Source: Lentibacillus halodurans (lineage in GTDB: Bacteria; Bacillota; Bacilli; Bacillales; Amphibacillaceae). Taken from it: a stretch of 64,000 nucleotides of DNA. The translations under genes were made by a program, and so were the position numbers. Below are positions 1 to 64,000 of this stretch, piece after piece. The stretch is from the NCBI RefSeq assembly GCF_900112045.1, contig NZ_FOJW01000006.1, positions 62,001-126,000 on the forward strand. Direction: 5' to 3'. The notes under the pieces were generated by a model. It did not search any database. It was not told the origin of the DNA and saw nothing but the letters and a program-made list of their open reading frames with translations. The number at the start of each line of letters is the position of its first letter. The first letter of the stretch is position 1.

Positions 1-1
1 T

Positions 2-265
2 GCAGGTGAAATCGTTGTTAACGCGATCGATACGGATGGTGATAAGAACGGCTATCATCTGGAGCTGACCAAGGCAATTGCCGGCAATGTCAACGTCCCT
101 GTAGTTGCAAGCGGCGGTGCCGGATCAGACAGCCATATTGCTGAAGTGCTGACAAAGGCAGATGCTGATGCCGCGCTGGCAGCTTCAGTCTTTCACTATA
201 ACAAGATACAAATACCTGAACTGAAAGACTACCTTAACCAAAATGGAATTACCGTCAGGAGGTAA
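2..265 (+). CDS. hisF: Imidazole glycerol phosphate synthase cyclase subunit, 3' part
   Basis: Only the C-terminal 87 residues lie in the window; the 5' part is cut off by the window edge. HisF with HisH makes imidazole glycerol phosphate and AICAR from PRFAR in histidine synthesis. The fragment shows the DTDGDKNGY segment and the phosphate-binding VVASGGAG motif of the (beta/alpha)8 barrel, then the usual ending in which an active-site loop is followed by AxSVFHY. The stop codon overlaps the AGGAGG ribosome site of the next gene (257-262), so it is the upstream partner of hisIE in one operon. Confidence 0.95.
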
Positions 266-270
266 AACTG

Positions 271-915
271 ATGTATGATGAACTGCGAAAACAACTCACC
301 TTTGACCAACAAGACTTGATTCCGGCCATTATCCAGGATGCTCATACAAAGGAAGTACTGACACTTGCTTATATGAACAAGGAGGCACTAAACAAGACGC
401 TCGAAACCGGTGAAACATGGTTTTTCAGCCGAAAACGACAGCAACTCTGGCATAAAGGAGAAGCGTCAGGCAATCGGCAAATGGTCAAAGAAATCCATTA
501 CGACTGTGACGAAGATGCTCTCTTGGTAAAGGTTAGGCCGCTCGGTCCAGCGTGCCATACTGGAAACAAGTCATGTTTCTATCATACTTTAAAAGACACT
601 GACGCACCTGAACACGTTGAATTAAACGAACTGGCCGCGATTATCAAACAAGGCCGTAGCGAGGCTAAAGAAGGATCCTATACCACCTATTTGTTCCAGG
701 AAGGCATCGATAAAATGCTTAAAAAGATCGGAGAGGAAACAAGTGAAGTGATCATCGGGGCCAAAAATAACGATCATGACGAAATGGTGTGGGAAATAGC
801 CGATTTGACCTATCATACACTCGTTCTGATGGAATTGATGGACGTCTCTATTACGGATATCAAACAAGAACTGGCAAAACGTCATACAAAAAAGACAGGT
901 GCCGTTGATGAATAA
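271..915 (+). CDS. hisI: Bifunctional phosphoribosyl-AMP cyclohydrolase / phosphoribosyl-ATP pyrophosphatase
   Basis: Fused HisI-HisE enzyme of 214 residues for steps 2 and 3 of histidine synthesis: removal of pyrophosphate from PR-ATP and ring opening of PR-AMP. Residues about 1-110 are the cyclohydrolase domain, with the WHKGEASG segment and the metal-binding cysteines in CDED, ACHTG and KSCF. Residues about 118-205 are the MazG-like pyrophosphatase domain with [14 protein letters not shown]-type acidic helices. An AGGAGG site 8 bases upstream supports the ATG at 271. It sits 5 bases after hisF and overlaps hisC by 8 bases, so translation is probably coupled. Confidence 0.96.
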
Positions 916-1993
916 ATTTTGGAGCGAAACCGTTAAACGCACAGAACCCTATGTACCCGGGGAACAGCTGGATGATCCGGATATTATCAAACTGAATACA
1001 AATGAAAATCCTTATGGCCCATCATCCCAGGTTACTGAGGCGATTCAATCCGAACTGACCCGAAAATTACATTTATATCCGCAGTCCAATGCTGAAGAAC
1101 TCCGCCATGAAATCGGCCATTATTATGACCTTGATAAGGACCATATTTTCATTGGTAACGGATCTGATGAAGTGCTCGCATTTTCGTTTATGGCTTTTTT
1201 CGAACAGCATGGCAAAATACGCTTCCCGGCGATTACGTATAGTTTTTATCCGGTTTACGCCAAACTTTTTAATATACCTTATGAAGAAGTGCCGTTAAAC
1301 CGTGATTTCACCATTTCGCCAGAGCAATTCTTCGGAGCTGAAGGCGGTGTTATCATGGCCAACCCCAACGCACTGACAGGGTTATATTTAAATATGGAAG
1401 CCATTGAAGAAATCGCGCTCAACAATCCGGAGCGTGTGCTCATCATTGATGAAGCTTATATAGATTTCGCACCCGTCTCAGCCGCATCTATGGTTAAACG
1501 TTATCCCAATCTTTTGATTGTGCAGACCATGTCCAAATCCAGATCACTGGCCGGTTTGCGGGTCGGTTTTGCCATCGGCGATCCTGGCTTAATTGAAGCG
1601 CTTATGCGGATTAAAGATTCAATCAACTCCTATACGATCGATCGACTGGCCATTGCAGGCGCCACAGCAGCCATTAAAGACGAAGACTATTTGCGAGAGA
1701 CAACGGCGAAAATTATCGGTACAAGGGAATGGATAATCCCTAAGTTGAAAAAGCGCGGATTTCACGTTCTTCCTTCCCAGGCTAATTTTATTTTTATCAG
1801 TCATTATAAAGAAAAGGCTGAACCATTATATCAAGCCTTAAAACAGTTGGGAATCCTGGTCAGGCATTTCCAGAAAACGGATATCAACAACTACCTCCGT
1901 ATAACCATTGGTACAGATGAACAGATGGCACACTTTTTAAGAGCAATTGATCATATTGTCCCAACATCTGCTGTTTTAATTGATCAGGGCTAG
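908..1993 (+). CDS. hisC: Histidinol-phosphate aminotransferase
   Basis: PLP-dependent class I/II aminotransferase converting imidazole-acetol phosphate to histidinol phosphate; the family also accepts aromatic keto acids. Visible marks are [11 protein letters not shown] near the N-terminus, NPNALTG in place of the commoner [15 protein letters not shown], and the Schiff-base lysine in [15 protein letters not shown]. Length (361 residues) is normal. A GTG at 899 is also in frame, but the ATG at 908 is better spaced from AGGTG (896-900). In B. subtilis hisC belongs to the trp supraoperon; here it closes the his operon and the trp operon lies 30 kb away without it. Confidence 0.94.
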
Positions 1994-2135
1994 AACAAGT
2001 GTAAGAATCCCTTGCAGGTTGAACCTTAAAAAGGAAATATCTTTATTCATGCTCGCTGCTTTTGCTGTTTCAGCTACACATGGCCAATTATGTTGATTTA
2101 TTACCCCCAGAATCTGCCTTTTAAAGTACGTCACC

Positions 2136-2170
2136 AAAAAACCAGGCTCCGAAACGGAACCTGGTTTTTT
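2136..2170. terminator. Bidirectional intrinsic terminator
   Basis: An 11-bp stem (AACCAGGCTCC with GGAACCTGGTT, loop GAAAC) has A and T runs on both sides. It can stop the his operon on the plus strand and the lipoprotein gene on the minus strand. The 140 bases between hisC and this hairpin show no gene. Confidence 0.85.
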
Positions 2171-2178
2171 AATGGGCT

Positions 2179-2940
2179 TTATAAATTGATGGTGACGTCT
2201 GCATTTTCACGAAGCTGTTCGATAATCGTTTGGGTTGCTTCCGTTTCTTTTTGATTTTTGACCTGTGTTTCAAGTTCAGGTTTCATTTCTTCAAATGAAG
2301 GGACCTCTTGCTCACCATCTTCGCTCATTTGCTCCTGTTGAGCTTTAAACTGATCATAAGTTTCCTTCAGCTCTTCCTCAGACGGTTCGGTATCACCCGA
2401 TTCCTCAGCGATCAGTTTATCGATTTTCACTTGTGTTTTAACCTGTGAAATAATTTCATCTTCACCCATACCCTGATCCTGCAAAGCCGTCATGAACTCA
2501 TCTTTGGACTCAAGTCCATTTTGTTCTGCTAATTCACTCAATGTTTCATCAACGTCTTCATCTGAAGCGCTATAATCACGCTTGTCTGCTTCCTGTGTGA
2601 TGAGCTCGGTACCAACCATGCCCTCTGCAAGCTGTTGTTTTAATTGGTCCTGATCAAGCTCCTGTCCGGTCATTTGTGACTGCATCGCCATTTGCTGAAA
2701 CTGTCCCTCGTAGGTGCTTTCAAATTCTTCTTTTGTGATTTCTTCACCATTTACTTCAGCCACAACATCAGGTATTCCTTCCAGATCCGGCTCAGGCATT
2801 TCCTGCTGTCCAGAAGCTTGTTCATCCTGATTTTCTTCCTCCGAATTATTTCCTTCATTATCTTCAGCATCATCACCGTTGCAAGCTGCCAGTACAACGG
2901 CTAAACTCAACGCCAACATTAACATGATAAACTTCTTCAT
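2179..2940 (-). CDS. Lipoprotein with SurA-type N-terminal chaperone domain
   Basis: 253-residue secreted lipoprotein. Residues 1-20 are a signal peptide ending in the lipobox LAAC, followed by a long acidic linker rich in E, D, N and Q (about 21-55). From about residue 60 the VVAEVNGEEITKEEF segment and the following helices resemble the SurA N-terminal domain found in PrsA-type foldases. No parvulin PPIase domain follows; the C-terminal half is only acidic helical sequence. It is likely an extracytoplasmic chaperone attached to the membrane outer face. Exact substrate is unknown. The gene is monocistronic, between two terminators. Confidence 0.8.
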   Translation of the reverse strand: MKKFIMLMLALSLAVVLAACNGDDAEDNEGNNSEEENQDEQASGQQEMPEPDLEGIPDVVAEVNGEEITKEEFESTYEGQFQQMAMQSQMTGQELDQDQLKQQLAEGMVGTELITQEADKRDYSASDEDVDETLSELAEQNGLESKDEFMTALQDQGMGEDEIISQVKTQVKIDKLIAEESGDTEPSEEELKETYDQFKAQQEQMSEDGEQEVPSFEEMKPELETQVKNQKETEATQTIIEQLRENADVTINL

Positions 2941-3118
2941 GGATGGATTCCCTCATTTCCTTTCATTGTTATTTCATTCAAACATATTTTATGGGGATCT
3001 AGCAAGTTTTATTATATATGCTTATTTTGAGTTATCTCCCATCATACCGTCATTGATGGCGGTTATAACATTTCGTTTACAATTTTGCCGGGAAATTTAC
3101 TTATTTCTGCCGTATAAT

Positions 3119-3146
3119 AAGGGATTGACCTAAGCGCCAATCCCTT
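3119..3146. terminator. Stem-loop after the siderophore importer operon
   Basis: AAGGGATTG pairs with CAATCCCTT across a 10-base loop, directly after the stop of the minus-strand substrate-binding protein gene. T-rich tracts are weak on both sides, so termination strength is uncertain. Confidence 0.55.
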
Positions 3147-3155
3147 ACTTTGAAA

Positions 3156-4094
3156 TTAATCCAGGCTACCCGAAATTTCGTTTAACATTTCCTGTACAGA
3201 GACTAATCCTCCACCGGAAAGATACCAATAATCCGGATTCAAATAGACAATATTATCATTCTGGTATGCTTTTGTTTTCTCAACCAATTCATTTTCAACG
3301 ACCTGTTTTGCGGATGACTCCCCTCCGACAACAGCGCCTCGATCAATGACGTAAAGCATTTCCGGATCCTGTTCAACAACGTATTCAAATGAAACGTTCA
3401 TCCCGTGTGTGGAAGCTTCAATCCCCTCATCAACTGCCGGAACCCCAAACACATCATGGATGAGGCCAAACCTGGAGCTCGGACCATATGCACTGATTTT
3501 ATCATCATTGGCCAAAACGATTAATGCATTGGTATTGCTGGATGATGCTTTTTCGTTCAGATCAGCTATCGACTGTTCAATCTCCTGCAGTTCCTGGTCA
3601 ATTTCGTCCTGTTTATCAAAAATAGATCCGATTGTTGTGAGGTTTTCCTTGAACGATTCCATATACCGTGTCGTATCAACACCAAGGTGAATCGTTGGCG
3701 CAATTTCCTCTAATTGATCATATAAAGAAGCCTGCCGACCGGAAATAATAATGAGATCCGGATCGATTTGTGCAAGTTTATCAAAATCCGGTTCTTTTAA
3801 ACTGCCGACATTTTCATAGTCTTCACTTTCATATTTTCCAAGATAAGATGGGATATTGCCCTTTGGAATCCCTGTTACCTCAATGCCGAGTTGATCAAGT
3901 GTATCCAGTGTTCCAAAATCAAAGACAACAACATTTTCAGGGTTTTTGGGGACATCCGTTTCCCCCAGTTCGTGTGAAACCGTTACCGTCTCTTGTTCAC
4001 CAGAGTCAGCCCCGCTGGCATCAGATTCCTCCCCGCACGCTGCAGCAAAGATCATTAACATACCTAAAATAGAAAAAAGTAATATCTTCCGCAC
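3156..4094 (-). CDS. yclQ: Siderophore ABC transporter substrate-binding lipoprotein (YclQ-like)
   Basis: Last gene of a four-gene importer operon. The protein starts with a signal peptide and lipobox FAAAC, then an S/G/D/E linker, then a class III periplasmic-binding fold: VVVFDFGTLDTLDQLG, the DPDLIIISGRQ segment and the C-terminal NPDYWYLSGGGL region are as in YclQ, the petrobactin receptor of B. subtilis. An ATG at 4103 is possible, but AAGGAGG touches it; the GTG at 4094 is 9 bases from that site and gives the signal peptide MRKILLFS, so I prefer it. It should capture ferric siderophore at the membrane surface and deliver it to YclNO. Ligand (petrobactin) is inferred from the family. Confidence 0.85.
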   Translation of the reverse strand: MRKILLFSILGMLMIFAAACGEESDASGADSGEQETVTVSHELGETDVPKNPENVVVFDFGTLDTLDQLGIEVTGIPKGNIPSYLGKYESEDYENVGSLKEPDFDKLAQIDPDLIIISGRQASLYDQLEEIAPTIHLGVDTTRYMESFKENLTTIGSIFDKQDEIDQELQEIEQSIADLNEKASSSNTNALIVLANDDKISAYGPSSRFGLIHDVFGVPAVDEGIEASTHGMNVSFEYVVEQDPEMLYVIDRGAVVGGESSAKQVVENELVEKTKAYQNDNIVYLNPDYWYLSGGGLVSVQEMLNEISGSLD

Positions 4095-4121
4095 TTCCAT
4101 CATCCTCCTTATGCTTATTTT

Positions 4122-4880
4122 TTATGCAAAGTAAACACAAATTCGTTGATTATTAACGTATTGAATATCAATGTCCATATCATAAATATCTTTGAGTACA
4201 CATTCGTCAATCACATCACATGTCGGCCCTTGTTTGACAACCTCGCCGTCTTTCAATGCGACGATATGATCGGAGTAGCATGACGCGAAGTTGATATCAT
4301 GAATGACGATTAATATGGTCTTCCCAAGTTCGTTCACCAGTCTTCTCAATGTTTTCATAATTTGCACAGAATGCCGCATATCAAGGTTATTCAACGGCTC
4401 ATCAAGCAAAATATATTCCGTATCCTGTGCAATGACCATAGCGATATGTGCACGCTGACGCTGGCCGCCGCTCAGTTGATCCAAATATTGATCCTGAAGT
4501 TCGCGCAGTTCCATATAATCAATCGCCTCATCCACTTTAACCCAGTCTTCCTCATTCAGCCTTCCCTGTGAATAAGGAAAACGGCCAAACGAAACCAGCT
4601 CACGGATGGTCAGACGGAGATTGATGTTATTGGACTGTTTCAAAATGGAGATCTTTTTTGCCAATTCATTATTCTTTTGCTTGGTAATATCCTTGCCGTC
4701 AATCGTGATATCACCGTAATCCTTGGCGATCAGCCTGCTTACCATGGAAATGAGCGTGCTTTTTCCGGCACCATTCGGACCAATAAATGATGTAATCGTA
4801 CCTTTTTCTACCGAAACAGAGACATCATGAATAACATTCTTCTGATGATACTTTTTAAAGACACCTTTCAGATTTACCAT
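4122..4880 (-). CDS. yclP: Siderophore ABC transporter ATP-binding protein (YclP-like)
   Basis: 252-residue FepC-type ATPase that powers ferric siderophore uptake. Walker A is GPNGAGKST (about residues 33-41), the signature is LSGGQRQRA, Walker B is YILLDEP, and the switch histidine is in VIHD. Start overlaps the end of the upstream permease gene by 7 bases; the substrate-binding gene follows after 27 bases. The gene order permease-permease-ATPase-binding protein equals yclNOPQ. Confidence 0.9.
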   Translation of the reverse strand: MVNLKGVFKKYHQKNVIHDVSVSVEKGTITSFIGPNGAGKSTLISMVSRLIAKDYGDITIDGKDITKQKNNELAKKISILKQSNNINLRLTIRELVSFGRFPYSQGRLNEEDWVKVDEAIDYMELRELQDQYLDQLSGGQRQRAHIAMVIAQDTEYILLDEPLNNLDMRHSVQIMKTLRRLVNELGKTILIVIHDINFASCYSDHIVALKDGEVVKQGPTCDVIDECVLKDIYDMDIDIQYVNNQRICVYFA

Positions 4881-5824
4881 GATTGATTCTCCTTTAACAA
4901 AAGATATATAAAGTAAATGCCACCGATAAAGTTGATGATCACACTGACCGTTGTCTGGAACGTGAACACTTCCTCCACAATAAACTGTCCGCCGAGGAGT
5001 GCTATTATACTGATCAGCATCGAACCAATGATTAAGTAAAAATGCCTGTATGTTTTTAAAAACTCATAAGCGACATTAACGACCAATAATCCAAGAAATG
5101 TGATCGGACCGACCAATGCTGTGGCAATTGAAATCAGGATGGCAACAATGATTAAAAGCCGCTTCACGACATAATCATAGGGAACCCCCAGGTTAATCGC
5201 CTGATCTTTACCAAGTGCCAGCACATCAAGATATTTGTAAAACTGGATAAAGTAAAGGGTAACCAGTACCATTAAGCCCAGCGATAAATAGACAAGATTG
5301 TCATTCACATTGTTGATGCTCGCAAACATCCGATCCTGGGCCACCATAAATTCATTCGGATCAATCAGCACTTGCATGAAATCGGTAAAACTGCCAAAGA
5401 ATGTCCCCAGAATCATGCCAATCAGTAGTAGAAAATAAATGTTGTTATGCTCTCCTTTGAATAAAAACCGGTAAAGCATCAGTGAAAATAACACCATGAT
5501 CCCGATTGACATAAAATAATTGATGCCGCTGCTCATCATCACCAGTGATTGGGAGCCAAACACAAAGATAATAAACGTTTGCAAGAGCAGATAGAGCGAA
5601 TCCAGCCCTAAAATATTCGGAGTTAAAATCCGATTATTTGTAATCGTCATAAATATCGTTGTGGCAAACGCAATGGCCGATCCGGTTAATAGAATGGCAA
5701 AAACCTCGGTAATTCTCCGCGACAAGATATAGCCGATGTTGCCGGTCAGATCGTATAAAATGTAAATGAGGGAGGTGACTGCTGCGATAACGGCAAGGGT
5801 GATTATCTTTTTCTTATAGCCCAT
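4874..5824 (-). CDS. yclO: Siderophore ABC transporter permease (YclO-like)
   Basis: 316-residue FecCD-type membrane permease with about nine hydrophobic segments. The GPITFLGLLVVN segment near residue 230 is the conserved loop that touches the ATPase. A GGAG site 8-10 bases before the ATG supports the start. It overlaps yclN by 11 bases. Together with YclN it forms the transmembrane channel for ferric siderophore. Confidence 0.88.
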   Translation of the reverse strand: MGYKKKIITLAVIAAVTSLIYILYDLTGNIGYILSRRITEVFAILLTGSAIAFATTIFMTITNNRILTPNILGLDSLYLLLQTFIIFVFGSQSLVMMSSGINYFMSIGIMVLFSLMLYRFLFKGEHNNIYFLLLIGMILGTFFGSFTDFMQVLIDPNEFMVAQDRMFASINNVNDNLVYLSLGLMVLVTLYFIQFYKYLDVLALGKDQAINLGVPYDYVVKRLLIIVAILISIATALVGPITFLGLLVVNVAYEFLKTYRHFYLIIGSMLISIIALLGGQFIVEEVFTFQTTVSVIINFIGGIYFIYLLLKENQSW

Positions 5825-6767
5825 ATTTCTTTCTCCTCAGCAGCAAATAAATGAAAATGCCACTCCCGATAACCCCGACCGTCAGGCTGATCGGGATTTC
5901 ATACGGATAAATGATAACCCGCCCGATAATATCGCAAACCAAGACGAAGTTCGCCCCAAGCAACGCTGTATGTAGCAGGCTCTTCTTTAAATGATCACCC
6001 TGATAAATGGTGACGATATTTGGAATAACCAGCCCAAGAAACGGGATAACCCCGACCGACAGCACGACGGATGCCGTGACCAATGCAACAATAATCAATC
6101 CGATATTGACGACCTGCTGGTAGTTCAATCCCAGGTTTTTGGCAAAGTCCTCACCCATCCCAGCTATGGTGAATTTGTTTGCAAACAAATACGCAATAAT
6201 CAGGATCGGGAGACTGACATACATGAGCTCATAATTGCCGTTCATAATCATTGAAAAATCCCCTTGCATCCAGGAGGACATGTTCTGGATCATATCATTT
6301 CTGTACGCAAGGAATATCGCAACAGAACTGATGATATTTCCAAACATCAGCCCGACCAATGGAATGAAAATAGCTTCCTTGAATTTTATTTTCTCGAGAA
6401 TTTTCATAAAGATAAACGTACCCAGCAGTGCAAACAAAAATGAAATGAGCATCTTCTGCAGCGGACTGGCAGAGGTGAACACCATCAAGGCTACCAAAAT
6501 ACCCAATCTGGCTGAATCCAATGTACCCGAGGTGGTCGGTGATACGAATTTATTCTTACTTAACTGCTGCATAATAAGGCCGCATATACTCATGCTCATC
6601 CCGGCAATCAAAATGCTTGCAAGCCTTGGCAAACGGCTGATCATCAAGATTTCCAGCTGTTCTTCAGATAAACTGAAAACCTCCCATGGCGCAATATCTG
6701 ATACACCTATAAAAATGGAAGTAAATGATAAAATGATCACTGCCAGTACCAGATGCCAAATCTTCAT
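5814..6767 (-). CDS. yclN: Siderophore ABC transporter permease (YclN-like)
   Basis: First gene of the importer operon, a FecCD-family permease with nine to ten membrane segments. The region SRLPRLASILIAGMSMSICGLIMQ and the later GVIPFLGLVIPNIV are typical family blocks. An in-frame ATG at 6788 exists, but the ATG at 6767 (MKIWHLV) has GAGGG at a proper distance and is chosen, giving 317 residues. A Fur box lies about 60 bases upstream, so the operon should be repressed by iron. Confidence 0.87.
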   Translation of the reverse strand: MKIWHLVLAVIILSFTSIFIGVSDIAPWEVFSLSEEQLEILMISRLPRLASILIAGMSMSICGLIMQQLSKNKFVSPTTSGTLDSARLGILVALMVFTSASPLQKMLISFLFALLGTFIFMKILEKIKFKEAIFIPLVGLMFGNIISSVAIFLAYRNDMIQNMSSWMQGDFSMIMNGNYELMYVSLPILIIAYLFANKFTIAGMGEDFAKNLGLNYQQVVNIGLIIVALVTASVVLSVGVIPFLGLVIPNIVTIYQGDHLKKSLLHTALLGANFVLVCDIIGRVIIYPYEIPISLTVGVIGSGIFIYLLLRRKKYGL

Positions 6768-6806
6768 AAAAAACCCTCGAATACACATTAGAATAATTAC
6801 TATTTT

Positions 6807-6855
6807 TTATAACTTCTAATTAATAATGAAAATCATTATCAATTAGAAGTTATAA
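6807..6855. promoter_or_regulatory. Fur box inside a long inverted repeat, upstream of yclNOPQ
   Basis: The core AATAATGAAAATCATTAT (from 6822) matches the Fur 7-1-7 consensus TGATAATnATTATCA on the minus strand closely. It is flanked by perfect 15-base inverted arms, TTATAACTTCTAATT (6807-6821) and AATTAGAAGTTATAA (6841-6855). The position fits an operator for the minus-strand importer operon. Whether the outer arms bind a protein or fold in RNA is unknown. Confidence 0.85.
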
Positions 6856-7020
6856 ATCATTATAACAGATTATGGAATAACTGCAATATCATTTTGAAAA
6901 AAACTGTGAAAAGAATCAATTTCATCATTGTCCTTTTGAAAATACAGACCTGCAACATGTTAATGTTTTGGATCCCTTGGGATACAAGTGATTTAAATGA
7001 TGAAATTCATTCAAGAAAAA

Positions 7021-7059
7021 AACCTTTGAAAAGTCTTATGACTTTTCAAAGGTTTTTTT
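7021..7059. terminator. Strong intrinsic terminator
   Basis: Perfect 15-bp stem AACCTTTGAAAAGTC/GACTTTTCAAAGGTT with a 4-base loop and T7 on the plus side, A-run on the other. It lies just after the stop of the minus-strand DsbA-like gene and can act in both directions. Confidence 0.9.
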
Positions 7060-7066
7060 CGTTTCT

Positions 7067-7792
7067 TTAATCATCCTCTACTACTTCACAGCCTTCGTCA
7101 GTACAGTAAGTAGTTTTGGATTTTTTAGGGGTCAATGATTGCAGTTCAGGTTTTTCATTTTCTTCTTCCCATACTTTTTCCAGCACTTCAGTGAAAACTT
7201 CCTGTGGCTGAGCCCCAGATACCGCATATTTGTCATTAAAAACAAAGAACGGTACGCCCTGCACACCCAGTTGTCTTGCCTGCTCTTCGTCAGCGCGAAC
7301 ATGAATGGCATAATCATCGACCTTTAATAAGGCTGTTACTTCATCCTCATCCAGCCCAACTTCATTGGCAAGCCTGATCAATGTTGTATGATCACTGATA
7401 AGTTCTGATTCAGTAAAATAAGCATGCATCAGACGCTCCGTCATTTCTTTTCCTTTGCCTATTTCGGAAGCATACTTCGCTGTACGATGAGCGTCAAACG
7501 TATTCGTATGCTGCATTGCATCAAAATTATATGTTAAACCCAGCTCTGCCGCCTGCCGTCCAAGATCTTCATTCGAATCTATGGCTTTCTCAACACTCAT
7601 GCCATATTTACCCGCCAGCAATTCATGGATATTTTTGCCCGGATTCATTTCTGCATCTGGATCCAGTTCATAGCTTTTATATTCTACTTCCACATCATCA
7701 CGATTTGAAAATTCGTCCAAGGCCAATTCCAATCTGCGTTTACCTATATAACAAAACGGACATACAAAATCTGACCATACATCTATTTTCAT
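7067..7792 (-). CDS. DsbA-family thiol oxidoreductase (FrnE-like)
   Basis: 241 residues, cytoplasmic, no signal peptide. It opens with MKIDVWSDFVCPFCYIGKRR: the CPFC active site after the first beta strand is the hallmark of the FrnE/2-hydroxychromene-2-carboxylate isomerase branch of the DsbA thioredoxin fold. The cis-proline motif GVQGVPFFVFND is present near residue 175, and SGAQPQEVF follows as in the family. The reading frame runs 33 codons further upstream, but the ATG at 7792 has GAGGTG correctly spaced. A cysteine pair near the C-terminus (CTDEGC) is extra. Substrate unknown. Confidence 0.88.
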   Translation of the reverse strand: MKIDVWSDFVCPFCYIGKRRLELALDEFSNRDDVEVEYKSYELDPDAEMNPGKNIHELLAGKYGMSVEKAIDSNEDLGRQAAELGLTYNFDAMQHTNTFDAHRTAKYASEIGKGKEMTERLMHAYFTESELISDHTTLIRLANEVGLDEDEVTALLKVDDYAIHVRADEEQARQLGVQGVPFFVFNDKYAVSGAQPQEVFTEVLEKVWEEENEKPELQSLTPKKSKTTYCTDEGCEVVEDD

Positions 7793-7909
7793 CAAAAACA
7801 CCTCATTTCTGACTGCTATTGTAGCACACAGCCAATATGAATCATAAATGTTATGCTTCATGTAAGAGATCGACTTTGAAGAGGTGAACATTCGGAAGTC
7901 TGCTGAAAG

Positions 7910-8212
7910 GAGGCTAGGGCAAAAGAACGTTTATAAAACAAAAACCGAACAAACAAAGCAAGGTATACCCCGCTGCAGAAATATACCAGGTGCTCGTCGT
8001 GTTGAATGAGATTTCGGAGAAGCAGCATTCCTCGCAACTCGCAGTTACTCAGTGGATGTTTTACTCGTCGCTTTCCGCGAGTGGCTGGTGGGCCTCCGCG
8101 TGCATTCGCACTGCGGGAGCTCACATAGGCCTTTCCTCCCGATGCAGTCTACGTATATCTCCTCCGCTAAAACGGACGATTGGCTCTCTTGCTTTAGTTA
8201 TGTCCAGCCTCG
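7910..8212. repeat. Dispersed repeat A with GAGGCTGGGACA-like ends
   Basis: No gene lies between 7793 and 8228. The left end GAGGCTAGGGCAAAA (7910) and the right end GTCCAGCCTC (8203-8212) are inverted copies of the ends of repeats B and C. Its core (about 8068-8170, CGCTTTCCGCGAG to TATCTCCTCCGC) resembles the palindromic unit nested in repeat C. Short in-frame stretches inside are not protein-like. Confidence 0.55.
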
Positions 8213-8228
8213 CTGCTATTTTAATGGG

Positions 8229-9089
8229 TTAATGCTTATCCTGCTCATCAACATAACGGCCATAGTCGGGTTTAGCCGTTTGATCAAACGTTTGAACAAG
8301 TTTTTTTAAGCCCTTTGTTAAATCTTCTCCTTGCATAGCAGTTCCATGACCAGGTATGACCATATCAGGATTTAATGCTGCCAGTTTCTCCACTGATTTC
8401 CTGGCAGCTTCCCAATCGGTCGTTAAATACCTTGGCGGTCCGTTTACTTCATCGTTTTGCATGAGAACATTATAGAAGGAATCCTGCCGCACCGTAATAA
8501 CAGCGTCTCCGGAAAGCAGCAGGGAATCATTTTTCCGATAAAAAGCTACATGCCCTGGTGAATGTCCGGGGGTATGGATCCACTCCCAGTCATCCAGTCC
8601 AGGAATTGTATGATCATCAGGCAATGGCTTCACTGCGTTACCTAAATTAATGGGGTCATTCGGATAAATACCAGATATTTTGGCCAATAATCCGCCTTCA
8701 ACGCCCGTGTCCGGTTCCGGATACCTTTTTTCACCGGTCAGATATGGCATCTCCAGTTCATGAGCATATACTGGAACACCCCATTCTTCCACAAGCTCGA
8801 TCAATCCGCCGACATGATCAAAGTGTCCATGCGTCAGAATGATGGCAGACGGTTTGCTATGCTCACCAAAACGATCTGCCGCAGCTGAGCGGATGTCATC
8901 AGCTGCTCCAGGCAGTCCCGCGTCAACCAGCACCCACTCTCCCCTGTCCGGATAACCAAGAAAAACGTAATTCACAATCTGATCGGTATAATAAAAGACA
9001 TCATTGATAACTTCCCTCCCTGAACCACTTGTAATGGATGTCATCGGTATAAACTTATTGTCTCGTGCTTCATGCCTTTCTTCGTCCAT
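8229..9089 (-). CDS. MBL-fold metallo-hydrolase
   Basis: 286-residue metallo-beta-lactamase-fold hydrolase. The metal-binding motif THGHFDHVGG lies near residue 95, a second histidine in HTPGHSPGHV, an aspartate in LLSGDAV and a histidine in VIPGHGTAM complete the two-metal site. Similar Bacillus proteins are annotated as YflN-type hydrolases; the natural substrate is not known. The frame is open 37 codons further upstream, but AAAGGAGG sits just before the ATG at 9089. The gene stands alone, with a repeat at its 3' side. Confidence 0.85.
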   Translation of the reverse strand: MDEERHEARDNKFIPMTSITSGSGREVINDVFYYTDQIVNYVFLGYPDRGEWVLVDAGLPGAADDIRSAAADRFGEHSKPSAIILTHGHFDHVGGLIELVEEWGVPVYAHELEMPYLTGEKRYPEPDTGVEGGLLAKISGIYPNDPINLGNAVKPLPDDHTIPGLDDWEWIHTPGHSPGHVAFYRKNDSLLLSGDAVITVRQDSFYNVLMQNDEVNGPPRYLTTDWEAARKSVEKLAALNPDMVIPGHGTAMQGEDLTKGLKKLVQTFDQTAKPDYGRYVDEQDKH

Positions 9090-9368
9090 ATGGAAAACCT
9101 CCTTTTTCGTATTAGTATTTGGAGGTTTTGGGATTATAATCAGGATTTTTGGGAAGTTCAATATGTCATATGGCCGTCGATTCGCTTGATTTTCAGGCAA
9201 ATTGTGAAATTTGCTGTTTTTTTAGTAAAGTCTGGTATTTCCAAGTCAAAGTATGATCTTTGCGTCCACTTTTTTGTCTGTTCAATTGGGAATAGATTCG
9301 TTTTCTTCAACCATCATCAATTGACTATATTGATCACATTTTTACGCTGTCTCCTGTTAAAACAACAA

Positions 9369-9402
9369 AAAGCTGTCCACCACTTAAGGTGAACAACTTT
9401 TT
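9369..9402. terminator. Intrinsic terminator of fni
   Basis: AGTTGTTCACC/GGTGGACAGCT stem (minus strand) with a short loop followed by T5, at the stop codon of the minus-strand isomerase gene. Confidence 0.75.
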
Positions 9403-10456
9403 ACGATTCGTATTCAAGTAATGACTTTCCCATTATGGATACACGTTTAGTATTTTTCAAATCATCTAGTGTTCGGGCGCCAATCCCGAACATGGTCATT
9501 TTCAATTCAAGCTCAATTTGCTCCATTGTTTCTATAACCGCTGCATCCGATTCGGTTGCGGCCTCCAGCAGTTTCCTGGCAAAACCGATGACATCCGCGC
9601 CGATTGTCAATGCCTTTGCTGCATCCATACCAGTTTTCATGCCGCCGCTGGAAACAATCGGTACATCATCCAGTGCACTCCGGACAGAAACAATGCAGTC
9701 CTTCGTCGGGATTCCCCAGTTATTGAATGCTTCCGCTGCCGCTTTTTTCAAAGGATCATTGGAACGGAGTTTTTCTACCTGGCTCCATGATGTCCCGCCG
9801 GCACCTGCTACATCAATATAGGAAATGCCGGCATCATATAATTTCCTGGCGACGGTCCCATCGATTCCAAAACCGACTTCTTTGGCACCGACGGGAACGT
9901 TTAATGCTGAACAGACCTTTTCGATTTTCGGCAGCAGATTTTCGAAATTCAAATCGCCTTCATCCTGTACAGCTTCCTGAAGGGGATTAAAATGCAATAC
10001 AATCGAGTCGGCACCGGTCATATCGACAATCTGCTGACATTCCTCTGCTCCATAACCATAATTCAGCTGTACCGCTCCTATGTTAGCAATCAGGGGGACC
10101 GTCGGCGCATGCTTTCGGATTAAAAACGACTCCTGATGCGCATCGCTTTCCAAAAGAGCCCTTGTGGAGCCCAAAGCTACAGCCCATCTTTTTTCTTCAG
10201 CAGCTTTAGCGAGATTCTGATTGATTTTCGCCGCAAGTTCCGATCCGCCAGTCATTGAACTGACAAGGAATGGCGCTTTAATCGGCTTGTCCAGAAAACG
10301 AGTATCTGTCTTTATATCGGCAAAATTGATCTCAGGCAATGCATTATGTATGAATGAAATTCCTTCAAGCCCTGTTGACTTGTTGACACCTTCCACATTA
10401 TCATCTAAACAAAGTCGTATATGCTCTGTTTTGCGCCTGTTAATACCTTCGTCCAT
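9401..10456 (-). CDS. fni: Type 2 isopentenyl-diphosphate delta-isomerase
   Basis: FMN-dependent isomerase that interconverts IPP and DMAPP for isoprenoid synthesis. The sequence begins with RRKTEHIRLCLD, then the family block APFLVSSMTGGSE near residue 75, VGAKEVGFG, and the flavin-phosphate motif SSGGMKTGMDAAKAL near residue 270. Full length (about 351 residues). Two in-frame ATGs, 10462 and 10456, are possible; AGGA is better spaced for 10456. It is a single gene; bases 10463-10626 hold only the divergent promoter region to the next gene. Confidence 0.93.
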   Translation of the reverse strand: MDEGINRRKTEHIRLCLDDNVEGVNKSTGLEGISFIHNALPEINFADIKTDTRFLDKPIKAPFLVSSMTGGSELAAKINQNLAKAAEEKRWAVALGSTRALLESDAHQESFLIRKHAPTVPLIANIGAVQLNYGYGAEECQQIVDMTGADSIVLHFNPLQEAVQDEGDLNFENLLPKIEKVCSALNVPVGAKEVGFGIDGTVARKLYDAGISYIDVAGAGGTSWSQVEKLRSNDPLKKAAAEAFNNWGIPTKDCIVSVRSALDDVPIVSSGGMKTGMDAAKALTIGADVIGFARKLLEAATESDAAVIETMEQIELELKMTMFGIGARTLDDLKNTKRVSIMGKSLLEYES

Positions 10457-10626
10457 GTTCATTCATCCTAACCCTATATAATTTGAACCTTTTTTCCATC
10501 GCAACTATTACCTTTATCATACCAATAATCGATTATCAATCAAATTAAAAGCCATCACTGCTATGGCAATTGAATACCGATTGTGCTATTGCTATACTGA
10601 TTCTAATCTATTGGGGGTGTAGTGCT

Positions 10627-11166
10627 ATGAAACAAGCTGCCAAACATTTCGCAGCAAAAGCCCATGAAGGTCAAACACGCAAAAGCTCTAATGATCCTTA
10701 TATTACCCATCCGATCCGTGTGGCAGAACAGCTGGAAGAGGCCGGATTCAGCGACGAAATTATCTGTGCAGGCTATTTGCATGATGTCGTGGAAGACACG
10801 CCATACGAAATAGAGGATATTGAAGAGGCATTTGGAATCCGAGTTGCAGGACTGGTATCTGCCCATACGGAGGATAAATCAAAAACATGGCAGGAACGTA
10901 AACAGCATACCATTGATACCGTCAAATATGCGGCAAAAGAAGTGAAATATCTGATTGTTGCTGATAAATTGGACAACCTCTTGTCGATGGAAAAGGAATA
11001 TAAACGCCAGGGTGATGCACTGTGGGACAACTTTAATGCAGGCTGTGAATTACAGAAGTGGTACAATGAATCGATCGCTGAAAATATGGGTGTTGGGCTT
11101 GAGGAAGATGAAGTTCCCAGTTATTTTCAGGAATTCAGCGATGCAGTGGAGCGAATGTTTGGGTGA
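10627..11166 (+). CDS. HD-domain hydrolase of the MESH1/SpoT-like type
   Basis: 179-residue small hydrolase. Residues about 1-130 form an HD domain: HxxxR-type THPIRVAEQL, then GYLHDVVEDT with the HD pair, then VKYLIVADKLDNLLSM with the late aspartate. This layout is that of MESH1-like ppGpp or nucleotide pyrophosphohydrolases and of the hydrolase half of RelA/SpoT; no synthetase domain is present. The frame is open 19 codons upstream, but the ATG at 10627 has a GGGGGTG site. Substrate (ppGpp, NADPH or other) cannot be told from sequence. Confidence 0.82.
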   Translation: MKQAAKHFAAKAHEGQTRKSSNDPYITHPIRVAEQLEEAGFSDEIICAGYLHDVVEDTPYEIEDIEEAFGIRVAGLVSAHTEDKSKTWQERKQHTIDTVKYAAKEVKYLIVADKLDNLLSMEKEYKRQGDALWDNFNAGCELQKWYNESIAENMGVGLEEDEVPSYFQEFSDAVERMFG

Positions 11167-11293
11167 CGTTTCCTTTTTCAATTTAATATTGTGTTCTCGA
11201 TTTTATGTTTGAGCTTTTTTGTTATTTTTCACTCTTTCTGCCGGTTCCTCCGCTCTTCTATCGATGTTCCCCCTCCAGAAAAGATATAATAAG

Positions 11294-11326
11294 GAGCGCC
11301 TTCCTGTCAGAAAAGGAAGGCGCCCC
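11294..11326. terminator. Stem-loop between convergent genes
   Basis: GCGCCTTCC pairs with GGAAGGCGC across a TGTCAGAAAA-type loop, between the convergent HD hydrolase and rsgA genes. No long T tract follows, so it may be a weak or assisted terminator. Confidence 0.45.
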
Positions 11327-11330
11327 CGGT

Positions 11331-12397
11331 TTACCGCATTTTCCGAAAATGATGATGATCACGCTGATGTTTTGAGATTTTTTTCCATTTATTTTTCTCT
11401 TCCATTTGTGCTTTCTTATCCCGCTTCCTTTTTTCATACGCAAGTTCACGCTGCAGCTTGAGATAGCTTTGAAATCGGTCTTCGGATAATTCGCCGTTTG
11501 TCAGCGCCTCTCGAACCCGGCAGCCTGGTTCCGTATTATGTCGGCAATCATTAAACTTGCAGGCTGCTGCAAATGATTCGACATCCTGAAAGGTAGTGTC
11601 AATGGCTGATTCGCCCTCCCACAACTGCAGTTCACGCATACCGGGTGTATCAATCAGCAGCGCACCATTTGGCAGCCTGAACATTTCCCGGTAAGTAGTT
11701 GTATGACGTCCTTTACTGTCTGCCTCACGGACATCTTTTGTACCCTGCATTTCCTTATCCAGCAGCGTATTAATTAACGTCGATTTACCGACGCCTGATG
11801 AACCGAGCAGGGCAGCAGTATGGCCATGCGGCAGATATGCCATTAATTCATCAATACCATCCCGCGTTATATTACTGATGGCAATAATCGGAACATTGAT
11901 CGCTGCCGCTTCCACCTGTAAAATGGCAGCATCAACTTCCTCGGTTGTACATTCATCCTTTTTCGTCAAAATAATGACAGGCGAAGCGCCACTTTCATAG
12001 GTGGATAAAACATAGCGCTCAATACGGCGCAAGTTCAAATCATGATTGAGTGAATTGACAATGAAAACAGTGTCAATATTAGCAGCAATCAGCTGCGCCT
12101 CGGTACGTGTTCCGGCTGCTTGTCTGACAAACTGGCTTTTTCTGGGCAAAACCCGATCGATGACCGCCTTTTCCTCATCTATCAGTTTCGATGCACCTTT
12201 ACCCAATCTCCCACTGCCGGGAAGTCAATTGGGGTTGCCGCTTCATTCAAAAATTTGCCGCTCAGATGACCATGATAATCCGTATCACCGTCTGATATTT
12301 GATACCTATTTTTTTGAACTATCATCACACGGGCAACACGTTCCGTTTCAACATCCCGAATGGAATCATTCCATCCAATCTTTTCTAACTGAGTCAA
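11331..12397 (-). pseudogene. rsgA: Ribosome small-subunit-dependent GTPase A, with a frameshift
   Basis: Circularly permuted GTPase that helps mature the 30S subunit. The N-terminal OB-fold part (from TTG at 12397, with GGGAGGAAG before it) reads to PAVGDWVKVHRN and stops; the rest continues in the -1 frame as LIDEEKAVIDRVLPRKS, then G4 TKKDE, G1 GSSGVGKST, G3 DTPGMRE and the zinc knuckle CKFNDC-H-C, with a basic tail. One extra A in the CGAAAC run at about 12188 would restore VHRKLIDEEK. So this is a one-base deletion or a sequencing error. The layout with a basic C-terminal tail suggests the second RsgA paralogue found beside CpgA/YloQ in some bacilli. Confidence 0.8.
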
Positions 12398-12401
12398 AAT
12401 A

Positions 12402-12455
12402 GACTTCCTCCCTTAAAATTGGAGGAAAGTCGTACATTACACGGACTGTTCCTCC
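12402..12455 (-). promoter_or_regulatory. Three-segment competing stem over the rsgA ribosome site
   Basis: On the minus-strand RNA, segment 1 GGAGGAACAGTCC (12455-12443) can pair with segment 2 GACTTTCCTCC (12431-12421), or segment 2 can pair with segment 3 GGGAGGAAGTC (12412-12402), which is the rsgA Shine-Dalgarno site. The two stems exclude each other. Segment 1 is inside the last codons of a leader ORF. This is the layout of a translation attenuator. Pairings are read by eye, not computed. Confidence 0.55.
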
Positions 12456-12505
12456 ATTTTGTTGCGTGTGTTCTGATTTTCTGCAATTTGATTAAATACG
12501 ATCAT
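12437..12505 (-). CDS. 22-residue leader peptide upstream of rsgA
   Basis: Short ORF starting MIVFNQIAEN and ending KMEEQSV. AAAGGAG lies about 9 bases upstream of its ATG, and a good promoter lies 30 bases further. Its final codons carry segment 1 of the competing stems. No homology recognised; the case rests on the ribosome site, position and link to the RNA structure. Confidence 0.5.
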   Translation of the reverse strand: MIVFNQIAENQNTRNKMEEQSV

Positions 12506-12536
12506 AAAACACCACTCCTTTCAAAATGGATGAACC

Positions 12537-12565
12537 AGAATATTGTTATTTTACTAAAACAGCAA
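12537..12565 (-). promoter_or_regulatory. Sigma-A-type promoter for the rsgA leader
   Basis: TTGCTG (12565-12560), 17-base spacer, TATTCT (12542-12537) on the minus strand, directly after the stop of the upstream acetyltransferase gene. It would start an RNA that includes the leader ORF. Confidence 0.5.
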
Positions 12566-12571
12566 AGAATG

Positions 12572-13426
12572 TTATAACTTTTTCGTAAAAAGTGCAATTT
12601 CATGCTCTGCGGAAAACCCGACCGACTGATATAACCCGAGTGCACCTTGATTATCGGCAGATACACACAACTGTATATCATTGATAGATTTAAACGAGAA
12701 AAGCCATTTTACTGCAGCCGCCAAAAGTTGTTTTCCATATCCCCTGCTGCGAAATGGCTCGTCCACTGCAATAAATTCGATTGAACCCTCACCATAATTC
12801 GGATCAGCTTCCAGATAAGCATAACCCGCCAAACGGCCGTTATCATGCACCACGAACACTCTTTGCCGGTGACTTATCCGCTTAATGATTTCCTGACCAC
12901 TATAATATGTCCCGGGAAACACACGATCATGCAGGTTTTTAAATACAGCTATTTCTGCCCGGCTCAATTCGTTCAAATCAGCATTTGGCAAGTCACCCCA
13001 TCGATCTTTAGAAATCGTGAGGATAACCTGATCTGCCTTCTGTTTAAAATGTAGTCTTTCAGCGAAGCTTTTAACAAGGTCATTATCGACATTGGGAAAT
13101 AAGCTAAAATGTTTAACAGTCGATGGAATATCCTTTAAAATTCTTTCCCATATTGCAAAAGCTACTTCCGAATCATATCCTGGATCAACAAAAGGACCCC
13201 AGATTTCTGCACGATCGTCTTCCGCATCCATCCCAATTAATCCAACCAGTCGATCCTTTTCTGCTGCAGCTGTGATATTGGTTATGTCTTCATTTAGAGC
13301 GTCCATAACCTCTTCAGGATCGGTTCCGCAAAAACCAATATGGTACTTTTTCTGTCGATTTAACATTGCTATAAAATTGGCTGCCGCTTTCACTGGAATC
13401 TCTTTTCCGTTTATGATGGTATACAT
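12572..13426 (-). CDS. GNAT-family N-acetyltransferase
   Basis: 284 residues, likely two GNAT folds in tandem. The N-terminal half is divergent. The C-terminal half (about 160-284) has the acetyl-CoA-binding motif RSRGYGKQLL after beta4 (SIEFIAVDEPF), and the NQGALGLYQSVGF segment of the family. A TTG further upstream at 13441 is in frame, but GAAGGAG is placed for the ATG at 13426 (MYTIINGKE). Substrate unknown. It is followed at once by the rsgA leader promoter. Confidence 0.8.
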   Translation of the reverse strand: MYTIINGKEIPVKAAANFIAMLNRQKKYHIGFCGTDPEEVMDALNEDITNITAAAEKDRLVGLIGMDAEDDRAEIWGPFVDPGYDSEVAFAIWERILKDIPSTVKHFSLFPNVDNDLVKSFAERLHFKQKADQVILTISKDRWGDLPNADLNELSRAEIAVFKNLHDRVFPGTYYSGQEIIKRISHRQRVFVVHDNGRLAGYAYLEADPNYGEGSIEFIAVDEPFRSRGYGKQLLAAAVKWLFSFKSINDIQLCVSADNQGALGLYQSVGFSAEHEIALFTKKL

Positions 13427-13487
13427 AAGTTTCTCCTTCAATATGTCATGACAACATACTTATTCGACACCATCTCAGAAAATCCTT

Positions 13488-13522
13488 TAAAAAACCGGAC
13501 GCAGTTTACTCTACGCCCGGTG
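13488..13522 (-). terminator. Intrinsic terminator of the aldo/keto reductase gene
   Basis: Minus-strand stem ACCGGGCGTAG/CTGCGTCCGGT with two G-U pairs, loop AGTAAA, followed by T6. Confidence 0.8.
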
Positions 13523-13528
13523 TAACGC

Positions 13529-14353
13529 TTATCGCTTATTCATTTCATTTGGCTCCGGACCGTTTCGCAGACCACGATCCAATTCAGCAATTTTGCGCAT
13601 ATCGTCTTGGCTCAATTCAAAATCAAATACATTGAAGTTTTCTTCGATTCGTGATGGTGTAACAGATTTGGGAATCACAATGGCATCTGATTGCAGGTGC
13701 CAGCGGATGATGACTTGAGCAGGTGTTTTGCCGTGTTTTTCAGCCATTTCCTGTATCACATCATTTTGTAAAACCTCTTTGCCGTTCATTAACGGACTCC
13801 ATGCCTCTACATAGATGTTATGTTTACTGCAAAATTCCTTCAACTCATTTTGCTGGAGATACGGATGGCATTCCACCTGATTCAGAACCGGTACAACATC
13901 ACATTCATCCAATAGACGCTGCAAATGTTCGATGTTAAAGTTGCAAACACCAATCGCCTTAACGCGACCATCATGATACAGCTTTTCCATCGCTTTATAT
14001 GTCTCCACATAGTCATCAAACTCCGGTGTCGGCCAATGGATTAAATATAAATCAACATAATCAAGTCCTAATCGGTCAAGACTTGCATCAAAAGCTTTTA
14101 ATGTATTGTCATAACCCTGATCACTGTTCCAAACTTTTGTCGTAATGAATAGATCTTCCCGGTTTATACCACTATCCGCGATCGCTTTACCGACACCATT
14201 TTCGTTTTCATACACTTTTGCTGAATCGATCGAACGGTACCCAACTTCAAGCGCCTTTGCTACCGCCGGCGTCGCTTCTTCATCCGGTACCTGCCAGACA
14301 CCAAATCCGAGCTGTGGCATCTCAAGGCCATTGTTTAATGTTACATTGTTCAT
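13529..14353 (-). CDS. Aldo/keto reductase
   Basis: 274-residue NADPH-dependent reductase of the 2,5-diketo-D-gluconate/YvgN-YtbE branch. The catalytic tetrad is visible: D43, Y48 (DSAKVYENE), K73 (TTKVW) and H106 (LIHWP). The NADPH phosphate-binding segment IPKSVTPSRIEEN is near residue 226. Such enzymes reduce methylglyoxal and other aldehydes in the cytoplasm. It is a single gene with its own terminator. Confidence 0.92.
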   Translation of the reverse strand: MNNVTLNNGLEMPQLGFGVWQVPDEEATPAVAKALEVGYRSIDSAKVYENENGVGKAIADSGINREDLFITTKVWNSDQGYDNTLKAFDASLDRLGLDYVDLYLIHWPTPEFDDYVETYKAMEKLYHDGRVKAIGVCNFNIEHLQRLLDECDVVPVLNQVECHPYLQQNELKEFCSKHNIYVEAWSPLMNGKEVLQNDVIQEMAEKHGKTPAQVIIRWHLQSDAIVIPKSVTPSRIEENFNVFDFELSQDDMRKIAELDRGLRNGPEPNEMNKR

Positions 14354-14452
14354 ATAACCGCTTCCTTTCTAGACATGATGCAGTTTAGTTTATCACAGAG
14401 GATATATTTTACAAAAATTATTTGATCAATCGTCAGATATTTCTATTGAAAA

Positions 14453-14929
14453 TTAGTGTTTAAACCCTTCCGTTCCTGCAGCAGTGACTTTCAGTGCACG
14501 TGATTGCGGTGCATGCTGAATCCAATTGTATTCCAGAAATTTTTTCAACAGCGCATTTCCCAATGCCCTTGAAATATGGTGGCGTCGTTCACTCCAGTCC
14601 AAACACTTGCCACAGAACATGCGCCGTTTTTTTCTCAAACGGTCTAAATCAATCTGCAAACCTTGGAAAAAGTTCTCCCCTTTATTCGTTACCTGGTATC
14701 CTTTTTCCTTTTCATAAATGAGTCCTTGTTGAATTAATGAATCATCAACAACATTGGCATGCGTCATTTTCGATAAATGATAGCTTGCTGTTTGTGGTGT
14801 AATCCCAGCCATGTATGCTAAATCACTGGCTGGATGAAACCGTCCATCCAATAAAATAGTCAGGATAGTCGCTCTGGACGATTCGCTTACCAGTGTCGCA
14901 ACCTTTGCAACATTTGCATTTGGCTTCAT
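14453..14929 (-). CDS. ArsR-like winged-helix transcriptional regulator
   Basis: 158 residues. The N-terminal 75 residues form a winged helix of the ArsR type: LVSESSRATILTILLDG, then PASDLAYMAGITPQTASYHLSKM as recognition helix. The C-terminal part has CGKCLDWSERRHH, a pair of cysteines close together followed by histidines that could bind a metal or sense thiols. It is divergent from a flavin-reductase-like gene, with a dyad between them, so it likely controls that gene. Effector unknown. Confidence 0.8.
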   Translation of the reverse strand: MKPNANVAKVATLVSESSRATILTILLDGRFHPASDLAYMAGITPQTASYHLSKMTHANVVDDSLIQQGLIYEKEKGYQVTNKGENFFQGLQIDLDRLRKKRRMFCGKCLDWSERRHHISRALGNALLKKFLEYNWIQHAPQSRALKVTAAGTEGFKH

Positions 14930-14991
14930 TATATAAGACTCCTACTGAACAAATCGTTATGCATTCCATATTTCAATGATAATCGAACTTT

Positions 14992-15019
14992 TTATGATTT
15001 ACAATTGAATTATCATAAA
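14992..15019. promoter_or_regulatory. Dyad between the ArsR-like gene and the flavin reductase gene
   Basis: TTTATGAT-N12-ATCATAAA, a perfect 8-base inverted repeat ending 17 bases before the flavin reductase start. The place and symmetry fit a winged-helix operator; the assignment to the neighbouring regulator is inference. Confidence 0.4.
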
Positions 15020-15036
15020 GAAAGGGGCAGTAAATC

Positions 15037-15645
15037 ATGACAACACAATCCACACGAGCAATTAAACCAAACATTTTGTATTATGGAACACCAGTTATTT
15101 TACTCACCACACTTAACGCGGATCACACTGTAAATATTAGTCCGCTCTCCTCTTCCTGGGGGCTTGGACAGTACATTATTTTAGGCATGAGTATGAAAGG
15201 TAAAGCCGTGGAAAATCTGCAGCAACATCCAGAATGTGTCATTAATATACCGGAACACTCATTATGGAAAAATGTCGAGAAACTCGCTGCCTATACCGCG
15301 AAAAACCCTGTACCAAAAGAAAAGGAAATCATGGGGTTTTCATATTGCAAAAACAAATATGACATCAGTGGCCTGACCCCGGAATATTCGACCAACGTCA
15401 AACCAAACAGAATCAAAGAATGTCCAATCCAGATTGAGACTGAAGTACGCCATATTCGCATACCGGACTATTCTTCTCTATTTGCCATTGTCGAAACAGA
15501 AATGAAACAGTTTCATGCACATGAATCCATTATCAAGGGCGATCATCATATTGATCCAGGCAAATGGCATCCACTAATCTATAATTTTCGGCATTATTAT
15601 AGCGCCGACAAGGAATTAGGAAAAACATTCAGAGCTGAAACCTGA
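15037..15645 (+). CDS. Flavin reductase-like, FMN-binding split-barrel protein
   Basis: 202 residues. The fold is suggested by PVILLTTLNADHTVNISPLSSSWGLG at residues 16-41 and ILGMSMKGKAVENLQQHPECVINIP, both typical of flavoredoxin/flavin-reductase split barrels that bind FMN at a dimer face. C-terminal residues about 165-195 (HIDPGKWHPLIYNFRHYY) are conserved in this family. GAAAGGGG supports the start. It is divergent from an ArsR-like regulator, which suggests stress-inducible expression. Physiological substrate unknown. Confidence 0.8.
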   Translation: MTTQSTRAIKPNILYYGTPVILLTTLNADHTVNISPLSSSWGLGQYIILGMSMKGKAVENLQQHPECVINIPEHSLWKNVEKLAAYTAKNPVPKEKEIMGFSYCKNKYDISGLTPEYSTNVKPNRIKECPIQIETEVRHIRIPDYSSLFAIVETEMKQFHAHESIIKGDHHIDPGKWHPLIYNFRHYYSADKELGKTFRAET

Positions 15646-15659
15646 TCATTTAATCTTAT

Positions 15660-15701
15660 GAGAAAACACACGATGGGCAATCCTCATCGTGTGTTTTCTT
15701 C
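15660..15701. terminator. Bidirectional intrinsic terminator
   Basis: GAAAACACACGATG pairs with CATCGTGTGTTTTC, loop GGCAATCCT or similar, between the convergent flavin reductase and ABC-F genes. Confidence 0.85.
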
Positions 15702-17328
15702 ATGAACCGTGTCGTTTTTCACGAGCAATCGTATAATGCCCCTCATATTTCGTCAGGTTTCCGTCACCAAGCCAATACGTAACCGGAAAAAGTTTATCAA
15801 GGAAGTAGCGGTCATGAGAAACGGCGATAATCGTCCCGCCAAATTGTTCCAGCGCATCTTCCAGTACTTCCTTTGACTCAATGTCTAAATGGTTTGTCGG
15901 TTCATCCAACATGAGCAGGTTGTGATTCTGGTGAACGAGCTGTGCCAGCCGAAGCCGCATCTTCTCTCCGCCACTTAAATTCCTTACCTTTTGAAAGACC
16001 ATTTTCCCATAGAAAAGAAACTTTGCCAAAATCGACCGGGCATCGCCTTCTGTCACATGTACATGATCACGAAATTCATCCAATATGGATCGCTCGCCAT
16101 CCATTTCAGCCATATGCTGAGATAAATAACCGATTGATACGTTACTGCCCAATTTAAGCTCACCTTTATCTGTTGGCTCCAAGCCTAATAACATGTTCAA
16201 AAGCGTCGATTTGCCGCTGCCGTTTTCTCCAACAATAGCAACCCGCTCCTGAAACCGGACATGCATATCAATAGCTGAAAACAAAGGCAAATCACCAAAT
16301 GACTTGCTAACTGATTCCATGATCACAACATCCTTGCCACTGCGTTTGTTTATTTGAAAATCCAGCCCGATTTTTTTCTGCTCTAAAAAAGGCTTTTTCT
16401 TTATTTCTATTCGGGCCAAAGCTTTCTCCATGCTTTTGGCCCGACGATGGAGACCCGCATTGGGCGGGTTGGCCTGGTTTGCCCACTCTTTCAGCCGCTT
16501 GATCGTTTCTTTCATTTTTTTGATCTTCTTTTGCTGGTCTTCATATTGCTGAAATTCACGCAATAAACGCTCTTCCCGTTCTTTCACATAACCTGTGTAG
16601 CTTGTGTCATATTTAATCAGCTCTCCCTGATCCATCTCCAAAATGGATGTTACGGTTTCATCCAAAAAGTAGCGGTCATGTGAAACAATGACAACTGTTC
16701 CATGGTATTGTTTAATAAATTCAGTGAGCCATTCAATCGCCATTAAATCCAAATGATTAGTAGGTTCATCCAGCAACAATAGATCAGGGGATGTCAGTAA
16801 CAACTGCGCCAGTCCAACCTTCGTCCGTTCACCGCCACTGAGCAGCTGCCATTCCTTTTTCGCCAAATCGTCAATCTGTAAACCGCTCATGACGCGTCTG
16901 ATTTGCGAATCAATCTCATACCCGCCGTCCTGCTGAAATTGTTCCTGCAGTGTACCATATTTAGCCATAAGTCGCGTCAGTTTATTGGGATCAGTCTCCT
17001 TCGACATGGCATGTTCCAGTTCGGACATTTTTACTTTCAGTGTTTCGATCGACGCAAAGACCTCATAGAGAATTGCTTCTACTGTCTTTTCGCCAGCGAT
17101 TTCCGGCGTCTGTTCGAGCACTCCCACCGTTAAACCTTTTTTCCACGTCAGAACGCCTTCAACTGGCTCTGTTTTTCGGGCAATCAAATCCAGTAATGTT
17201 GTCTTTCCTTCTCCATTCCTGCCGATTAATCCAATCCGTTCGCCTTGCTTAAACTCAGTCGTTATGCCGCTAAATACCGTGTTCGCACCAATAGTCTGTG
17301 TCACATGTCGGATACTGCATACAATCAT
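15700..17328 (-). CDS. ABC-F family ATPase
   Basis: 542-residue soluble twin-ATPase of the ABC-F group, which acts on the ribosome as a translation factor or antibiotic-protection protein. Domain 1 has Walker A GRNGEGKTT, signature LSGGERTKV and LLLLDEPTNHLD; a charged linker (about 240-320, including ANPPNAGLHRRAKS) is the P-site tRNA interaction motif; domain 2 has GENGSGKST, LSGGEKMRL and LLMLDEPTNHLD. There is no membrane segment. Its 5' leader carries a short ORF and two terminators, as in inducible resistance ABC-F genes such as vmlR, so a protective role is plausible, but a housekeeping factor cannot be excluded. Confidence 0.88.
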   Translation of the reverse strand: MIVCSIRHVTQTIGANTVFSGITTEFKQGERIGLIGRNGEGKTTLLDLIARKTEPVEGVLTWKKGLTVGVLEQTPEIAGEKTVEAILYEVFASIETLKVKMSELEHAMSKETDPNKLTRLMAKYGTLQEQFQQDGGYEIDSQIRRVMSGLQIDDLAKKEWQLLSGGERTKVGLAQLLLTSPDLLLLDEPTNHLDLMAIEWLTEFIKQYHGTVVIVSHDRYFLDETVTSILEMDQGELIKYDTSYTGYVKEREERLLREFQQYEDQQKKIKKMKETIKRLKEWANQANPPNAGLHRRAKSMEKALARIEIKKKPFLEQKKIGLDFQINKRSGKDVVIMESVSKSFGDLPLFSAIDMHVRFQERVAIVGENGSGKSTLLNMLLGLEPTDKGELKLGSNVSIGYLSQHMAEMDGERSILDEFRDHVHVTEGDARSILAKFLFYGKMVFQKVRNLSGGEKMRLRLAQLVHQNHNLLMLDEPTNHLDIESKEVLEDALEQFGGTIIAVSHDRYFLDKLFPVTYWLGDGNLTKYEGHYTIAREKRHGS

Positions 17329-17370
17329 GATTCTCTTCCTTCCGTCAGAAGAGACACTGCTGCGGTCAAC

Positions 17371-17422
17371 AAAAAAGACGGCAGAGATACAGCCTCCACC
17401 GCCTTATATAAAAATGCCGTCT
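17371..17422 (-). terminator. Second attenuator terminator in the ABC-F leader
   Basis: Minus-strand stem AGACGGCA/TGCCGTCT followed by T6 about 40 bases before the ABC-F start. It is enclosed by a further pairing AGAGACA (17438-17432) with TGTCTCT (17356-17350); AGAGACA could instead pair with TGTATCTCT near 17383-17391 and open the terminator. Alternatives are read by eye. Confidence 0.6.
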
Positions 17423-17465
17423 GTGGTCAGATGTCTCTTACTGGTATTTTTTCCGTTCAGTTGTC

Positions 17466-17585
17466 TTAAAAAAGGACATACGTATCCGACATACGTATCC
17501 CTTGTAAAGAAACATCGGAAAAAAGCGCATAACAAATCCAAAGGTACTCTCTGAATTTAGATATGCCGCTACCAGTAACATTCAT
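17466..17585 (-). CDS. 39-residue leader peptide upstream of the ABC-F gene
   Basis: ORF beginning MNVTGSGISKF and ending SDTYVLF, preceded by AAAGGGGGTGG at normal spacing. Its last ten codons form the first terminator hairpin and its stop codon lies in the T tract, so translation of the leader and termination of transcription are physically linked. No homology recognised. Confidence 0.6.
   Translation of the reverse strand: MNVTGSGISKFREYLWICYALFSDVSLQGIRMSDTYVLF
17468..17501 (-). terminator. First attenuator terminator, overlapping the leader ORF
   Basis: GGGATACGTAT pairs with ATACGTATGTCC on the minus strand, loop GTCGG, followed by T6. A ribosome moving through the leader ORF would cover the stem. 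Confidence 0.65.
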
Positions 17586-17608
17586 CTGATCCACCCCCTT
17601 TTAATAAT

Positions 17609-17637
17609 AGTTTATGTAAAAAATGCCAGGAAGTCAA
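17609..17637 (-). promoter_or_regulatory. Sigma-A-type promoter for the ABC-F leader
   Basis: TTGACT (17637-17632), 17-base spacer, TAAACT (17614-17609). The transcript would start near 17600, just before the leader ribosome site. The -35 region shares 16 bases with the promoter of the GntR/ABC operon at 46421-46436. Confidence 0.6.
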
Positions 17638-17843
17638 CAGCAGTCAATTTCTAAATGTCTAAAAAACCCTTTTCATATCACATTGGTTAAATATAATCTT
17701 CCAGTTCATTCACAAGATAATCGATACAATCTTTTCTAAAACTCATCCTCCGCGAGAAAAACGGTGAACTCTCCCGCAGCCTCATTCATCATAGTCAGTT
17801 CAGATAGCAGCAACTATGAATTGGAAAGAACAATTCGACAACT

Positions 17844-17878
17844 AAAAAAGGCCATTTCCCCCAAACAGAAATAGCCTT
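17844..17878 (-). terminator. Intrinsic terminator of the acetyltransferase gene
   Basis: Minus-strand stem AAGGCTATTTC/GAAATGGCCTT with a TGTTTGGGGG loop and T6. Bases 17641-17843 hold no recognisable gene. Confidence 0.8.
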
Positions 17879-17880
17879 GC

Positions 17881-18393
17881 CTATCCGTCATGCCATACAA
17901 TTTCACCACATTGTGCCTCATGATCAATTGTCACATCAAAATAATGTTTGCTGTAGAAATGTTTCAGCCGTTTGACATGATCGAAGTCGCGTTTAACAAT
18001 ATCACCGGTAATAAATGGTACATTATCCTTGCGTGCCTCTTCCTTCAAATGCTTCATCAGTACTGATCCATAGCCCTTATTTTCTTCGCCCTTGATATCA
18101 GCAATATGCAAATTTTGATGACCTTTATACGCTGCCTGAATGGCCGAATGCCATTTGCCGCGATATGGTTTAGAACAATTGTGCAGCATAATTTGGCACG
18201 TTTTGGCATCTTTATGTTCATATATGATGACCCATTCTTCATGATCTGTCTGGTCGATACCTACTATGTCCGCATCTCTGGCGATGTTTTTCATGTTTTC
18301 CTGCATCCGGAAAAGTTGTATCTCCAGCGTATCAAGTTTGTCCCTTATTTCATCTTTACTTCTACTATCTTCCAAAAAAGCGCTCTGAACCAT
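17881..18393 (-). CDS. GNAT-like acetyltransferase with N-terminal coiled coil
   Basis: 170 residues. Residues about 5-45 are a charged helix (KDEIRDKLDTLEIQLFRMQ) likely to form a coiled coil. The remainder fits a GNAT core: NLHIADIKGEENKGYGSVLMKHLKEEA holds the acetyl-CoA loop ENKGYGS, then an ITGDIVKRD strand and LKHFYSKHYFDV. AAAGGAGGGCG before the ATG at 18393 decides the start over one nine codons upstream. Substrate unknown; sequence matches the family only in the C-terminal half. Confidence 0.65.
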   Translation of the reverse strand: MVQSAFLEDSRSKDEIRDKLDTLEIQLFRMQENMKNIARDADIVGIDQTDHEEWVIIYEHKDAKTCQIMLHNCSKPYRGKWHSAIQAAYKGHQNLHIADIKGEENKGYGSVLMKHLKEEARKDNVPFITGDIVKRDFDHVKRLKHFYSKHYFDVTIDHEAQCGEIVWHDG

Positions 18394-18453
18394 ATTCGCC
18401 CTCCTTTCCAAAACGCACACAATGCCGTATTGTACTAGAAAGGCGGGACGGGT

Positions 18454-19029
18454 TCAAGGGGTTCCACATGCCCGCAAAAAACAATCCCTCGTATGATCAT
18501 TAACCATCCCTGTCGCCTGCATAAACGCATAGCAAATGGTTGGCCCGACGAACTTGAAGCCGCGTTTTTTCAGATCTTTGCTCATTTGCTCGGATGCCTT
18601 GGTCCACGAAGGAACATCAGCATGCGCTGTCCAGTCATTCACGATCGGTTCACCACCGACAAATTGCCAAATATAGTCGTCAAAGCTGCCGTACGCCTGC
18701 TGAATTTCCAAAAAGGCTCTTGCATTGGTAATGACCGAATTGACTTTGCGCCTGTTTCGGATGATGCCTTCATTTTGTATGAGTTCTTCAACCTTATGAT
18801 GATCATATTGACTGACTGTCATGGGGTCAAACTGATCAAATGCTTCCCGGTAGTTTTCCCGGCGTTTCAATATCGTAATCCAGCTCAGTCCAGCCTGCGC
18901 TCCTTCAAGGGAAAGCATTTCAAACAATATCTGATCATCATGGGTCGGTCTTCCCCACTCATAATCATGATAATCAATATAAACCTGATCATCTGTCACC
19001 CATTCACACCGTTTCACATCCATTGTCAT
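18454..19029 (-). CDS. tag: DNA-3-methyladenine glycosylase I
   Basis: 191-residue base-excision enzyme removing 3-methyladenine from alkylated DNA. Family blocks seen: CEWV at the N-terminus (zinc cysteine), YHDYEWGRPTHDD, LSLEGAQAGLSWITILKRRE, and the C-terminal FVGPTICYAFMQATGMVNDH, where the histidine and a later cysteine complete the zinc site. It overlaps the upstream sulfurtransferase gene by 4 bases (ATGA), so the two are translated together. Confidence 0.95.
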   Translation of the reverse strand: MTMDVKRCEWVTDDQVYIDYHDYEWGRPTHDDQILFEMLSLEGAQAGLSWITILKRRENYREAFDQFDPMTVSQYDHHKVEELIQNEGIIRNRRKVNSVITNARAFLEIQQAYGSFDDYIWQFVGGEPIVNDWTAHADVPSWTKASEQMSKDLKKRGFKFVGPTICYAFMQATGMVNDHTRDCFLRACGTP

Positions 19030-19868
19030 TCATCCTTTATCTCTATCTTATTGTCATCATAGGAAATCCAGTCGCTGAAACTTCCAGGATACAGTTTCAC
19101 ATTTTCATACCCTGCTGATTTCAACGCCAGTATGTTTGGACATGCCGAAACACCGGAGCCACAGGACACGATAATCTCATCATTCTTTGAAAGTGCAGAG
19201 AAATGTTCCTCCAGATCCGTTTGTTTTTTCCATTTACCATTCTCATCCAAAACATGTTTCCAAAAGAAGTTTTTTGCTCCGGGGATGTGTCCCGCTTTCT
19301 TATAGAGTGGTTCCGTTTTGCCCAAATACCTGTCTTGTGAACGTGAATCAATTAACGTTGCGGATTGATGCTGCAATTTGTCTTTTACCTCATCGATATC
19401 CACTTCTTCATTGTCTCGTATCTCCGGATCAAAATCTTTTGGCTCAAGCGAAGGAATTTCTATTGTCACGTCATAACCCTGTTCCACCCAGCCATCAAAA
19501 CCGCCATCAAGCACATAAACGTCTTCATGGCCCATATAATTCAACAGCCACCATAAACGGGATGCGAACATGTCATTCTGCTGGTCATAAATAACAACTG
19601 TCGTATCATGATCAATGCCAATGTTTCCGACCTTAGCCGCGAACATATCCATGTCGGGCAATGGATGAGTGCCGCCATGTTTGGTCTGTTTTCCGGATAA
19701 ATCTTTGTTCAGATCCAAATAAACCGCTTGCGGGATATGTCCTTTTACATAAGCTTTTCTACCGGCGTCCGGGTCCGTTAACTTGAAACGTGTATCAACG
19801 ACAACCGTATTTTCAGGGGTGTTTTCCAATCTGTTCATCAGCCAGTCAGGATCAACAATAACAGACAT
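19026..19868 (-). CDS. Two-domain rhodanese sulfurtransferase
   Basis: 280 residues with two rhodanese domains, as in thiosulfate or 3-mercaptopyruvate sulfurtransferases. Domain 1 (VVVDTRFKL to LDGGFDGWVEQG) is inactive-like; domain 2 has LIDSRSQDRYLG and the catalytic loop VSCGSGVSA with the active cysteine. The GS after cysteine fits mercaptopyruvate preference better than the CRxGxxR loop of thiosulfate enzymes. An upstream ATG at 19901 is in frame, but GGGAGG is spaced for 19868. It is co-transcribed with tag. Confidence 0.87.
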   Translation of the reverse strand: MSVIVDPDWLMNRLENTPENTVVVDTRFKLTDPDAGRKAYVKGHIPQAVYLDLNKDLSGKQTKHGGTHPLPDMDMFAAKVGNIGIDHDTTVVIYDQQNDMFASRLWWLLNYMGHEDVYVLDGGFDGWVEQGYDVTIEIPSLEPKDFDPEIRDNEEVDIDEVKDKLQHQSATLIDSRSQDRYLGKTEPLYKKAGHIPGAKNFFWKHVLDENGKWKKQTDLEEHFSALSKNDEIIVSCGSGVSACPNILALKSAGYENVKLYPGSFSDWISYDDNKIEIKDE

Positions 19869-20033
19869 TTTAAACCCTCCCAGTTTCCTGTTTATCATCA
19901 TTTAATGATTACAATCGTTTTCTTCCCTTCCTATTTTAACCGATGGAAAGTCCGATGAACAGATCCGAGCTCCCCCCTTCATCTTCTATTGTGAAAAATG
20001 GTAAAATAGACTGACAAAGGAGATGGATACATA

Positions 20034-21263
20034 ATGAAAAATGAGTTGATTGAACGCTTCACACAGTATGTCAAGGTAGATACTCAATCAGATGAAGCCA
20101 GCGATACAACTCCGTCAACACCGGGACAGCTGGAATTGGCCAATCTGCTTGTGAATGAATTAAAAGAAATCGGCATGGACGATGTCTCAATTGATGATAA
20201 TGGCTATGTGATGGCGACACTGCCTGCCAACACGAAAAAGGACATCCCGACCATTGGCTTCCTGGCTCATGTCGACACTGCTACTGACTTTACCGGCAAA
20301 AATGTACATCCGCAAATCGTGGAAAATTTTGATGGCAATGATTTAACGTTGAACGAAGACCTGAATGTCGTATTATCAGCTGTCGATTTTCCGGAATTGC
20401 CGGACTATAAGGAACATACACTGATCACGACAGACGGGACAACCTTGCTCGGGGCGGATAACAAAGCAGGCATTACAGAGATCATGACCGCAATGGCATA
20501 CTTGATCAAACACCCCGAAATCAAACATGGGAAAATTCGCATAGCTTTCACCCCTGACGAAGAAATTGGGCGCGGACCGCATCAGTTTGATGTGGAACGA
20601 TTCAATGCCGACTATGCCTACACCATGGATGGCGGACCGCTTGGGGAACTGCAGTATGAGAGCTTTAATGCAGCTGCTGCCAAAATCACGTTTCACGGCA
20701 ATAGTGTCCATCCAGGCACGGCCAAAAATAAAATGGTCAACGCAGGCAAAATGGCCGCTGAATTTATGAACAAGCTGCCTGAACAGGAAGCACCCGAACA
20801 TACAGAAAAATATGAAGGGTTTTATCATCTCCTATCGATCACCGGTGATGTAGAAAAAACCGTGGTATCCTATATTATTCGAGATTTCGACAAGGATAAT
20901 TTTGAAGCACGAAAAGAAACAATGCGGAGCTTCACCAATGAAATCAACGCAAAATATGGGAAGGGATCTGCCGAAATTGCCATGAACGATCAGTATTACA
21001 ACATGCGTGAAAAAATCGAGCCAGTCCAGGAGATCGTGGATATCGCTTACCAGGCTATGGAGAATTTGGACATCAAGCCACTCGTGAAGCCTGTACGGGG
21101 CGGAACTGACGGTTCACAACTTTCGTATAAAGGCTTGCCGACACCAAACATCTTTACCGGTGGCGAAAACTATCACGGAAAATTTGAATATATCTCAGTT
21201 GATAATATGGAAAAAGCAACGAATGTCATTATTGAAATGTGCCGATTATATGAGGCAAGATAA
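20034..21263 (+). CDS. pepT: Peptidase T (tripeptide aminopeptidase)
   Basis: 409-residue M20 metallopeptidase that removes N-terminal residues from tripeptides. Two-zinc site motifs are present: [25 protein letters not shown] and the C-terminal [11 protein letters not shown]. The dimerisation insert (about 215-320) is in place. AAAGGAG lies before the ATG. A terminator follows. It is a single gene. Confidence 0.96.
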
Positions 21264-21274
21264 CCATGATGAGA

Positions 21275-21308
21275 TAGCCAGGTTCTTTCCATCGTGAACC
21301 TGGCATTT
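21275..21308 (+). terminator. Intrinsic terminator of pepT
   Basis: GCCAGGTTC pairs with GAACCTGGC, loop TTTCCATCGT, then ATTTCA; T tract is short. Confidence 0.65.
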
Positions 21309-21460
21309 CACATGGCAAAAATCTGCTCCATGCTAAATTTAATCAAACATGTAATCAAAATAACTGTCATTCATTTTCTAAGTAATGCCATAGACCATTC
21401 CGAATAGAGCGTGTTATGATGAATCTTGGAAGTAAAATGAGAATGACAGAGGGGAATTGG

Positions 21461-22474
21461 ATGTGCAAAAAAAGCTTCACGGTTGCATTAGCGCTATTTG
21501 CCATGCTGCTTCTGTTCACGGCCTGTAGTGATGAAGCATCAGAAGATCAACAGACCGCTGAGCCTGCACCAACAGATGAAACGGAAAGCAAAAATAAGGC
21601 AGAACCGGCTGTAAACCAAATACAGCTGCCTCAGGAGCACTTGCAAAAAAACGATACGGGTGACACCGTACAATCGCTGCAGAAAGCCTTGAATAAAGTC
21701 GGCTATTCCATTCGTCCAAATGGGACATATGATAACATAACGACATGGGCTGTCACAGACTATCAAATACAGCAGGAGTCATTGCCTGTCACTGGAATTT
21801 ACGACGACACGACCAAGGATGCACTCAATCATTCACTCGAAAACAATTCAGACATCAAGCCTGGTGCGGGTCTTGAAGCGCCCGGGGATGAATCTGATCA
21901 GGTTGATAACCCGCATGAAATCCTGGTACTTGTAAACAAGGGCAATGCATTGCCGGATGGATTTGAACCTATAAATCTGGTTGTACCGGATGTTCACTTC
22001 CCATTTGAAGATTTTTTGCCTAAAAAACAAATGCGGCAAGTGGCAGCCACAGCCTTGGAGGATATGTTCGAATCAGCGGATAATGCAGGACTTGAATTAT
22101 TTGCCCAATCCGGATACCGCTCCTACGAAAGGCAAGATGCCATTTTTGCTGCCAATGTTCAGGAGCACGGTGAGGAGGCCGCCAACAATTTCAGTGCACG
22201 GCCGGGAGAAAGTGAGCATCAGACCGGCCTGACAATGGATGTGACCAGTCCGGATATCAATTATCAATTAATCGAGGAATTCGGTGAAACTGATGAAGGA
22301 AAGTGGCTTCAGGAGCATGCTGCAGAATATGGGTTCATCATCCGATATCCGGAAGGCAAGGAAAATATCACTCAATATCAGTATGAACCATGGCATTTGC
22401 GTTATGTCGGTGAAAAAGCCGCTGCTGAAATCATGAAGAAAAATATGACACTTGAGGAGTATTTAGGGGAGTGA
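21461..22474 (+). CDS. VanY-type D-alanyl-D-alanine carboxypeptidase lipoprotein
   Basis: 337 residues. A signal peptide with lipobox LFTAC is followed by an acidic linker, a peptidoglycan-binding domain (about 55-120: GDTVQSLQKALNKVGY, TYDNITTWAVTDYQ) and an M15B peptidase domain. Zinc motif SEHQTGLTMDV (SxHxxGxxxD) and EPWHLRYVG are complete. It should trim terminal D-alanine from wall stem peptides outside the membrane. An earlier in-frame ATG exists at 21416, but GAGGGGAA is spaced for 21461, which also gives a proper signal peptide. Confidence 0.92.
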   Translation: MCKKSFTVALALFAMLLLFTACSDEASEDQQTAEPAPTDETESKNKAEPAVNQIQLPQEHLQKNDTGDTVQSLQKALNKVGYSIRPNGTYDNITTWAVTDYQIQQESLPVTGIYDDTTKDALNHSLENNSDIKPGAGLEAPGDESDQVDNPHEILVLVNKGNALPDGFEPINLVVPDVHFPFEDFLPKKQMRQVAATALEDMFESADNAGLELFAQSGYRSYERQDAIFAANVQEHGEEAANNFSARPGESEHQTGLTMDVTSPDINYQLIEEFGETDEGKWLQEHAAEYGFIIRYPEGKENITQYQYEPWHLRYVGEKAAAEIMKKNMTLEEYLGE

Positions 22475-22480
22475 CCGAGA

Positions 22481-22518
22481 ATGAAGGCGCATCGTCGTCA
22501 GACACACGCGCCTTCTTT
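22481..22518. terminator. Bidirectional intrinsic terminator
   Basis: GAAGGCGC pairs with GCGCCTTC followed by T5, between convergent carboxypeptidase and SRPBCC genes. Confidence 0.75.
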
Positions 22519-22980
22519 TTATGTATTTGCTTGCTCCTTCTCTGCCACTTGTTTGACGCGATTCAGAAATCGAGTGACAACCTTGTTGCTGGCAGCAAGC
22601 TTTACAAGAAGTTTCAGATACCATTTTAACGGCTGACTTGTTGTCTCGTAACGGAAATACGTTTTGTTCTCGCCTAATTTTTTCAGCTCATAGTAGGCTG
22701 TTATTTGAAACGTGTTGGCAAGTGTAAAACCGACCTTCATTTCTTTATAATCCGGTTCATTCTTGTAAAGGAATGTTTCGACATCGTATTCCTCGATGCG
22801 CTTTCCTTCCTGAAATTTTTGCCTGTAGATGCTGCCTGCACCCTCTTCGGTGACCTTAACCGGTTCATGTGCAACCACATTCGGCATGATTTTTTGCATA
22901 TCCTCCAGCGAACCATCAAATAGCTTCCAGATATGTCCAATAGGTGCATCAATCTCGATATCATTTGACCATTTTTTCAC
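22519..22980 (-). CDS. SRPBCC (START-like) family protein
   Basis: 153 residues. The N-terminal SNDIEIDAPIGHIWKLFDG and the later strand-helix pattern fit the polyketide-cyclase/SRPBCC hydrophobic-pocket fold; the long C-terminal helix VKLAASNKVVTRFLNRVKQ is the usual final helix. GAGGAG is spaced for a GTG start at 22980; an ATG at 23004 is also in frame. Ligand unknown. Confidence 0.75.
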   Translation of the reverse strand: MKKWSNDIEIDAPIGHIWKLFDGSLEDMQKIMPNVVAHEPVKVTEEGAGSIYRQKFQEGKRIEEYDVETFLYKNEPDYKEMKVGFTLANTFQITAYYELKKLGENKTYFRYETTSQPLKWYLKLLVKLAASNKVVTRFLNRVKQVAEKEQANT

Positions 22981-23139
22981 TAAAACCACTCCTCTAGCTT
23001 CCATTATACCAATGGAGGCAACTCGAAAATAGGCCAAAAGAAAAAAGTTTTCCCTGGAAAAGAAAGGCATACTTTTCGTTTAAAATGCTTCAAAATCATT
23101 AGTGCAATAATAACAAAGAAAATGATGTTTTCGACCCGT

Positions 23140-23319
23140 TCATAGAAAAAAGTTGTTTGGATAATTCATAGTATTTTTCAGGTATATATCACCTCTGTGT
23201 TTGTTCAGCAATGCTTTGATCGGTCTCGATCTTGGTAATAACACCATCGGACCAAATGCAAGTGCGATCAGGAATAATAGGAGACTCAAAACATACCAGC
23301 CTTGACTGAATAAATACGG
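23140..23319 (-). pseudogene. Remnant of a small membrane protein
   Basis: Sixty open codons after an in-frame TAA read FSQGWYVLSLLLFLIALAFG and PRSRPIKALLNKHRGD, a hydrophobic helix plus a basic loop resembling the C-terminal part of DUF2269-like integral membrane proteins. No start codon or ribosome site precedes it. The rest of 23071-23600 shows no gene. Confidence 0.3.
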
Positions 23320-23600
23320 TTACAGTGTATCAGCAGCCCATCCAGCATACCGCTTCAAAATCACATCCGCTAATCAGCTTATGATCCACTAAATCTATTT
23401 GAACGAATTAGCCGATGCCCCCGTAAAAGCAAAATACTGAATGTTTGTATGATTGTATCTGTTCTTTATTTGCTGAGAATAATTCAATCAAATAAGACAT
23501 AAACAAATAAAATTCAACTATTTATGCATTGTTATGGAAAAAATTGCTTATAGCGGAAATGGAAGATATAATGTACCAAAAATGATAAGGAGAGAAAAGC

Positions 23601-23951
23601 ATGTTAACTGTTAAAGAGGTTGCAGAAAAACTGTCTATCGCACCATCTACAATCCGTTATTATGACGATCAGGGGTTGCTTCCTTTTATTCAGCGCGATA
23701 AAAATAGCTATCGTCTTTTTAAAGAAGATGAATTATTTTGGCTGGAGTTAATCGAATGTATGCGATCAACCGGAATGCCTATCAAAACCCTCCGCCATGT
23801 AGCGCATTTACATATGCAAGGGAAAGAAACATTAGCAGAGAGAAAACGAATTTTTAAAGAGCATCGTGAAAAACTGCATAAGCAAAAACAAGATATCGAT
23901 GTAGCATTGGGAAAACTAGAAGTCAAAATGAAATTGCTGGATTCTCTATAA
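23601..23951 (+). CDS. MerR-family transcriptional regulator
   Basis: 116 residues. MLTVKEVAEKLSIAPSTIRYYDDQGLLP is the MerR helix-turn-helix and first wing; RLFKEDELFWLELIECMRSTGMPIKTLRH is the second; residues about 75-115 form the dimerisation coiled coil. No cysteine-rich effector site is present, as in AdhR/YraB-type regulators of aldehyde stress. AAGGAGAG precedes the ATG. The gene is alone; its target is not evident. Bases 23952-24377 hold nothing recognisable. Confidence 0.88.
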   Translation: MLTVKEVAEKLSIAPSTIRYYDDQGLLPFIQRDKNSYRLFKEDELFWLELIECMRSTGMPIKTLRHVAHLHMQGKETLAERKRIFKEHREKLHKQKQDIDVALGKLEVKMKLLDSL

Positions 23952-24377
23952 TTTGGTGAAAACCCATTTATTTTTATTTCAGCTCCCTGCAATGCTTCTT
24001 AGTTTCTTGCTCACATATGATCCCTTTCACCAACACGATATTGATTGATATCTCATAACATTAAACGACATATTTTGTTTCGGCTAAAAATAATTTCACC
24101 ACCTATCATTTTTCACATTCAAAGATCTTGCATTAAAGTGAACTTTAACGTTTATTCTGTATAAACAATGAGACAGTGGCAGACATAAATTTTAAAAGGT
24201 TTCAAAGCAGAAATAAAGCTAGGAAAGATGTCATCATTTACGACAATAATCTGCTAAAACAAAAGAACACGGTGCTTATCCCATTATTTATAATTAACAA
24301 CTGAATCAACTACATGTAATGGGTACATCAAGCTGTCTGGAATAGTCAGAAGATATATGAGGGGGATTCGATTCAGC

Positions 24378-25064
24378 ATGAATCAATTGAAATATTTAAA
24401 TTTCGGACACATAGAGGGATTTAACAGCTTATCTGCTGAAAACAAAGATTTGTTTATTGATGTATATAAAAAGCATATTAGCAGTATTCATGTTGAAAAG
24501 AGAGGGGAGTACTCAGAAACCAATATAAAATCGGTATATCTTAATCAGGATGGTAACTTTTGGACAACCTTCAAAAATGGTACAACACTTACGTATAAAA
24601 CGGACAGTTCATTTATTGGAGAACCCTTTGCCGATATCGGGATAACTAAAGATGAAATAGCAAATCTCAAGAATGTCATAACGGGTTTCAAAAACCTTGA
24701 GACTGTATCTCTCAATATCATGGAAATTCTCTTCCAGGTGATACAGAAATGTTCTGCATCACCAAATCATAGCAGTGTTGAGACAAAAATTATTAATGAA
24801 TCCTCAGAAATTGGAAGTGGATTAACATTTATCAGCAGGCTATTACAGGATAAAGACACATCAAAATCATCACTTGATGAGGATATCATGTTACCTGTTA
24901 TTGAAGATGCAATATTCTTTATGAATAGCAGTGTTTTGTCTTTTTTAAACGATAAGGCTAGTCATGAACCGGAAAGTCCAGATAAACATATACAAGAGGG
25001 AATTACTATATTTTATGATTATTTAATTAAGAATGGTCTCCTAGTCAAGACATTTAAAGATTAA
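24378..25064 (+). CDS. Hypothetical protein
   Basis: 228 residues, not recognised. The protein is acidic to neutral, soluble, rich in N, S and K, with GHIEGFNSLSAENKDLFIDVYKKH near the start and an amphipathic helical C-terminal half (ENLKNVITGFKNLETVSLNIMEI-like). No signal peptide, membrane segment or catalytic motif is visible. Base composition is more A+T-rich than the neighbours, suggesting acquired DNA. GAGGGGGA lies 11 bases upstream of the chosen ATG; an ATG at 24357 is also in frame. No operon partner. Confidence 0.55.
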   Translation: MNQLKYLNFGHIEGFNSLSAENKDLFIDVYKKHISSIHVEKRGEYSETNIKSVYLNQDGNFWTTFKNGTTLTYKTDSSFIGEPFADIGITKDEIANLKNVITGFKNLETVSLNIMEILFQVIQKCSASPNHSSVETKIINESSEIGSGLTFISRLLQDKDTSKSSLDEDIMLPVIEDAIFFMNSSVLSFLNDKASHEPESPDKHIQEGITIFYDYLIKNGLLVKTFKD

Positions 25065-25156
25065 CATAAAATCTAATATCTGGCTGAATAGAATGTGTCT
25101 GAATCGTTATAAGATTTATTTTCACCATGTTACAGCACCATGATGACCCAATCTGA

Positions 25157-26950
25157 TCATGTCACCCCCCTTCGTCTTTGAAGTTCCTGCTGTATTTCCT
25201 TAATTTCCTTAAGAATCTGTTCCTGCTCCTCTTCACTTTCCGCCTCCATACTCATCAGCCGGGTCAGTCTTAACTCAAGTTCTTGTATGTCATTTTCCGA
25301 ATCGCCCGGTTTTCGTTGTTTATGTTCCAAATATTCATCGTAACTTCCCTCATAGTCAAGTACTTGGCCGCCTCCAAGATCAATCATCCGATTGGCGGTT
25401 TTTTCAATCAAGTAACGATCATGGGAAACGATCATCAATGCTCCCGGATAGGCTTGCAGGACATCCTCAATCACTTCTTTTGTGTCCACATCCAAAAAAT
25501 TTGTCGGCTCATCCAGCACAAGAAAGTTGGCACTGCTGAAATATAAATGGATAAATGCCACTCTGCATTTTTCACCCATACTGAGCGCCGAAATGCTTTT
25601 GAAGACTTCTTCTTGTGAAAACAGAAAACAGCCAAGAATCGTCCGTGCTTCTGACTCGGTCATCCCGGGTAATTCAAGTAAACTGTCCAGTATCGTTTTT
25701 CGATCATCCAAGTTGTCGAGCTCTTGGGCAAAGTAGCCGATGTTTGTCTGCGGGTTCCTTATTATTTGGCCTTCATCAGGCATAAGGTTTCCGGCAATCA
25801 GTTTCAGCAAGGTGGATTTGCCAGAGCCATTTGGACCGATGACGCCAATACGATCACCCCGATAAATAGACGTATCCAGATTAGAAAACAGCCGCTTTTA
25901 CCTACCGTAAGCAAATGATAATTGCTCAATACGCACAAGCCTTCGTGCCGAAAAATAAGCATCATCAAGACGGACATTCACTTTTTGATCTGCTTGCGGT
26001 TTTTTGACCTGATTTTTTTCGAGACGTTCCAATTCTTTTTCCTTTGCCTTGAAACGGGAAACGTTTTTCTTTGCTTTGGAGCGTGCGAAATCATTTTGTC
26101 CCGCTGCCTTATGTGCCTGCTGAAACCATTGCTGATAATTGCGGATAGTGTTTAATAATGCTTCTTTTCTTTTTTGCTGTTTTTGATAGAGCATTTCCTG
26201 TGTCCGCCGTTCGACTTCCTTCTGGTTTCGGTATGCTGTATATCCACCTTCATAGCGCTTACAGGAATCCGGACTGAGCTCTAATATCGCATCGGCCGTC
26301 CGATCCAGAAAATAACGGTCGTGTGAAACGAACAATACAGCTCCGGAATAATGCACCAGCCATTCCTCCAGCCATTCAATGGTTCCTTTATCTAGATGAT
26401 TGGTCGGCTCATCCATGATAATACACTCAGGTTTCTGCAAAATAAGCCGCGCTAACTGTGCCCGAGTTTTTTGGCCTCCGCTCAACTGATCATAAGGTTG
26501 ATCCCAAACGGACGACGGAAGCTTCACCTGATGCAAGGCATTTTCAGCTTCCGGCTCCAGCTGATAACCATCATGATCCAAAAATGCACTGTAAATGTCT
26601 GTATATTTTTCCATATCCATTTCAGATTGCATGTGTAACGCTTCCATCTGCCTTTTAAGTTCAAAAACTTTGCCGGCTGCACTTTGGACAAATGCCATGA
26701 CAGTTATCGAGAGGCTATAATCCGGATCCTGCTCAAGAATCCCCCAATGATCGGCTGGCACAAACCGCTCGACAGTCCCAGCATCAAACGGCACTTTTCC
26801 GAGAAGACCATTTAAAAGGGTTGTTTTTCCCGCGCCATTCCGGCCAAATAGCGCCAAATGTTCACCTTTCCTAAATGCTATATCAATATTGCGGAACAGT
26901 GTTTTACCATTCCACTCTTTACTGAGCCCTTTTCCTTTCAAAATAAACAT
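25157..26950 (-). pseudogene. ABC-F family ATPase interrupted by an in-frame stop
   Basis: The gene reads as one ABC-F protein of about 597 codons with a TAA at 25900-25898. Domain 1 has GRNGAGKTT, LSGGQKTRA and CIIMDEPTNHLD; a long linker rich in K, Q, R follows; then SFAYGR-stop-KRLFSNLDTSIYRGDRIGVIG continues in the same frame into GPNGSGKST, LSMGEKCRV and FLVLDEPTNFLD, and a coiled-coil tail. Only one codon separates the two halves, so a single substitution explains the break. The signature LSMGEK in domain 2 departs from LSGGE. The ATG at 26950 fits GGGGG; 26956 is also in frame. Function as for other ABC-F proteins, if intact. Confidence 0.8.
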
Positions 26951-27101
26951 ATCCATACCCCCATTTGTTGAGCCTGCCTGTGGGCAAACGAAATGGGGAT
27001 ATGGATATACTTGTTCCTGGAAATGCTATGCGTTTATTGTCCGAAAAAAGTACACACATATCCCATCCGTTCCTAAAGGCAGAAACGTTTTGCTTGATCA
27101 T
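26919..27101 (-). CDS. Possible leader ORF overlapping the second ABC-F start
   Basis: Up to 60 codons (MIKQNVSAF...) in a different frame from the ABC-F gene, running over its ribosome site and ending 31 bases inside it. An internal ATG at 27059 (MCVLFSDNK) is preceded by AGGAACGG. Start choice is uncertain, and the evidence is only position and overlap with the RNA stems. Confidence 0.3.
   Translation of the reverse strand: MIKQNVSAFRNGWDMCVLFSDNKRIAFPGTSISISPFRLPTGRLNKWGYGYVYFERKRAQ
26949..27008 (-). promoter_or_regulatory. 18-bp stem covering the ribosome site and start of the second ABC-F gene
   Basis: ATATCCATATCCCCATTT (27008-26991) pairs with AAATGGGGGTATGGATAT (26966-26949) across a 24-base loop; 17 pairs are Watson-Crick and one is G-U. 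The 3' arm holds the GGGGG site and both possible ATGs. No T tract follows, so it should act on translation. Confidence 0.65.
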
Positions 27102-27140
27102 TCAAACATGCGGAAAATGTGTGTTTACTTCATTTCGGAC
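27039..27140 (-). promoter_or_regulatory. Upstream long stem in the same leader
   Basis: GTCCGAAATGAAGTAAACAC (from 27140) can pair, with bulges, with TGTGTGTACTTTTTTCGGAC (27058-27039). It sits between the promoter and the start-masking stem and surrounds possible leader ORFs. Confidence 0.4.
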
Positions 27141-27171
27141 GGGTTCCTCCTCGAATTCATTTCTTTCTACT

Positions 27172-27200
27172 ATCTTAATGGGATTGATTCATCATGTCAA
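27172..27200 (-). promoter_or_regulatory. Sigma-A-type promoter for the second ABC-F leader
   Basis: TTGACA (27200-27195), 17-base spacer, TAAGAT (27177-27172). It gives a leader of about 210 bases before the ABC-F start. Confidence 0.6.
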
Positions 27201-27222
27201 TGTTGCTTATAAACGCGCTTGT

Positions 27223-28257
27223 TTATTCATACGCTATTTTCATATCGCCAGGTTTGATCCATCCTTTTCGCCTGAACCATTCAGCAATCAGCAGACTGAT
27301 AATTGCAGGCCCGACAACATGCAGCGCAACCATTGACCAAAAAACGTCCCATGTGAAGCCCATTGATTCAAACGTCATGATCTGTCCAACCAAACCGCTC
27401 GTTCCCATGCCTGCACCAAGGTCATTATTCGTTAACCCGAGCCAGACGGTTGCAAATGGAGCGAGAACAGCGCCGGCAATGGTTGGCGGGAGGATGATAA
27501 CCGGCTTTTTTAAGACATTGGCGACTTGTAGCATTGATGTGCCAATACCCTGTGCCAAAAAACCGCCAAATCCATTATCCCGGTAGCTAGCTGCTGCAAA
27601 ACCGACCATCTGTGCAGCACATCCGATTGTAGCCGCTCCCGCTGCCACCCCGTCAATTGAGAGCATAATCGCAATCGCGAGACTGGATATAGGCGCCGTT
27701 AAAGCCCAGCCCATCAGAACGGCAACGAGTATGCCCATAATAAACGGCTGCTGTGCAGTCGACCAGTTGATGATTTCACCAAACCAGACCATGAATGTAT
27801 TGATCGGAGGGCCAATGAACGTCCCGACTACAAATCCGATAAAAATGGTAACAAATGGTGTCACGATAATATCGACACACGTTGTTTTATAGACAATTTT
27901 TCCAAATTCCGTTGCAAACAATGCCGTCACATAACTTCCAGCCGGTCCGCCAAGTTCCGCACCAAACGCCCCGGCAAACAGCGCTGAAAAGAGTACAAGC
28001 GGTGGTGCCTTCAAACCATACGCAATCGCCACTCCAATGGCGCCGCCCATGATTTTAGTCTCCATGGCATATCCGCCCATCTCAACCATAAATTCAAAGC
28101 TTTCAAACCCAAGCGCAACTGCCTGCTCCCCTACCGTCTGAATAATAAGACCAATAATTAAAGATGAAAACAGCCCCAGTGCCATGTAGCTTAACGCCGT
28201 AATGACGTACGCTTTAATCGACAAGGAAACCCCTTTTTGATACAAAAACGTTTTCAT
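27223..28257 (-). CDS. PTS EIIC-type membrane transporter
   Basis: 344 residues with about nine to ten membrane segments. The glycine-rich blocks LFAGAFGAELGGPAGSYV, IGPPINTFMVW and the repeat-like ALTAPISSLAIAI match the stand-alone EIIC family (Pfam PTS_EIIC_2), usually annotated as a PTS sugar transporter subunit IIC without fused IIA or IIB. No PTS partner genes are nearby, so the substrate and even phosphotransfer are uncertain. GGGAGAG supports the start. A TGTGAA-N4-TTCACA dyad lies 18 bases upstream. Confidence 0.72.
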   Translation of the reverse strand: MKTFLYQKGVSLSIKAYVITALSYMALGLFSSLIIGLIIQTVGEQAVALGFESFEFMVEMGGYAMETKIMGGAIGVAIAYGLKAPPLVLFSALFAGAFGAELGGPAGSYVTALFATEFGKIVYKTTCVDIIVTPFVTIFIGFVVGTFIGPPINTFMVWFGEIINWSTAQQPFIMGILVAVLMGWALTAPISSLAIAIMLSIDGVAAGAATIGCAAQMVGFAAASYRDNGFGGFLAQGIGTSMLQVANVLKKPVIILPPTIAGAVLAPFATVWLGLTNNDLGAGMGTSGLVGQIMTFESMGFTWDVFWSMVALHVVGPAIISLLIAEWFRRKGWIKPGDMKIAYE

Positions 28258-28274
28258 TTTTCTCTCTCCCTATT

Positions 28275-28290
28275 TGTGAAATGATTCACA
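28275..28290. promoter_or_regulatory. TGTGAA-ATGA-TTCACA dyad before the EIIC gene
   Basis: Perfect 6-base inverted repeat spaced by four bases between the promoter region and the EIIC start. It may be an operator; the regulator is unknown. Confidence 0.3.
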
Positions 28291-28611
28291 TTTATCTGGA
28301 TGGTAATCCTTAATTATTTAAACTTCCTTACTTATTATTACGTGATTTTCTTCACATATCAAGGGATTTTCAGAAACAATTTGACTTTCCACATCCCTTA
28401 TGTTGAATGCCCTTATTTTTTAGTAGTCAACCATCATTCATTCCCGTACTTGGCAGCATTCCCCGCACGTCCGTAAAGGTTCGATTTTGCTCAGCAAACA
28501 TTTAAAGTTCGTCATATCCTGTGCGGATATATCGGCTTGCTGAATCAGGTTTGGCTTTATAATTCCGGCGTTTAATATTGCGATTTTGTATTTTATCAGC
28601 TACAATTTAAT

Positions 28612-28626
28612 TGAAAATGATTATCA
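28612..28626 (+). promoter_or_regulatory. Fur box upstream of the nitroreductase gene
   Basis: TGAAAATGATTATCA differs from the 7-1-7 Fur consensus TGATAATnATTATCA at one base. It is 47 bases before the nitroreductase start. Bases 28291-28611 show no gene. Confidence 0.75.
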
Positions 28627-28672
28627 ATTGTCAACATATATCACATTAAAAACCATTCTGGGAGGTTCTCAC

Positions 28673-29233
28673 ATGAAACCAATAAGGCAGGCAACAGCGT
28701 TGCAAAAGGTAATCAGCGAGCGCAGAGCTGTCAAAAAGCATTATAATAATAAACCTGTAGCAGAGGAAACCGTCATGGATTTATTGGAAAATGCTGTCTG
28801 GGCACCTAATCATGGCATGCGGCAGCCTTGGCGTTTCATTTTTGTCGGACCTGAGCACGCAGACGCTTTTGCTGAAAAAATCGCAGCCACCTACCCGAAT
28901 GAAAGAAAGCAAAATCGTTTAGAATACCTTAGGGAGCCGACTGCTTTTCTGATTATCGTGATGGACAAAGCCGACAGTCAAAAACAGTATGACGAAAATT
29001 TCGGTGCAACTGCATGCATGATTCAGAACTTTTGGCTGCTCGCCTGGGAACAGCAGCTTGGTGTTGTCTGGAAAACCAATTCACATATTTATGATCCGAA
29101 AGTCAAACGAATATTAAATGTAGAGGAACATGAAAAAATCGTTGGCTTTCTGCATCTTGGTTATTTTGATGAAAAACCTGCCAAACAAGATCGCATATCA
29201 GCTGTAGATAAATTCACCAGGTTCGAAGGTTAA
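28673..29233 (+). CDS. Nitroreductase-family flavoprotein
   Basis: 186 residues, FMN-binding NADPH-dependent oxidoreductase. Motifs: ERRAVKKHYNNKPV (FMN phosphate contact), NAVWAPNHGMRQPWRF, and the C-terminal EKIVGFLHLGYFDEKP. GGGAGG decides the ATG at 28673. The upstream Fur box suggests induction in iron starvation, so a role in iron release or reductive stress is possible; nitroaromatics are probably not the natural substrate. Confidence 0.87.
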   Translation: MKPIRQATALQKVISERRAVKKHYNNKPVAEETVMDLLENAVWAPNHGMRQPWRFIFVGPEHADAFAEKIAATYPNERKQNRLEYLREPTAFLIIVMDKADSQKQYDENFGATACMIQNFWLLAWEQQLGVVWKTNSHIYDPKVKRILNVEEHEKIVGFLHLGYFDEKPAKQDRISAVDKFTRFEG

Positions 29234-29241
29234 TGGCATGA

Positions 29242-29273
29242 AAAAGGCTGTACCATTAAGGAGCAGCCTCACT
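29242..29273 (+). terminator. Possible terminator of the nitroreductase gene
   Basis: AAGGCTG pairs with CAGCCT across about a 13-base loop, followed by CACTTTTG. Weak. Confidence 0.4.
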
Positions 29274-29400
29274 TTTGTGCTATTGTTTTCATCTGCTGAT
29301 ATTCCTGCTGTTCTGTTGATTTCTCCTATCTTCTGCAGATATTTCCACCCTTCTGCAGTTACTTCTGCTCTATAAGCATATTCCGGAACAGGTCACACCA

Positions 29401-30507
29401 CTATTCCTCATCCCATACAGCACTCTTCAATTTGCTGTTCTGCTCATGACGTTCAATGGCCAGCTCGATCAAATGGTCAATCAGCTCCGGATAGGCAATA
29501 CCGCTAAGTTCCCATAGTTTTGGATACATGCTGATTCGAGTAAAGCCAGGTAATGTATTCACTTCATTTACATAGACTTCCCCATCCTCAGTCAGGAAGA
29601 AATCCACACGAGCAAGGCCCTCACATTCAAGTGCCTTGAACGCTTCTACAGCTGTTTTTTGCAGTTTTTCAATTTCATCATCCGACAATTCAGCCGGTAT
29701 TTCCAGGACTGCTCCGGTTTCATCGATATATTTGGATTCATATGAGTAAAATTCGGTTTGTGGTAAAATTTCACCTGGCAGCGACGATTTAGGTTCATCA
29801 TTTCCTAATACAGCACACTCGATTTCCCGGCCCACCAACGTTTCTTCAATAACCACTTTTTGATCATACTGAAACGCCTCATCAACCGCTTGATCAAATT
29901 CCGCTTTTGTTGATACTTTGCTGACACCGACAGATGAACCTTGATTGGCCGGTTTGACGAACATCGGTACACCTACTTGCTCTTTCACCTCTGAAAAATC
30001 AATCTGATCTCTTTTGGCACGTGAAAATGCCAAGCCATCCGCCACCTTGATTCCAGCAGCCTTCAGTAATCGTTTGGCAATATCTTTATCCATGCAAATC
30101 GCCGAACCCAATACACTAGTCCCGACAAACGGCAGATTCGCAATCCGCATCATTCCCTGCAGACTGCCGTCCTCACCCAACGTGCCATGAACAATCGGAA
30201 ACACCGCATCCAATTGATCAAGCATTCCTGCGTCTGCTGCCTTAACCAGCTGGTGATCTGTTTCACCAGGCACGATGGCGACTGCCTCATTGGATTTGTT
30301 CAACTGAATCAATTTTGGATTTTCCGCATTAATCAGGTAAGATGATTTGTCATTGATATGCCACTTCCCTTGTTTATCAATCCCAATCAAAACAACATCA
30401 TATTGATCTTTATCAATCGCATCGACAATATTTTTAGCTGATTGCAGTGACACTTCATGCTCAGCAGATTTGCCGCCAAAAATAATTCCGATCTTTCTCT
30501 TTGGCAT
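29401..30507 (-). CDS. ddl: D-alanine--D-alanine ligase
   Basis: 368-residue ATP-grasp enzyme making D-Ala-D-Ala for peptidoglycan. Blocks seen: GIIFGGKSAEHEVSLQSA at the N-terminus, FPIVHGTLGEDGSLQG, the ATP-binding PMFVKPANQGSSVGVSKV, and the C-terminal VYVNEVNTLPGFTRISMYPKLWE with metal and substrate residues. The Y in SMYPKLW and the KPANQGSSVG loop fit D-Ala rather than D-Lac specificity, which is inference. It is a single gene, divergent from the trp operon. Confidence 0.96.
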   Translation of the reverse strand: MPKRKIGIIFGGKSAEHEVSLQSAKNIVDAIDKDQYDVVLIGIDKQGKWHINDKSSYLINAENPKLIQLNKSNEAVAIVPGETDHQLVKAADAGMLDQLDAVFPIVHGTLGEDGSLQGMMRIANLPFVGTSVLGSAICMDKDIAKRLLKAAGIKVADGLAFSRAKRDQIDFSEVKEQVGVPMFVKPANQGSSVGVSKVSTKAEFDQAVDEAFQYDQKVVIEETLVGREIECAVLGNDEPKSSLPGEILPQTEFYSYESKYIDETGAVLEIPAELSDDEIEKLQKTAVEAFKALECEGLARVDFFLTEDGEVYVNEVNTLPGFTRISMYPKLWELSGIAYPELIDHLIELAIERHEQNSKLKSAVWDEE

Positions 30508-30602
30508 CCTCAGAACTCCCTTTTAAGAAAAGATGTATATATCTAAAATAGCATATTACAGCATGTTTGAAACAGCATATTTCATTATTTTTCAAAAACC
30601 TC

Positions 30603-30631
30603 TTGACACCAGCAGAAATCAGCCCTATTAT
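30603..30631 (+). promoter_or_regulatory. trp operon promoter
   Basis: TTGACA (30603-30608), exactly 17 bases, TATTAT (30626-30631). It starts the tandem T-box leader. Confidence 0.85.
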
Positions 30632-30654
30632 AGTTAACAATAATTTTATTCGAA

Positions 30655-30915
30655 TGAAGCTATGATGAAGAGTAGTAATCTGTCAATTGCACTTAAGAGA
30701 GTCGGTGGCTGGTGCGAACCGATGTGTATGATAGATGAATGGACTTCTGAGCTCCCAAACCGAACCAATTTTGCAGTAGGCTTTGGCGATCAGGTCTCAT
30801 CGTTACACGAGACAACTATTAAGCTGATGCTTGATAGTGCCAGAGTGAGCTGTTTTTCAGCTAATAAAGGTGGTACCACGGGTTCCTCGTCCTTTTCGGA
30901 TGGGGAGCCTTTTTG
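30655..30915 (+). ncRNA. T-box leader 1, tryptophan specifier
   Basis: Features in order: AGAGAG loop E motif near 30695, specifier TGG at 30740-30742 within GATGAATGGACTTCTGAG, T-box AATAAAGGTGGTACCACG (30864-30880) and a terminator stem GGTTCCTCGTCC/GGATGGGGAGCC with T5. Uncharged tRNA-Trp should stabilise the antiterminator. The stretch to 31040 holds a further small stem but no third T-box motif. Confidence 0.88.
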
Positions 30916-31039
30916 TATTTGGAGACGGTGAAGCATCCTGCCAGAGGTTAGCGGTCAGATTGATGGAAATCGTCGAGTCAGCCGATTCCAACAATAGTGC
31001 TTCATCCCCTTATGCTGGGAATTTTTTAAAACTGTATAT

Positions 31040-31362
31040 ACCAAATTGTCGAGCAAGAGAAGTAGGCTTTCGTGAAGCGTACAAGAGAGCCGGTGGTGGT
31101 GTGATACCGGTACGTGAATCATAGCTGAATGGACTTGCGAGAGGTTTCCTGAATGACAGTACGGAAACACGGCGCTCCGCCGTTACACGGATAGGATATA
31201 GGAAGATAGTACCGGCAGGCAGCTTGGATGAACAATGCTTGCCGGCCAGAGTTTCCCGTATCTGAACAAAGGTGGGGATCCACTTATGATCTCCAAAAGA
31301 GGTGGCACCGCGGTCACAATCGTCCTCTGCAACACATGTCATATGTGTTGCAGGGGATTTTT
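31040..31362 (+). ncRNA. T-box leader 2, tryptophan specifier
   Basis: AGAGAG near 31086, specifier TGG at 31131-31133 in GCTGAATGGACTTGCGAG, T-box AAGAGGTGGCACCGCGG (31297-31313), and a strong terminator CCTCTGCAACACAT/ATGTGTTGCAGGGG with T7. It lies in series behind the first T-box, 35 bases before trpE. Confidence 0.92.
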
Positions 31363-31396
31363 TTATTTTTTAAGACCATGAAAGGAGTTTGCGGAG

Positions 31397-32791
31397 ATGA
31401 AAACACTGCCCTATAAGTATATAAAACAAAATGCTGACACATTGACCCCCATTGGCATTTACGAAAACCTCTATGGCAGGAAAAAATTTTTATTGGAAAG
31501 TTCATTTCAGCATGAAGAAAAAGGCAAGTATTCCTTTATCGGGGCGAACCCTTATAAAGAATTCAAAGGGAGTTACGATGCCACAACGATTCTGCATTGT
31601 GAAAAAGAAACCGCTGAGTACCGAAACGAACCTGTTCTATCTGTTTTACAGCACGAAATGCCCAAATGGAATATTGAACTGCCATTTCCGTTTTTAGGAG
31701 GTGCGGTCGGTTATATTGGATATGATACAATCCGAAACTTTGAAAACATTGGAGAGGATTTACGTGATGATATTGACATGCCGGATATTCATTTAATGCT
31801 TTATCAAAACATCATCATTTATGACCATCGCGATGAATCGGTACTTCTAATAGCGACAAACCTGGATCAGCAGCCGGAACACGTGCTGGATGAAAGGCTG
31901 ACAACTTTAAAAAAAGCATTAATTCCGTTCCCGACGGCAGGTGTATCAGCTGATGACGATATTGTCTTCCAGCCCGAAATGGATCAACAACATTTCATGC
32001 GCAACGTGGAAATCGCAAAAGACCATATCAGGCAGGGAGATATATTTCAGGTTGTGTTATCACAACGGATGAAGGCGGAAATGCACAGTGACCCTTTTAC
32101 ATTTTACCGGAAACTGCGAAAGGCCAATCCATCTCCTTACATGTTTTATATCGATTTTGAAGATTATGTCGTGTTGGGGGCATCACCGGAAAGTCTGGTT
32201 GAAATAAATGGTCGGGACGTGATCACCAATCCGATCGCCGGAACGCGTCCGCGCGGGAACACTAAAGAAGAAGATGATGCTCTGACAAAGGAACTGCTGT
32301 CTGATGAAAAGGAAATATCGGAACACCGGATGCTTGTTGATTTAAGCCGGAATGACCTTGGCCGTGTTTGTGAAATTGACAGTGTCTCAGTACCAACGTA
32401 TATGAACGTGGAAAATTATCAGCACGTTATGCACATCGTATCGAAAGTTCACGGGAAACTGGCTTCCCATTTCACAAGTATTGATGCTCTGGTCGCCTGT
32501 TTGCCTGCCGGTACGGTTTCAGGTGCACCCAAAATCCGCGCTATGCAAATCGTCAATGACCTGGAAGAGGCCAGACGCGGTGTTTATGCCGGTGGTGTCG
32601 GATATATCAGTTTCAATTACGACTTAAACATGGCGCTTGCGATTCGGTCACTCGTTGTAAAGGGCAATTTTGCCTATTTACAAACTGGTGCAGGCATTGT
32701 CTATGATTCAGATCCGGAAACCGAGTACAACGAAACTTTAAACAAAGCCAAATCTTTAATGGAGGTGACAAGCTATGATGTTACTCATTGA
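31397..32791 (+). CDS. trpE: Anthranilate synthase component I
   Basis: 464-residue enzyme making anthranilate from chorismate with ammonia from TrpG. Chorismate-binding blocks: DIFQVVLSQRM, YVVLGASPESLVEI, NPIAGTRPRG, DEKEISEHRMLVDLSRND and LPAGTVSGAPKIRAMQI. The N-terminal LLESSFQHEEKGKYSFIG holds the feedback-inhibition site typical of TrpE (tryptophan binding LLES). AAAGGAG precedes the ATG. First gene of trpEGDCFBA; it overlaps trpG by 17 bases. Confidence 0.97.
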   Translation: MKTLPYKYIKQNADTLTPIGIYENLYGRKKFLLESSFQHEEKGKYSFIGANPYKEFKGSYDATTILHCEKETAEYRNEPVLSVLQHEMPKWNIELPFPFLGGAVGYIGYDTIRNFENIGEDLRDDIDMPDIHLMLYQNIIIYDHRDESVLLIATNLDQQPEHVLDERLTTLKKALIPFPTAGVSADDDIVFQPEMDQQHFMRNVEIAKDHIRQGDIFQVVLSQRMKAEMHSDPFTFYRKLRKANPSPYMFYIDFEDYVVLGASPESLVEINGRDVITNPIAGTRPRGNTKEEDDALTKELLSDEKEISEHRMLVDLSRNDLGRVCEIDSVSVPTYMNVENYQHVMHIVSKVHGKLASHFTSIDALVACLPAGTVSGAPKIRAMQIVNDLEEARRGVYAGGVGYISFNYDLNMALAIRSLVVKGNFAYLQTGAGIVYDSDPETEYNETLNKAKSLMEVTSYDVTH

Positions 32792-33374
32792 TAATTATGA
32801 TTCGTTCACTTTCAATATCTATCAATACGTTGCCAGTGAAGGTGCTGAAGTTAAAATCTTTCGAAATGATCAACTTACCATTGAAGGTATTTCGGAAATA
32901 AACCCGGAAGCCATCATCCTGTCGCCCGGACCCGGTACACCAGATCAGGCTGGTATCTGTCCGGACATTGTGAGAGCTTACTACGGGAAAATTCCAATCC
33001 TCGGAATCTGCCTGGGGCATCAAGTGATCGCTGCAGCGTTCGGAGGATCGGTTATCCAGGCAAACACGATTAAGCACGGAAAAACGTCCCTGATTACACA
33101 TAATGGACACGGCCCTTTCAGTTATCTCACACAGCCGCTTGAAGTGATGCGCTATCATTCACTTGTCATTGACCGAAGCACACTGCCGGATGAGCTAAAA
33201 ATTACCGCCACATCACTGGAAGATAATGAAATCATGGCCATTAAACACCGACAGTACCCTGTCTATGGTATACAATTTCACCCGGAATCGATAGGCACAT
33301 CTACCGGGAGAAAAATGATTCGAAACTTTTTACAGGAAATCGGAAAGGAGCCTACTTATGAAAAACTATCTTGA
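32775..33374 (+). CDS. trpG: Anthranilate synthase component II (glutamine amidotransferase)
   Basis: 199 residues, class I glutaminase delivering ammonia to TrpE. Catalytic cysteine in ILGICLGHQVI, with HPESIG holding the histidine-glutamate pair, and the oxyanion loop SPGPGTPDQAG. Two adjacent ATGs (32775, 32778) follow GGAGGTGA. In B. subtilis the subunit is shared with folate synthesis and lies in the pab operon; here trpG sits inside the trp operon. Confidence 0.95.
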   Translation: MMLLIDNYDSFTFNIYQYVASEGAEVKIFRNDQLTIEGISEINPEAIILSPGPGTPDQAGICPDIVRAYYGKIPILGICLGHQVIAAAFGGSVIQANTIKHGKTSLITHNGHGPFSYLTQPLEVMRYHSLVIDRSTLPDELKITATSLEDNEIMAIKHRQYPVYGIQFHPESIGTSTGRKMIRNFLQEIGKEPTYEKLS

Positions 33375-34383
33375 AAAATTGCTGAATCAGGAAAATCTCA
33401 CCTTACAGGAAATGAAGGATGCTGCCACCATATCATTTGATGATCACATAACCGAAAATGAACTCGCATCATTTCTGACTGCATTAAGCGCTAAAGGGGA
33501 AACACCTGAAGAAATCGCCGGTCTTGTGGAGGTTATCCGGAAACAATCCAGCCAAACAACCAGCAGGCTGGCTGATGTGATGGATAACTGTGGTACAGGG
33601 GGGGATGGCTCACACAGTTTTAACATCAGTACGACTGCAGCATTTGTGCTGGCCGGTGCAGGTGTAAAGGTTGCCAAGCACGGCAATCGCAGCATCTCAA
33701 GTAAGACCGGCAGTGCTGATGTACTGGAGCATCTGGGCATCTCGCTATCTTTTGCAAAAGAACATGTGGAGGAGATCCTAGAGGAAAATCATATTGTCTT
33801 CTTATATGCTCCCCACGTTCACCCTGGTATGAAGCGATTTATGACCGTCCGGAAGAATCTAGGTATCCCAACAATCTTTAATCTGATTGGGCCGCTGACA
33901 AATCCGGTAACGCTGGACACGCAGCTCTTAGGGACTTACCGGCGAGATATGCTGCCCTCGCTTGCAGAAGCATTAAACCAGCTGGGAAGAAAACGCGCAC
34001 TTGTTATCAATGGTGCAGGGTACATGGATGAAGCATCACTGGCCGGCGAGAATCATATGACTTTGCTGGATAAAGGGAACATCACGTCATTCACCCTGCA
34101 TCCGTCCGAGGTCAATTTGCCTGTCTGTCCTAACGAAGCAATCCGGGGCGGGGACGCTAAGGAAAATGCTGCCATTTTACTGGATGTTCTAAACGGAAAA
34201 CCAGGACCTTATTACGATACAGTTCTCCTCAATGCCGGCCTTGGTTTATTTGCGCAAGGCACTGCAGCTTCGATTGAGGATGGCATAACGAAGGCAGATG
34301 AAAGCATTCAAAGCGGTGCAGCGATGGAAAAACTTCAGCGGCTGATTGACTACAGCAGCAAAATTTCAAGTGAGGTGATCTGA
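33358..34383 (+). CDS. trpD: Anthranilate phosphoribosyltransferase
   Basis: 341 residues. Joins anthranilate and PRPP. PRPP-binding DNCGTGGDGSHSFNISTTAAFV, the KHGNRSISSKTGSADVLE segment and FNLIGPLTNP are all present. AAAGGAG lies before the ATG, which overlaps trpG by 17 bases. Confidence 0.97.
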   Translation: MKNYLEKLLNQENLTLQEMKDAATISFDDHITENELASFLTALSAKGETPEEIAGLVEVIRKQSSQTTSRLADVMDNCGTGGDGSHSFNISTTAAFVLAGAGVKVAKHGNRSISSKTGSADVLEHLGISLSFAKEHVEEILEENHIVFLYAPHVHPGMKRFMTVRKNLGIPTIFNLIGPLTNPVTLDTQLLGTYRRDMLPSLAEALNQLGRKRALVINGAGYMDEASLAGENHMTLLDKGNITSFTLHPSEVNLPVCPNEAIRGGDAKENAAILLDVLNGKPGPYYDTVLLNAGLGLFAQGTAASIEDGITKADESIQSGAAMEKLQRLIDYSSKISSEVI

Positions 34384-34384
34384 T

Positions 34385-35185
34385 ATGACAATTTTAGAAG
34401 ACATTCTCCGACAAAAGAAGAAAGAAGTTGAACAGCTGAAAAAACAGCCGATTGTTGAAACACCATCAGCCAACAAACCAGTACAAACTGTTGTCCATAC
34501 GTTTCATAACACAGATCGTATGAATATCATTGCCGAAATTAAACGGGCGTCGCCTTCCAAGGGATCAATTGACATGGAGGCTGACCCGGCCGAACAGGCA
34601 ATCCTATATGAAGCATGTGGGGCCGGAGCTATATCTGTTTTGACCGACGAAGCATTTTTCAAAGGCTCACTGGATGATTTGCGAGCAGTTCGCAATGCAG
34701 TAGACATCCCTATCCTTTGCAAAGATTTTGTCATTGATAAAGTTCAAATCGATCACGCCAAATCTGCAGGAGCGTCCATCATTCTGTTAATCGTCGCAGC
34801 CATGAATCCGTCCAAGCTTAGTGAGCTTTACACGTACGCCACTCGACAGGGATTGGAAGTGCTTTGCGAAGTACACAACGAACCTGAGATGGAAACAGCC
34901 ATTGATTTAGGTGCTGACATGATCGGCATCAACAACCGGAATTTAAAAACATTTGATGTAACACTGTCCACTACCGAACGTTTAGCATCAATGGTGGTCA
35001 ATCCTGAGACAATTCTGATTAGTGAAAGCGGCATTAAAACACGTGACGACGTTATGGAAACAGCAAAAAGCGGCGCGAGTGGCATTCTGGTCGGTGAGAC
35101 ATTGATGCGCTCCAATAACTTGCAGGAATTGTTCAATGAGTTGAAGATCCCGTTATCAGAAGGAGGACGCTCACATGCTCGTTAA
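34385..35185 (+). CDS. trpC: Indole-3-glycerol phosphate synthase
   Basis: 266-residue beta/alpha barrel closing the indole ring. IIAEIKRASPSKGSID, VLTDEAFFKGSLDDL, ILCKDFVIDKVQI, GINNRNLKTF and ISESGIKTRDDV carry the catalytic lysines and glutamates. Starts one base after trpD and overlaps trpF by 11. Confidence 0.97.
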   Translation: MTILEDILRQKKKEVEQLKKQPIVETPSANKPVQTVVHTFHNTDRMNIIAEIKRASPSKGSIDMEADPAEQAILYEACGAGAISVLTDEAFFKGSLDDLRAVRNAVDIPILCKDFVIDKVQIDHAKSAGASIILLIVAAMNPSKLSELYTYATRQGLEVLCEVHNEPEMETAIDLGADMIGINNRNLKTFDVTLSTTERLASMVVNPETILISESGIKTRDDVMETAKSGASGILVGETLMRSNNLQELFNELKIPLSEGGRSHAR

Positions 35186-35780
35186 AATTTGCGGCATTAC
35201 AACCATCGAAGCAGCACAAGAGGCTGTTCAATCGGGTGCTGATTTCATCGGATTTGTCTTTGCACCGAGCAAGCGGCGGCTGAAACCTGCAGAAGCTGCT
35301 GAAATCAGCGCTGCCCTGCCCGCTGCTATCAAAAAGGTCGGTGTTTTTGTAAATGAAACAAGAGAAGCGATCATACAAACTGCCGAACAAGTGGGATTAG
35401 ATGTGATTCAGCTTCACGGGGATGAACCGCCGGCTTCTGCTGAACAGCTTCCATATCCTGTCATCAAAGCATTCGGGATCGGAAAACAGGACATGGCGGA
35501 GATAAAGGCTTATCCGTGTAACTATTATTTAATCGACAGTCCTAAAGGGCCCAATCGCGGCGGCAATGGAACCACATTTGATTGGACACAGCTGAAGCAT
35601 CATGATCTGGACCCGCATAAAATCATTCTGGCTGGAGGCCTGACTCCCGAAAATGTGCAATCAGCCATTTCGATTGCCAAGCCAGCCGGGGTGGACGTAT
35701 CAAGCGGGGTAGAAACAAACGGTACAAAAAACGTTGAAAAAATTAATCAATTTATCAAAAATGCCAAAACGAAAGGATGA
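35175..35780 (+). CDS. trpF: Phosphoribosylanthranilate isomerase
   Basis: 201 residues. Amadori rearrangement of PRA to CdRP. Catalytic cysteine in VKICGIT at residue 5, [19 protein letters not shown]-type VIQLHGDE, and aspartate in [19 protein letters not shown] is the phosphate-binding loop. AGAAGGAGG precedes the ATG. Confidence 0.96.
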
Positions 35781-35785
35781 TAACC

Positions 35786-36994
35786 ATGACAACATATACA
35801 TTACCGGACTCAAAAGGAAGATACGGTCATTTCGGCGGACGATTTGTTCCCGAACTGTTAATGCCAGCCCTGCTTGAACTGGAAGAAGCTTACGAGGATG
35901 CGATGAACGATCCTGCTTTTATCGAGGAACTGGATGATTATTTAAAAAACTATGTCGGCCGGGAGACACCGCTTTATCACGCAGAGAATCTGTCACAGAA
36001 ACTTGGCGGACCATCCATTTATTTGAAACGTGAAGACCTGAATCACACAGGTGCACACAAAATCAACAATACGATCGGCCAGGCTTTGCTGACACGGCGG
36101 ATGGGCAAAAAGAAAGTTGTTGCCGAGACCGGTGCAGGCCAGCACGGTGTTGCAACCGCAACGGTCTGTGCACTGCTTGGACTTGAGTGTGTTGTTTTCA
36201 TGGGTAAAGAGGATATTCGCAGGCAAAAACTGAATGTCTTTCGGATGGAACTGCTCGGCGCAAAGGTCGAAAGTGTACCACAAGGAAGCGGAACATTAAA
36301 AGATGCGGTAAACGAGGCATTACGCTACTGGGTAAGCCATGTCGAGGATACGCACTATATTATCGGCTCTGTCGTCGGACCGCATCCTTTTCCAAAAATG
36401 GTGCGGGATTTTCAGTCCGTCATTGGAGAGGAAACAAAACGGCAGTATCAGCAGAACACAGGCAAATTGCCCGATGTGATTGTAGCCTGTGTTGGCGGCG
36501 GCAGCAATGCGATGGGGATGTTTTATCCGTTCATTCAGGAAGAGAATGTCAGGATTTATGGCGTGGAAGCTGGCGGAAGTGGCATTGAAAAGAACAAGCA
36601 CGCCGCAACATTAACGGCCGGCAATATTGGTGTTTTGCATGGAACGATGACGCATCTGCTACAGGATCAGCATGGTCAGATTGAAGAAGCGCACTCCATT
36701 TCTGCGGGGCTCGATTACCCCGGGGTAGGTCCTGAACACAGCCATCTTCATGATACCGGCCGGGTGCAATATACATCTGTCACGGATCAGGAAGCAGTCG
36801 ATGCCTTTAAGCTTCTGTCCCAAACAGAAGGAATTATACCTGCTTTGGAAAGTGCTCATGCAGTAGCCTTCGCGATGAAACAGGCAAACGAAATGGATGG
36901 AACAGCGTCTCTCGTTATCTGTTTATCCGGCCGTGGCGATAAAGATGTTGAATCGGTTAAAGACATATTATTGGGAGGAAACGCTGATGTGTAA
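35786..36994 (+). CDS. trpB: Tryptophan synthase beta chain
   Basis: 402 residues, PLP enzyme joining indole and serine. The PLP lysine lies in [13 protein letters not shown], the [11 protein letters not shown] segment and phosphate loop [10 protein letters not shown] are intact, as is LSGRGDKDV near the end. An ATG at 35777 is in frame, but AAAGGATG is too close; 35786 is chosen. Overlaps trpA by 8 bases. Confidence 0.97.
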
Positions 36995-37760
36995 TCATCA
37001 ATTAGCAAAAGCATTGGAAGCAAAACGTTCGGCAGGTGAAAATATTGTTATCCCATATATTATGGCCGGCGATGGCGGTCTGGATATCCTGGAAGAGCGG
37101 ATCGGATTTCTTGAAGAATGCGGGGCGGCAGCTGTCGAACTCGGTATTCCCTTCTCAGATCCGGTAGCAGATGGGCCGACGATCCAGGATGCTGGCCAAC
37201 GGGCACTGCAAAATGGCACAACACTGCAAAGCGTTTTAGAAGCGTTGGAAAGCTTTAAAGAAAAACGTTCGATTCCGGTTATTCTGATGACATATATCAA
37301 TCCAATCTATACTTATGGAATGGAGCGCTTCGCCAAAGACTGTACAAACACCGGTGTGAATGGTGTCATTATTCCTGATTTGCCAATGGAAGAGGAAACC
37401 ATGATCACTGGCTCCCTAGAAAAACATGCGATTGCCAACATCCGACTGGCTGCTTTGACCAGCCCGGATGAACGGCTTTCCGAAATTGCCCAACGTACAG
37501 AAGGCTTCCTTTATGCCGTCTCTGTCACGGGAACGACCGGAGCCAGAAACACACACGGCAGTAACGTTAAAACATATTTGCAGAACCTAAAGAAAATGAC
37601 AGATACACCAGTTCTCGCCGGATTCGGTGTGTCCACCCCGGAGCAGGCCCATGAACTGGGTTCCAACTGTGATGGCGTGGTTATAGGGAGCAGAATGGTA
37701 GATTTATTTCACAGCGGCAGGACGGATGACATCAAGCAGCTGCTTCAAAAAAGCATTTAA
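36987..37760 (+). CDS. trpA: Tryptophan synthase alpha chain
   Basis: 257 residues, beta/alpha barrel cleaving indole-3-glycerol phosphate; passes indole to TrpB. Catalytic glutamate in [15 protein letters not shown], aspartate in that same block, and the flexible loop with [16 protein letters not shown] supports the ATG at 36987, 30 codons after a longer possible start. A GC-rich stem (37770-37794) follows as a weak terminator. Unlike B. subtilis, no hisC-tyrA-aroE follows. Confidence 0.96.
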
Positions 37761-37803
37761 AAAATTGTCGCCTGCTGGTATTTTCGGCAGGCGGCAGCAG
37801 CAT

Positions 37804-37998
37804 TTATTTCCCCTGCTTTTTCTTAGCCGCTTCGTATTCTTCCTTCGTGATCTCACCTTTTTCAAAACGTTCTTTCATCATTTCCAGCGAAGTTTGTCTT
37901 CTATTGCTGGTACGAGCATTAAACCGGTAGAGAATAATCGCTATCATAACCAAAATAATGATGCCCAAACCTAACCTGATATAACCTTCAGTCGTCAT
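37804..37998 (-). CDS. Small SHOCT-domain membrane protein
   Basis: 64 residues: one membrane helix (GLGIIILVMIAIILYRF, about 8-25), then a basic stretch and a SHOCT domain at the C-terminus (SLEMMKERFEKGEITKEEYE). GGAGGTGA decides the start at 37998. SHOCT domains are short helical hairpins of unknown, possibly oligomerising, role. Convergent with the trp operon. Confidence 0.82.
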   Translation of the reverse strand: MTTEGYIRLGLGIIILVMIAIILYRFNARTSNRRQTSLEMMKERFEKGEITKEEYEAAKKKQGK

Positions 37999-38069
37999 TA
38001 GATCACCTCCATTATTACTTTTCCCTGTCATAATCGATTTAAGCACTGAAAAATTTCCAAACAAAACCA

Positions 38070-38098
38070 TTGAATCAACACACAAAATGTATTATTAT
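38070..38098 (+). promoter_or_regulatory. Promoter of the tRNA pair
   Basis: TTGAAT (38070-38075), 17-base spacer, TATTAT (38093-38098), about 28 bases before tRNA-Thr. Confidence 0.65.
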
Positions 38099-38125
38099 TT
38101 TCAATGGACTTATTACATGTATTTT

Positions 38126-38200
38126 GCTGGTGTGGCGCAATGGCAGCGCGGCTCACTCGTAATGAGTAGGTTGGAGGTTCGAATCCTCTCACCAGCACCA
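38126..38200 (+). tRNA. tRNA-Thr (anticodon CGU)
   Basis: Acceptor arms GCTGGTG/CACCAGC, D-arm GCGC-loop-GCGC, anticodon loop CTCGTAA with CGT (reads ACG), T-arm GAGG-TTCGAAT-CCTC. The CCA end is encoded (38198-38200). Confidence 0.96.
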
Positions 38201-38204
38201 TTTT

Positions 38205-38294
38205 GGAGGAGTACCCAAGTCCGGCTGAAGGGGACGCACTCGAAATGCGTTAGGGCGTGTGAGCGCCGCGTGGGTTCGAATCCCACCTCCTCCG
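38205..38294 (+). tRNA. tRNA-Ser (anticodon CGA)
   Basis: Acceptor arms GGAGGAG/CTCCTCC, long variable arm (GGGCGTGTGAGCGCC region), anticodon loop ACTCGAAAT region with CGA (reads UCG), T-arm GTGGG-TTCGAAT-CCCAC. Discriminator G; no encoded CCA. Four bases after tRNA-Thr, so co-transcribed. Confidence 0.96.
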
Positions 38295-38320
38295 TTTCAA
38301 AATGTCACTCAAAGATTCAA

Positions 38321-38354
38321 GCAGGCGCAGTTATCAAAAACTACGCCTTTTTAT
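38321..38354 (+). terminator. Terminator of the tRNA transcript
   Basis: AGGCGCAGTT pairs with AACTACGCCT, loop ATCAAA, followed by T5. Confidence 0.85.
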
Positions 38355-38472
38355 TGTTTAACCCTCTTCACACAACCTCCACCCTTTTGACGTATAGGAA
38401 TAGAGTCTATCTCCAATCCCCCATTTCCATCCAACATCATAGACAACAATACAATCAAAATTTACTGTGAGC

Positions 38473-38481
38473 CATAGTATA
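38473..38481 (+). promoter_or_regulatory. Sigma-K-like -10 element before the cotW-like gene
   Basis: CATAGTATA fits the mother-cell sigma-K -10 consensus CATAnnnTA and lies about 34 bases before the start codon. A similar CATAGAGTA lies at 38835-38843 before the CotX-like gene. The -35 part is not clear. Confidence 0.45.
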
Positions 38482-38514
38482 AACTAAAACTTACAGAAAG
38501 CAGGTGACATGAAA

Positions 38515-38733
38515 ATGGACAGTAATTCATCCAATCACAATGCATTCCCCGACAAGGTTGTGAAAGTCATGATTGATGATATATTCCGACGAAACAATGT
38601 AAAACCTGAAGAAGTGAAAAACAATATATCGAATGAACAGAAACAAATGCTGCAAGAAATGGTTGAGGATTTAAGAGAACAGGTGGACCAATTTAATAAA
38701 GGGGAAAAAAATACGACAAAATCAGATGAATAA
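38515..38733 (+). CDS. Small CotW-like spore coat protein
   Basis: 72 residues, highly charged. The core DKVVKVMIDDIFRRNNVKPE and NISNEQKQMLQEMVEDL matches by eye the helical core of B. subtilis CotW, a protein of the insoluble spore coat encoded in the cotVWXYZ cluster. It is followed by two CotX-like genes, as that cluster would predict. GCAGGTGA fits the ATG at 38515 better than the one at 38509. A strong terminator isolates it. Confidence 0.6.
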   Translation: MDSNSSNHNAFPDKVVKVMIDDIFRRNNVKPEEVKNNISNEQKQMLQEMVEDLREQVDQFNKGEKNTTKSDE

Positions 38734-38740
38734 AGAGTCT

Positions 38741-38782
38741 ATTAAAGAAAACACCCATTTCATAGGTGTTTTCTTTAATTTT
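38741..38782 (+). terminator. Strong terminator after the cotW-like gene
   Basis: Perfect 15-bp stem ATTAAAGAAAACACC/GGTGTTTTCTTTAAT, loop CATTTCATA, followed by TTT. Confidence 0.85.
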
Positions 38783-38870
38783 GCCAAAAAACGAGAATCT
38801 AGTGAATGTGTACAATCTGATTAGTAGGACCATCCATAGAGTAATATTAACTAACGAAAGGAGTGTTAAT

Positions 38871-39467
38871 ATGACATCATATAAAAGACACGATACCACG
38901 AACCCCTTCGGAAACAAAAGCAAGTATTTTTACCTTAGGGATAAACGCAAACACGGTCATCAATGCTGTCAGGATTGTGGAACCACCAACTGTGCCCCTG
39001 GCTGCAACCAATGCGATAGATGCAGGGATGAACACAAGCACCATGATCGTCATGATCAGCATAACCAATTTGAAATGGTCGAAGTTGATCCCAATGCAAC
39101 CGTTTCCCAAGAAGGCGGACAATACGCTTTTATGGACCAGGAATCCGCAGAAATAATCTGGGTGAAGGAGTCCTGTGATATTACGGTTGATTCAAGAGAC
39201 ACACAGATAGGTGTTTCCCTTCAGGCAAGTTTGCAGCTGGCAATCGCACTGGTACTGAATATTGCTATTGCAGACTCGGGAAGAAGTGAAGCCGTATCAC
39301 AGGACCTTATGCAGTATTTTAATGCCGATCAAATCAATAAACAAAAAATCTTCATCTATAACACCAAAGACGCTACTGTCACAACGAGAGACACAGATCT
39401 TGCCATCAATATTCAAGTTCTGCTGCAATTACTCATCACCCTGGTCGTCATGGTTGATATTTTATAA
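38871..39467 (+). CDS. CotX-family spore coat protein with Cys/His-rich head
   Basis: 198 residues. Residues about 28-65 are rich in cysteine and histidine (CCQDCGTTNCAPGCNQC, then HKHHDRHDQH). Two Coat_X-type repeats follow: TVSQEGGQY with WVKESCDITVDSRDTQIGVSLQ, and IFIYNTKDATVTTRDTDLAINIQ. The conserved hydrophobic strand LQLAIALVLNIAIADS is in between. CotX proteins are cross-linked in the outer coat/crust and set spore surface character. GAAAGGAG supports the ATG at 38871. Expected late in sporulation. Confidence 0.82.
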   Translation: MTSYKRHDTTNPFGNKSKYFYLRDKRKHGHQCCQDCGTTNCAPGCNQCDRCRDEHKHHDRHDQHNQFEMVEVDPNATVSQEGGQYAFMDQESAEIIWVKESCDITVDSRDTQIGVSLQASLQLAIALVLNIAIADSGRSEAVSQDLMQYFNADQINKQKIFIYNTKDATVTTRDTDLAINIQVLLQLLITLVVMVDIL

Positions 39468-39492
39468 AAATAATGGAAGGAGTTGTAAAACG

Positions 39493-39930
39493 ATGAGTCA
39501 TATGACCAAAACAAAATGGCGTGCACTGGATCATTGTGATGAAAGTGATCGAAATAATGCAACTGTAACGCAGGACGCGGATCAATCGGTATCCAATCAG
39601 CAAGTATCAGACGAGTGGATTATCATTAAGGACTCCCAGAATATCGATGTCACAACCACCGACAGACAAGTCGCTGCCTCCTTACAGCTTGGTATTGAGG
39701 CGGCCATTGCAGTCGTTATTAATATTGCCATCGCCGACGGAACTCAATCAGAAGGCATCACACAAGACTTCAGACAAATGATTAATACAAGACAGGGCAA
39801 CCGCCAAAAAACAATTGTTGAACAATCAAGGGATATTCAAATCACCACAACGGATACGGATATTGCGATTAATATCCAATTGTTATTCCAGATTCTTGTT
39901 GCTATCGTTGCCAGCTTGGATATTCTTTAA
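39493..39930 (+). CDS. CotX/CotV-family spore coat protein
   Basis: 145 residues with the same two repeats as its neighbour (WIIIKDSQNIDVTTTDRQVA, IVEQSRDIQITTTDTDIA and the hydrophobic AAIAVVINIAIADG), but without the cysteine/histidine head. It starts with basic MSHMTKTKWRALDHC. Likely a tandem duplicate, co-transcribed 25 bases after the first. GGAAGGAG precedes the ATG. Confidence 0.82.
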   Translation: MSHMTKTKWRALDHCDESDRNNATVTQDADQSVSNQQVSDEWIIIKDSQNIDVTTTDRQVAASLQLGIEAAIAVVINIAIADGTQSEGITQDFRQMINTRQGNRQKTIVEQSRDIQITTTDTDIAINIQLLFQILVAIVASLDIL

Positions 39931-40083
39931 TGTCATAAAAACATTCCGGGGAAATTGGGAGATTGAGGCAGGGAAACTGCTTAAATAAACTATCAACAGC
40001 CAACCCCCTCCCCCGGAACTCATGATTTCTCTCAATATTTTGCAGAGATCACTTACAATTAATAACGAAAGGATGAGTGAAAA

Positions 40084-40467
40084 ATGGCTAATCTGACAAA
40101 TCGCCAGCGAAATCTATTGCAACTGGCTAATCAATTATCTCAAAATTTAGTTGATGTCAACAATACGAATACAAATACGAACACGAATAGCAGCCTGAAT
40201 AATAATGTTTCCATTGATTTGCCAGGCTTCGATTTAAATGCCGGATTAAACTTGGGTCTTGGCAGAGGAAATGGAACAGATACCCCGACAACCCTCAGGG
40301 AAGTGCTGATGGAACTGGTAAACGAGCAAGTGGAGGTTACCACCCCGTTTGGCCCGGTATCCGGGACATTGATCGCTGTAAGGGATGACTATATTGTTTT
40401 AATTGAAACGAACGGCAATCAAGTACTGGTCCGTATTGAAAATATTGAACTGGTCAGTGAATTATAA
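40084..40467 (+). CDS. DUF2642-type coat-associated protein with Asn/Thr repeat
   Basis: 127 residues. The head is helical; residues about 26-40 are a low-complexity N/T run (NTNTNTNTNS), then a G/L/N linker, then a C-terminal Sm-like small barrel: VEVTTPFGPVSGTLIAVRDDYIVLIET and VLVRIENIELVSEL, the DUF2642 pattern seen in spore coat-associated bacillus proteins. ACGAAAGG precedes the ATG. Placed between CotX-like genes and a second DUF2642 gene. No enzyme role expected. Confidence 0.7.
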   Translation: MANLTNRQRNLLQLANQLSQNLVDVNNTNTNTNTNSSLNNNVSIDLPGFDLNAGLNLGLGRGNGTDTPTTLREVLMELVNEQVEVTTPFGPVSGTLIAVRDDYIVLIETNGNQVLVRIENIELVSEL

Positions 40468-40480
40468 AGGAGGGATTCAA

Positions 40481-40696
40481 ATGTTTCAGGATACGTTTGC
40501 AAACGAATTGGCTACACGTGTCGGTTCAATGGTCGAAGTAGCTACCGATAACAATTTAATAGAAGGCATTCTCTCTACCGTTACGGCAGATTTGGTACTT
40601 GTTATTGAAGTTAATGGTGGTTATGGGGAAAATACGACACTATACCTGTCAGTAGATGCTATCAACTTCGTCCGTTTTCCTTCTGCTACAGCATAG
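40481..40696 (+). CDS. Second DUF2642-type small protein
   Basis: 71 residues consisting of a single small barrel: RVGSMVEVATDNNLIEGILSTVTADLVLVIEV and YLSVDAINFVRF. It lacks the N/T-rich linker of the upstream gene, from which it is 13 bases distant. AAGGAGGG is well placed. Probably part of the same coat unit, and a terminator follows. Confidence 0.65.
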   Translation: MFQDTFANELATRVGSMVEVATDNNLIEGILSTVTADLVLVIEVNGGYGENTTLYLSVDAINFVRFPSATA

Positions 40697-40728
40697 CTCC
40701 AGGCACATGACCAAGCACCTAACATTGC

Positions 40729-40760
40729 CTCCCCCGGTTCAACACTGCCGGGGGATTTTC
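40729..40760. terminator. Terminator between the coat cluster and the GT2 gene
   Basis: TCCCCCGG pairs with CCGGGGGA, loop TTCAACACTG, then TTTTC. Can serve both convergent genes. Confidence 0.7.
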
Positions 40761-40803
40761 GTCTTAAAACCAGTGGTTAAAAAAATGGCCAGTATTCCTT
40801 CCA

Positions 40804-42081
40804 TTATTCAAGTGATTTTAAAAATTTTTCCCAGCTGACGTGGTTTTGTTTGGTAATGCTTTCTTTGTGTTCCCGGACATTATATACGGTAAAATCCCGA
40901 TATAGAAACCGGCCGTTGCTGATTAACCGGTTTAAAACACTGACATCTTCGTATAGCCTGCCATCTGCAAAATCAATAACCGGAAAGCCATCTGCCTTTT
41001 TGAGTGAAGAAGTACGATAGACGCGCGGTCCCAGCGGAAAACGGTATGACAAAAGGTCCTTTCTCCCCCTGATGAAGTTTCCTTTAGCAATACCTTTAAA
41101 CAGCACGTCATCTTTCAACTGTTTCCATTTTCTGAGATTGCCGTATAAAACCGACACATCATTCGGAAGATCCGCGAGATGTTTGTTGATGACTGAAACC
41201 GCATCAGGATCAAGCCAGTCGTCAGCATCCAGTTCCAATATAAAATCAGTTGTAACATAAGGCAGTAACTCATTTAATGCCCGAGCCTTTCCCCCGTTCT
41301 TTTTACGAAATACCTTTACCCGCCGATCATCATGATAGTACAAAAGCCGCTGATGGGTACTGTCAATGGATCCGTCATCCATGATCAGTAACTGCTCTGG
41401 CTGTTCGTTTTGCAACAGACTGGAAACAACAGCCGTTTGGACATATGCTGCCATGTTGTAAGCTGACATGATAATTGAAAGGCTGGGGTGGTGCGTTTTG
41501 ACTTTTTCAAGCTGGTATTTTTGGATGATTGTTTGTTTTTCGATCGTATTTCTGGCGTTACTTTTCCTGGCTTCCTTAATGAGACCTTCTTTAAAATGTT
41601 TCTTTGAATTTTCAACCCGAGAAAGCCAGACAGGAAAAAGCATCTCCTTGAAAGGCAGCTCTGAAGATGACATCAACGGATGCTCTTTTAGAAATGACGT
41701 CCGAACGAGTAAAGGGTGCTGAATAGCCATGTTCCGGTTATATTTAAAAGTGCCTAAAACAGACTTGTTCTGGGTAAGCTGCAGAGAATTAGACGTGTTG
41801 GCAGCGGAAAGATAATCAGTGCCGGTCAGCCACAACACATAGGTTGTATCGATCGTATGGATGAAATCTTGCAATATGTCTCCGGCGTCCTGATCTTCAA
41901 TTGGCACAGAGCGAATTCGGTCGGACCAATCAATCTCAGGCACGAGCTTAAAAGCGCTCTCTCCTTGCTGAAAAACGATCACCGAGTTCAGTCTGGAACG
42001 AATGGGGGTTAGCGACATAAGTGCTTTAGACAATACTGCCTGATCAGCATAATGAACGAGGATGGCCGTTATATCGTTCAA
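40804..42081 (-). CDS. Family 2 glycosyltransferase
   Basis: 425 residues. The N-terminal 200 residues look like a second, degenerate GT-A-like domain (DITAILVHYADQAVLSKAL, WLTGTDYLSA). The C-terminal half is a clear GT2: SLSIIMSAYNMAAYVQTAV, LLIMDDGSIDSTHQ, NGGKARALNELL and the DXD motif ELDADDWLD; GPRVYRT and YEDVSVLNRL follow. GGAGG places the start at a TTG (42081). Its position next to coat genes suggests spore surface glycosylation, which is inference. Confidence 0.8.
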   Translation of the reverse strand: MNDITAILVHYADQAVLSKALMSLTPIRSRLNSVIVFQQGESAFKLVPEIDWSDRIRSVPIEDQDAGDILQDFIHTIDTTYVLWLTGTDYLSAANTSNSLQLTQNKSVLGTFKYNRNMAIQHPLLVRTSFLKEHPLMSSSELPFKEMLFPVWLSRVENSKKHFKEGLIKEARKSNARNTIEKQTIIQKYQLEKVKTHHPSLSIIMSAYNMAAYVQTAVVSSLLQNEQPEQLLIMDDGSIDSTHQRLLYYHDDRRVKVFRKKNGGKARALNELLPYVTTDFILELDADDWLDPDAVSVINKHLADLPNDVSVLYGNLRKWKQLKDDVLFKGIAKGNFIRGRKDLLSYRFPLGPRVYRTSSLKKADGFPVIDFADGRLYEDVSVLNRLISNGRFLYRDFTVYNVREHKESITKQNHVSWEKFLKSLE

Positions 42082-42602
42082 ACTGAATTCCTCCAATCAT
42101 GTGACATACCTCTAAAAAACTTATAATACCCAAGTATAATTTGTATGAACCGGAACAAATGTATATACCACTTAATCTAATTCAACATTTTTCCAATATT
42201 TGTATCATTATCACCTTTCCTGAAGAAATATGTCATCTGTCCCGGTATACTAGAAGATGTGCCAATCTCTTGGTAGAAATGCCGATTCAATTTGGTATGC
42301 GATTCATAACATATAGTAATCGATACAAGGCCTTGTTGAGAGTCACATCCCATGAGTTTTACCCTTGGAAGCCGGCTGACCACCGGCTTTCCAAACTCAC
42401 ACTTTATTTAAAGTTTGATTCCAATGCCGAATACGAGTCGTTTTGGCAGTATGAATATCCCTTTTCACATAGAGTACAAATAACATAAGCGTTAACCGTA
42501 AAATGTGTATAAAAAACACTCAGAATTGTGAAGGGCCAATCGTTTTAAGCTTCCTTTTTCTACTTTTAACGGGGATTATTAATAAGCAGGAAATTTTGGC
42601 AA
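42082..42602. other. Intergenic region without a gene
   Basis: No supported gene. A stem-loop TTGGAAGCCGG/CCGGCTTTCCAA lies at 42365-42394, without a T tract. A 115-codon open stretch here is not protein-like. Confidence 0.6.
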
Positions 42603-43182
42603 GGCTGGGACACAATTAAAACTTTCCACGCTAAAGACGAACGATTACAAGGCAGGAAGTGCAGCATTTTACTTTTTCAACAGTCACATCCAATTCATCG
42701 TTGATACCACTGCGAAAGCGTGACAATTTGTTCCTTCCATTCTGATGTTAGTTGCGTACGATCATTCGCTCCGGCAGCATACTGCGCTCATGTTGGGGTG
42801 CTGATTGTTGAAAGAAAAGAACTTATAGAACGATATTCATTGAACTTGCTGTCACCTGATGAGAACACGATTCTAAGCTGCGGAAAAATGCAACACGCCT
42901 GGGGGAACAGCGCGAGCCGAAGATCCACTTTGCCAAGTTTTCTTGGCAAAGTTAGCTGAGGCCGTGCCCCCAGAAAGGGCGTATTTTTCCGCAGCGACCA
43001 TCATGCACTCACCAACAAAAGCATGGAAGAATGCAAATCTAAGACCAAGTGACTTCTCAGTTGATGGATCATGCGCAACAAATGTTCAAACATACCTCAA
43101 AAGATAAATCCGAACTGTTCCCATCATAGTGGAATCATCGTTCGAATTTATCTTTGGCTTATATCCTTTTATCCCTGCCTCG
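42603..43182. repeat. Dispersed repeat B (short form)
   Basis: About 580 bases, similar over its length to repeat C at 53521-54184, same orientation. It opens with GGCTGGGACACAATTAAAAC and closes with CTTTTATCCCTGCCTCG. It lacks the 104-bp palindromic unit present in C: here GCATACTGCG runs directly into CTCATGTTGG. Copies differ also near 42679-42715. No intact ORF. Confidence 0.8.
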
Positions 43183-43188
43183 CCCATT

Positions 43189-44382
43189 TTACTCAACAGA
43201 TAATTCATAAAAATGAAGCGAAGCATCCTGTCCAACAGGTTCGTCAAGCTTAATTTTTCCTTCAAACAGGGTATTACCGGATGTTAAATCAAGCACGAGC
43301 AGTCGTCGCGGAGCTTGCTGATTTCTTGTCAGCATATACGCCTTATCATTTTTGATGCGGGTGATACTTCCAAGCTTTTCAGTTTCTTCATAAGACGTCG
43401 GAACCTCTATTTCACTGGTGATTTGTTCTGTTTCCAAGTCATACTGTACAATCTGTTGCTGACTCCCGAAGTAAAGCGTCGTATTGTCGCGGTCCAAAAT
43501 ATCTTGATCCACTAATGATTCCGGGAGTTCCAACGATCTCGTTTCTTCTGTCTCCGGATCATAGATGATATAGTTGTTCGTTACGTCTTGAGCCGGCTGT
43601 TCTGCTCCCGAGTTCTGATCATCGTCCAGTCCACTCGTCCGTGTCGTTTTTTTAAAGATTACATCATCATGGGAGGCTGTCTCATCAGAGTCGGTTACCA
43701 TGTTAAAATACGTTCGTTCACTCTCCTGTATATCACCAGATATCATCGTATCATCACCGGTAATATCCTGATCAGGAATATCAAACCGGTAAAGGTGTGC
43801 TTCTTCTCCTCCATCCCTTGGATAATTGCGCGTCATAACATGTAATTCATCATCCGTCATTTGCACATCTTGCACCTGTACTTGGGCATACATGGCTCTG
43901 TTCGGGACAGGAACTGTAAACGACGTTGTTTCGTCATTTTTTTTATCCAAAACCGCAATATCAAACTTGATTTCACCTCGTCCAGGCATCGTTTGATTGA
44001 TCACGTTCGCATAAGCGAGTGTATCTGCTGTTTCCATGTAAGAAGAAATACTTCCGCCTTTACCACGCATAAAATTCCTGTGTGCTTGCTGCAACTGAAG
44101 AATCCTTTCATGGAAAAAACCGTTCCTGAAACGTTTGAAAAAGGATTGTTCGCTGCCGTATGTGGTTCCTTCTACATCGACCTGTACAGACTCATCCATG
44201 GCATTGCCAAGCATGTAGCTCCCGCTTATCGTAACTGGCTCCATTTCATCCTCGTTTCCGCTCACTTTTTCAACCGTTATATCCTGCAGACCATTTGCTG
44301 CGATAGCTGATTGGATATAAAACGTCCCAATCGTCAGCACAACTAGCAATATGACTGCGATTAATCGCCAATATCGTTTCAT
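43189..44382 (-). CDS. Membrane-anchored extracytoplasmic protein of the ABC operon
   Basis: 397 residues: one N-terminal hydrophobic segment (about 8-28, signal anchor or signal peptide) and a large acidic outside part. The C-terminal half has strand-rich repeats such as NNYIIYDPETEETRSLELPESL and TLYFGSQQQIVQYDLETEQI, resembling beta-propeller blades. Not recognised as an enzyme. It is the last gene of the GntR-ABC operon, 13 bases after the permease, so it may sense or regulate the transporter from outside. Confidence 0.7.
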   Translation of the reverse strand: MKRYWRLIAVILLVVLTIGTFYIQSAIAANGLQDITVEKVSGNEDEMEPVTISGSYMLGNAMDESVQVDVEGTTYGSEQSFFKRFRNGFFHERILQLQQAHRNFMRGKGGSISSYMETADTLAYANVINQTMPGRGEIKFDIAVLDKKNDETTSFTVPVPNRAMYAQVQVQDVQMTDDELHVMTRNYPRDGGEEAHLYRFDIPDQDITGDDTMISGDIQESERTYFNMVTDSDETASHDDVIFKKTTRTSGLDDDQNSGAEQPAQDVTNNYIIYDPETEETRSLELPESLVDQDILDRDNTTLYFGSQQQIVQYDLETEQITSEIEVPTSYEETEKLGSITRIKNDKAYMLTRNQQAPRRLLVLDLTSGNTLFEGKIKLDEPVGQDASLHFYELSVE

Positions 44383-44395
44383 TCAATAACCCCTC

Positions 44396-45226
44396 TCATA
44401 CTGTGATTTTTTTCGTCAGTAAGTAATGACCCATCCAAAGAGTCAAGGCTGTCAAGATCAGCCCCAATCCAACTTCAAGGCCGAATGTTTCCAACGGATA
44501 CAAGTAATAATGATCCATAAAAGCAGTGGCCAAAAGCGGTGACAGCATGATGATAGCGGAAATAGCAGCATACCCGATCCCAAGAAATATCCCTTTCCAC
44601 TTGAAACTGCGCTCGAACAATATAGCTGTGAACAAAACGGATACCGCCATAAACCCGGCACCATAATACAGGATAAATTCTGTAAAGGATTGCGGAACGA
44701 GTATAGATAAATAATCCCACTTAACAATCTGACCAACTGTCATATCCGTTCTGAAATCCGCCGGAACCATCCACTTCAGCACACTATTTTCCAGAGGCAG
44801 GATAATAAGCTGTACGGATACAAGCCCGAGCACCATCAACACAATTGAAGTCGCTTTGGCAAGGTAAACATTCAGCCGGGCTGTCGGCAGCATCAGCAAT
44901 CGATAAATGAACGTGTTTTTTCCAAGCCAGTCACGATACCAGATCATAAAAATATAAAATAACAATGCTGCCGCACATACTGCAATCGGCCCCGTGAACC
45001 ATAGACCCCGGGCAAAGTCCAAAAATGACATGGCACCATATTGTTCAATAAACTGTGCTGCCGATAGCATTTCTTCATTGATGGCCTGATTGGCTTTATC
45101 CATGTACGCATTGGCTGTCACGATCACGCCTGCAGCCTGAACAATGACCGTCAGCGCAATCAGCACCAGGTATATGTTCATAAAGCGATTTAATTCAAAG
45201 TTTACTAATTTCAGGAAACGATTCAT
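44396..45226 (-). CDS. ABC-2-type transporter permease
   Basis: 276 residues with six membrane segments (for example YLVLIALTVIVQAAGVIV near the start, and four or more in the second half). No substrate-binding motif. It overlaps the ATPase gene by 4 bases (ATGA), so the two form one exporter-type transporter. Regulator type suggests wall-antibiotic or envelope-stress response by analogy with ytr. Confidence 0.8.
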   Translation of the reverse strand: MNRFLKLVNFELNRFMNIYLVLIALTVIVQAAGVIVTANAYMDKANQAINEEMLSAAQFIEQYGAMSFLDFARGLWFTGPIAVCAAALLFYIFMIWYRDWLGKNTFIYRLLMLPTARLNVYLAKATSIVLMVLGLVSVQLIILPLENSVLKWMVPADFRTDMTVGQIVKWDYLSILVPQSFTEFILYYGAGFMAVSVLFTAILFERSFKWKGIFLGIGYAAISAIIMLSPLLATAFMDHYYLYPLETFGLEVGLGLILTALTLWMGHYLLTKKITV

Positions 45227-45912
45227 TGCTGATACACCTCTCTCATCACATCAACGACTGATTTGCCTTCTGTTTCTCGTACTTCCTCACTGTTAAATTC
45301 CGTTAACACCTTCCCTTCATCCAAAAGCACTGCTTTATCAATCAAGTGCTCAATATCATTGATTTCATGCGTCGTAATAATGACGCCCCTATCTTCAACC
45401 AAGTGGCTCGTAAACACTTCAGCAATCTGCTCCCGGCTGAAAATGTCGATCCCTGAGAATGGCTCATCCATCAGTAAATAGTCAACATCGAGCGCCAGTC
45501 CAAGCAATAAGTTAACTTTAGCCCGATTCCCTTTCGACAGATTATTGATTTTCTCACTTTCCTGCAGCTTGAAAAAATCTAGCAATTCCGTTGCGCGCTC
45601 CTGATTCCAGCTGTCGTAAAAGTCCGTCATAAACTGCATCGATTCAGCAATCGTCATGTTCGGCTGCATAATAATAGCATCCGGAATAAAGGTGATTTGT
45701 TCATAGCTTTGTTTACCAATGGACTCACCATTCATAAGTATCTGACCGCCATTAAGCGGTGTCAGGTTCATGATCGCATTCATGATTGTCGTTTTGCCGA
45801 CACCATTTATCCCGATGATACAAGTGATTTTACCTTTTTCAGCCGTAAAGGATACCCCATTCAGAACCTGTTTGCGTCCGAATTTTTTCTTAATATCGTT
45901 TACTTCAATCAT
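45223..45912 (-). CDS. ABC transporter ATP-binding protein
   Basis: 229 residues. Walker A GINGVGKTT, signature here is NLSKGNRAKV (in place of LSGGQ), Walker B YLLMDEPFSGID, switch TTHEI. The LSKG signature is common in YtrB/CcmA-like exporters of the ABC-2 group. Directly follows the GntR regulator gene after 11 bases. Confidence 0.88.
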   Translation of the reverse strand: MIEVNDIKKKFGRKQVLNGVSFTAEKGKITCIIGINGVGKTTIMNAIMNLTPLNGGQILMNGESIGKQSYEQITFIPDAIIMQPNMTIAESMQFMTDFYDSWNQERATELLDFFKLQESEKINNLSKGNRAKVNLLLGLALDVDYLLMDEPFSGIDIFSREQIAEVFTSHLVEDRGVIITTHEINDIEHLIDKAVLLDEGKVLTEFNSEEVRETEGKSVVDVMREVYQQ

Positions 45913-45923
45913 ATATAAACCTC

Positions 45924-46298
45924 CTATTTATCGTCCTCGTTTTCAAATGTCTCTTTAACCAAATCCAGCACTTCGTCAACCGGAACATTAATCGACCGGA
46001 TCGAACTGACAAAATCATCCACCGCTTCCATAATCAGTTCCTGCCTGACAGATTTGAGGATCGCTTCATCTTTCGTAATCTTACTCGGCAAATTCCGTTC
46101 TGTGTAAATCAAACCCGCTTCCTCCATTTCTTTGTAAGCCCGCTGTGCGGTATTTGGATTGATTTTTAATCTGTTCGCCAGCTCCCGCCGTGACGGGATT
46201 TCCTGCCCCGATTCAAACATACCAGTCGCAATCTGCTCCTTGAAATACCGGATGACCTGCACATAAACCGGATCCCGTTTATTAAACATTACATTCAT
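45924..46298 (-). CDS. GntR-family regulator, YtrA type
   Basis: 124 residues. Winged-helix domain in the first 75 residues (YVQVIRYFKEQIATGMFESGQEIPSRRELANRLKINPNTAQRAYKEMEEAG), followed by a short C-terminal dimerisation helix pair, as in YtrA. GGGAGATG supports the ATG at 46298. It probably represses its own operon through three TGTATTA-N6-TAATACA dyads upstream. Confidence 0.88.
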   Translation of the reverse strand: MNVMFNKRDPVYVQVIRYFKEQIATGMFESGQEIPSRRELANRLKINPNTAQRAYKEMEEAGLIYTERNLPSKITKDEAILKSVRQELIMEAVDDFVSSIRSINVPVDEVLDLVKETFENEDDK

Positions 46299-46333
46299 AA
46301 TCACATCTCCCACTAAACTCAGATGGACGCCAG

Positions 46334-46420
46334 TGTATTAATAGATTAATACACTATGGTTAAAAAAATGTGTATTAAGTGTGTAATACATCCTTTGGTG
46401 TGTATTATATGGTTAATACA
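46334..46420. promoter_or_regulatory. Three identical operator dyads TGTATTA-N6-TAATACA
   Basis: Copies at 46334-46353, 46371-46390 and 46401-46420. The first is part of a perfect 24-base palindrome (46332-46355). The third overlaps the -10 and spacer of the promoter. Equal half-sites and spacing mark them as operators, most likely for the downstream GntR regulator. Confidence 0.82.
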
Positions 46421-46432
46421 CCAGGAAGTCAA
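46404..46432 (-). promoter_or_regulatory. Promoter of the GntR-ABC operon
   Basis: TTGACT (46432-46427), 17-base spacer, consensus TATAAT (46409-46404) on the minus strand, overlapped by the third operator dyad. Confidence 0.85.
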
Positions 46433-46527
46433 CAGCTCATTCAAAATTTTATCGCGTGCCAGTAAACAGCAGCCCGGACATATATGCTAAAATGTAGGTA
46501 CATGAATGCGTTGAAAGGATGATCGAA

Positions 46528-47571
46528 ATGACAAACGCCGTCAAACTCACATCTCTCTCTTCAAAAGGCGGATGCGGGTGCAAAATCGGACCAGCCGACC
46601 TGGAAAATGTACTGCGCTCACTTCCGCAGTCTCTACCGAATCCGAATTTACTTGTCGGATTGGACACAAGTGATGATGCAGGCGTTTATAAATTAACCGA
46701 TGACCTCGCACTCGTTCAGACAGTTGATTTTTTTACACCGATTGTCGATGATCCATATGCTTTCGGTCAGATTGCGGCTGCCAATGCGATCAGTGATGTG
46801 TATGCAATGGGCGGAACCCCGATCACAGCACTGAATATCGTTGCCTATCCTATTTCTACACTGGACGAAAGCATCCTTGCCGGTATTTTGCGCGGTGCAG
46901 GTGATAAATTGGAGGAAGCTAATGTTTCCCTTGCCGGCGGTCATTCGATTGATGATCAGGAGCCAAAATTCGGACTTGCCGTCACAGGGACAGTGCATCC
47001 CGACAATTTGCGAACTAACTCTGGGGCCAAACCGGGGGACAAGCTGATTTTGACCAAACCAATCGGGGTCGGCATCAAGACCACTTCCCTGAAAAATGGA
47101 CTGCTTGAGCAAGATGAAATTGATCGTGTGACTGACGTTATGACCACATTGAATAAAACGGCTGCCGAAACGATGAAAGATTTCAAAATAAATGCCAGTA
47201 CTGACGTCACCGGTTTTGGACTGCTCGGCCATGCTTCTGAACTGGCGGCTGGCAGCGATGTTGAAATCCATATTGATTCAAAAGCGGTCCCTGTACTTTC
47301 ACGCGTGAAAGAACTGGCCGAGGCAGGGTCCGTTCCCGGAGGCACGAAAAATAACTATGATCACATAAAGGATATCGTTACGTTTCCGGAAGATTTCGAT
47401 CAGTTGGACAAATGGATTTTGTGTGATGCGGTCACATCAGGCGGACTGCTCCTGTCAGCAGATGGAAACGATGCTGATACACTTTTGACAGATTTGCAGC
47501 ATAAAGGTGTTGAAGCTAAAAAAATCGGTGAAGTGACTGACGGCCATAATGGACGAATCACGGTTGAGTAA
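46528..47571 (+). CDS. selD: Selenide, water dikinase (selenophosphate synthase)
   Basis: 347 residues. Makes selenophosphate from selenide and ATP. Catalytic site SSKGGCGCK has cysteine (C16) rather than selenocysteine, with the lysine at K19; LVGLDTSDDAGVY and the DVYAMGGTPITALNI block hold the metal-binding aspartates. AAAGGATG is better spaced for 46528 than for the ATG at 46519. It pairs with mnmH 15 bases downstream, pointing to tRNA selenation rather than selenoprotein synthesis; no selA or selB is in the window. Confidence 0.95.
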   Translation: MTNAVKLTSLSSKGGCGCKIGPADLENVLRSLPQSLPNPNLLVGLDTSDDAGVYKLTDDLALVQTVDFFTPIVDDPYAFGQIAAANAISDVYAMGGTPITALNIVAYPISTLDESILAGILRGAGDKLEEANVSLAGGHSIDDQEPKFGLAVTGTVHPDNLRTNSGAKPGDKLILTKPIGVGIKTTSLKNGLLEQDEIDRVTDVMTTLNKTAAETMKDFKINASTDVTGFGLLGHASELAAGSDVEIHIDSKAVPVLSRVKELAEAGSVPGGTKNNYDHIKDIVTFPEDFDQLDKWILCDAVTSGGLLLSADGNDADTLLTDLQHKGVEAKKIGEVTDGHNGRITVE

Positions 47572-47586
47572 TGAGGAAGTGATCAT

Positions 47587-48534
47587 TTGTTTCAGGATAT
47601 AACGTTACAAGCGTTAATGGAAAAACAGCATAACGAAAACCATACCGTTATTGATGTCCGCTCCCCTCAGGAATTTAACGAAGCGACAATCCCAGGCAGC
47701 ATCAACATCCCCGTATTTACCGACGAGGAGCGGGCAGAAGTGGGTACCCTTTATAAACAAGTGAGTAGAGAGGCTGCCAAACAGCGCGGACTGGAAATCA
47801 TGTCTGCCAAGCTTCCTAATTTCATTGGTGAATTCCGGCAGATCGACACACCAAAAACTGTTTTTTGCTGGCGGGGTGGCATGCGCAGCAAAACAGCCGC
47901 TACTGTTGTGGACTTGATGGGCATTGAGGTGAACCGGCTGCAAGGCGGAATCCGGTCCTATCGCCAATGGGTGATCGGTGAACTCGAGAAAGCGGAATGT
48001 TCACCAGATATCATTGTATTGAACGGCAATACAGGCACAGGTAAAACCAAACTGCTGCACCAATTGTCTGATAAAGGCTATCCGGCTATTGATCTGGAGG
48101 GAATGGCTGGACACAGGGGATCCATTTTCGGGCACATCGGACTTGAACCAAACAAACAGAAAAAATTTGAATCACAGCTTGTTCAGGCAATTCAAAAATA
48201 CAACGATGCACCATTCGTTTTAATGGAAGGTGAAAGCAGACGTATTGGCAACGTAACCATGCCGGTATTTCTGCACACGAAGAAAGAACAGAGCACACAA
48301 CTGTTTATTGATTTACCGATGGAACAAAGAGTACGGAACATTATGGATGATTATCAGCCCTGGAACCAGCCTGAAAAATTCATCGAAGCATACCAGTACA
48401 TCAAAAAAAGGATCCATACCCCAATCGCCAAACAGATTGATGCAGATCTGAAAGAAGAAAATTATCAACAGGCTGTCCAAATGCTGCTCGAATTTTACTA
48501 TGACCCGAGATATGAGCACATGGCTGAAAAATAA
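47587..48534 (+). CDS. mnmH: tRNA 2-selenouridine synthase, C-terminus cut by a stop
   Basis: 315 residues to the stop. Replaces sulfur by selenium in mnm5s2U34 of tRNA using selenophosphate. Rhodanese domain with active cysteine in KTVFCWRGGMRSK (C94), then a P-loop domain with GNTGTGKTKLL (about 147-156). TTG start with GAGGAAG upstream. Family members usually run to about 345-365 residues; the frame stays open after the TAA for 32 more codons that look like the missing tail, so the stop may be a mutation. Catalytic parts are complete. Confidence 0.88.
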   Translation: MFQDITLQALMEKQHNENHTVIDVRSPQEFNEATIPGSINIPVFTDEERAEVGTLYKQVSREAAKQRGLEIMSAKLPNFIGEFRQIDTPKTVFCWRGGMRSKTAATVVDLMGIEVNRLQGGIRSYRQWVIGELEKAECSPDIIVLNGNTGTGKTKLLHQLSDKGYPAIDLEGMAGHRGSIFGHIGLEPNKQKKFESQLVQAIQKYNDAPFVLMEGESRRIGNVTMPVFLHTKKEQSTQLFIDLPMEQRVRNIMDDYQPWNQPEKFIEAYQYIKKRIHTPIAKQIDADLKEENYQQAVQMLLEFYYDPRYEHMAEK

Positions 48535-48633
48535 TTGCATCGCAATATTAAAACCATTCAGGTATCCAATATGAATGATGCAGTCACCCGGATAGAGCGT
48601 ACACTTCATGAGATGTATCCGCAAAAAGGCTGA
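48535..48633 (+). pseudogene. Detached C-terminal tail of mnmH
   Basis: In frame after the mnmH TAA (48532-48534). Reads NIKTIQVSNMNDAVTRIERT and ends MYPQKG before TGA, a strand-helix unit like the end of other MnmH proteins. No ribosome site of its own. Confidence 0.5.
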
Positions 48634-48691
48634 GTGTATATGAACATCTTGGAACCGTTACAGGCAAATAGAACATAAGGGAGAGATCAGT

Positions 48692-49084
48692 GTGAACCAG
48701 TACAGTAAGATGTTACTCAGATTTTCCGCCATATTCGCCGTGATCGGTGCATTTATCGGCTCGCACATGGCAGGAGCAGGCAGCCCGGCATTCAAAACGG
48801 TACACGCCCACATTCTGGTCGTCGGCTGGCTGACATTATTCGCATGGGCTGTCTACTATAAAATTTTTACTCCTGTCAAAACGATCATCGCCACACTGCA
48901 CGTCTTAACAGCCATTATCGGAGCAATCGGCCTCACGACAGGCATGTGGCTCTATTATTTGCGGCCATTTGACCTGGCTGACGGATTTGTGACCGTATTT
49001 TTTATTGTCGGCGGCTCCATAATGCTTTTGAGCTTTGTGCTATTTGTCGTGCTGACATTTATGAGGACGGATGAAGAAACATAA
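48692..49084 (+). CDS. Four-helix membrane protein, oxidase-subunit-like
   Basis: 130 residues with four membrane helices. Histidines in SHMAGAG and VHAHILVVGWLTLFAWAVYY recall the helix pair of haem-copper oxidase/NO reductase-related small proteins and NnrS-like families; haem binding is unproven. GTG start with AAGGGAGAG upstream. Not in an obvious operon; a terminator follows. Confidence 0.65.
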   Translation: MNQYSKMLLRFSAIFAVIGAFIGSHMAGAGSPAFKTVHAHILVVGWLTLFAWAVYYKIFTPVKTIIATLHVLTAIIGAIGLTTGMWLYYLRPFDLADGFVTVFFIVGGSIMLLSFVLFVVLTFMRTDEET

Positions 49085-49108
49085 CATGCAGCTTGATCGG
49101 TTAATGAA

Positions 49109-49152
49109 ATAGCACATCAAATGACACAAAGTTTGGTGTGCTGCATTTTTTC
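49109..49152 (+). terminator. Intrinsic terminator
   Basis: AGCACATCAAA pairs with TTTGGTGTGCT, then GCATTTTTT. The bases from here to 49342 show no gene. Confidence 0.75.
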
Positions 49153-49342
49153 GAAAGCAAATTCGCTTTTTAAACAGCTTTATATGGCTTTCTTTCTTAA
49201 ATTAGTCGTTTAATAATCCAGAAATGCTTGCTAACCACAGTTGCCTATGACTAGCATAACGAATAATGACCTGAATAATCATCTTCCAAATGCGTCGTAA
49301 ATTGTTATGCATCTTTACCTCATAAGATCAAGGACTGCCTAA

Positions 49343-50443
49343 CTAATTTATCCCCTCATCCTCCAGAATCCTTGATAATTTTTTCACATCAACCACAAGG
49401 TTTTTGATGATTTCATGTGCTCTTGATCCGGGGTTCGCATTCCTGCACTTCAGAAAATAATAATCCAAACCTAAATACTGTCCAATTTTCAGGAATTCAT
49501 CTGACGTTGAGGTGAATAACTGAATGACTTTCGTTCCAGGCTGACAGAACATAATATTTGCAAGCCCGGCACCATTCGGACTTATAATAACATTGGCTGA
49601 AGAAAAAATGTCGATTTGTTCCTGGACGGTTAAAGAACTCAAAACAATTTTTTTAAATCCTTTTTGGATTAAAAGTTTCATAAGCTTAGGTTCATTCGCA
49701 ACCTTTCGCCACGAGGCATCTTCCCGGCTGATATAGATACGTTCATAGTTACTTGAGCTTGTATGGCGGTCCGCTTTCAGAAATGCGTCTCGAAGGAATT
49801 CAACGGTCCAATTCACACATGTTCCTGCGTTAAATGGGACAGATGGCAAAATCAAATTTTCTGCCTTCAAGTGCTTTCCCGACGTAAGCTGTAAGATTTT
49901 ATCCTCAGGGATACCAAGCATGTTAACCGTTTCCCGCTGAAACGGCAATGTTAGAGGCGGCAAGACATATTTATCAATCTTAAAACCGCTGAGCTGCAGC
50001 AAATGATAACGTCCCAACGTATCGTGTAACCAATGCCAGTAATTAGCGTGCCCAGCCCAGGCCAAAACGCCCAATGTTCCATAATAAGGAGAGGCGGAAG
50101 GGATTTTATGCACTGCAGTCTTTTCAAAATATCGCCAATATAAATGAAAAACCATATCATGCAAACATGTTTGATCAGGTGTTAATGCATAAACCATGCC
50201 ACCCCCTTTATCACACATCCATATACTGCCGTTTTCTATCTTTGAAACGTAAGACTTGCGAAACTTGTGATTCTCCCCAAATCGTGGTGGATATACCCAA
50301 TCAACCCATTGCGGCTGGTCCCCTTTTGGAAGCGTATATTTTACTGTTTCATTTGTATAGAATTCTTTATAAAAATCTTGTATATCTGATTTTGGGGTCG
50401 TTTTTTCAATCCAATCTTTCGTATGAATATATAAACCCGACAT
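49343..50443 (-). CDS. Family 61 glycosyltransferase
   Basis: 366 residues. The GT61 (DUF563) pattern is clear: YWHWLHDTLGRYHLLQLSG near residue 135, YERIYISREDASWRKVANE, the VQEQIDIFSSANVIISPNGAGLANIMFCQPGTKVIQLF block near 275-315. No signal peptide. It likely adds a sugar to an exported glycan in the cytoplasm. AAGGGGG precedes the start. It opens the accessory glycan region and is divergent from the CapF-like gene. Confidence 0.87.
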   Translation of the reverse strand: MSGLYIHTKDWIEKTTPKSDIQDFYKEFYTNETVKYTLPKGDQPQWVDWVYPPRFGENHKFRKSYVSKIENGSIWMCDKGGGMVYALTPDQTCLHDMVFHLYWRYFEKTAVHKIPSASPYYGTLGVLAWAGHANYWHWLHDTLGRYHLLQLSGFKIDKYVLPPLTLPFQRETVNMLGIPEDKILQLTSGKHLKAENLILPSVPFNAGTCVNWTVEFLRDAFLKADRHTSSSNYERIYISREDASWRKVANEPKLMKLLIQKGFKKIVLSSLTVQEQIDIFSSANVIISPNGAGLANIMFCQPGTKVIQLFTSTSDEFLKIGQYLGLDYYFLKCRNANPGSRAHEIIKNLVVDVKKLSRILEDEGIN

Positions 50444-50609
50444 ACCTATACATCCCCCTTTTCCATTAACGACCTTGGCCCATGCCCTATTTTTGCACGT
50501 ATCCTAGCGTACTCCATAATATGTAGAAAAGTCTTCAACAGTGTTGAACGACTGCCCCACTATACCAACTGGATCAATGCGTGGTGAACAGAAATGGGAG
50601 GATCATGCC

Positions 50610-51752
50610 ATGATAAACGTACTCGTAACCGGTGCAGGCGGATTTATCGGTAAAAATCTTATCGAAAGATTACAAAGGGAAAAAGGAGTCTCTGTCAAAC
50701 CGTTTTATCGCGGGGATGACCTGTCACTGCTGTATAAACATTTAGACAAGGTGGATATCATCTATCATCTGGCAGGGGTGAACAGACCACAAAATAACGA
50801 GGAATTTGCAAGCGTCAATAGAGGGCTTACTGAATCAATCGTCAGTTATTTAAGGGCGCATCAAAAGACACCGAAAATCGTTTTTTCATCTTCAACTCAA
50901 GCTGAACTTGATACACCCTATGGTTTAAGTAAAAAAGCTGCCGAAAAGGTACTGAAAAGCTATAGTATGGAGACCGGCGCAGACGTATATATTTACCAAC
51001 TGCCGGGTGTCTTTGGCAAGTGGTGCAGACCGCATTATAACTCCGTTGTTGCGACTTTTTGTCATGAATTGGCACATGATCGGGATATCGACATTCACGA
51101 TGCGAACAAAACGCTTGAACTCGTATATATTGACGATGTTGTGGATAGTTTCACGTATTGTCTTAACCGGAAAAAGACGGAAGAGACATTCTATGATCAT
51201 ATCCATCATACCTTCCATACAACGATAGGGGAACTGGCTCACAGACTTCACAAAATAAAGGACATGCGACAATCGCTAATCATCCCTGACCTATCCGACA
51301 AATTAACAAAGTACTTGTATACAACCTATTTATCTTATTTAGATGAGAATATGTTTTCATACAGTTTGCCGGCACATCAAGATGAAAGAGGAAGTTTGGT
51401 TGAATTAATCAAATCACACCAGGCCGGTCAAGTATTTATGTCAACATCACGAAAGGGCGTTATAAGAGGGAATCATTATCATCATACAAAAGTGGAAAAA
51501 TTTTGCGTCATTAAGGGGTCGGCAAATATTAAATTAAGGAAGATCGATTCCGATGAACTGATCAACTATACGATCTCAGACGAAAACATCGCATTTGTCG
51601 ATATCCCGCCTGGTTATACCCATTCGATTGAAAACGTAACAGACGGTGAGATCATTGTTTTGTTTTGGGCCAATGAACTGTTTGATCCGGATAACCCAGA
51701 TACCATTCCATTAAATGTTCAGCCGAACGAAACTGATGAAAAGAAAGGATGA
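50610..51752 (+). CDS. capF: CapF-like bifunctional reductase (WbjC/Cap5F type)
   Basis: 380 residues. N-terminal extended SDR with NVLVTGAGGFIGKNL (residues 3-17), HLAGVNRPQNNEEF and YGLSKKAAEKVLK (YxxxK); C-terminal cupin from about 245 with HQDERGSLVELIKS, HHTKVEKFCVIKGSANIKLR and IPPGYTHSIENV. This domain pair is that of CapF, which acts after CapE in making UDP-N-acetyl-L-fucosamine. GGGAGG supports 50610; a longer start exists upstream. Followed by the sulfotransferase 5 bases later. Confidence 0.9.
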   Translation: MINVLVTGAGGFIGKNLIERLQREKGVSVKPFYRGDDLSLLYKHLDKVDIIYHLAGVNRPQNNEEFASVNRGLTESIVSYLRAHQKTPKIVFSSSTQAELDTPYGLSKKAAEKVLKSYSMETGADVYIYQLPGVFGKWCRPHYNSVVATFCHELAHDRDIDIHDANKTLELVYIDDVVDSFTYCLNRKKTEETFYDHIHHTFHTTIGELAHRLHKIKDMRQSLIIPDLSDKLTKYLYTTYLSYLDENMFSYSLPAHQDERGSLVELIKSHQAGQVFMSTSRKGVIRGNHYHHTKVEKFCVIKGSANIKLRKIDSDELINYTISDENIAFVDIPPGYTHSIENVTDGEIIVLFWANELFDPDNPDTIPLNVQPNETDEKKG

Positions 51753-51757
51753 TAACC

Positions 51758-52495
51758 GTGTCAACAGATCGGACATATACATGTCAGGAAGACGATATTT
51801 GCCTGGTTGCCTATCCTAAATCAGGGAACAATTTCTTATTGTTTCTCGTCGCCATGTTATTATATCGGAAAAAAATGGATTGGGCCACAAAAGGTAAAAT
51901 GATCCAAAATGTATCAAGCGAACCAATCGAAAACTTGCCACCCCCTCATCTTGTATGGAGCCATGACAGTTATGATCCATCCTATCCCAAAGTCATTTAC
52001 CTGGTAAGGGATCCCAGGGATGTCGTCATTTCCTATTTTCATCATTTTCAGAAGTATTATGGTGAAAGCCGTGATTTTGATGAGTTTTTCGAGGTGTTTA
52101 TGGAAGGCGGTATTGGGCCCGGAATGTGGGATGCGAATATAGAAAGCTGGCTCGACAATCAGGAAAAGGTTAAAAATGGTTTCCTGCTTGTTAAATACGA
52201 AGATCTTCTTGAAAATCCTTCTAAAGAAGCAAAAAGGATTATACGCTTCTTAAACTTAGACAGGTCAGAACAAGAAATCAACGAAGCTGTCAGTTGGGCT
52301 TCTTTCGATAATATGAAAGCATTGGAACAGAAACAGCATTCCCATTTAAACCACAATTCACCGTTCGTCAATCAAAACATCCCTTTTGTAAGGGAAGGCA
52401 AGGCGAATAAATGGAAATCTGTTTTGAGCAAAGCGCAACAGCAACAAATCAATCAGACATTTGATAAGACTTTATCACGATTAGGGTATAAGTAA
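51758..52495 (+). CDS. PAPS-dependent sulfotransferase
   Basis: 245 residues, Sulfotransfer_1-like. 5'-phosphosulfate loop VAYPKSGNNFL (residues 17-27), a WSHDSYD segment, 3'-phosphate-binding LVRDPRDVVISYFHHF (about 85-100), and C-terminal REGKANKWKSVLS in place of RxGxxGDWK. These proteins move sulfate from PAPS to a hydroxyl or amine, often on glycans or lipids. AAAGGATGATAACC fits the GTG at 51758. Such genes are uncommon in Firmicutes. Its place among glycan genes suggests a sulfated surface sugar. Confidence 0.86.
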   Translation: MSTDRTYTCQEDDICLVAYPKSGNNFLLFLVAMLLYRKKMDWATKGKMIQNVSSEPIENLPPPHLVWSHDSYDPSYPKVIYLVRDPRDVVISYFHHFQKYYGESRDFDEFFEVFMEGGIGPGMWDANIESWLDNQEKVKNGFLLVKYEDLLENPSKEAKRIIRFLNLDRSEQEINEAVSWASFDNMKALEQKQHSHLNHNSPFVNQNIPFVREGKANKWKSVLSKAQQQQINQTFDKTLSRLGYK

Positions 52496-52508
52496 AACGC
52501 CATTTTAA

Positions 52509-52540
52509 GCGCCTTCTGATCATAGAGGGCGTTTTTTATT
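52509..52540 (+). terminator. Intrinsic terminator after the sulfotransferase gene
   Basis: CGCCTTCT pairs with AGAGGGCG, loop GATCAT, then T6. Confidence 0.8.
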
Positions 52541-52564
52541 TCAGGAAAAAGGTGTGATTAACCG

Positions 52565-53491
52565 ATGCTCAAATTATTGCTGATTGCAGCCAATACCTCT
52601 CGTTTTACCAATAATAATTATGACGATTTGGAGAAGGAATTAGCAAAGGTGACAACCTTGATGGTTTATCGAAAATCCGGTCATATCAACAAAATATTAC
52701 GAAAAACCTCTGAAAAACCGGATTTCATTTTAATCATCAATGACGTAGGTAAAACATTTACGCCTGTTGTCACCGGTTTATCCGATATCAGTATACCTGT
52801 AGGACTGATGGTAAACGACGCTCACCGATTTGTGGAACAGCGAAGAAGGTATATAACAGCTAATCATATCAGGACATTCTTTGTCATATGCCAGCATAAT
52901 TTTTACAATTATTATCCACGACAAAAGAATGATCAAGTGTTCTTTCTCCCGCAATTTGCCAATACATCAATATTTAAAGACTACGGTGCTGAAAAAACGG
53001 TCGATTTAATGATGCTGGGAGAAGTTTCTCTTCCGCAAATCTACCCATTAAGAGAAAAGATATTACAGCATTACAAAAATAACCCCAAATTTTTCAACCG
53101 TCCTCATCCGGGATGGCGAGATTTTACAAAGGAACAGACAGAAAAGGCATTAATCGGGGAAAACTATGCGAAGACCATTAATCAGGCTAAACTGTTTTTT
53201 GCATGCGGCTCCGTTCGTCAAGTTGTGACATTCAAATATTTTGAAGTGCCAGCGTGCAAAACCTTACTAATGGCTCCTGCCTTACCGGAACTTAAGGAGA
53301 TTGGCTTAATACCAGGAAAGCATTTTGTGACTATAAATGCGAAAAACTTTTCAGAAAGGGCTGCGTACTATCTGAAAAATACCAAAGAGCGGGAAAGAAT
53401 TACCGCAGAGGGCTGCCGCTTCGTTCATAACCATCATTCAACCGCTCATCGAGCAAGACAATTAGTCCGACAAATAAAGAAGATTTTATAA
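52565..53491 (+). CDS. CgeB-like glycosyltransferase
   Basis: 308 residues. A GT-B-like architecture: N-terminal LKLLLIAANTSRF, then SIPVGLMVNDAHRFVEQR and DQVFFLPQFANTSIFK, and the C-terminal FKYFEVPACKTLLMAPALPELKEIGL block that binds the nucleotide sugar in CgeB/Glyco_trans_1_2 proteins. CgeB is a spore-crust maturation protein in B. subtilis, so a role in surface glycan is likely. It follows a terminator, so it may have its own promoter. Confidence 0.78.
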   Translation: MLKLLLIAANTSRFTNNNYDDLEKELAKVTTLMVYRKSGHINKILRKTSEKPDFILIINDVGKTFTPVVTGLSDISIPVGLMVNDAHRFVEQRRRYITANHIRTFFVICQHNFYNYYPRQKNDQVFFLPQFANTSIFKDYGAEKTVDLMMLGEVSLPQIYPLREKILQHYKNNPKFFNRPHPGWRDFTKEQTEKALIGENYAKTINQAKLFFACGSVRQVVTFKYFEVPACKTLLMAPALPELKEIGLIPGKHFVTINAKNFSERAAYYLKNTKERERITAEGCRFVHNHHSTAHRARQLVRQIKKIL

Positions 53492-53520
53492 TCGGGGTAT
53501 TAGATCCGTTAAACAAAAAT

Positions 53521-54184
53521 GAGGGTGGGACACAACTAAAACTTTCCACGCTAAAGACGAACGATTACAGGGCAGAGGAAGTGCAGCATTTTACTTTTTC
53601 AACAGTCACATTTGTCTTGGTGCAGCCTTCCTTCCATTCTGATTTTAGTGGCGTGAGATCATTCGCTCCAGCAGCATACTGCGCTTTCCATGGGCACGGC
53701 CTCAGCCTCCTCGGAAAGCAAAGACCTCTTTCCTGCGGGGGCTTTGGCTCGTGCGGTTCCCATAGGAGTCTCCGTATGCTGCCTCCGCTCATGTTGGGGT
53801 GTTGATGGTTGAAAGAAAAGAACTTATAGAACGATATTCATTGAACTTGCTGTCACCTTATGAGAACACGATTCTAAGCTGCAGAAAAATGCGACACGCC
53901 TGGGGGAACAGCGCGAGCAGAAGATCCACTTTGCCAAGTGTGTTTTTTGCAAAGTTAGCTGAGGCCCTGCCCCGGAAAGGGCGTATTTTTCCGCAGCGAC
54001 CATCATGCATTCACCAACAAAAGCATGGAAAAAAGCGAATCTAAGGCCAAGTAACTTCTCAGTTGATCGATCATTCGCAACCAATTTTCAACAATACCCT
54101 CAAAAGATAAATCCGAACTGTTCCAATCATAGTGGAATCATCGTTCGGATGTATCTTTGGCTAATATCCTTTTGTCCCAGCCTC
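53521..54184. repeat. Dispersed repeat C (long form)
   Basis: 664 bases, starting GAGGGTGGGACACAACTAAA and ending CTTTTGTCCCAGCCTC: imperfect inverted ends about 12 bases long that extend weakly to 45. Same orientation as repeat B, 10.3 kb away. Contains the nested unit at 53684-53787. Short open stretches inside are not protein-like, so it looks like a non-autonomous element. Confidence 0.8.
53684..53787. repeat. Nested 104-bp palindromic unit in repeat C
   Basis: Runs from CTTTCCATGGGCACGG to CGTATGCTGCCTCCG. It is absent from the same site in repeat B, where GCATACTGCG joins CTCATGTTGG. With the flank it forms GCAGCATAC...GTATGCTGC inverted arms. Related in sequence to the core of repeat A. 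Confidence 0.7.
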
Positions 54185-54234
54185 ATTTTTTGCATATTTT
54201 GACTGACTTTTTTGTCACGCCACTCACCGTCATT

Positions 54235-55239
54235 TTAAAAAAGTTCCTGTGATGTGATAACATTAGCTTTCATAAGAATTTGTTCAATTTCGCTCGTTGA
54301 CATTAGTTCGCTATTGGATTGATATCGTTTGAAGGCCACCTTTGGTAAATTCTCATATCTTTTCTTTACCTCCTCTGAAGCATTGACAGGTAAAATAACA
54401 TAGTAATTATCATCAAATTTATAAGTGTTGCGAGATTCGGCATTTGATACTAACACCTCATGGAGTTTCTCGCCTGGACGTATTCCAATCTCATTGATGA
54501 CAATGTCTTTTGTGGCAAAATGTCTTTCCAGAACGTCTATTAAGTCAACAATCCGGCATGCTTTCATTTTCATGACAAATATTTCTCCGCCAATCGCTTG
54601 TTCGGATGCATATAACAGCAAATCAATGGCTTGAGAAACCGTCAGGAAGAAGCGTGTCATTTCCCTGGATGTAAGCGGAACTGTATGATGGATTGTTATT
54701 TGTTCTTTAAAAAACGGGATGACACTGCCATTTGTACCAATAACATTGCCACCACGGATACAGACAAAACGTGTATGACTGCTTAATTGATTGGCCTGAA
54801 TGATTAGTTTTTCACCGATCGCTTTCGTTAGTCCATAAAAATTTATTGGTTGAACCGCTTTATCTGTCGAAACATCAATAACTTTTTTTACCTTTTGATT
54901 TAAACTTGCTTTGATAATATTCTCCGTACCATATACATTGGTCTTTAACGCTTCTGAAGGCTGGTCTTCACATATCGGTACATGTTTGAGGGCCGAAAGA
55001 TGGAATATATAGTCGACATTTTTTGCCGCTTCATTTACTGCTTCAAAATCTCTTACATCACCAATTACAAATGTTAAATAAGGATTATCCGAAAATGTCC
55101 TTTTCATTTTCACCTGAGCAAATTCATTACGTGAGAAGATCCTTATTTCCTTTGGCTGAAATGAAAGCAGTTTTTTTACGAGTTCATGTCCCCAGGAACC
55201 TGTCCCTCCTGTAATCAATATTGTCGTATTTTGAAACAC
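54235..55239 (-). CDS. capE: CapE-like UDP-GlcNAc 4,6-dehydratase/epimerase
   Basis: 334 residues, polysaccharide-biosynthesis SDR (Polysacc_synt_2). LITGGTGSWGHELVKKLL (NAD), FHLSALKHVPICEDQP, VIDVSTDKAVQP and YGLTKAIGEKL (YxxxK); RFVCIRGGNVIGTNGSVIPFF follows. The enzyme acts on UDP-GlcNAc as first step to UDP-FucNAc; CapF next. GTG start with GGAGGG upstream. It lies on the other strand from capF, separated by repeat C, and no CapG-like 2-epimerase is in the window. Confidence 0.87.
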   Translation of the reverse strand: MFQNTTILITGGTGSWGHELVKKLLSFQPKEIRIFSRNEFAQVKMKRTFSDNPYLTFVIGDVRDFEAVNEAAKNVDYIFHLSALKHVPICEDQPSEALKTNVYGTENIIKASLNQKVKKVIDVSTDKAVQPINFYGLTKAIGEKLIIQANQLSSHTRFVCIRGGNVIGTNGSVIPFFKEQITIHHTVPLTSREMTRFFLTVSQAIDLLLYASEQAIGGEIFVMKMKACRIVDLIDVLERHFATKDIVINEIGIRPGEKLHEVLVSNAESRNTYKFDDNYYVILPVNASEEVKKRYENLPKVAFKRYQSNSELMSTSEIEQILMKANVITSQELF

Positions 55240-55568
55240 ATTTAAACAACTCCCTCCAGCGATAATGGCTACTGTTTATATCATTAGTAAAATAAGTCCA
55301 TTCGAACAGGGCTGATGATTAGGATGACAGTGATTCTTCTAACAGTAGACTACTTGAATTGGTTTACTCAATCCCTGTTTGATAACCGCCTCATTGAATT
55401 TTAAAAAGGTTATACCTCAATTTATGAAGAAAATAGTAGACTGTACATGATATATGTTTAAATAAAGGCAAAAAAGGCTGCTGCGAATCCAGACGTGTTC
55501 TTTGTTCCAAAACGCATACATGTGTGTAATGCGATATCGTTTCGATATCCCGTGCTTCTGTTTAGAGT
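55240..55568. other. Intergenic region between capE and the ISL3 element
   Basis: No gene seen. It should hold the capE promoter. A dyad GATATCG-AAA-CGATATC lies near 55540-55556. The expected 3' part of cysC is not here, so DNA beside the insertion was probably lost. Confidence 0.5.
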
Positions 55569-56938
55569 GGGTCATCGAGGATCACACCATGAAAAAACAG
55601 CTCTCAGTCAAATGTTGGGGTGAGCTGCTTGCTCACTCCTAATTATGCGACCCGAACTTTGAAATGCTTATATTGATGATGCAATAAAATTTTTAATCTG
55701 AATCGGTCAAATCGTTTAAAACCAAATGCATTCCGTTTAATGACTTTAGTTTGATTGTTAATACCTTCAACGAAACCATTATGTAAATCCAATCCAAAAC
55801 TGTTCATAATCTCTTTCTGCCAATTTTGAAAGGTTTCGATCACCTTTTCGAATTCCTTTATCCCTGACGACTTCACAAGATCATAATACTGATAATGCCT
55901 CTCTTTGATCTCCTTTAGACCATTTGGAGCTAAACGCTTCGCGGTTTTAAACCACAAACGATAAGCTTCTTTTAATTGATAAGCATTCTTTAGCTTATCT
56001 GATTTTTCCAAGTAGTAATTTAAGTACCATAACTGCCTGTCCGTCAGGTTTTCATAATGCTTATAGAACACATGACGCATTCGTTTACACTTCTTACGGT
56101 CGTAATCATCAAAATCATTCTGTACTTTCCGCCTTACCCTCTCTAAAGCCCAATAGATATATCGACAAAAGTGAAAACGGTCAGCTACCACCACTGGTCC
56201 TCCTAAAGCCTGATCAACAGCTGCTTTAAAGGAATGGCTCATATCCATCACGACAACTTTTACGTTATCTCCATGTTGGCGTAAATATTCCTTTACGGTT
56301 TCTTTTTTGCGGTCTTTAAGAATATCTAAGGGCCTCCTTTCAATTGGATCTGCAATGACAGTCTGATACTTTTCGCCGCCTGTATCTCCCTTGTACTCAT
56401 CAATCGCAATGACTTCTGGTAACTGTTTCGTCTCGCTTAACATCGAGAAACTAATCTGATCAAAACGACGCATAACGGTTGTCGGTGACGTGTCAAAGCG
56501 AGCAGCCACATCCTTAAAATTCTTCCCATTGATTAATTCAATCCCAATTGCCTGCTTAAACTCAATTGATTGCCTTTGATAGCGCTCAACAATTGAATTA
56601 TCTTCATAGAATCGTTTCTTACAGTCGCCACAAACATATCGACGTTTTCGATAAATAAGTTTTGTCCTTCTACTGAAGATTTGCGTATGTTTAATCTTCT
56701 GTGGTCTATATTCATGAACTTGATCCGTCCATTGGCCACAACGTGGACAAGAATGGGGTTTCCGCTCCAATTTCACATGAAGTTGATAGTACCCCTCGCT
56801 ATTAAACGACTCTGTAATGATACACGCTTCTAATCCTGGTAAAGAAATGTTAGAATTCAATTACACGCATCTCCTTTTTGTGGTTGGTTTATTGGGCTAA
56901 ACTCAGTCTAACAAAACTAGGAGATTGCGTGTTTTCCC
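55569..56938. mobile_element. ISL3-family insertion sequence
   Basis: About 1.37 kb. The right end is set by the point where cysC homology stops (near 56939), with GGGAAAACACGCAATCTCC as inner sequence. The left end is guessed at GGGTCATCGAGGATC (55569), which resembles it weakly. No target duplication found, so the ends are approximate. Confidence 0.55.
55643..56860 (-). CDS. tnp: ISL3-family transposase
   Basis: 405 residues, full length. N-terminal zinc-ribbon CPRCGQWTDQ and CGDCKKRFYED, then a helix-turn-helix (KNFKDVAARFDTSPTTVMRRF), then the DDE core: AIDEYKGDTGGEKYQ, VVVMDMSHSFKAAV and FVEGINNQTKVIKR. No frameshift, so the element may be active. Starts with GAGATGCG before the ATG. 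Confidence 0.93.
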   Translation of the reverse strand: MNSNISLPGLEACIITESFNSEGYYQLHVKLERKPHSCPRCGQWTDQVHEYRPQKIKHTQIFSRRTKLIYRKRRYVCGDCKKRFYEDNSIVERYQRQSIEFKQAIGIELINGKNFKDVAARFDTSPTTVMRRFDQISFSMLSETKQLPEVIAIDEYKGDTGGEKYQTVIADPIERRPLDILKDRKKETVKEYLRQHGDNVKVVVMDMSHSFKAAVDQALGGPVVVADRFHFCRYIYWALERVRRKVQNDFDDYDRKKCKRMRHVFYKHYENLTDRQLWYLNYYLEKSDKLKNAYQLKEAYRLWFKTAKRLAPNGLKEIKERHYQYYDLVKSSGIKEFEKVIETFQNWQKEIMNSFGLDLHNGFVEGINNQTKVIKRNAFGFKRFDRFRLKILLHHQYKHFKVRVA

Positions 56939-57120
56939 AAACGATACGTCCGAACACCCATGTTATGCAGTTCTTTTTCCAGTTCAACCGAAATAGTCGA
57001 TTTACCTGAACCGGACAGACCTGTGAACCACACCACGGCACTCTTATGGTTATTCAATTGCTACCTGTGTTTTTTCGTTACTTTTGACTCATGCCATTTG
57101 ATATTTTTTGATTCGGCCAT
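56939..57120 (-). pseudogene. cysC: Adenylylsulfate kinase, 5' fragment
   Basis: Starts MAESKNIKWHESKVTKKHR after GGAGGAAG, then an in-frame TAG (57063-57061) and continues [22 protein letters not shown], the APS kinase P-loop, up to GVRTYRL, where the ISL3 element begins. It would make PAPS from APS. Both the stop and the truncation remove function. It is 13 bases after the permease gene in the former sat operon. Confidence 0.85.
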
Positions 57121-57132
57121 AAGCGCTTCCTC

Positions 57133-58911
57133 CTAAAACCATACATGATATATGATCAATACAGACGTCATCATCACTAATAGACTAAGCGGGGTCCCCA
57201 CTTTCACGTAATCTGTAAACTTGTAACCACCAGAGCCATACACGATCAAATTCGTCTGGTAACCAATTGGTGTGATGAAACTTGCAGAAGCGGCTATCGC
57301 AATGAGAACCGCAATTCCCATCGGCTCGACAGAAAGTGTCTCCGCCATTTCCATCCCGATCGGCAGCATCATGACGGCAGCTGCGCTGTTGGTGACAATC
57401 TCCGTAAATACATTTGTCAGGATATAGATCATAAACAGAATGACCACTAATCCCAATGGCTCACCAAAATCCAACAGACCGTCCGCAATCCATCCCGCCA
57501 GACCCGTTTTCCTCATGGCAACGCCAATCCCAAGCGAACTGGCAATCAATAATAAAACATTGAAGTGAACGTATTCCTTGGCTTCCTGAGGTGTGATAAT
57601 TTTTGAAGCCAAAAATACCAAAACCGCCAATGCCATCGCCTTGAACATGTTTAACCATCCCAGTGTTACCGTCAAAATCATGACGAGCAGCACAGTAATC
57701 GAGAACCAGCCTTTCTTAGTGTTTAGATTCAGGTCAGCCAGTGTACCCAATGACGACACAACAAAAAAGTCATTCGACTGCTGATATTTTTCAACAAAAT
57801 CGGTTCCTGCCAACAGTAACAGCGAGTCTCCGGGCTTCAATACGATATCCCCGACCTTGCTCTTAATCCGTTCATTATTCCGGTGTACCGCAATGACACC
57901 TGCATCATACCGTGAACGGAACTGCGACTGTTTAATTGACTTGAATAAAAGCGATGATTGATCCGACACGACGGCATCTACTAAATTGGTCGATCCATCC
58001 TTAAGATCATCAAAATCAATGTTCGTCCCAGTTTCCAGCTCCAGGCCTTTAATCTTCTGCAAGTCAACAATGGCTGAAATCAATCCGGTAAAAATCAGCC
58101 GATCACCCCTTTGAATCACCGTTGTTGACCTGACCGGTGAAATACGCTCATCACCACGGATAATCTCAATCAGATAAAGACCTTTCAAATCACGAAGCCC
58201 CGCTTGCTTGACACGCCTATCAAGATAACGGAAATCTTGTGTCACCTGCATTTCAGCAATATACTCTTTCGGGTCTCCCCTAATCTGCTGGCTGAAACCT
58301 TTGTTATCCGGCAATAATTTATATCCGATTGTAAAAAGATAAATGAGGCCAATCAACGCTGCCGGTACACCGACAACAGCCAATGTAAATAATGAAAAGC
58401 CCTCTAATCCAAAATCGAGCATCAAACCGTGAACGACGAGATTCGTGGATGTTCCCATCAATGTTACTGTACCGCCCAAAATCGTGGCATATGATAATGG
58501 GATCAAAAACTTGGAAGGTGCAATGCCGCGATCTTCGCACCATTTTTTAATAATTGGAGTAAACGTTACAACGATAGGCGTATTGTTCAAAAAAGCCGAA
58601 AACGCAGACATCGGCACAAAAAAGCGCAGCATCGAACCTGTATGAGTGCGGCTGTTCTGAAGCCAATTTTCCATCATTTGATCAATTAAACCACTTTTTT
58701 GTACGGATCCTGCCACGATGAACAATAACGCGACCGTCAGCATCCCTTCATTGGAAAAACCGCTCAATGCCTCATCAACCGTTAATATGCCTGATAACAG
58801 CAATATAACCAATACTGCAAAAATAACCATGTCCGGCCGGGCAACTTCAAAAATCAGCACGGCAAACATAGCCAGAAGTAAAATCAGAACAAACATCATC
58901 TCAAACGACAT
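57133..58911 (-). CDS. SLC13-family anion permease with two RCK_C domains
   Basis: 592 residues. Two blocks of membrane helices (about 1-200 and 405-592) with NTPIVVTFTPI and the SLC13 signatures GTSTNLVV and SASFITPIGYQTNLIVYGSGGY; between them two RCK_C/TrkA-C domains (VTQDFRYLDRRVKQAGLRDLKG and SIKQSQFRSRYDAGVIAVHR). Lying between sat and cysC it is likely a sulfate importer. The gene is intact although its partners are broken. Confidence 0.87.
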   Translation of the reverse strand: MSFEMMFVLILLLAMFAVLIFEVARPDMVIFAVLVILLLSGILTVDEALSGFSNEGMLTVALLFIVAGSVQKSGLIDQMMENWLQNSRTHTGSMLRFFVPMSAFSAFLNNTPIVVTFTPIIKKWCEDRGIAPSKFLIPLSYATILGGTVTLMGTSTNLVVHGLMLDFGLEGFSLFTLAVVGVPAALIGLIYLFTIGYKLLPDNKGFSQQIRGDPKEYIAEMQVTQDFRYLDRRVKQAGLRDLKGLYLIEIIRGDERISPVRSTTVIQRGDRLIFTGLISAIVDLQKIKGLELETGTNIDFDDLKDGSTNLVDAVVSDQSSLLFKSIKQSQFRSRYDAGVIAVHRNNERIKSKVGDIVLKPGDSLLLLAGTDFVEKYQQSNDFFVVSSLGTLADLNLNTKKGWFSITVLLVMILTVTLGWLNMFKAMALAVLVFLASKIITPQEAKEYVHFNVLLLIASSLGIGVAMRKTGLAGWIADGLLDFGEPLGLVVILFMIYILTNVFTEIVTNSAAAVMMLPIGMEMAETLSVEPMGIAVLIAIAASASFITPIGYQTNLIVYGSGGYKFTDYVKVGTPLSLLVMMTSVLIIYHVWF

Positions 58912-58980
58912 GGGATATCAGATCCCCTTTTTAATCTATGCTCAAAAGAAAAATAGAGCAATCTTTTTAAACAGCCTTTC

Positions 58981-60002
58981 TCAATTTTCGCGCATTCCTT
59001 TAATCAGCACATCAGCAACTTCCGGACGTGAAAATTCTTTTGGCGGACGTTTGCCGTTGCGGAGCAGTTCACGCACTTTTGTACCACTTAAGTGGACATG
59101 ATTTCCCTTATCGTGCGGACATGTTTTCGCGGATGCCATGTTTTCACAGACTTTGCAGTAAAACGCATATTCAAATTTGAAAATCTGTATACCGAGTTCT
59201 TCTTCATATTGTGCTATCAACGGCATGATCACGTCCGACAATAAAATGTGTGCAGCCATAGTTTTTGCGCAAAATGGCATGCAGAATTGCTTCTTTCGGT
59301 CCCCGGACATCCGCCGGAATATCATCAGATTTCGTTTCACCGACAAGCGGGTTCAGCAAGCCATCCACCGCCTCGAGTGCGTTCTTTTGAATATGTTCAT
59401 GCGCACGGTGAACCGGGTTCGTGTTTGGAAACCAACGATTGTTTTCCAGCCCAGGTCCTCAAACATCTTACGTGTATCAGCCGGATCCATGTCATGCGCT
59501 GCAAACTGACTGTGATCCGGACGATTAAGCAGCGTAATCGCCCCGCCAAGATAAATATATCCTTTCTCATAGACTTTTTTCACGCGGGATGTGCGGTATC
59601 AGCCGTGCCATAGATATTTTGCATTTCCTTCTTTTTATCATATGCATATTTCTCCCTCAGGGTAATGGTTCCATAGATGATGCCATCTTTTCCTTTAAGG
59701 GCAATTTGTTCACCAACATTAAAGTTTTTAGCTTGTTCTTCGGTTGCCGGCAGTGTAATCGGAATACTCCAGATTGTGCCATCCACAAGACGTGTATTTT
59801 TAACGACATTTTCATAATCATCCTGCCCCATAAATCCTGTCAGCGGACTGAAACCGCCTATCCCAATCAGTTCCATATCAGAAACCACCCAGGAATTGAC
59901 AGTCATTGACTGAAGCTATTTAGCATTCTTAATCGCCTCTTTTCTTTTCTGTCCAGTTAATTCACAACTGATTAATCTTCCGTCATGTGGTTGATTGACC
60001 AT
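58981..60002 (-). pseudogene. sat: Sulfate adenylyltransferase, inactivated
   Basis: Starts MVNQPHDGRLISCELTGQ with GGGGG before it. Lesions: TAG at 59918-59916 (after NAK); one- or two-base loss near 59580 (AHP to VKKVYEKG); one-base loss near 59426 (VGFQT to NPVHRAHEH); and an out-of-frame deletion near 59230 after FIVGRDHA, losing about 13 residues before [10 protein letters not shown]. The rest, including CKVC...CPHD zinc site and the [12 protein letters not shown] segment, is recognisable. It made APS from sulfate. Confidence 0.88.
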
Positions 60003-60525
60003 ACGATAACCCCCGAATTTCTAGTTTCCATACACTAACATATTGAATGAAGACATAAGTTGAAACCATCCATGGCCCAATTTCATTTCACTGATGGATA
60101 AAATGGTCATAAAACGTTTACCAGCATTACCAATATTAAAATTACAAAAAAGAATTTCTAAAAACATACCCAATCACTGGACGAAGCCTCTGAACAATAG
60201 AAAATGAGGGATTTAACCTGCAAAAAAATTTGCGATTGAGCATGCAAGCAGCAGTAATTACAATACCATGAAAAATCACCATCTGCTGAGATCTCATCAT
60301 GGTGTTGTTTGACAAGGGGCAAAAACGCTAAAATGCACAAAACAACAGCAAAAGAAAAATCCTCTAATTGGCTAGAAGGCTTATGAAGCACGTTCTAACA
60401 AACGAGGATATAACCAATACGCTTTATAAAGTTAGTAACAAAAATAAGGATAAAGGATGTCATACATAAACAGATGTCTTATGATCCATCTGAGGGAAAG
60501 TGCTGAAAAAGGATCGACTTCACAT
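60003..60525. other. Intergenic region without a supported gene
   Basis: About 520 bases, A+T-rich, with only short open stretches in several frames. No repeat, tRNA or known motif is seen. Confidence 0.5.
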
Positions 60526-60559
60526 TAAGTGCCTGCCATCAAACGATGGCAAGCACTTA
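60526..60559. terminator. Stem-loop after the metallo-hydrolase gene
   Basis: TAAGTGCCTGCCATC pairs with GATGGCAAGCACTTA, loop AAAC; long stem but no clear T tract. Confidence 0.6.
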
Positions 60560-60561
60560 TG

Positions 60562-61506
60562 TCACTGCAGTTTATTAAAATAATCAATCATGCCAAGTGC
60601 ACTGACCTGCATGTCCAGGTTAAGCAAAATATAGACCTCATGGTCGGTCCGCAGCCCTTTAATCGACAAATCTCCTTTGACTTGCTCGAGCATACGTGAT
60701 GCCAGTACGTCATACCCTTTTCCTTCTGCTACAGCCACTTCACCTATCCCAACAAAAATATCAAGCCATTCCGACACTTGGTCAAGGGCTTGGTTAACAT
60801 TCTCCGCCATACCGAAATGCCCATAATATATCCTATCCAGCTGCATATTGCGAATACGATCGATGGATGTGTGCATGGCTGTTGGGTCAAAATGGTTCGG
60901 GGACGTTGACGGCAAAAAGAAATCAATGCCCTCATCAATCAGCTGCTGATAACGGATACCAGCAGTATCACCCGTGAACAATCCATTGCTGACCGGGTCA
61001 TAAATGCTGAAATGATGTCTCGCATGACCAGGGGTATTCAGAAATTCCAGTGTGCAGCCCCCACTAATTTTAAGCATTTCGCCTTCGTTCTTAACCATCA
61101 GACGTTCTTCTGGCACCGGAACAATCGGATCAAACAATTCACTGAAACTTTCGCCATATACACCTCTTGCCCCTGCAGCCAGTTTTTTCGGATCCATCAA
61201 ATGCCTGGCCCCTTTTGGATGAACAACTACTTTGGCATGAGGACATTCTTTCAATAGCAGTCCAGCCCCACCGGCATGATCAAGGTGAACATGAGTAACG
61301 ATGATGTATTTCACCTGTTCCAGGGAAAAACCCAGGTCATCCAGCCCCTTTTTAATATATTTCACCGACGGACTCGGCCCTGTTTCAATCAGCGTCAATT
61401 CATCCTCGTCAATGACATATGTACCGGTTCGCTCCGGTACACCTAAATCAAAACCATCAATTAAATGAATGCGTTCATCCAGTTGAATGGGTTGTTTATC
61501 CTCCAC
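60562..61506 (-). CDS. MBL-fold metallo-hydrolase
   Basis: 314 residues. Metal motif VTHVHLDHAGGAG near residue 73, LNTPGHARHHFS, the aspartate in LFTGDTAG and a histidine in YYGHFGMAEN. The RTGTYVIDEDELTLIETGPSPS block near the start marks the group of YflN/Rv-type hydrolases with unknown substrate. AAGGGGAG fits the GTG at 61506; a TTG eight codons upstream is also in frame. It is a single gene, and 61507-61860 holds nothing else that I can identify. Confidence 0.82.
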   Translation of the reverse strand: MEDKQPIQLDERIHLIDGFDLGVPERTGTYVIDEDELTLIETGPSPSVKYIKKGLDDLGFSLEQVKYIIVTHVHLDHAGGAGLLLKECPHAKVVVHPKGARHLMDPKKLAAGARGVYGESFSELFDPIVPVPEERLMVKNEGEMLKISGGCTLEFLNTPGHARHHFSIYDPVSNGLFTGDTAGIRYQQLIDEGIDFFLPSTSPNHFDPTAMHTSIDRIRNMQLDRIYYGHFGMAENVNQALDQVSEWLDIFVGIGEVAVAEGKGYDVLASRMLEQVKGDLSIKGLRTDHEVYILLNLDMQVSALGMIDYFNKLQ

Positions 61507-61860
61507 TACTGTTCTCCCCTTTGCCTTCAAAACTATTCCCGCTTCAGCTCTATCCGGTTAGCTTTTCCAGTCGTTCTAACTAAATAATCAATACATTCTT
61601 TAAACTGAGAATGGTTGCTTCTTACCTCAGATCTTTTACCTCCCCACCCTCTTCAAGTCCTCTTTAATAAAACTCCCAATCCATTGTATTAATACCTGTC
61701 TTGATCCCAACCTTATCTTTCTTTATTATATCTGAGGTGCATAGCGAAAACGAGTGGTGAAATGCAATTTTTAGTAAGTATCACGAATTAAATTTTAAAA
61801 TTAACCCAGTAAAAACGCTATTTTGAAACACTTCATTATGATTAAAAAGGAATTTCCCAC

Positions 61861-63153
61861 TTATTCCAAAAAACGATGTTCTTTCAGGAAGTTCACCATC
61901 CCTTCCATCAGATCATCGGCCAACGGAAGATCCGGATCGCTATACGTTTCCATATTCCCCTTTTCATCTTCCGGTGCTTCCTTTAATACGTGATTCATTT
62001 CTTCCAGAATCAACATATCAGCATTCGGACTGGCTTCATGCAGCAGTTCCGCTTCACTGGCAGAAACCTGCAAGTCACGTTCGCCGTTAACAATAAGCAT
62101 CGGCATCTCTAATGCAGCCATTTCCTCACGGGGAGCATACTGCATCCATGACGCTAAAAAATCCTGAACAGATGGCCTGAAGACGCTTTGCAGTTCCTGG
62201 CTCACATCCTGAACCTGTTCACCCTTTTTGAGTTTATCAAGAATGTCCTCTGCTTCCGCCAGCGAATTCTCGGACAATTGAGTCTCCAATTGTTCATAAA
62301 GCACCTGATCGATCGAATGGCCGGCTCCGGCAAGGGAAATGAAGGCATCAGCATGACCAGCACGCGCAGCCAGCATTCCAACTAGTGAGCCTTGACTGTG
62401 ACCGATAATACCGACCTTAGAATAGTCTTCCTCCTGTGCCAGCAGGTTCGTCCACGCCACAGCATCGTCAACAAATTGATCAAACCGGAGTTCATTTTCC
62501 GGGATAGCTGCTTCTAAATTTTCGCCGACCCCTCTCTTATCATAGCGCAGACTGGCGATCCCCTGCTCCGCCAATCTTTCCGCGAGTCGTTTCAAGCTGT
62601 TGTTTACCCCAATACCAGCTGAATTACCATTGCGATCAGTTGGTCCTGACCCGGGGATAATAAGCATTACCGGAAAAGGACCTTCTCCATCAGGCACCTC
62701 TAACTCGCCATACAGCATCCCTTCATCCGTTTCCACGCTTAAAAAATTCCCGTCATTTTCATCCACAGTCCCACCTTTTGTCAATTGAAATGGAAAGGTC
62801 TGACCGTGCTGGCTGAAATCACCCGTCATTTCGTCATCTTTAAACTCACCGTCAAAGGCGATTTGCTGTCCCTGTATATCTGCGAAAAAGGCGACGTCCG
62901 TTCCATTCACTGTAACCGACGACAGCGGATACGCTTCGATGCCTTGGACCGGAATACTGATGGTTCCAGTCCATTCGCCATCCTTAGTAAAGCTGACAAT
63001 AATGTCGAGCGGCTGATTTGGAACCTCAATGGATCCCGTCCATTTGCCATCCACATTAGCATCCTCCTTATTTCCTTCGCCATTATCACTGCATCCTGCG
63101 GCAATCGTTAACATGACAATCAGCAAACATAAAATATATGCAGCTTTTTTCAT
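61861..63153 (-). CDS. Lipoprotein alpha/beta hydrolase
   Basis: 430 residues. Signal peptide with lipobox IAAGC; residues about 35-125 form a beta domain like DUF3887-type or lipocalin-like sheets (DGKWTGSIEVPNQPLDIIV); residues 140-430 are an alpha/beta hydrolase with oxyanion strand IPGSGPTDRNGN, nucleophile GHSQGSLVG, acid in NGERDLQV and histidine in MNHVLK. Likely a surface esterase or peptidase attached to the membrane. Single gene. Confidence 0.85.
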   Translation of the reverse strand: MKKAAYILCLLIVMLTIAAGCSDNGEGNKEDANVDGKWTGSIEVPNQPLDIIVSFTKDGEWTGTISIPVQGIEAYPLSSVTVNGTDVAFFADIQGQQIAFDGEFKDDEMTGDFSQHGQTFPFQLTKGGTVDENDGNFLSVETDEGMLYGELEVPDGEGPFPVMLIIPGSGPTDRNGNSAGIGVNNSLKRLAERLAEQGIASLRYDKRGVGENLEAAIPENELRFDQFVDDAVAWTNLLAQEEDYSKVGIIGHSQGSLVGMLAARAGHADAFISLAGAGHSIDQVLYEQLETQLSENSLAEAEDILDKLKKGEQVQDVSQELQSVFRPSVQDFLASWMQYAPREEMAALEMPMLIVNGERDLQVSASEAELLHEASPNADMLILEEMNHVLKEAPEDEKGNMETYSDPDLPLADDLMEGMVNFLKEHRFLE

Positions 63154-63228
63154 GGGGAATCCTCCTTCTATCTGCCGGTACTACGGTGATTGTCAGCTAA
63201 AGGTTTCACAGTGCTGGCAGAAGCCGTT

Positions 63229-64000
63229 TTAAAATATCAATCCTACAAGCCATGGTGCTGCATACAATGTCATGAATTGGACACCATAATTGACACCTCT
63301 TCTATGCAGAAATCCAGCAACCAGACCGATTACCAATACTCCTGCAATATTCAGCACACCGGCATCCATATACGCCAGCATCAGCACAAGACCGAAGAAA
63401 AGGCCGAGCATAGCTTCATGAGGGATTCGCCTAAATACAAATGCACATATCGGCTGGGCATACTTAATCATAATGAAAAAAGTTATACTGATGGCAATCA
63501 CAGCGCCAATCAATGTCGCTACCACAAACTCGTTCATCGATAAGATATGATGCAGATTATGTTCGTATGTGAATACAGGCGGTGCATTGAATAAAGCATG
63601 TCCAGGTCCCAGGGCCGTCGGGGAAAGCGGATAGCCAATTGCAATCAGCGGAACCAATGTACCAGCAAGATAGGCGGCATTCGTCAGTCCGTCCATGCTG
63701 GAAATCGCACGAGCTGCCCGTTTAACCGGATCTTTAATTTTGCTTGCGATCATTTCACCGAGAAAGATCGTCATACCAACGGGGCTCATGAAAAAGGTGA
63801 GCACCCCAAACACTGAACTGACAGCACTGGAGATCGTCTCGTTTTTATCCAAAATTTTGAATGGATTCGGAAAGCCTTTTTCTGGCTTCGATTTTCGCAT
63901 GGCGATTTCTTTAGTACCGTAACGCGGCTGGTTTCTTCTGATTCTTCCATTCAGCAACTCAAACAATTTTAAAATGACAGGTCCAATTGTAATCCCAAGG
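63229..64000 (-). CDS. TctA-like tripartite tricarboxylate transporter permease, 3' part
   Basis: The reading frame runs past the window edge at 64000, so the start is missing; 256 residues are seen. It has about six membrane segments (VFGVLTFFMSPVGMTIFLGEMIASKI, NAAYLAGTLVPLIAIGYPLSP, GAVIAISITFFIMI, MLGLFFGLVLMLAYMDAG). Blocks such as YPLSPTALGPGHALFNAPP and the final helices resemble the TctA large permease subunit, which imports carboxylates. Without the N-terminal half, family membership is only probable. Confidence 0.55.
   Translation of the reverse strand, partial: LGITIGPVILKLFELLNGRIRRNQPRYGTKEIAMRKSKPEKGFPNPFKILDKNETISSAVSSVFGVLTFFMSPVGMTIFLGEMIASKIKDPVKRAARAISSMDGLTNAAYLAGTLVPLIAIGYPLSPTALGPGHALFNAPPVFTYEHNLHHILSMNEFVVATLIGAVIAISITFFIMIKYAQPICAFVFRRIPHEAMLGLFFGLVLMLAYMDAGVLNIAGVLVIGLVAGFLHRRGVNYGVQFMTLYAAPWLVGLIF

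Follow-up and report, generated by a model that had tools for sequence, protein, structure and literature searches.

A predicted ribosome-mediated translational attenuator before an accessory RsgA-type GTPase gene in Lentibacillus halodurans

What controls an rsgA gene that is preceded by a short open reading frame (ORF) with its own ribosome site? The question arises at a locus of Lentibacillus halodurans, in a stretch of 64,000 nucleotides (contig NZ_FOJW01000006.1, positions 62,001 to 126,000) that was analysed as a whole and is called the window here. An earlier note on this DNA had proposed an erm-like translation attenuator before rsgA. In ermC-type attenuators, the ribosome site of the target gene is shut by default and is freed by a ribosome stalled in the leader. 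The proposal is supported here by a conserved reading frame, conserved helices, covariation between segments 0 and 1 of the leader RNA and the direction of computed folding changes. Our estimate is a probability of about 0.8 that an accessory RsgA-type GTPase is here under ribosome-mediated translational attenuation.

The leader and the gene comprise the following features.

12548..12575, minus strand: putative promoter, ATAACA-16 nt-TAAAAT (consensus scan, 9/12)
12523..12535, minus strand: segment 0, GUUCAUCCAUUUU (minimum-free-energy fold, core pairs, covariation with segment 1)
12515..12522, minus strand: leader ribosome-binding site, GAAAGGAG (sequence; conserved in alignment A1)
12437..12505, minus strand: leader ORF, MIVFNQIAENQNTRNKMEEQSV, 22 codons and stop (translation; ATG at 12505, stop ends at 12437)
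12443..12460, minus strand: segment 1, AAAAUGGAGGAACAGUCC, 3′ end of the leader ORF (alternative partners: segments 0 and 2)
12421..12431, minus strand: segment 2, GACUUUCCUCC (partner is segment 1 or 3)
12402..12412, minus strand: segment 3, GGGAGGAAGUC, the rsgA ribosome-binding site (conserved core pairs)
11331..12397, minus strand: accessory RsgA-type GTPase gene, R2 (TIGR00157, tree; frame broken near 12182-12206)

The leader ORF, its frame, the segments and their pairing potential can be read from the DNA itself. The 22-codon ORF described in the earlier note is present on the minus strand with a ribosome site of its own, and the three segments named there are exact: GGAGGAACAGTCC (12455-12443), GACTTTCCTCC (12431-12421) and GGGAGGAAGTC (12412-12402). 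The total of three did not hold, since segment 0 makes four; it reads GTTCATCCATTTT (12535-12523), and its partner AAAATGGAGGAAC (12460-12448) lies in segment 1. The start codon of rsgA is TTG at 12397 on the minus strand, about 40 nt downstream of the leader stop. A genome of the same genus (L007) and Lentibacillus salicampi (L034) have leader regions identical in sequence to that of the window. A gene for a GNAT-type acetyltransferase of 289 aa (12572-13441, minus strand) adjoins the leader upstream on the same strand. Incidentally, two consecutive T-box leaders are located elsewhere in the window (30653-30897 and 31040-31330, plus strand).

A promoter had also been claimed. What stands is a weak consensus site; a promoter at 12548-12575 (minus strand) is plausible, though its statistics are weak. 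Three promoter-like sites scoring 9/12 were found on both strands of 12300-12700, versus 1.6 expected by chance. Among 45 relatives, the best-scoring -10 element is 47-49 nt upstream of the leader ATG in 20, and the score is at least 9 in 17, versus 8.5 in shuffles.

Which rsgA is it? The larger ORF of the gene scores 180.2 bits with TIGR00157 (RsgA family), versus a curated cut-off of 100. Its PDB matches are RsgA/EngC/YjeQ entries; 2rcn and 2ykr (RsgA or EngC, about 140 bits) are the nearest, and 1t9h (93.8) and 6zhl (83.4), which we take to be the B. subtilis and S. aureus proteins, respectively, are farther. In a tree of 77 rows, a branch (100/100, length 1.16) sets apart an R2 side of 49 rows, and across that branch are the rows of CpgA and most of those of proteobacterial RsgA. 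The R2 side contains Bacillota, two Pseudarthrobacter genomes, an actinobacterial metagenome-assembled genome (MAG), and a few proteobacterial and other MAGs. R2 is present in 6 of 12 genus genomes, 86 of 159 family genomes and, at E ≤1e-60, 221 of 397 order genomes. Judged by homology and phylogeny, the rsgA of the window is a member of an accessory RsgA subfamily, distinct from housekeeping CpgA.

The housekeeping, CpgA-type RsgA is encoded elsewhere in the genome, which carries R2 as an extra copy under attenuation predicted from sequence and computation. The housekeeping gene starts right at the stop of the preceding ORF, the two presumably forming the prkC-cpgA operon, and because it abuts the preceding gene there is no space for such a leader. 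All 20 relatives inspected have a CpgA-type copy, and in 19 of them an open frame of at least 84 codons covers most of the 330 nt upstream of cpgA.

In the window strain, rsgA is split into two ORFs (12397-12182 and 12206-11331, minus strand), and the frame change at 12182-12206 is outside any homopolymer run. Because the gene is frameshifted, its function in this strain is unsure. The switch could be real in the family and a relic here, standing before a pseudogene, as the broken frame suggests when set beside six relatives whose frame is intact at the equivalent place. On the other hand, there is no further break in the leader or in either ORF piece, and the break could be an error of sequencing or assembly in this draft of 31 contigs. 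A relic in the window strain is possible, if somewhat doubtful.

Conservation was examined in a family set of 89 places in 159 family genomes, of which 46 at ≥63% identity were analysed, including the window's own copy (WIN), read directly from the window. The same leader element is found upstream of the gene in each of the 46 loci. RNAalifold on a MAFFT alignment recovered only the helix of segments 1 and 2 (1:2), without two-sided changes. As the alignment displaces segment 3 in some rows, judged by eye, duplexes were computed for each sequence instead. Core pairs of 0:1 then form in 38-46 of 46 leaders, except at one mismatch position (8/46), and those of 1:2 in 45-46. Core pairs of 2:3 also form in 45-46 of 46, a count favored by picking segment 2 as the best match to segment 3.

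The partner segment was swapped among 45 leaders in 5000 permutations, ignoring kinship. No permutation paired 0:1 as well as the real leaders do (0/5000, z = -6.4, kinship ignored), and 73 of 5000 did so for 1:2, which covaries weakly by this measure, again with kinship ignored. No covariation was seen for 2:3 (4519 of 5000 as good in the 45 leaders), because its core hardly varies. Plain compensatory changes in 0:1 are found in L113, L117 and L111. The earlier note would have dropped its proposal had related rsgA paralogues shown neither conservation nor covariation of the segments; every one of the 46 same-family leaders has the core of all three helices, and 0:1 covaries.

A sequence model of the leader, built from 39 of the family leaders, was searched in 155 family genomes. 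All 44 matches at E ≤2e-8 are just upstream of accessory rsgA, as are the next three (to E = 1.5e-4), and matches beyond that are scattered or antisense. The element was seen before no other gene down to E = 1.5e-4 in the 155 genomes, a search whose strict filters may lose weak matches. By this search the leader element stands before accessory rsgA only. Within the family set, L121, L122, L123 and L125 form a subgroup with shorter leaders of 18-20 codons, and the distance from segment 1 to the rsgA start is 140-207 nt in L121-L123. The leader architecture may be changing in this subgroup.

A conserved structure this strong could also belong to an RNA that senses a ligand, a protein or temperature, with no role for the short ORF. 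However, no Rfam family reached its gathering score over the leader; the best sub-threshold match was engA (16.2 bits versus 46), which we rejected as chance-level. Moreover, changes in leader length preserve the reading frame. The distance from the leader ATG to segment 1 is 36, 42, 45, 48, 51, 54 or 57 nt, always divisible by three, in 45 of 46 leaders, although in-frame ATGs were tried first, which favors the frame. The exception is L025 (56 nt), where the leader ORF is out of frame with segment 1 and the RNA segments are retained. A short leader ORF had been expected in relatives, and these 45 in-frame cases provide it; in alignment A1 (39 leaders), the chosen ATG is at one position downstream of the ribosome site. 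The majority of distant loci retain an ORF and not the sequence, which also counts against a sensing RNA. We regard it as highly improbable.

The window leader RNA has a folding energy of -39.6 kcal/mol, versus a mean of -28.25 for dinucleotide shuffles (z = -3.2), and beats 200 of 200 shuffles. In its minimum-free-energy fold, the 0:1 and 2:3 helices are formed. Segment 3 is predicted to be unpaired with a probability of 0.006 in the free window RNA, and in the 46 free leaders the computed accessibility of the rsgA ribosome site is 0.017 on average and above 0.5 in none.

The ribosome was modeled on the 46 leaders with a 30-nt footprint across which nothing pairs (no-pairing-across rule). When its P site is at codons 1-12, the accessibility of the rsgA site becomes 0.41-0.49 (0.71-0.90 in the window alone), and opening above 0.5 is reached in 13-29 of 46 leaders depending on the stall position. 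The modeled opening peaks at codons 10-12 and declines to 0.219 at codon 13 and to ≤0.065 at codons 14-21. When pairs across the ribosome are permitted, 14 of 46 leaders open with a stall at codon 10 (0.364 in the window) and one with a stall at codon 3 (0.015 in the window). Masking segment 0 has a similar direction, giving 0.454 on average, 0.897 in the window and more than 0.5 in 21 of 46. When segment 1 is covered, a fold that the earlier note had called for, the rsgA site stays shut in 46 of 46 (0.006).

These computations predict an ermC-type logic with 0:1 and 2:3 as the closed state and 1:2 as the open state. A ribosome held at codons 1-12 is predicted to free the rsgA site wholly or partly, depending on the modeling rule. 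Of the proposed switch by a leader ribosome, the direction is thus reproduced computationally, and the size depends on the rule.

The attenuator would work as follows. In a leader without a ribosome, 0:1 and 2:3 would pair and the rsgA ribosome site would be shut, segment 0 withholding segment 1 from segment 2. A ribosome finishing the leader would cover segment 1, and 2:3 would still close the site. If instead a ribosome halted early in the leader, within its first dozen codons and most likely around codons 10-13 (often NQNT), it would block segment 0 from re-pairing, so that segment 1 would be free to take segment 2 and rsgA would be translated. Impaired translation, whether due to a ribosome-targeting drug or to other slowing of early elongation, would then lead to synthesis of RsgA, with the 30S subunit as its presumed target. 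Stalling on the leader, the inducer and the benefit are what we infer.

If the ribosome terminating on the leader instead opened the 2:3 hairpin or re-initiated at rsgA, plain translational coupling would result. The roughly 40 nt between leader stop and rsgA in the window suit such coupling, and accessibility in the window does increase with the P site on the stop codon (0.60) or one codon beyond (0.66). At termination, however, the P site is at codon 22, a position that leaves the rsgA site closed (accessibility 0.007 in the window and 0.114 on average). Segment 0 and 1:2 are both conserved although coupling would require neither of them, and in 29 loci of the terminator type described below, rsgA starts 82-239 nt beyond the leader stop. 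Coupling is therefore quite unlikely.

Where on the leader would the ribosome stall? In 92 non-independent pairs (2-18 differences) of 28 equal-length leaders, with kinship ignored, pN/pS was 1.05 for codons 2-9, 0.30 for codons 10-13, 0.49 for codons 14-16 and 0.50 for codons 17-22. Codons 16-22 are within or beside segment 1, and codons 10-13 are outside it. By these ratios, codons 10-13 are the most protein-constrained stretch of the leader outside the RNA segments; their commonest residues are N, Q, N and T (17, 18, 15 and 14 of 28 leaders, respectively). The constrained codons coincide with the stall positions that best free the rsgA site in the model, whose effect size is rule-dependent.

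Known drug-arrest motifs are of the RLR or +x+ type. None of these was seen to be common to the family leader peptides, and RLR is absent from the window peptide and the family peptides listed. RNK in the window peptide was considered as an arrest motif and rejected because it is not kept in relatives.

The same switch could answer to a signal other than a drug, namely slow initiation or early elongation due to assembly defects, cold or amino-acid limitation, RsgA then answering a failing 30S supply. In line with this are the lack of a recognised drug motif common to the leader peptides and the prediction that a stall at any of codons 1-12 opens the site under the no-pairing-across rule. The vmlR gene of B. 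subtilis has a comparable leader, and its expression is induced both by stalled ribosomes and, at 20 °C, in a cshA assembly-defect mutant (PMC9226507), although the authors of that study consider a direct action of CshA on the vmlR leader possible. On the other hand, the protein-level constraint at codons 10-13 suggests a specific stall site, and the wholly different peptides in other families fit drug-specific leaders equally. A non-drug signal is a serious possibility, to which we give slightly less than even odds.

Leaders were also sought outside the family. A strict rule finds a short leader ORF and its ribosome site at 96 of 109 loci. Of the 13 that are leaderless by this rule, six (L012, L016, L018, L144, L163 and L168) show a leader in the alignment or under a looser rule; L041, L044, L045, L047, L149, L161 and L169 have no leader ORF or only one of five codons. 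The 93 scored leaders divide into 29 with a terminator, 60 with a hidden ribosome site and 4 lacking both. Pairing between the leader ORF and the 5′ arm of the attenuator is possible in 87 of 93, versus 23.9 in shuffles, and outside the close group in 47 of 51 by hand count, versus about 10.6 expected. The terminator occurs in 29 of 51 scored loci of other families.

Most loci of other families keep a leader ORF with altogether different sequences and peptides. In L162, all three segments have changed together (GAGGACAA, UUGUCCU and GGAGGACAA). L153 and L151 have a segment 2 whose two halves pair separately, one with segment 3 and the other with segment 1, and in L126 the leader sequence GGCACAUCCC pairs with GGGAUGUGCC of the terminator arm. 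Sequences differ between families, and the attenuator logic appears to be retained. Several terminator-type leader peptides (L126-L130, L134-L139 and L155-L175) share a proline motif (NFIAQP, FHVQP, TLPNG, HIPT), which may be an RNA constraint, since in some of these leaders the codons pair with the terminator arm.

In Actinomycetota, 11 of 17 loci have a short ORF with a ribosome site, with little common sequence beyond L048, L050 and L221. In these three, which comprise two Pseudarthrobacter genomes and a relative, R2 is preceded by similar leaders of 26 codons, where attenuation is possible. No WhiB7 box was recognised by eye before the Pseudarthrobacter R2 copies.

How does the predicted attenuator compare with known systems? 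As the earlier note had supposed, no attenuator of rsgA was found in the literature searched, which covered few subscription journals. The R2 leader shares with the ermC type, which is touched on in PMC10219788, a short leader ORF, mutually exclusive helices and a ribosome site predicted to be shut by default. Unlike there, the target is an RsgA paralogue rather than an rRNA methylase, segment 0 is upstream of the leader ribosome site with segment 1 at the 3′ end of the ORF, and no common drug-arrest motif was seen.

The nearest precedent for the R2 leader is HflXr, an extra ribosome GTPase copy induced by antibiotics. HflXr of Listeria (lmo0762) is the second copy of a ribosome-splitting GTPase, is controlled by leader attenuation and protects against lincomycin and erythromycin, its sister copy being uninvolved in resistance (PMC6310831). 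R2 resembles it as a second ribosome-GTPase copy that is wide in Bacillota and has predicted leader-ORF attenuation. The two differ in that HflXr is a splitting factor with demonstrated resistance, whereas R2 is of RsgA type and known from sequence; HflXr has transcription attenuation with an RLR peptide, whereas R2 here has a hidden ribosome site and no RLR. The vmlR leader likewise has an ORF and competing RNA structures, but its target is an ABC-F protein, its predicted ORF has three codons and it uses a transcription terminator (PMC9226507). The uORFC-6-1 motif, mostly of Bacillales, also places a leader ORF before a ribosome-associated GTPase, in that case hflX with an RLR peptide (PMC8632094).

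RsgA proteins have been connected with antibiotics elsewhere. In Streptomyces, one of two RsgA/EngC paralogues is activated by WblC and raised with tetracycline; by naming order it is SCO6149, the other being SCO5211 (PMC7157823). There the activator is a transcription factor (WblC/WhiB7), unlike the leader attenuation predicted for R2. Loss of cpgA makes B. subtilis modestly more sensitive to chloramphenicol and linezolid, an effect complemented by E. coli RsgA (PMC12445079).

R2 may then be an old accessory subfamily, the 30S counterpart of HflXr, made only upon stalling and rescuing, recycling or shielding 30S subunits under drugs. This reading includes a spread through Bacillota that reaches Actinomycetota, together with leader-ORF attenuation that has seemingly switched between transcription and translation control with its logic retained. 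We offer it tentatively, as somewhat less probable than a coin toss.

The kind of mechanism is already known; the target and the family are new. If all this is true, stall-induced translation-stress factors would make up a whole subfamily of the genes named ‘ribosome small subunit-dependent GTPase A’, a subfamily that neither the name nor family models distinguish from housekeeping RsgA. The intrinsic response to ribosome-targeting drugs would then gain a 30S arm beside HflXr and ABC-F proteins, and the R2 leaders would be a ready read-out of the drugs or defects that are sensed. Because the R2 subfamily has the same attenuator with either a hidden ribosome site or a terminator, it would also open the evolution of such switches to test.
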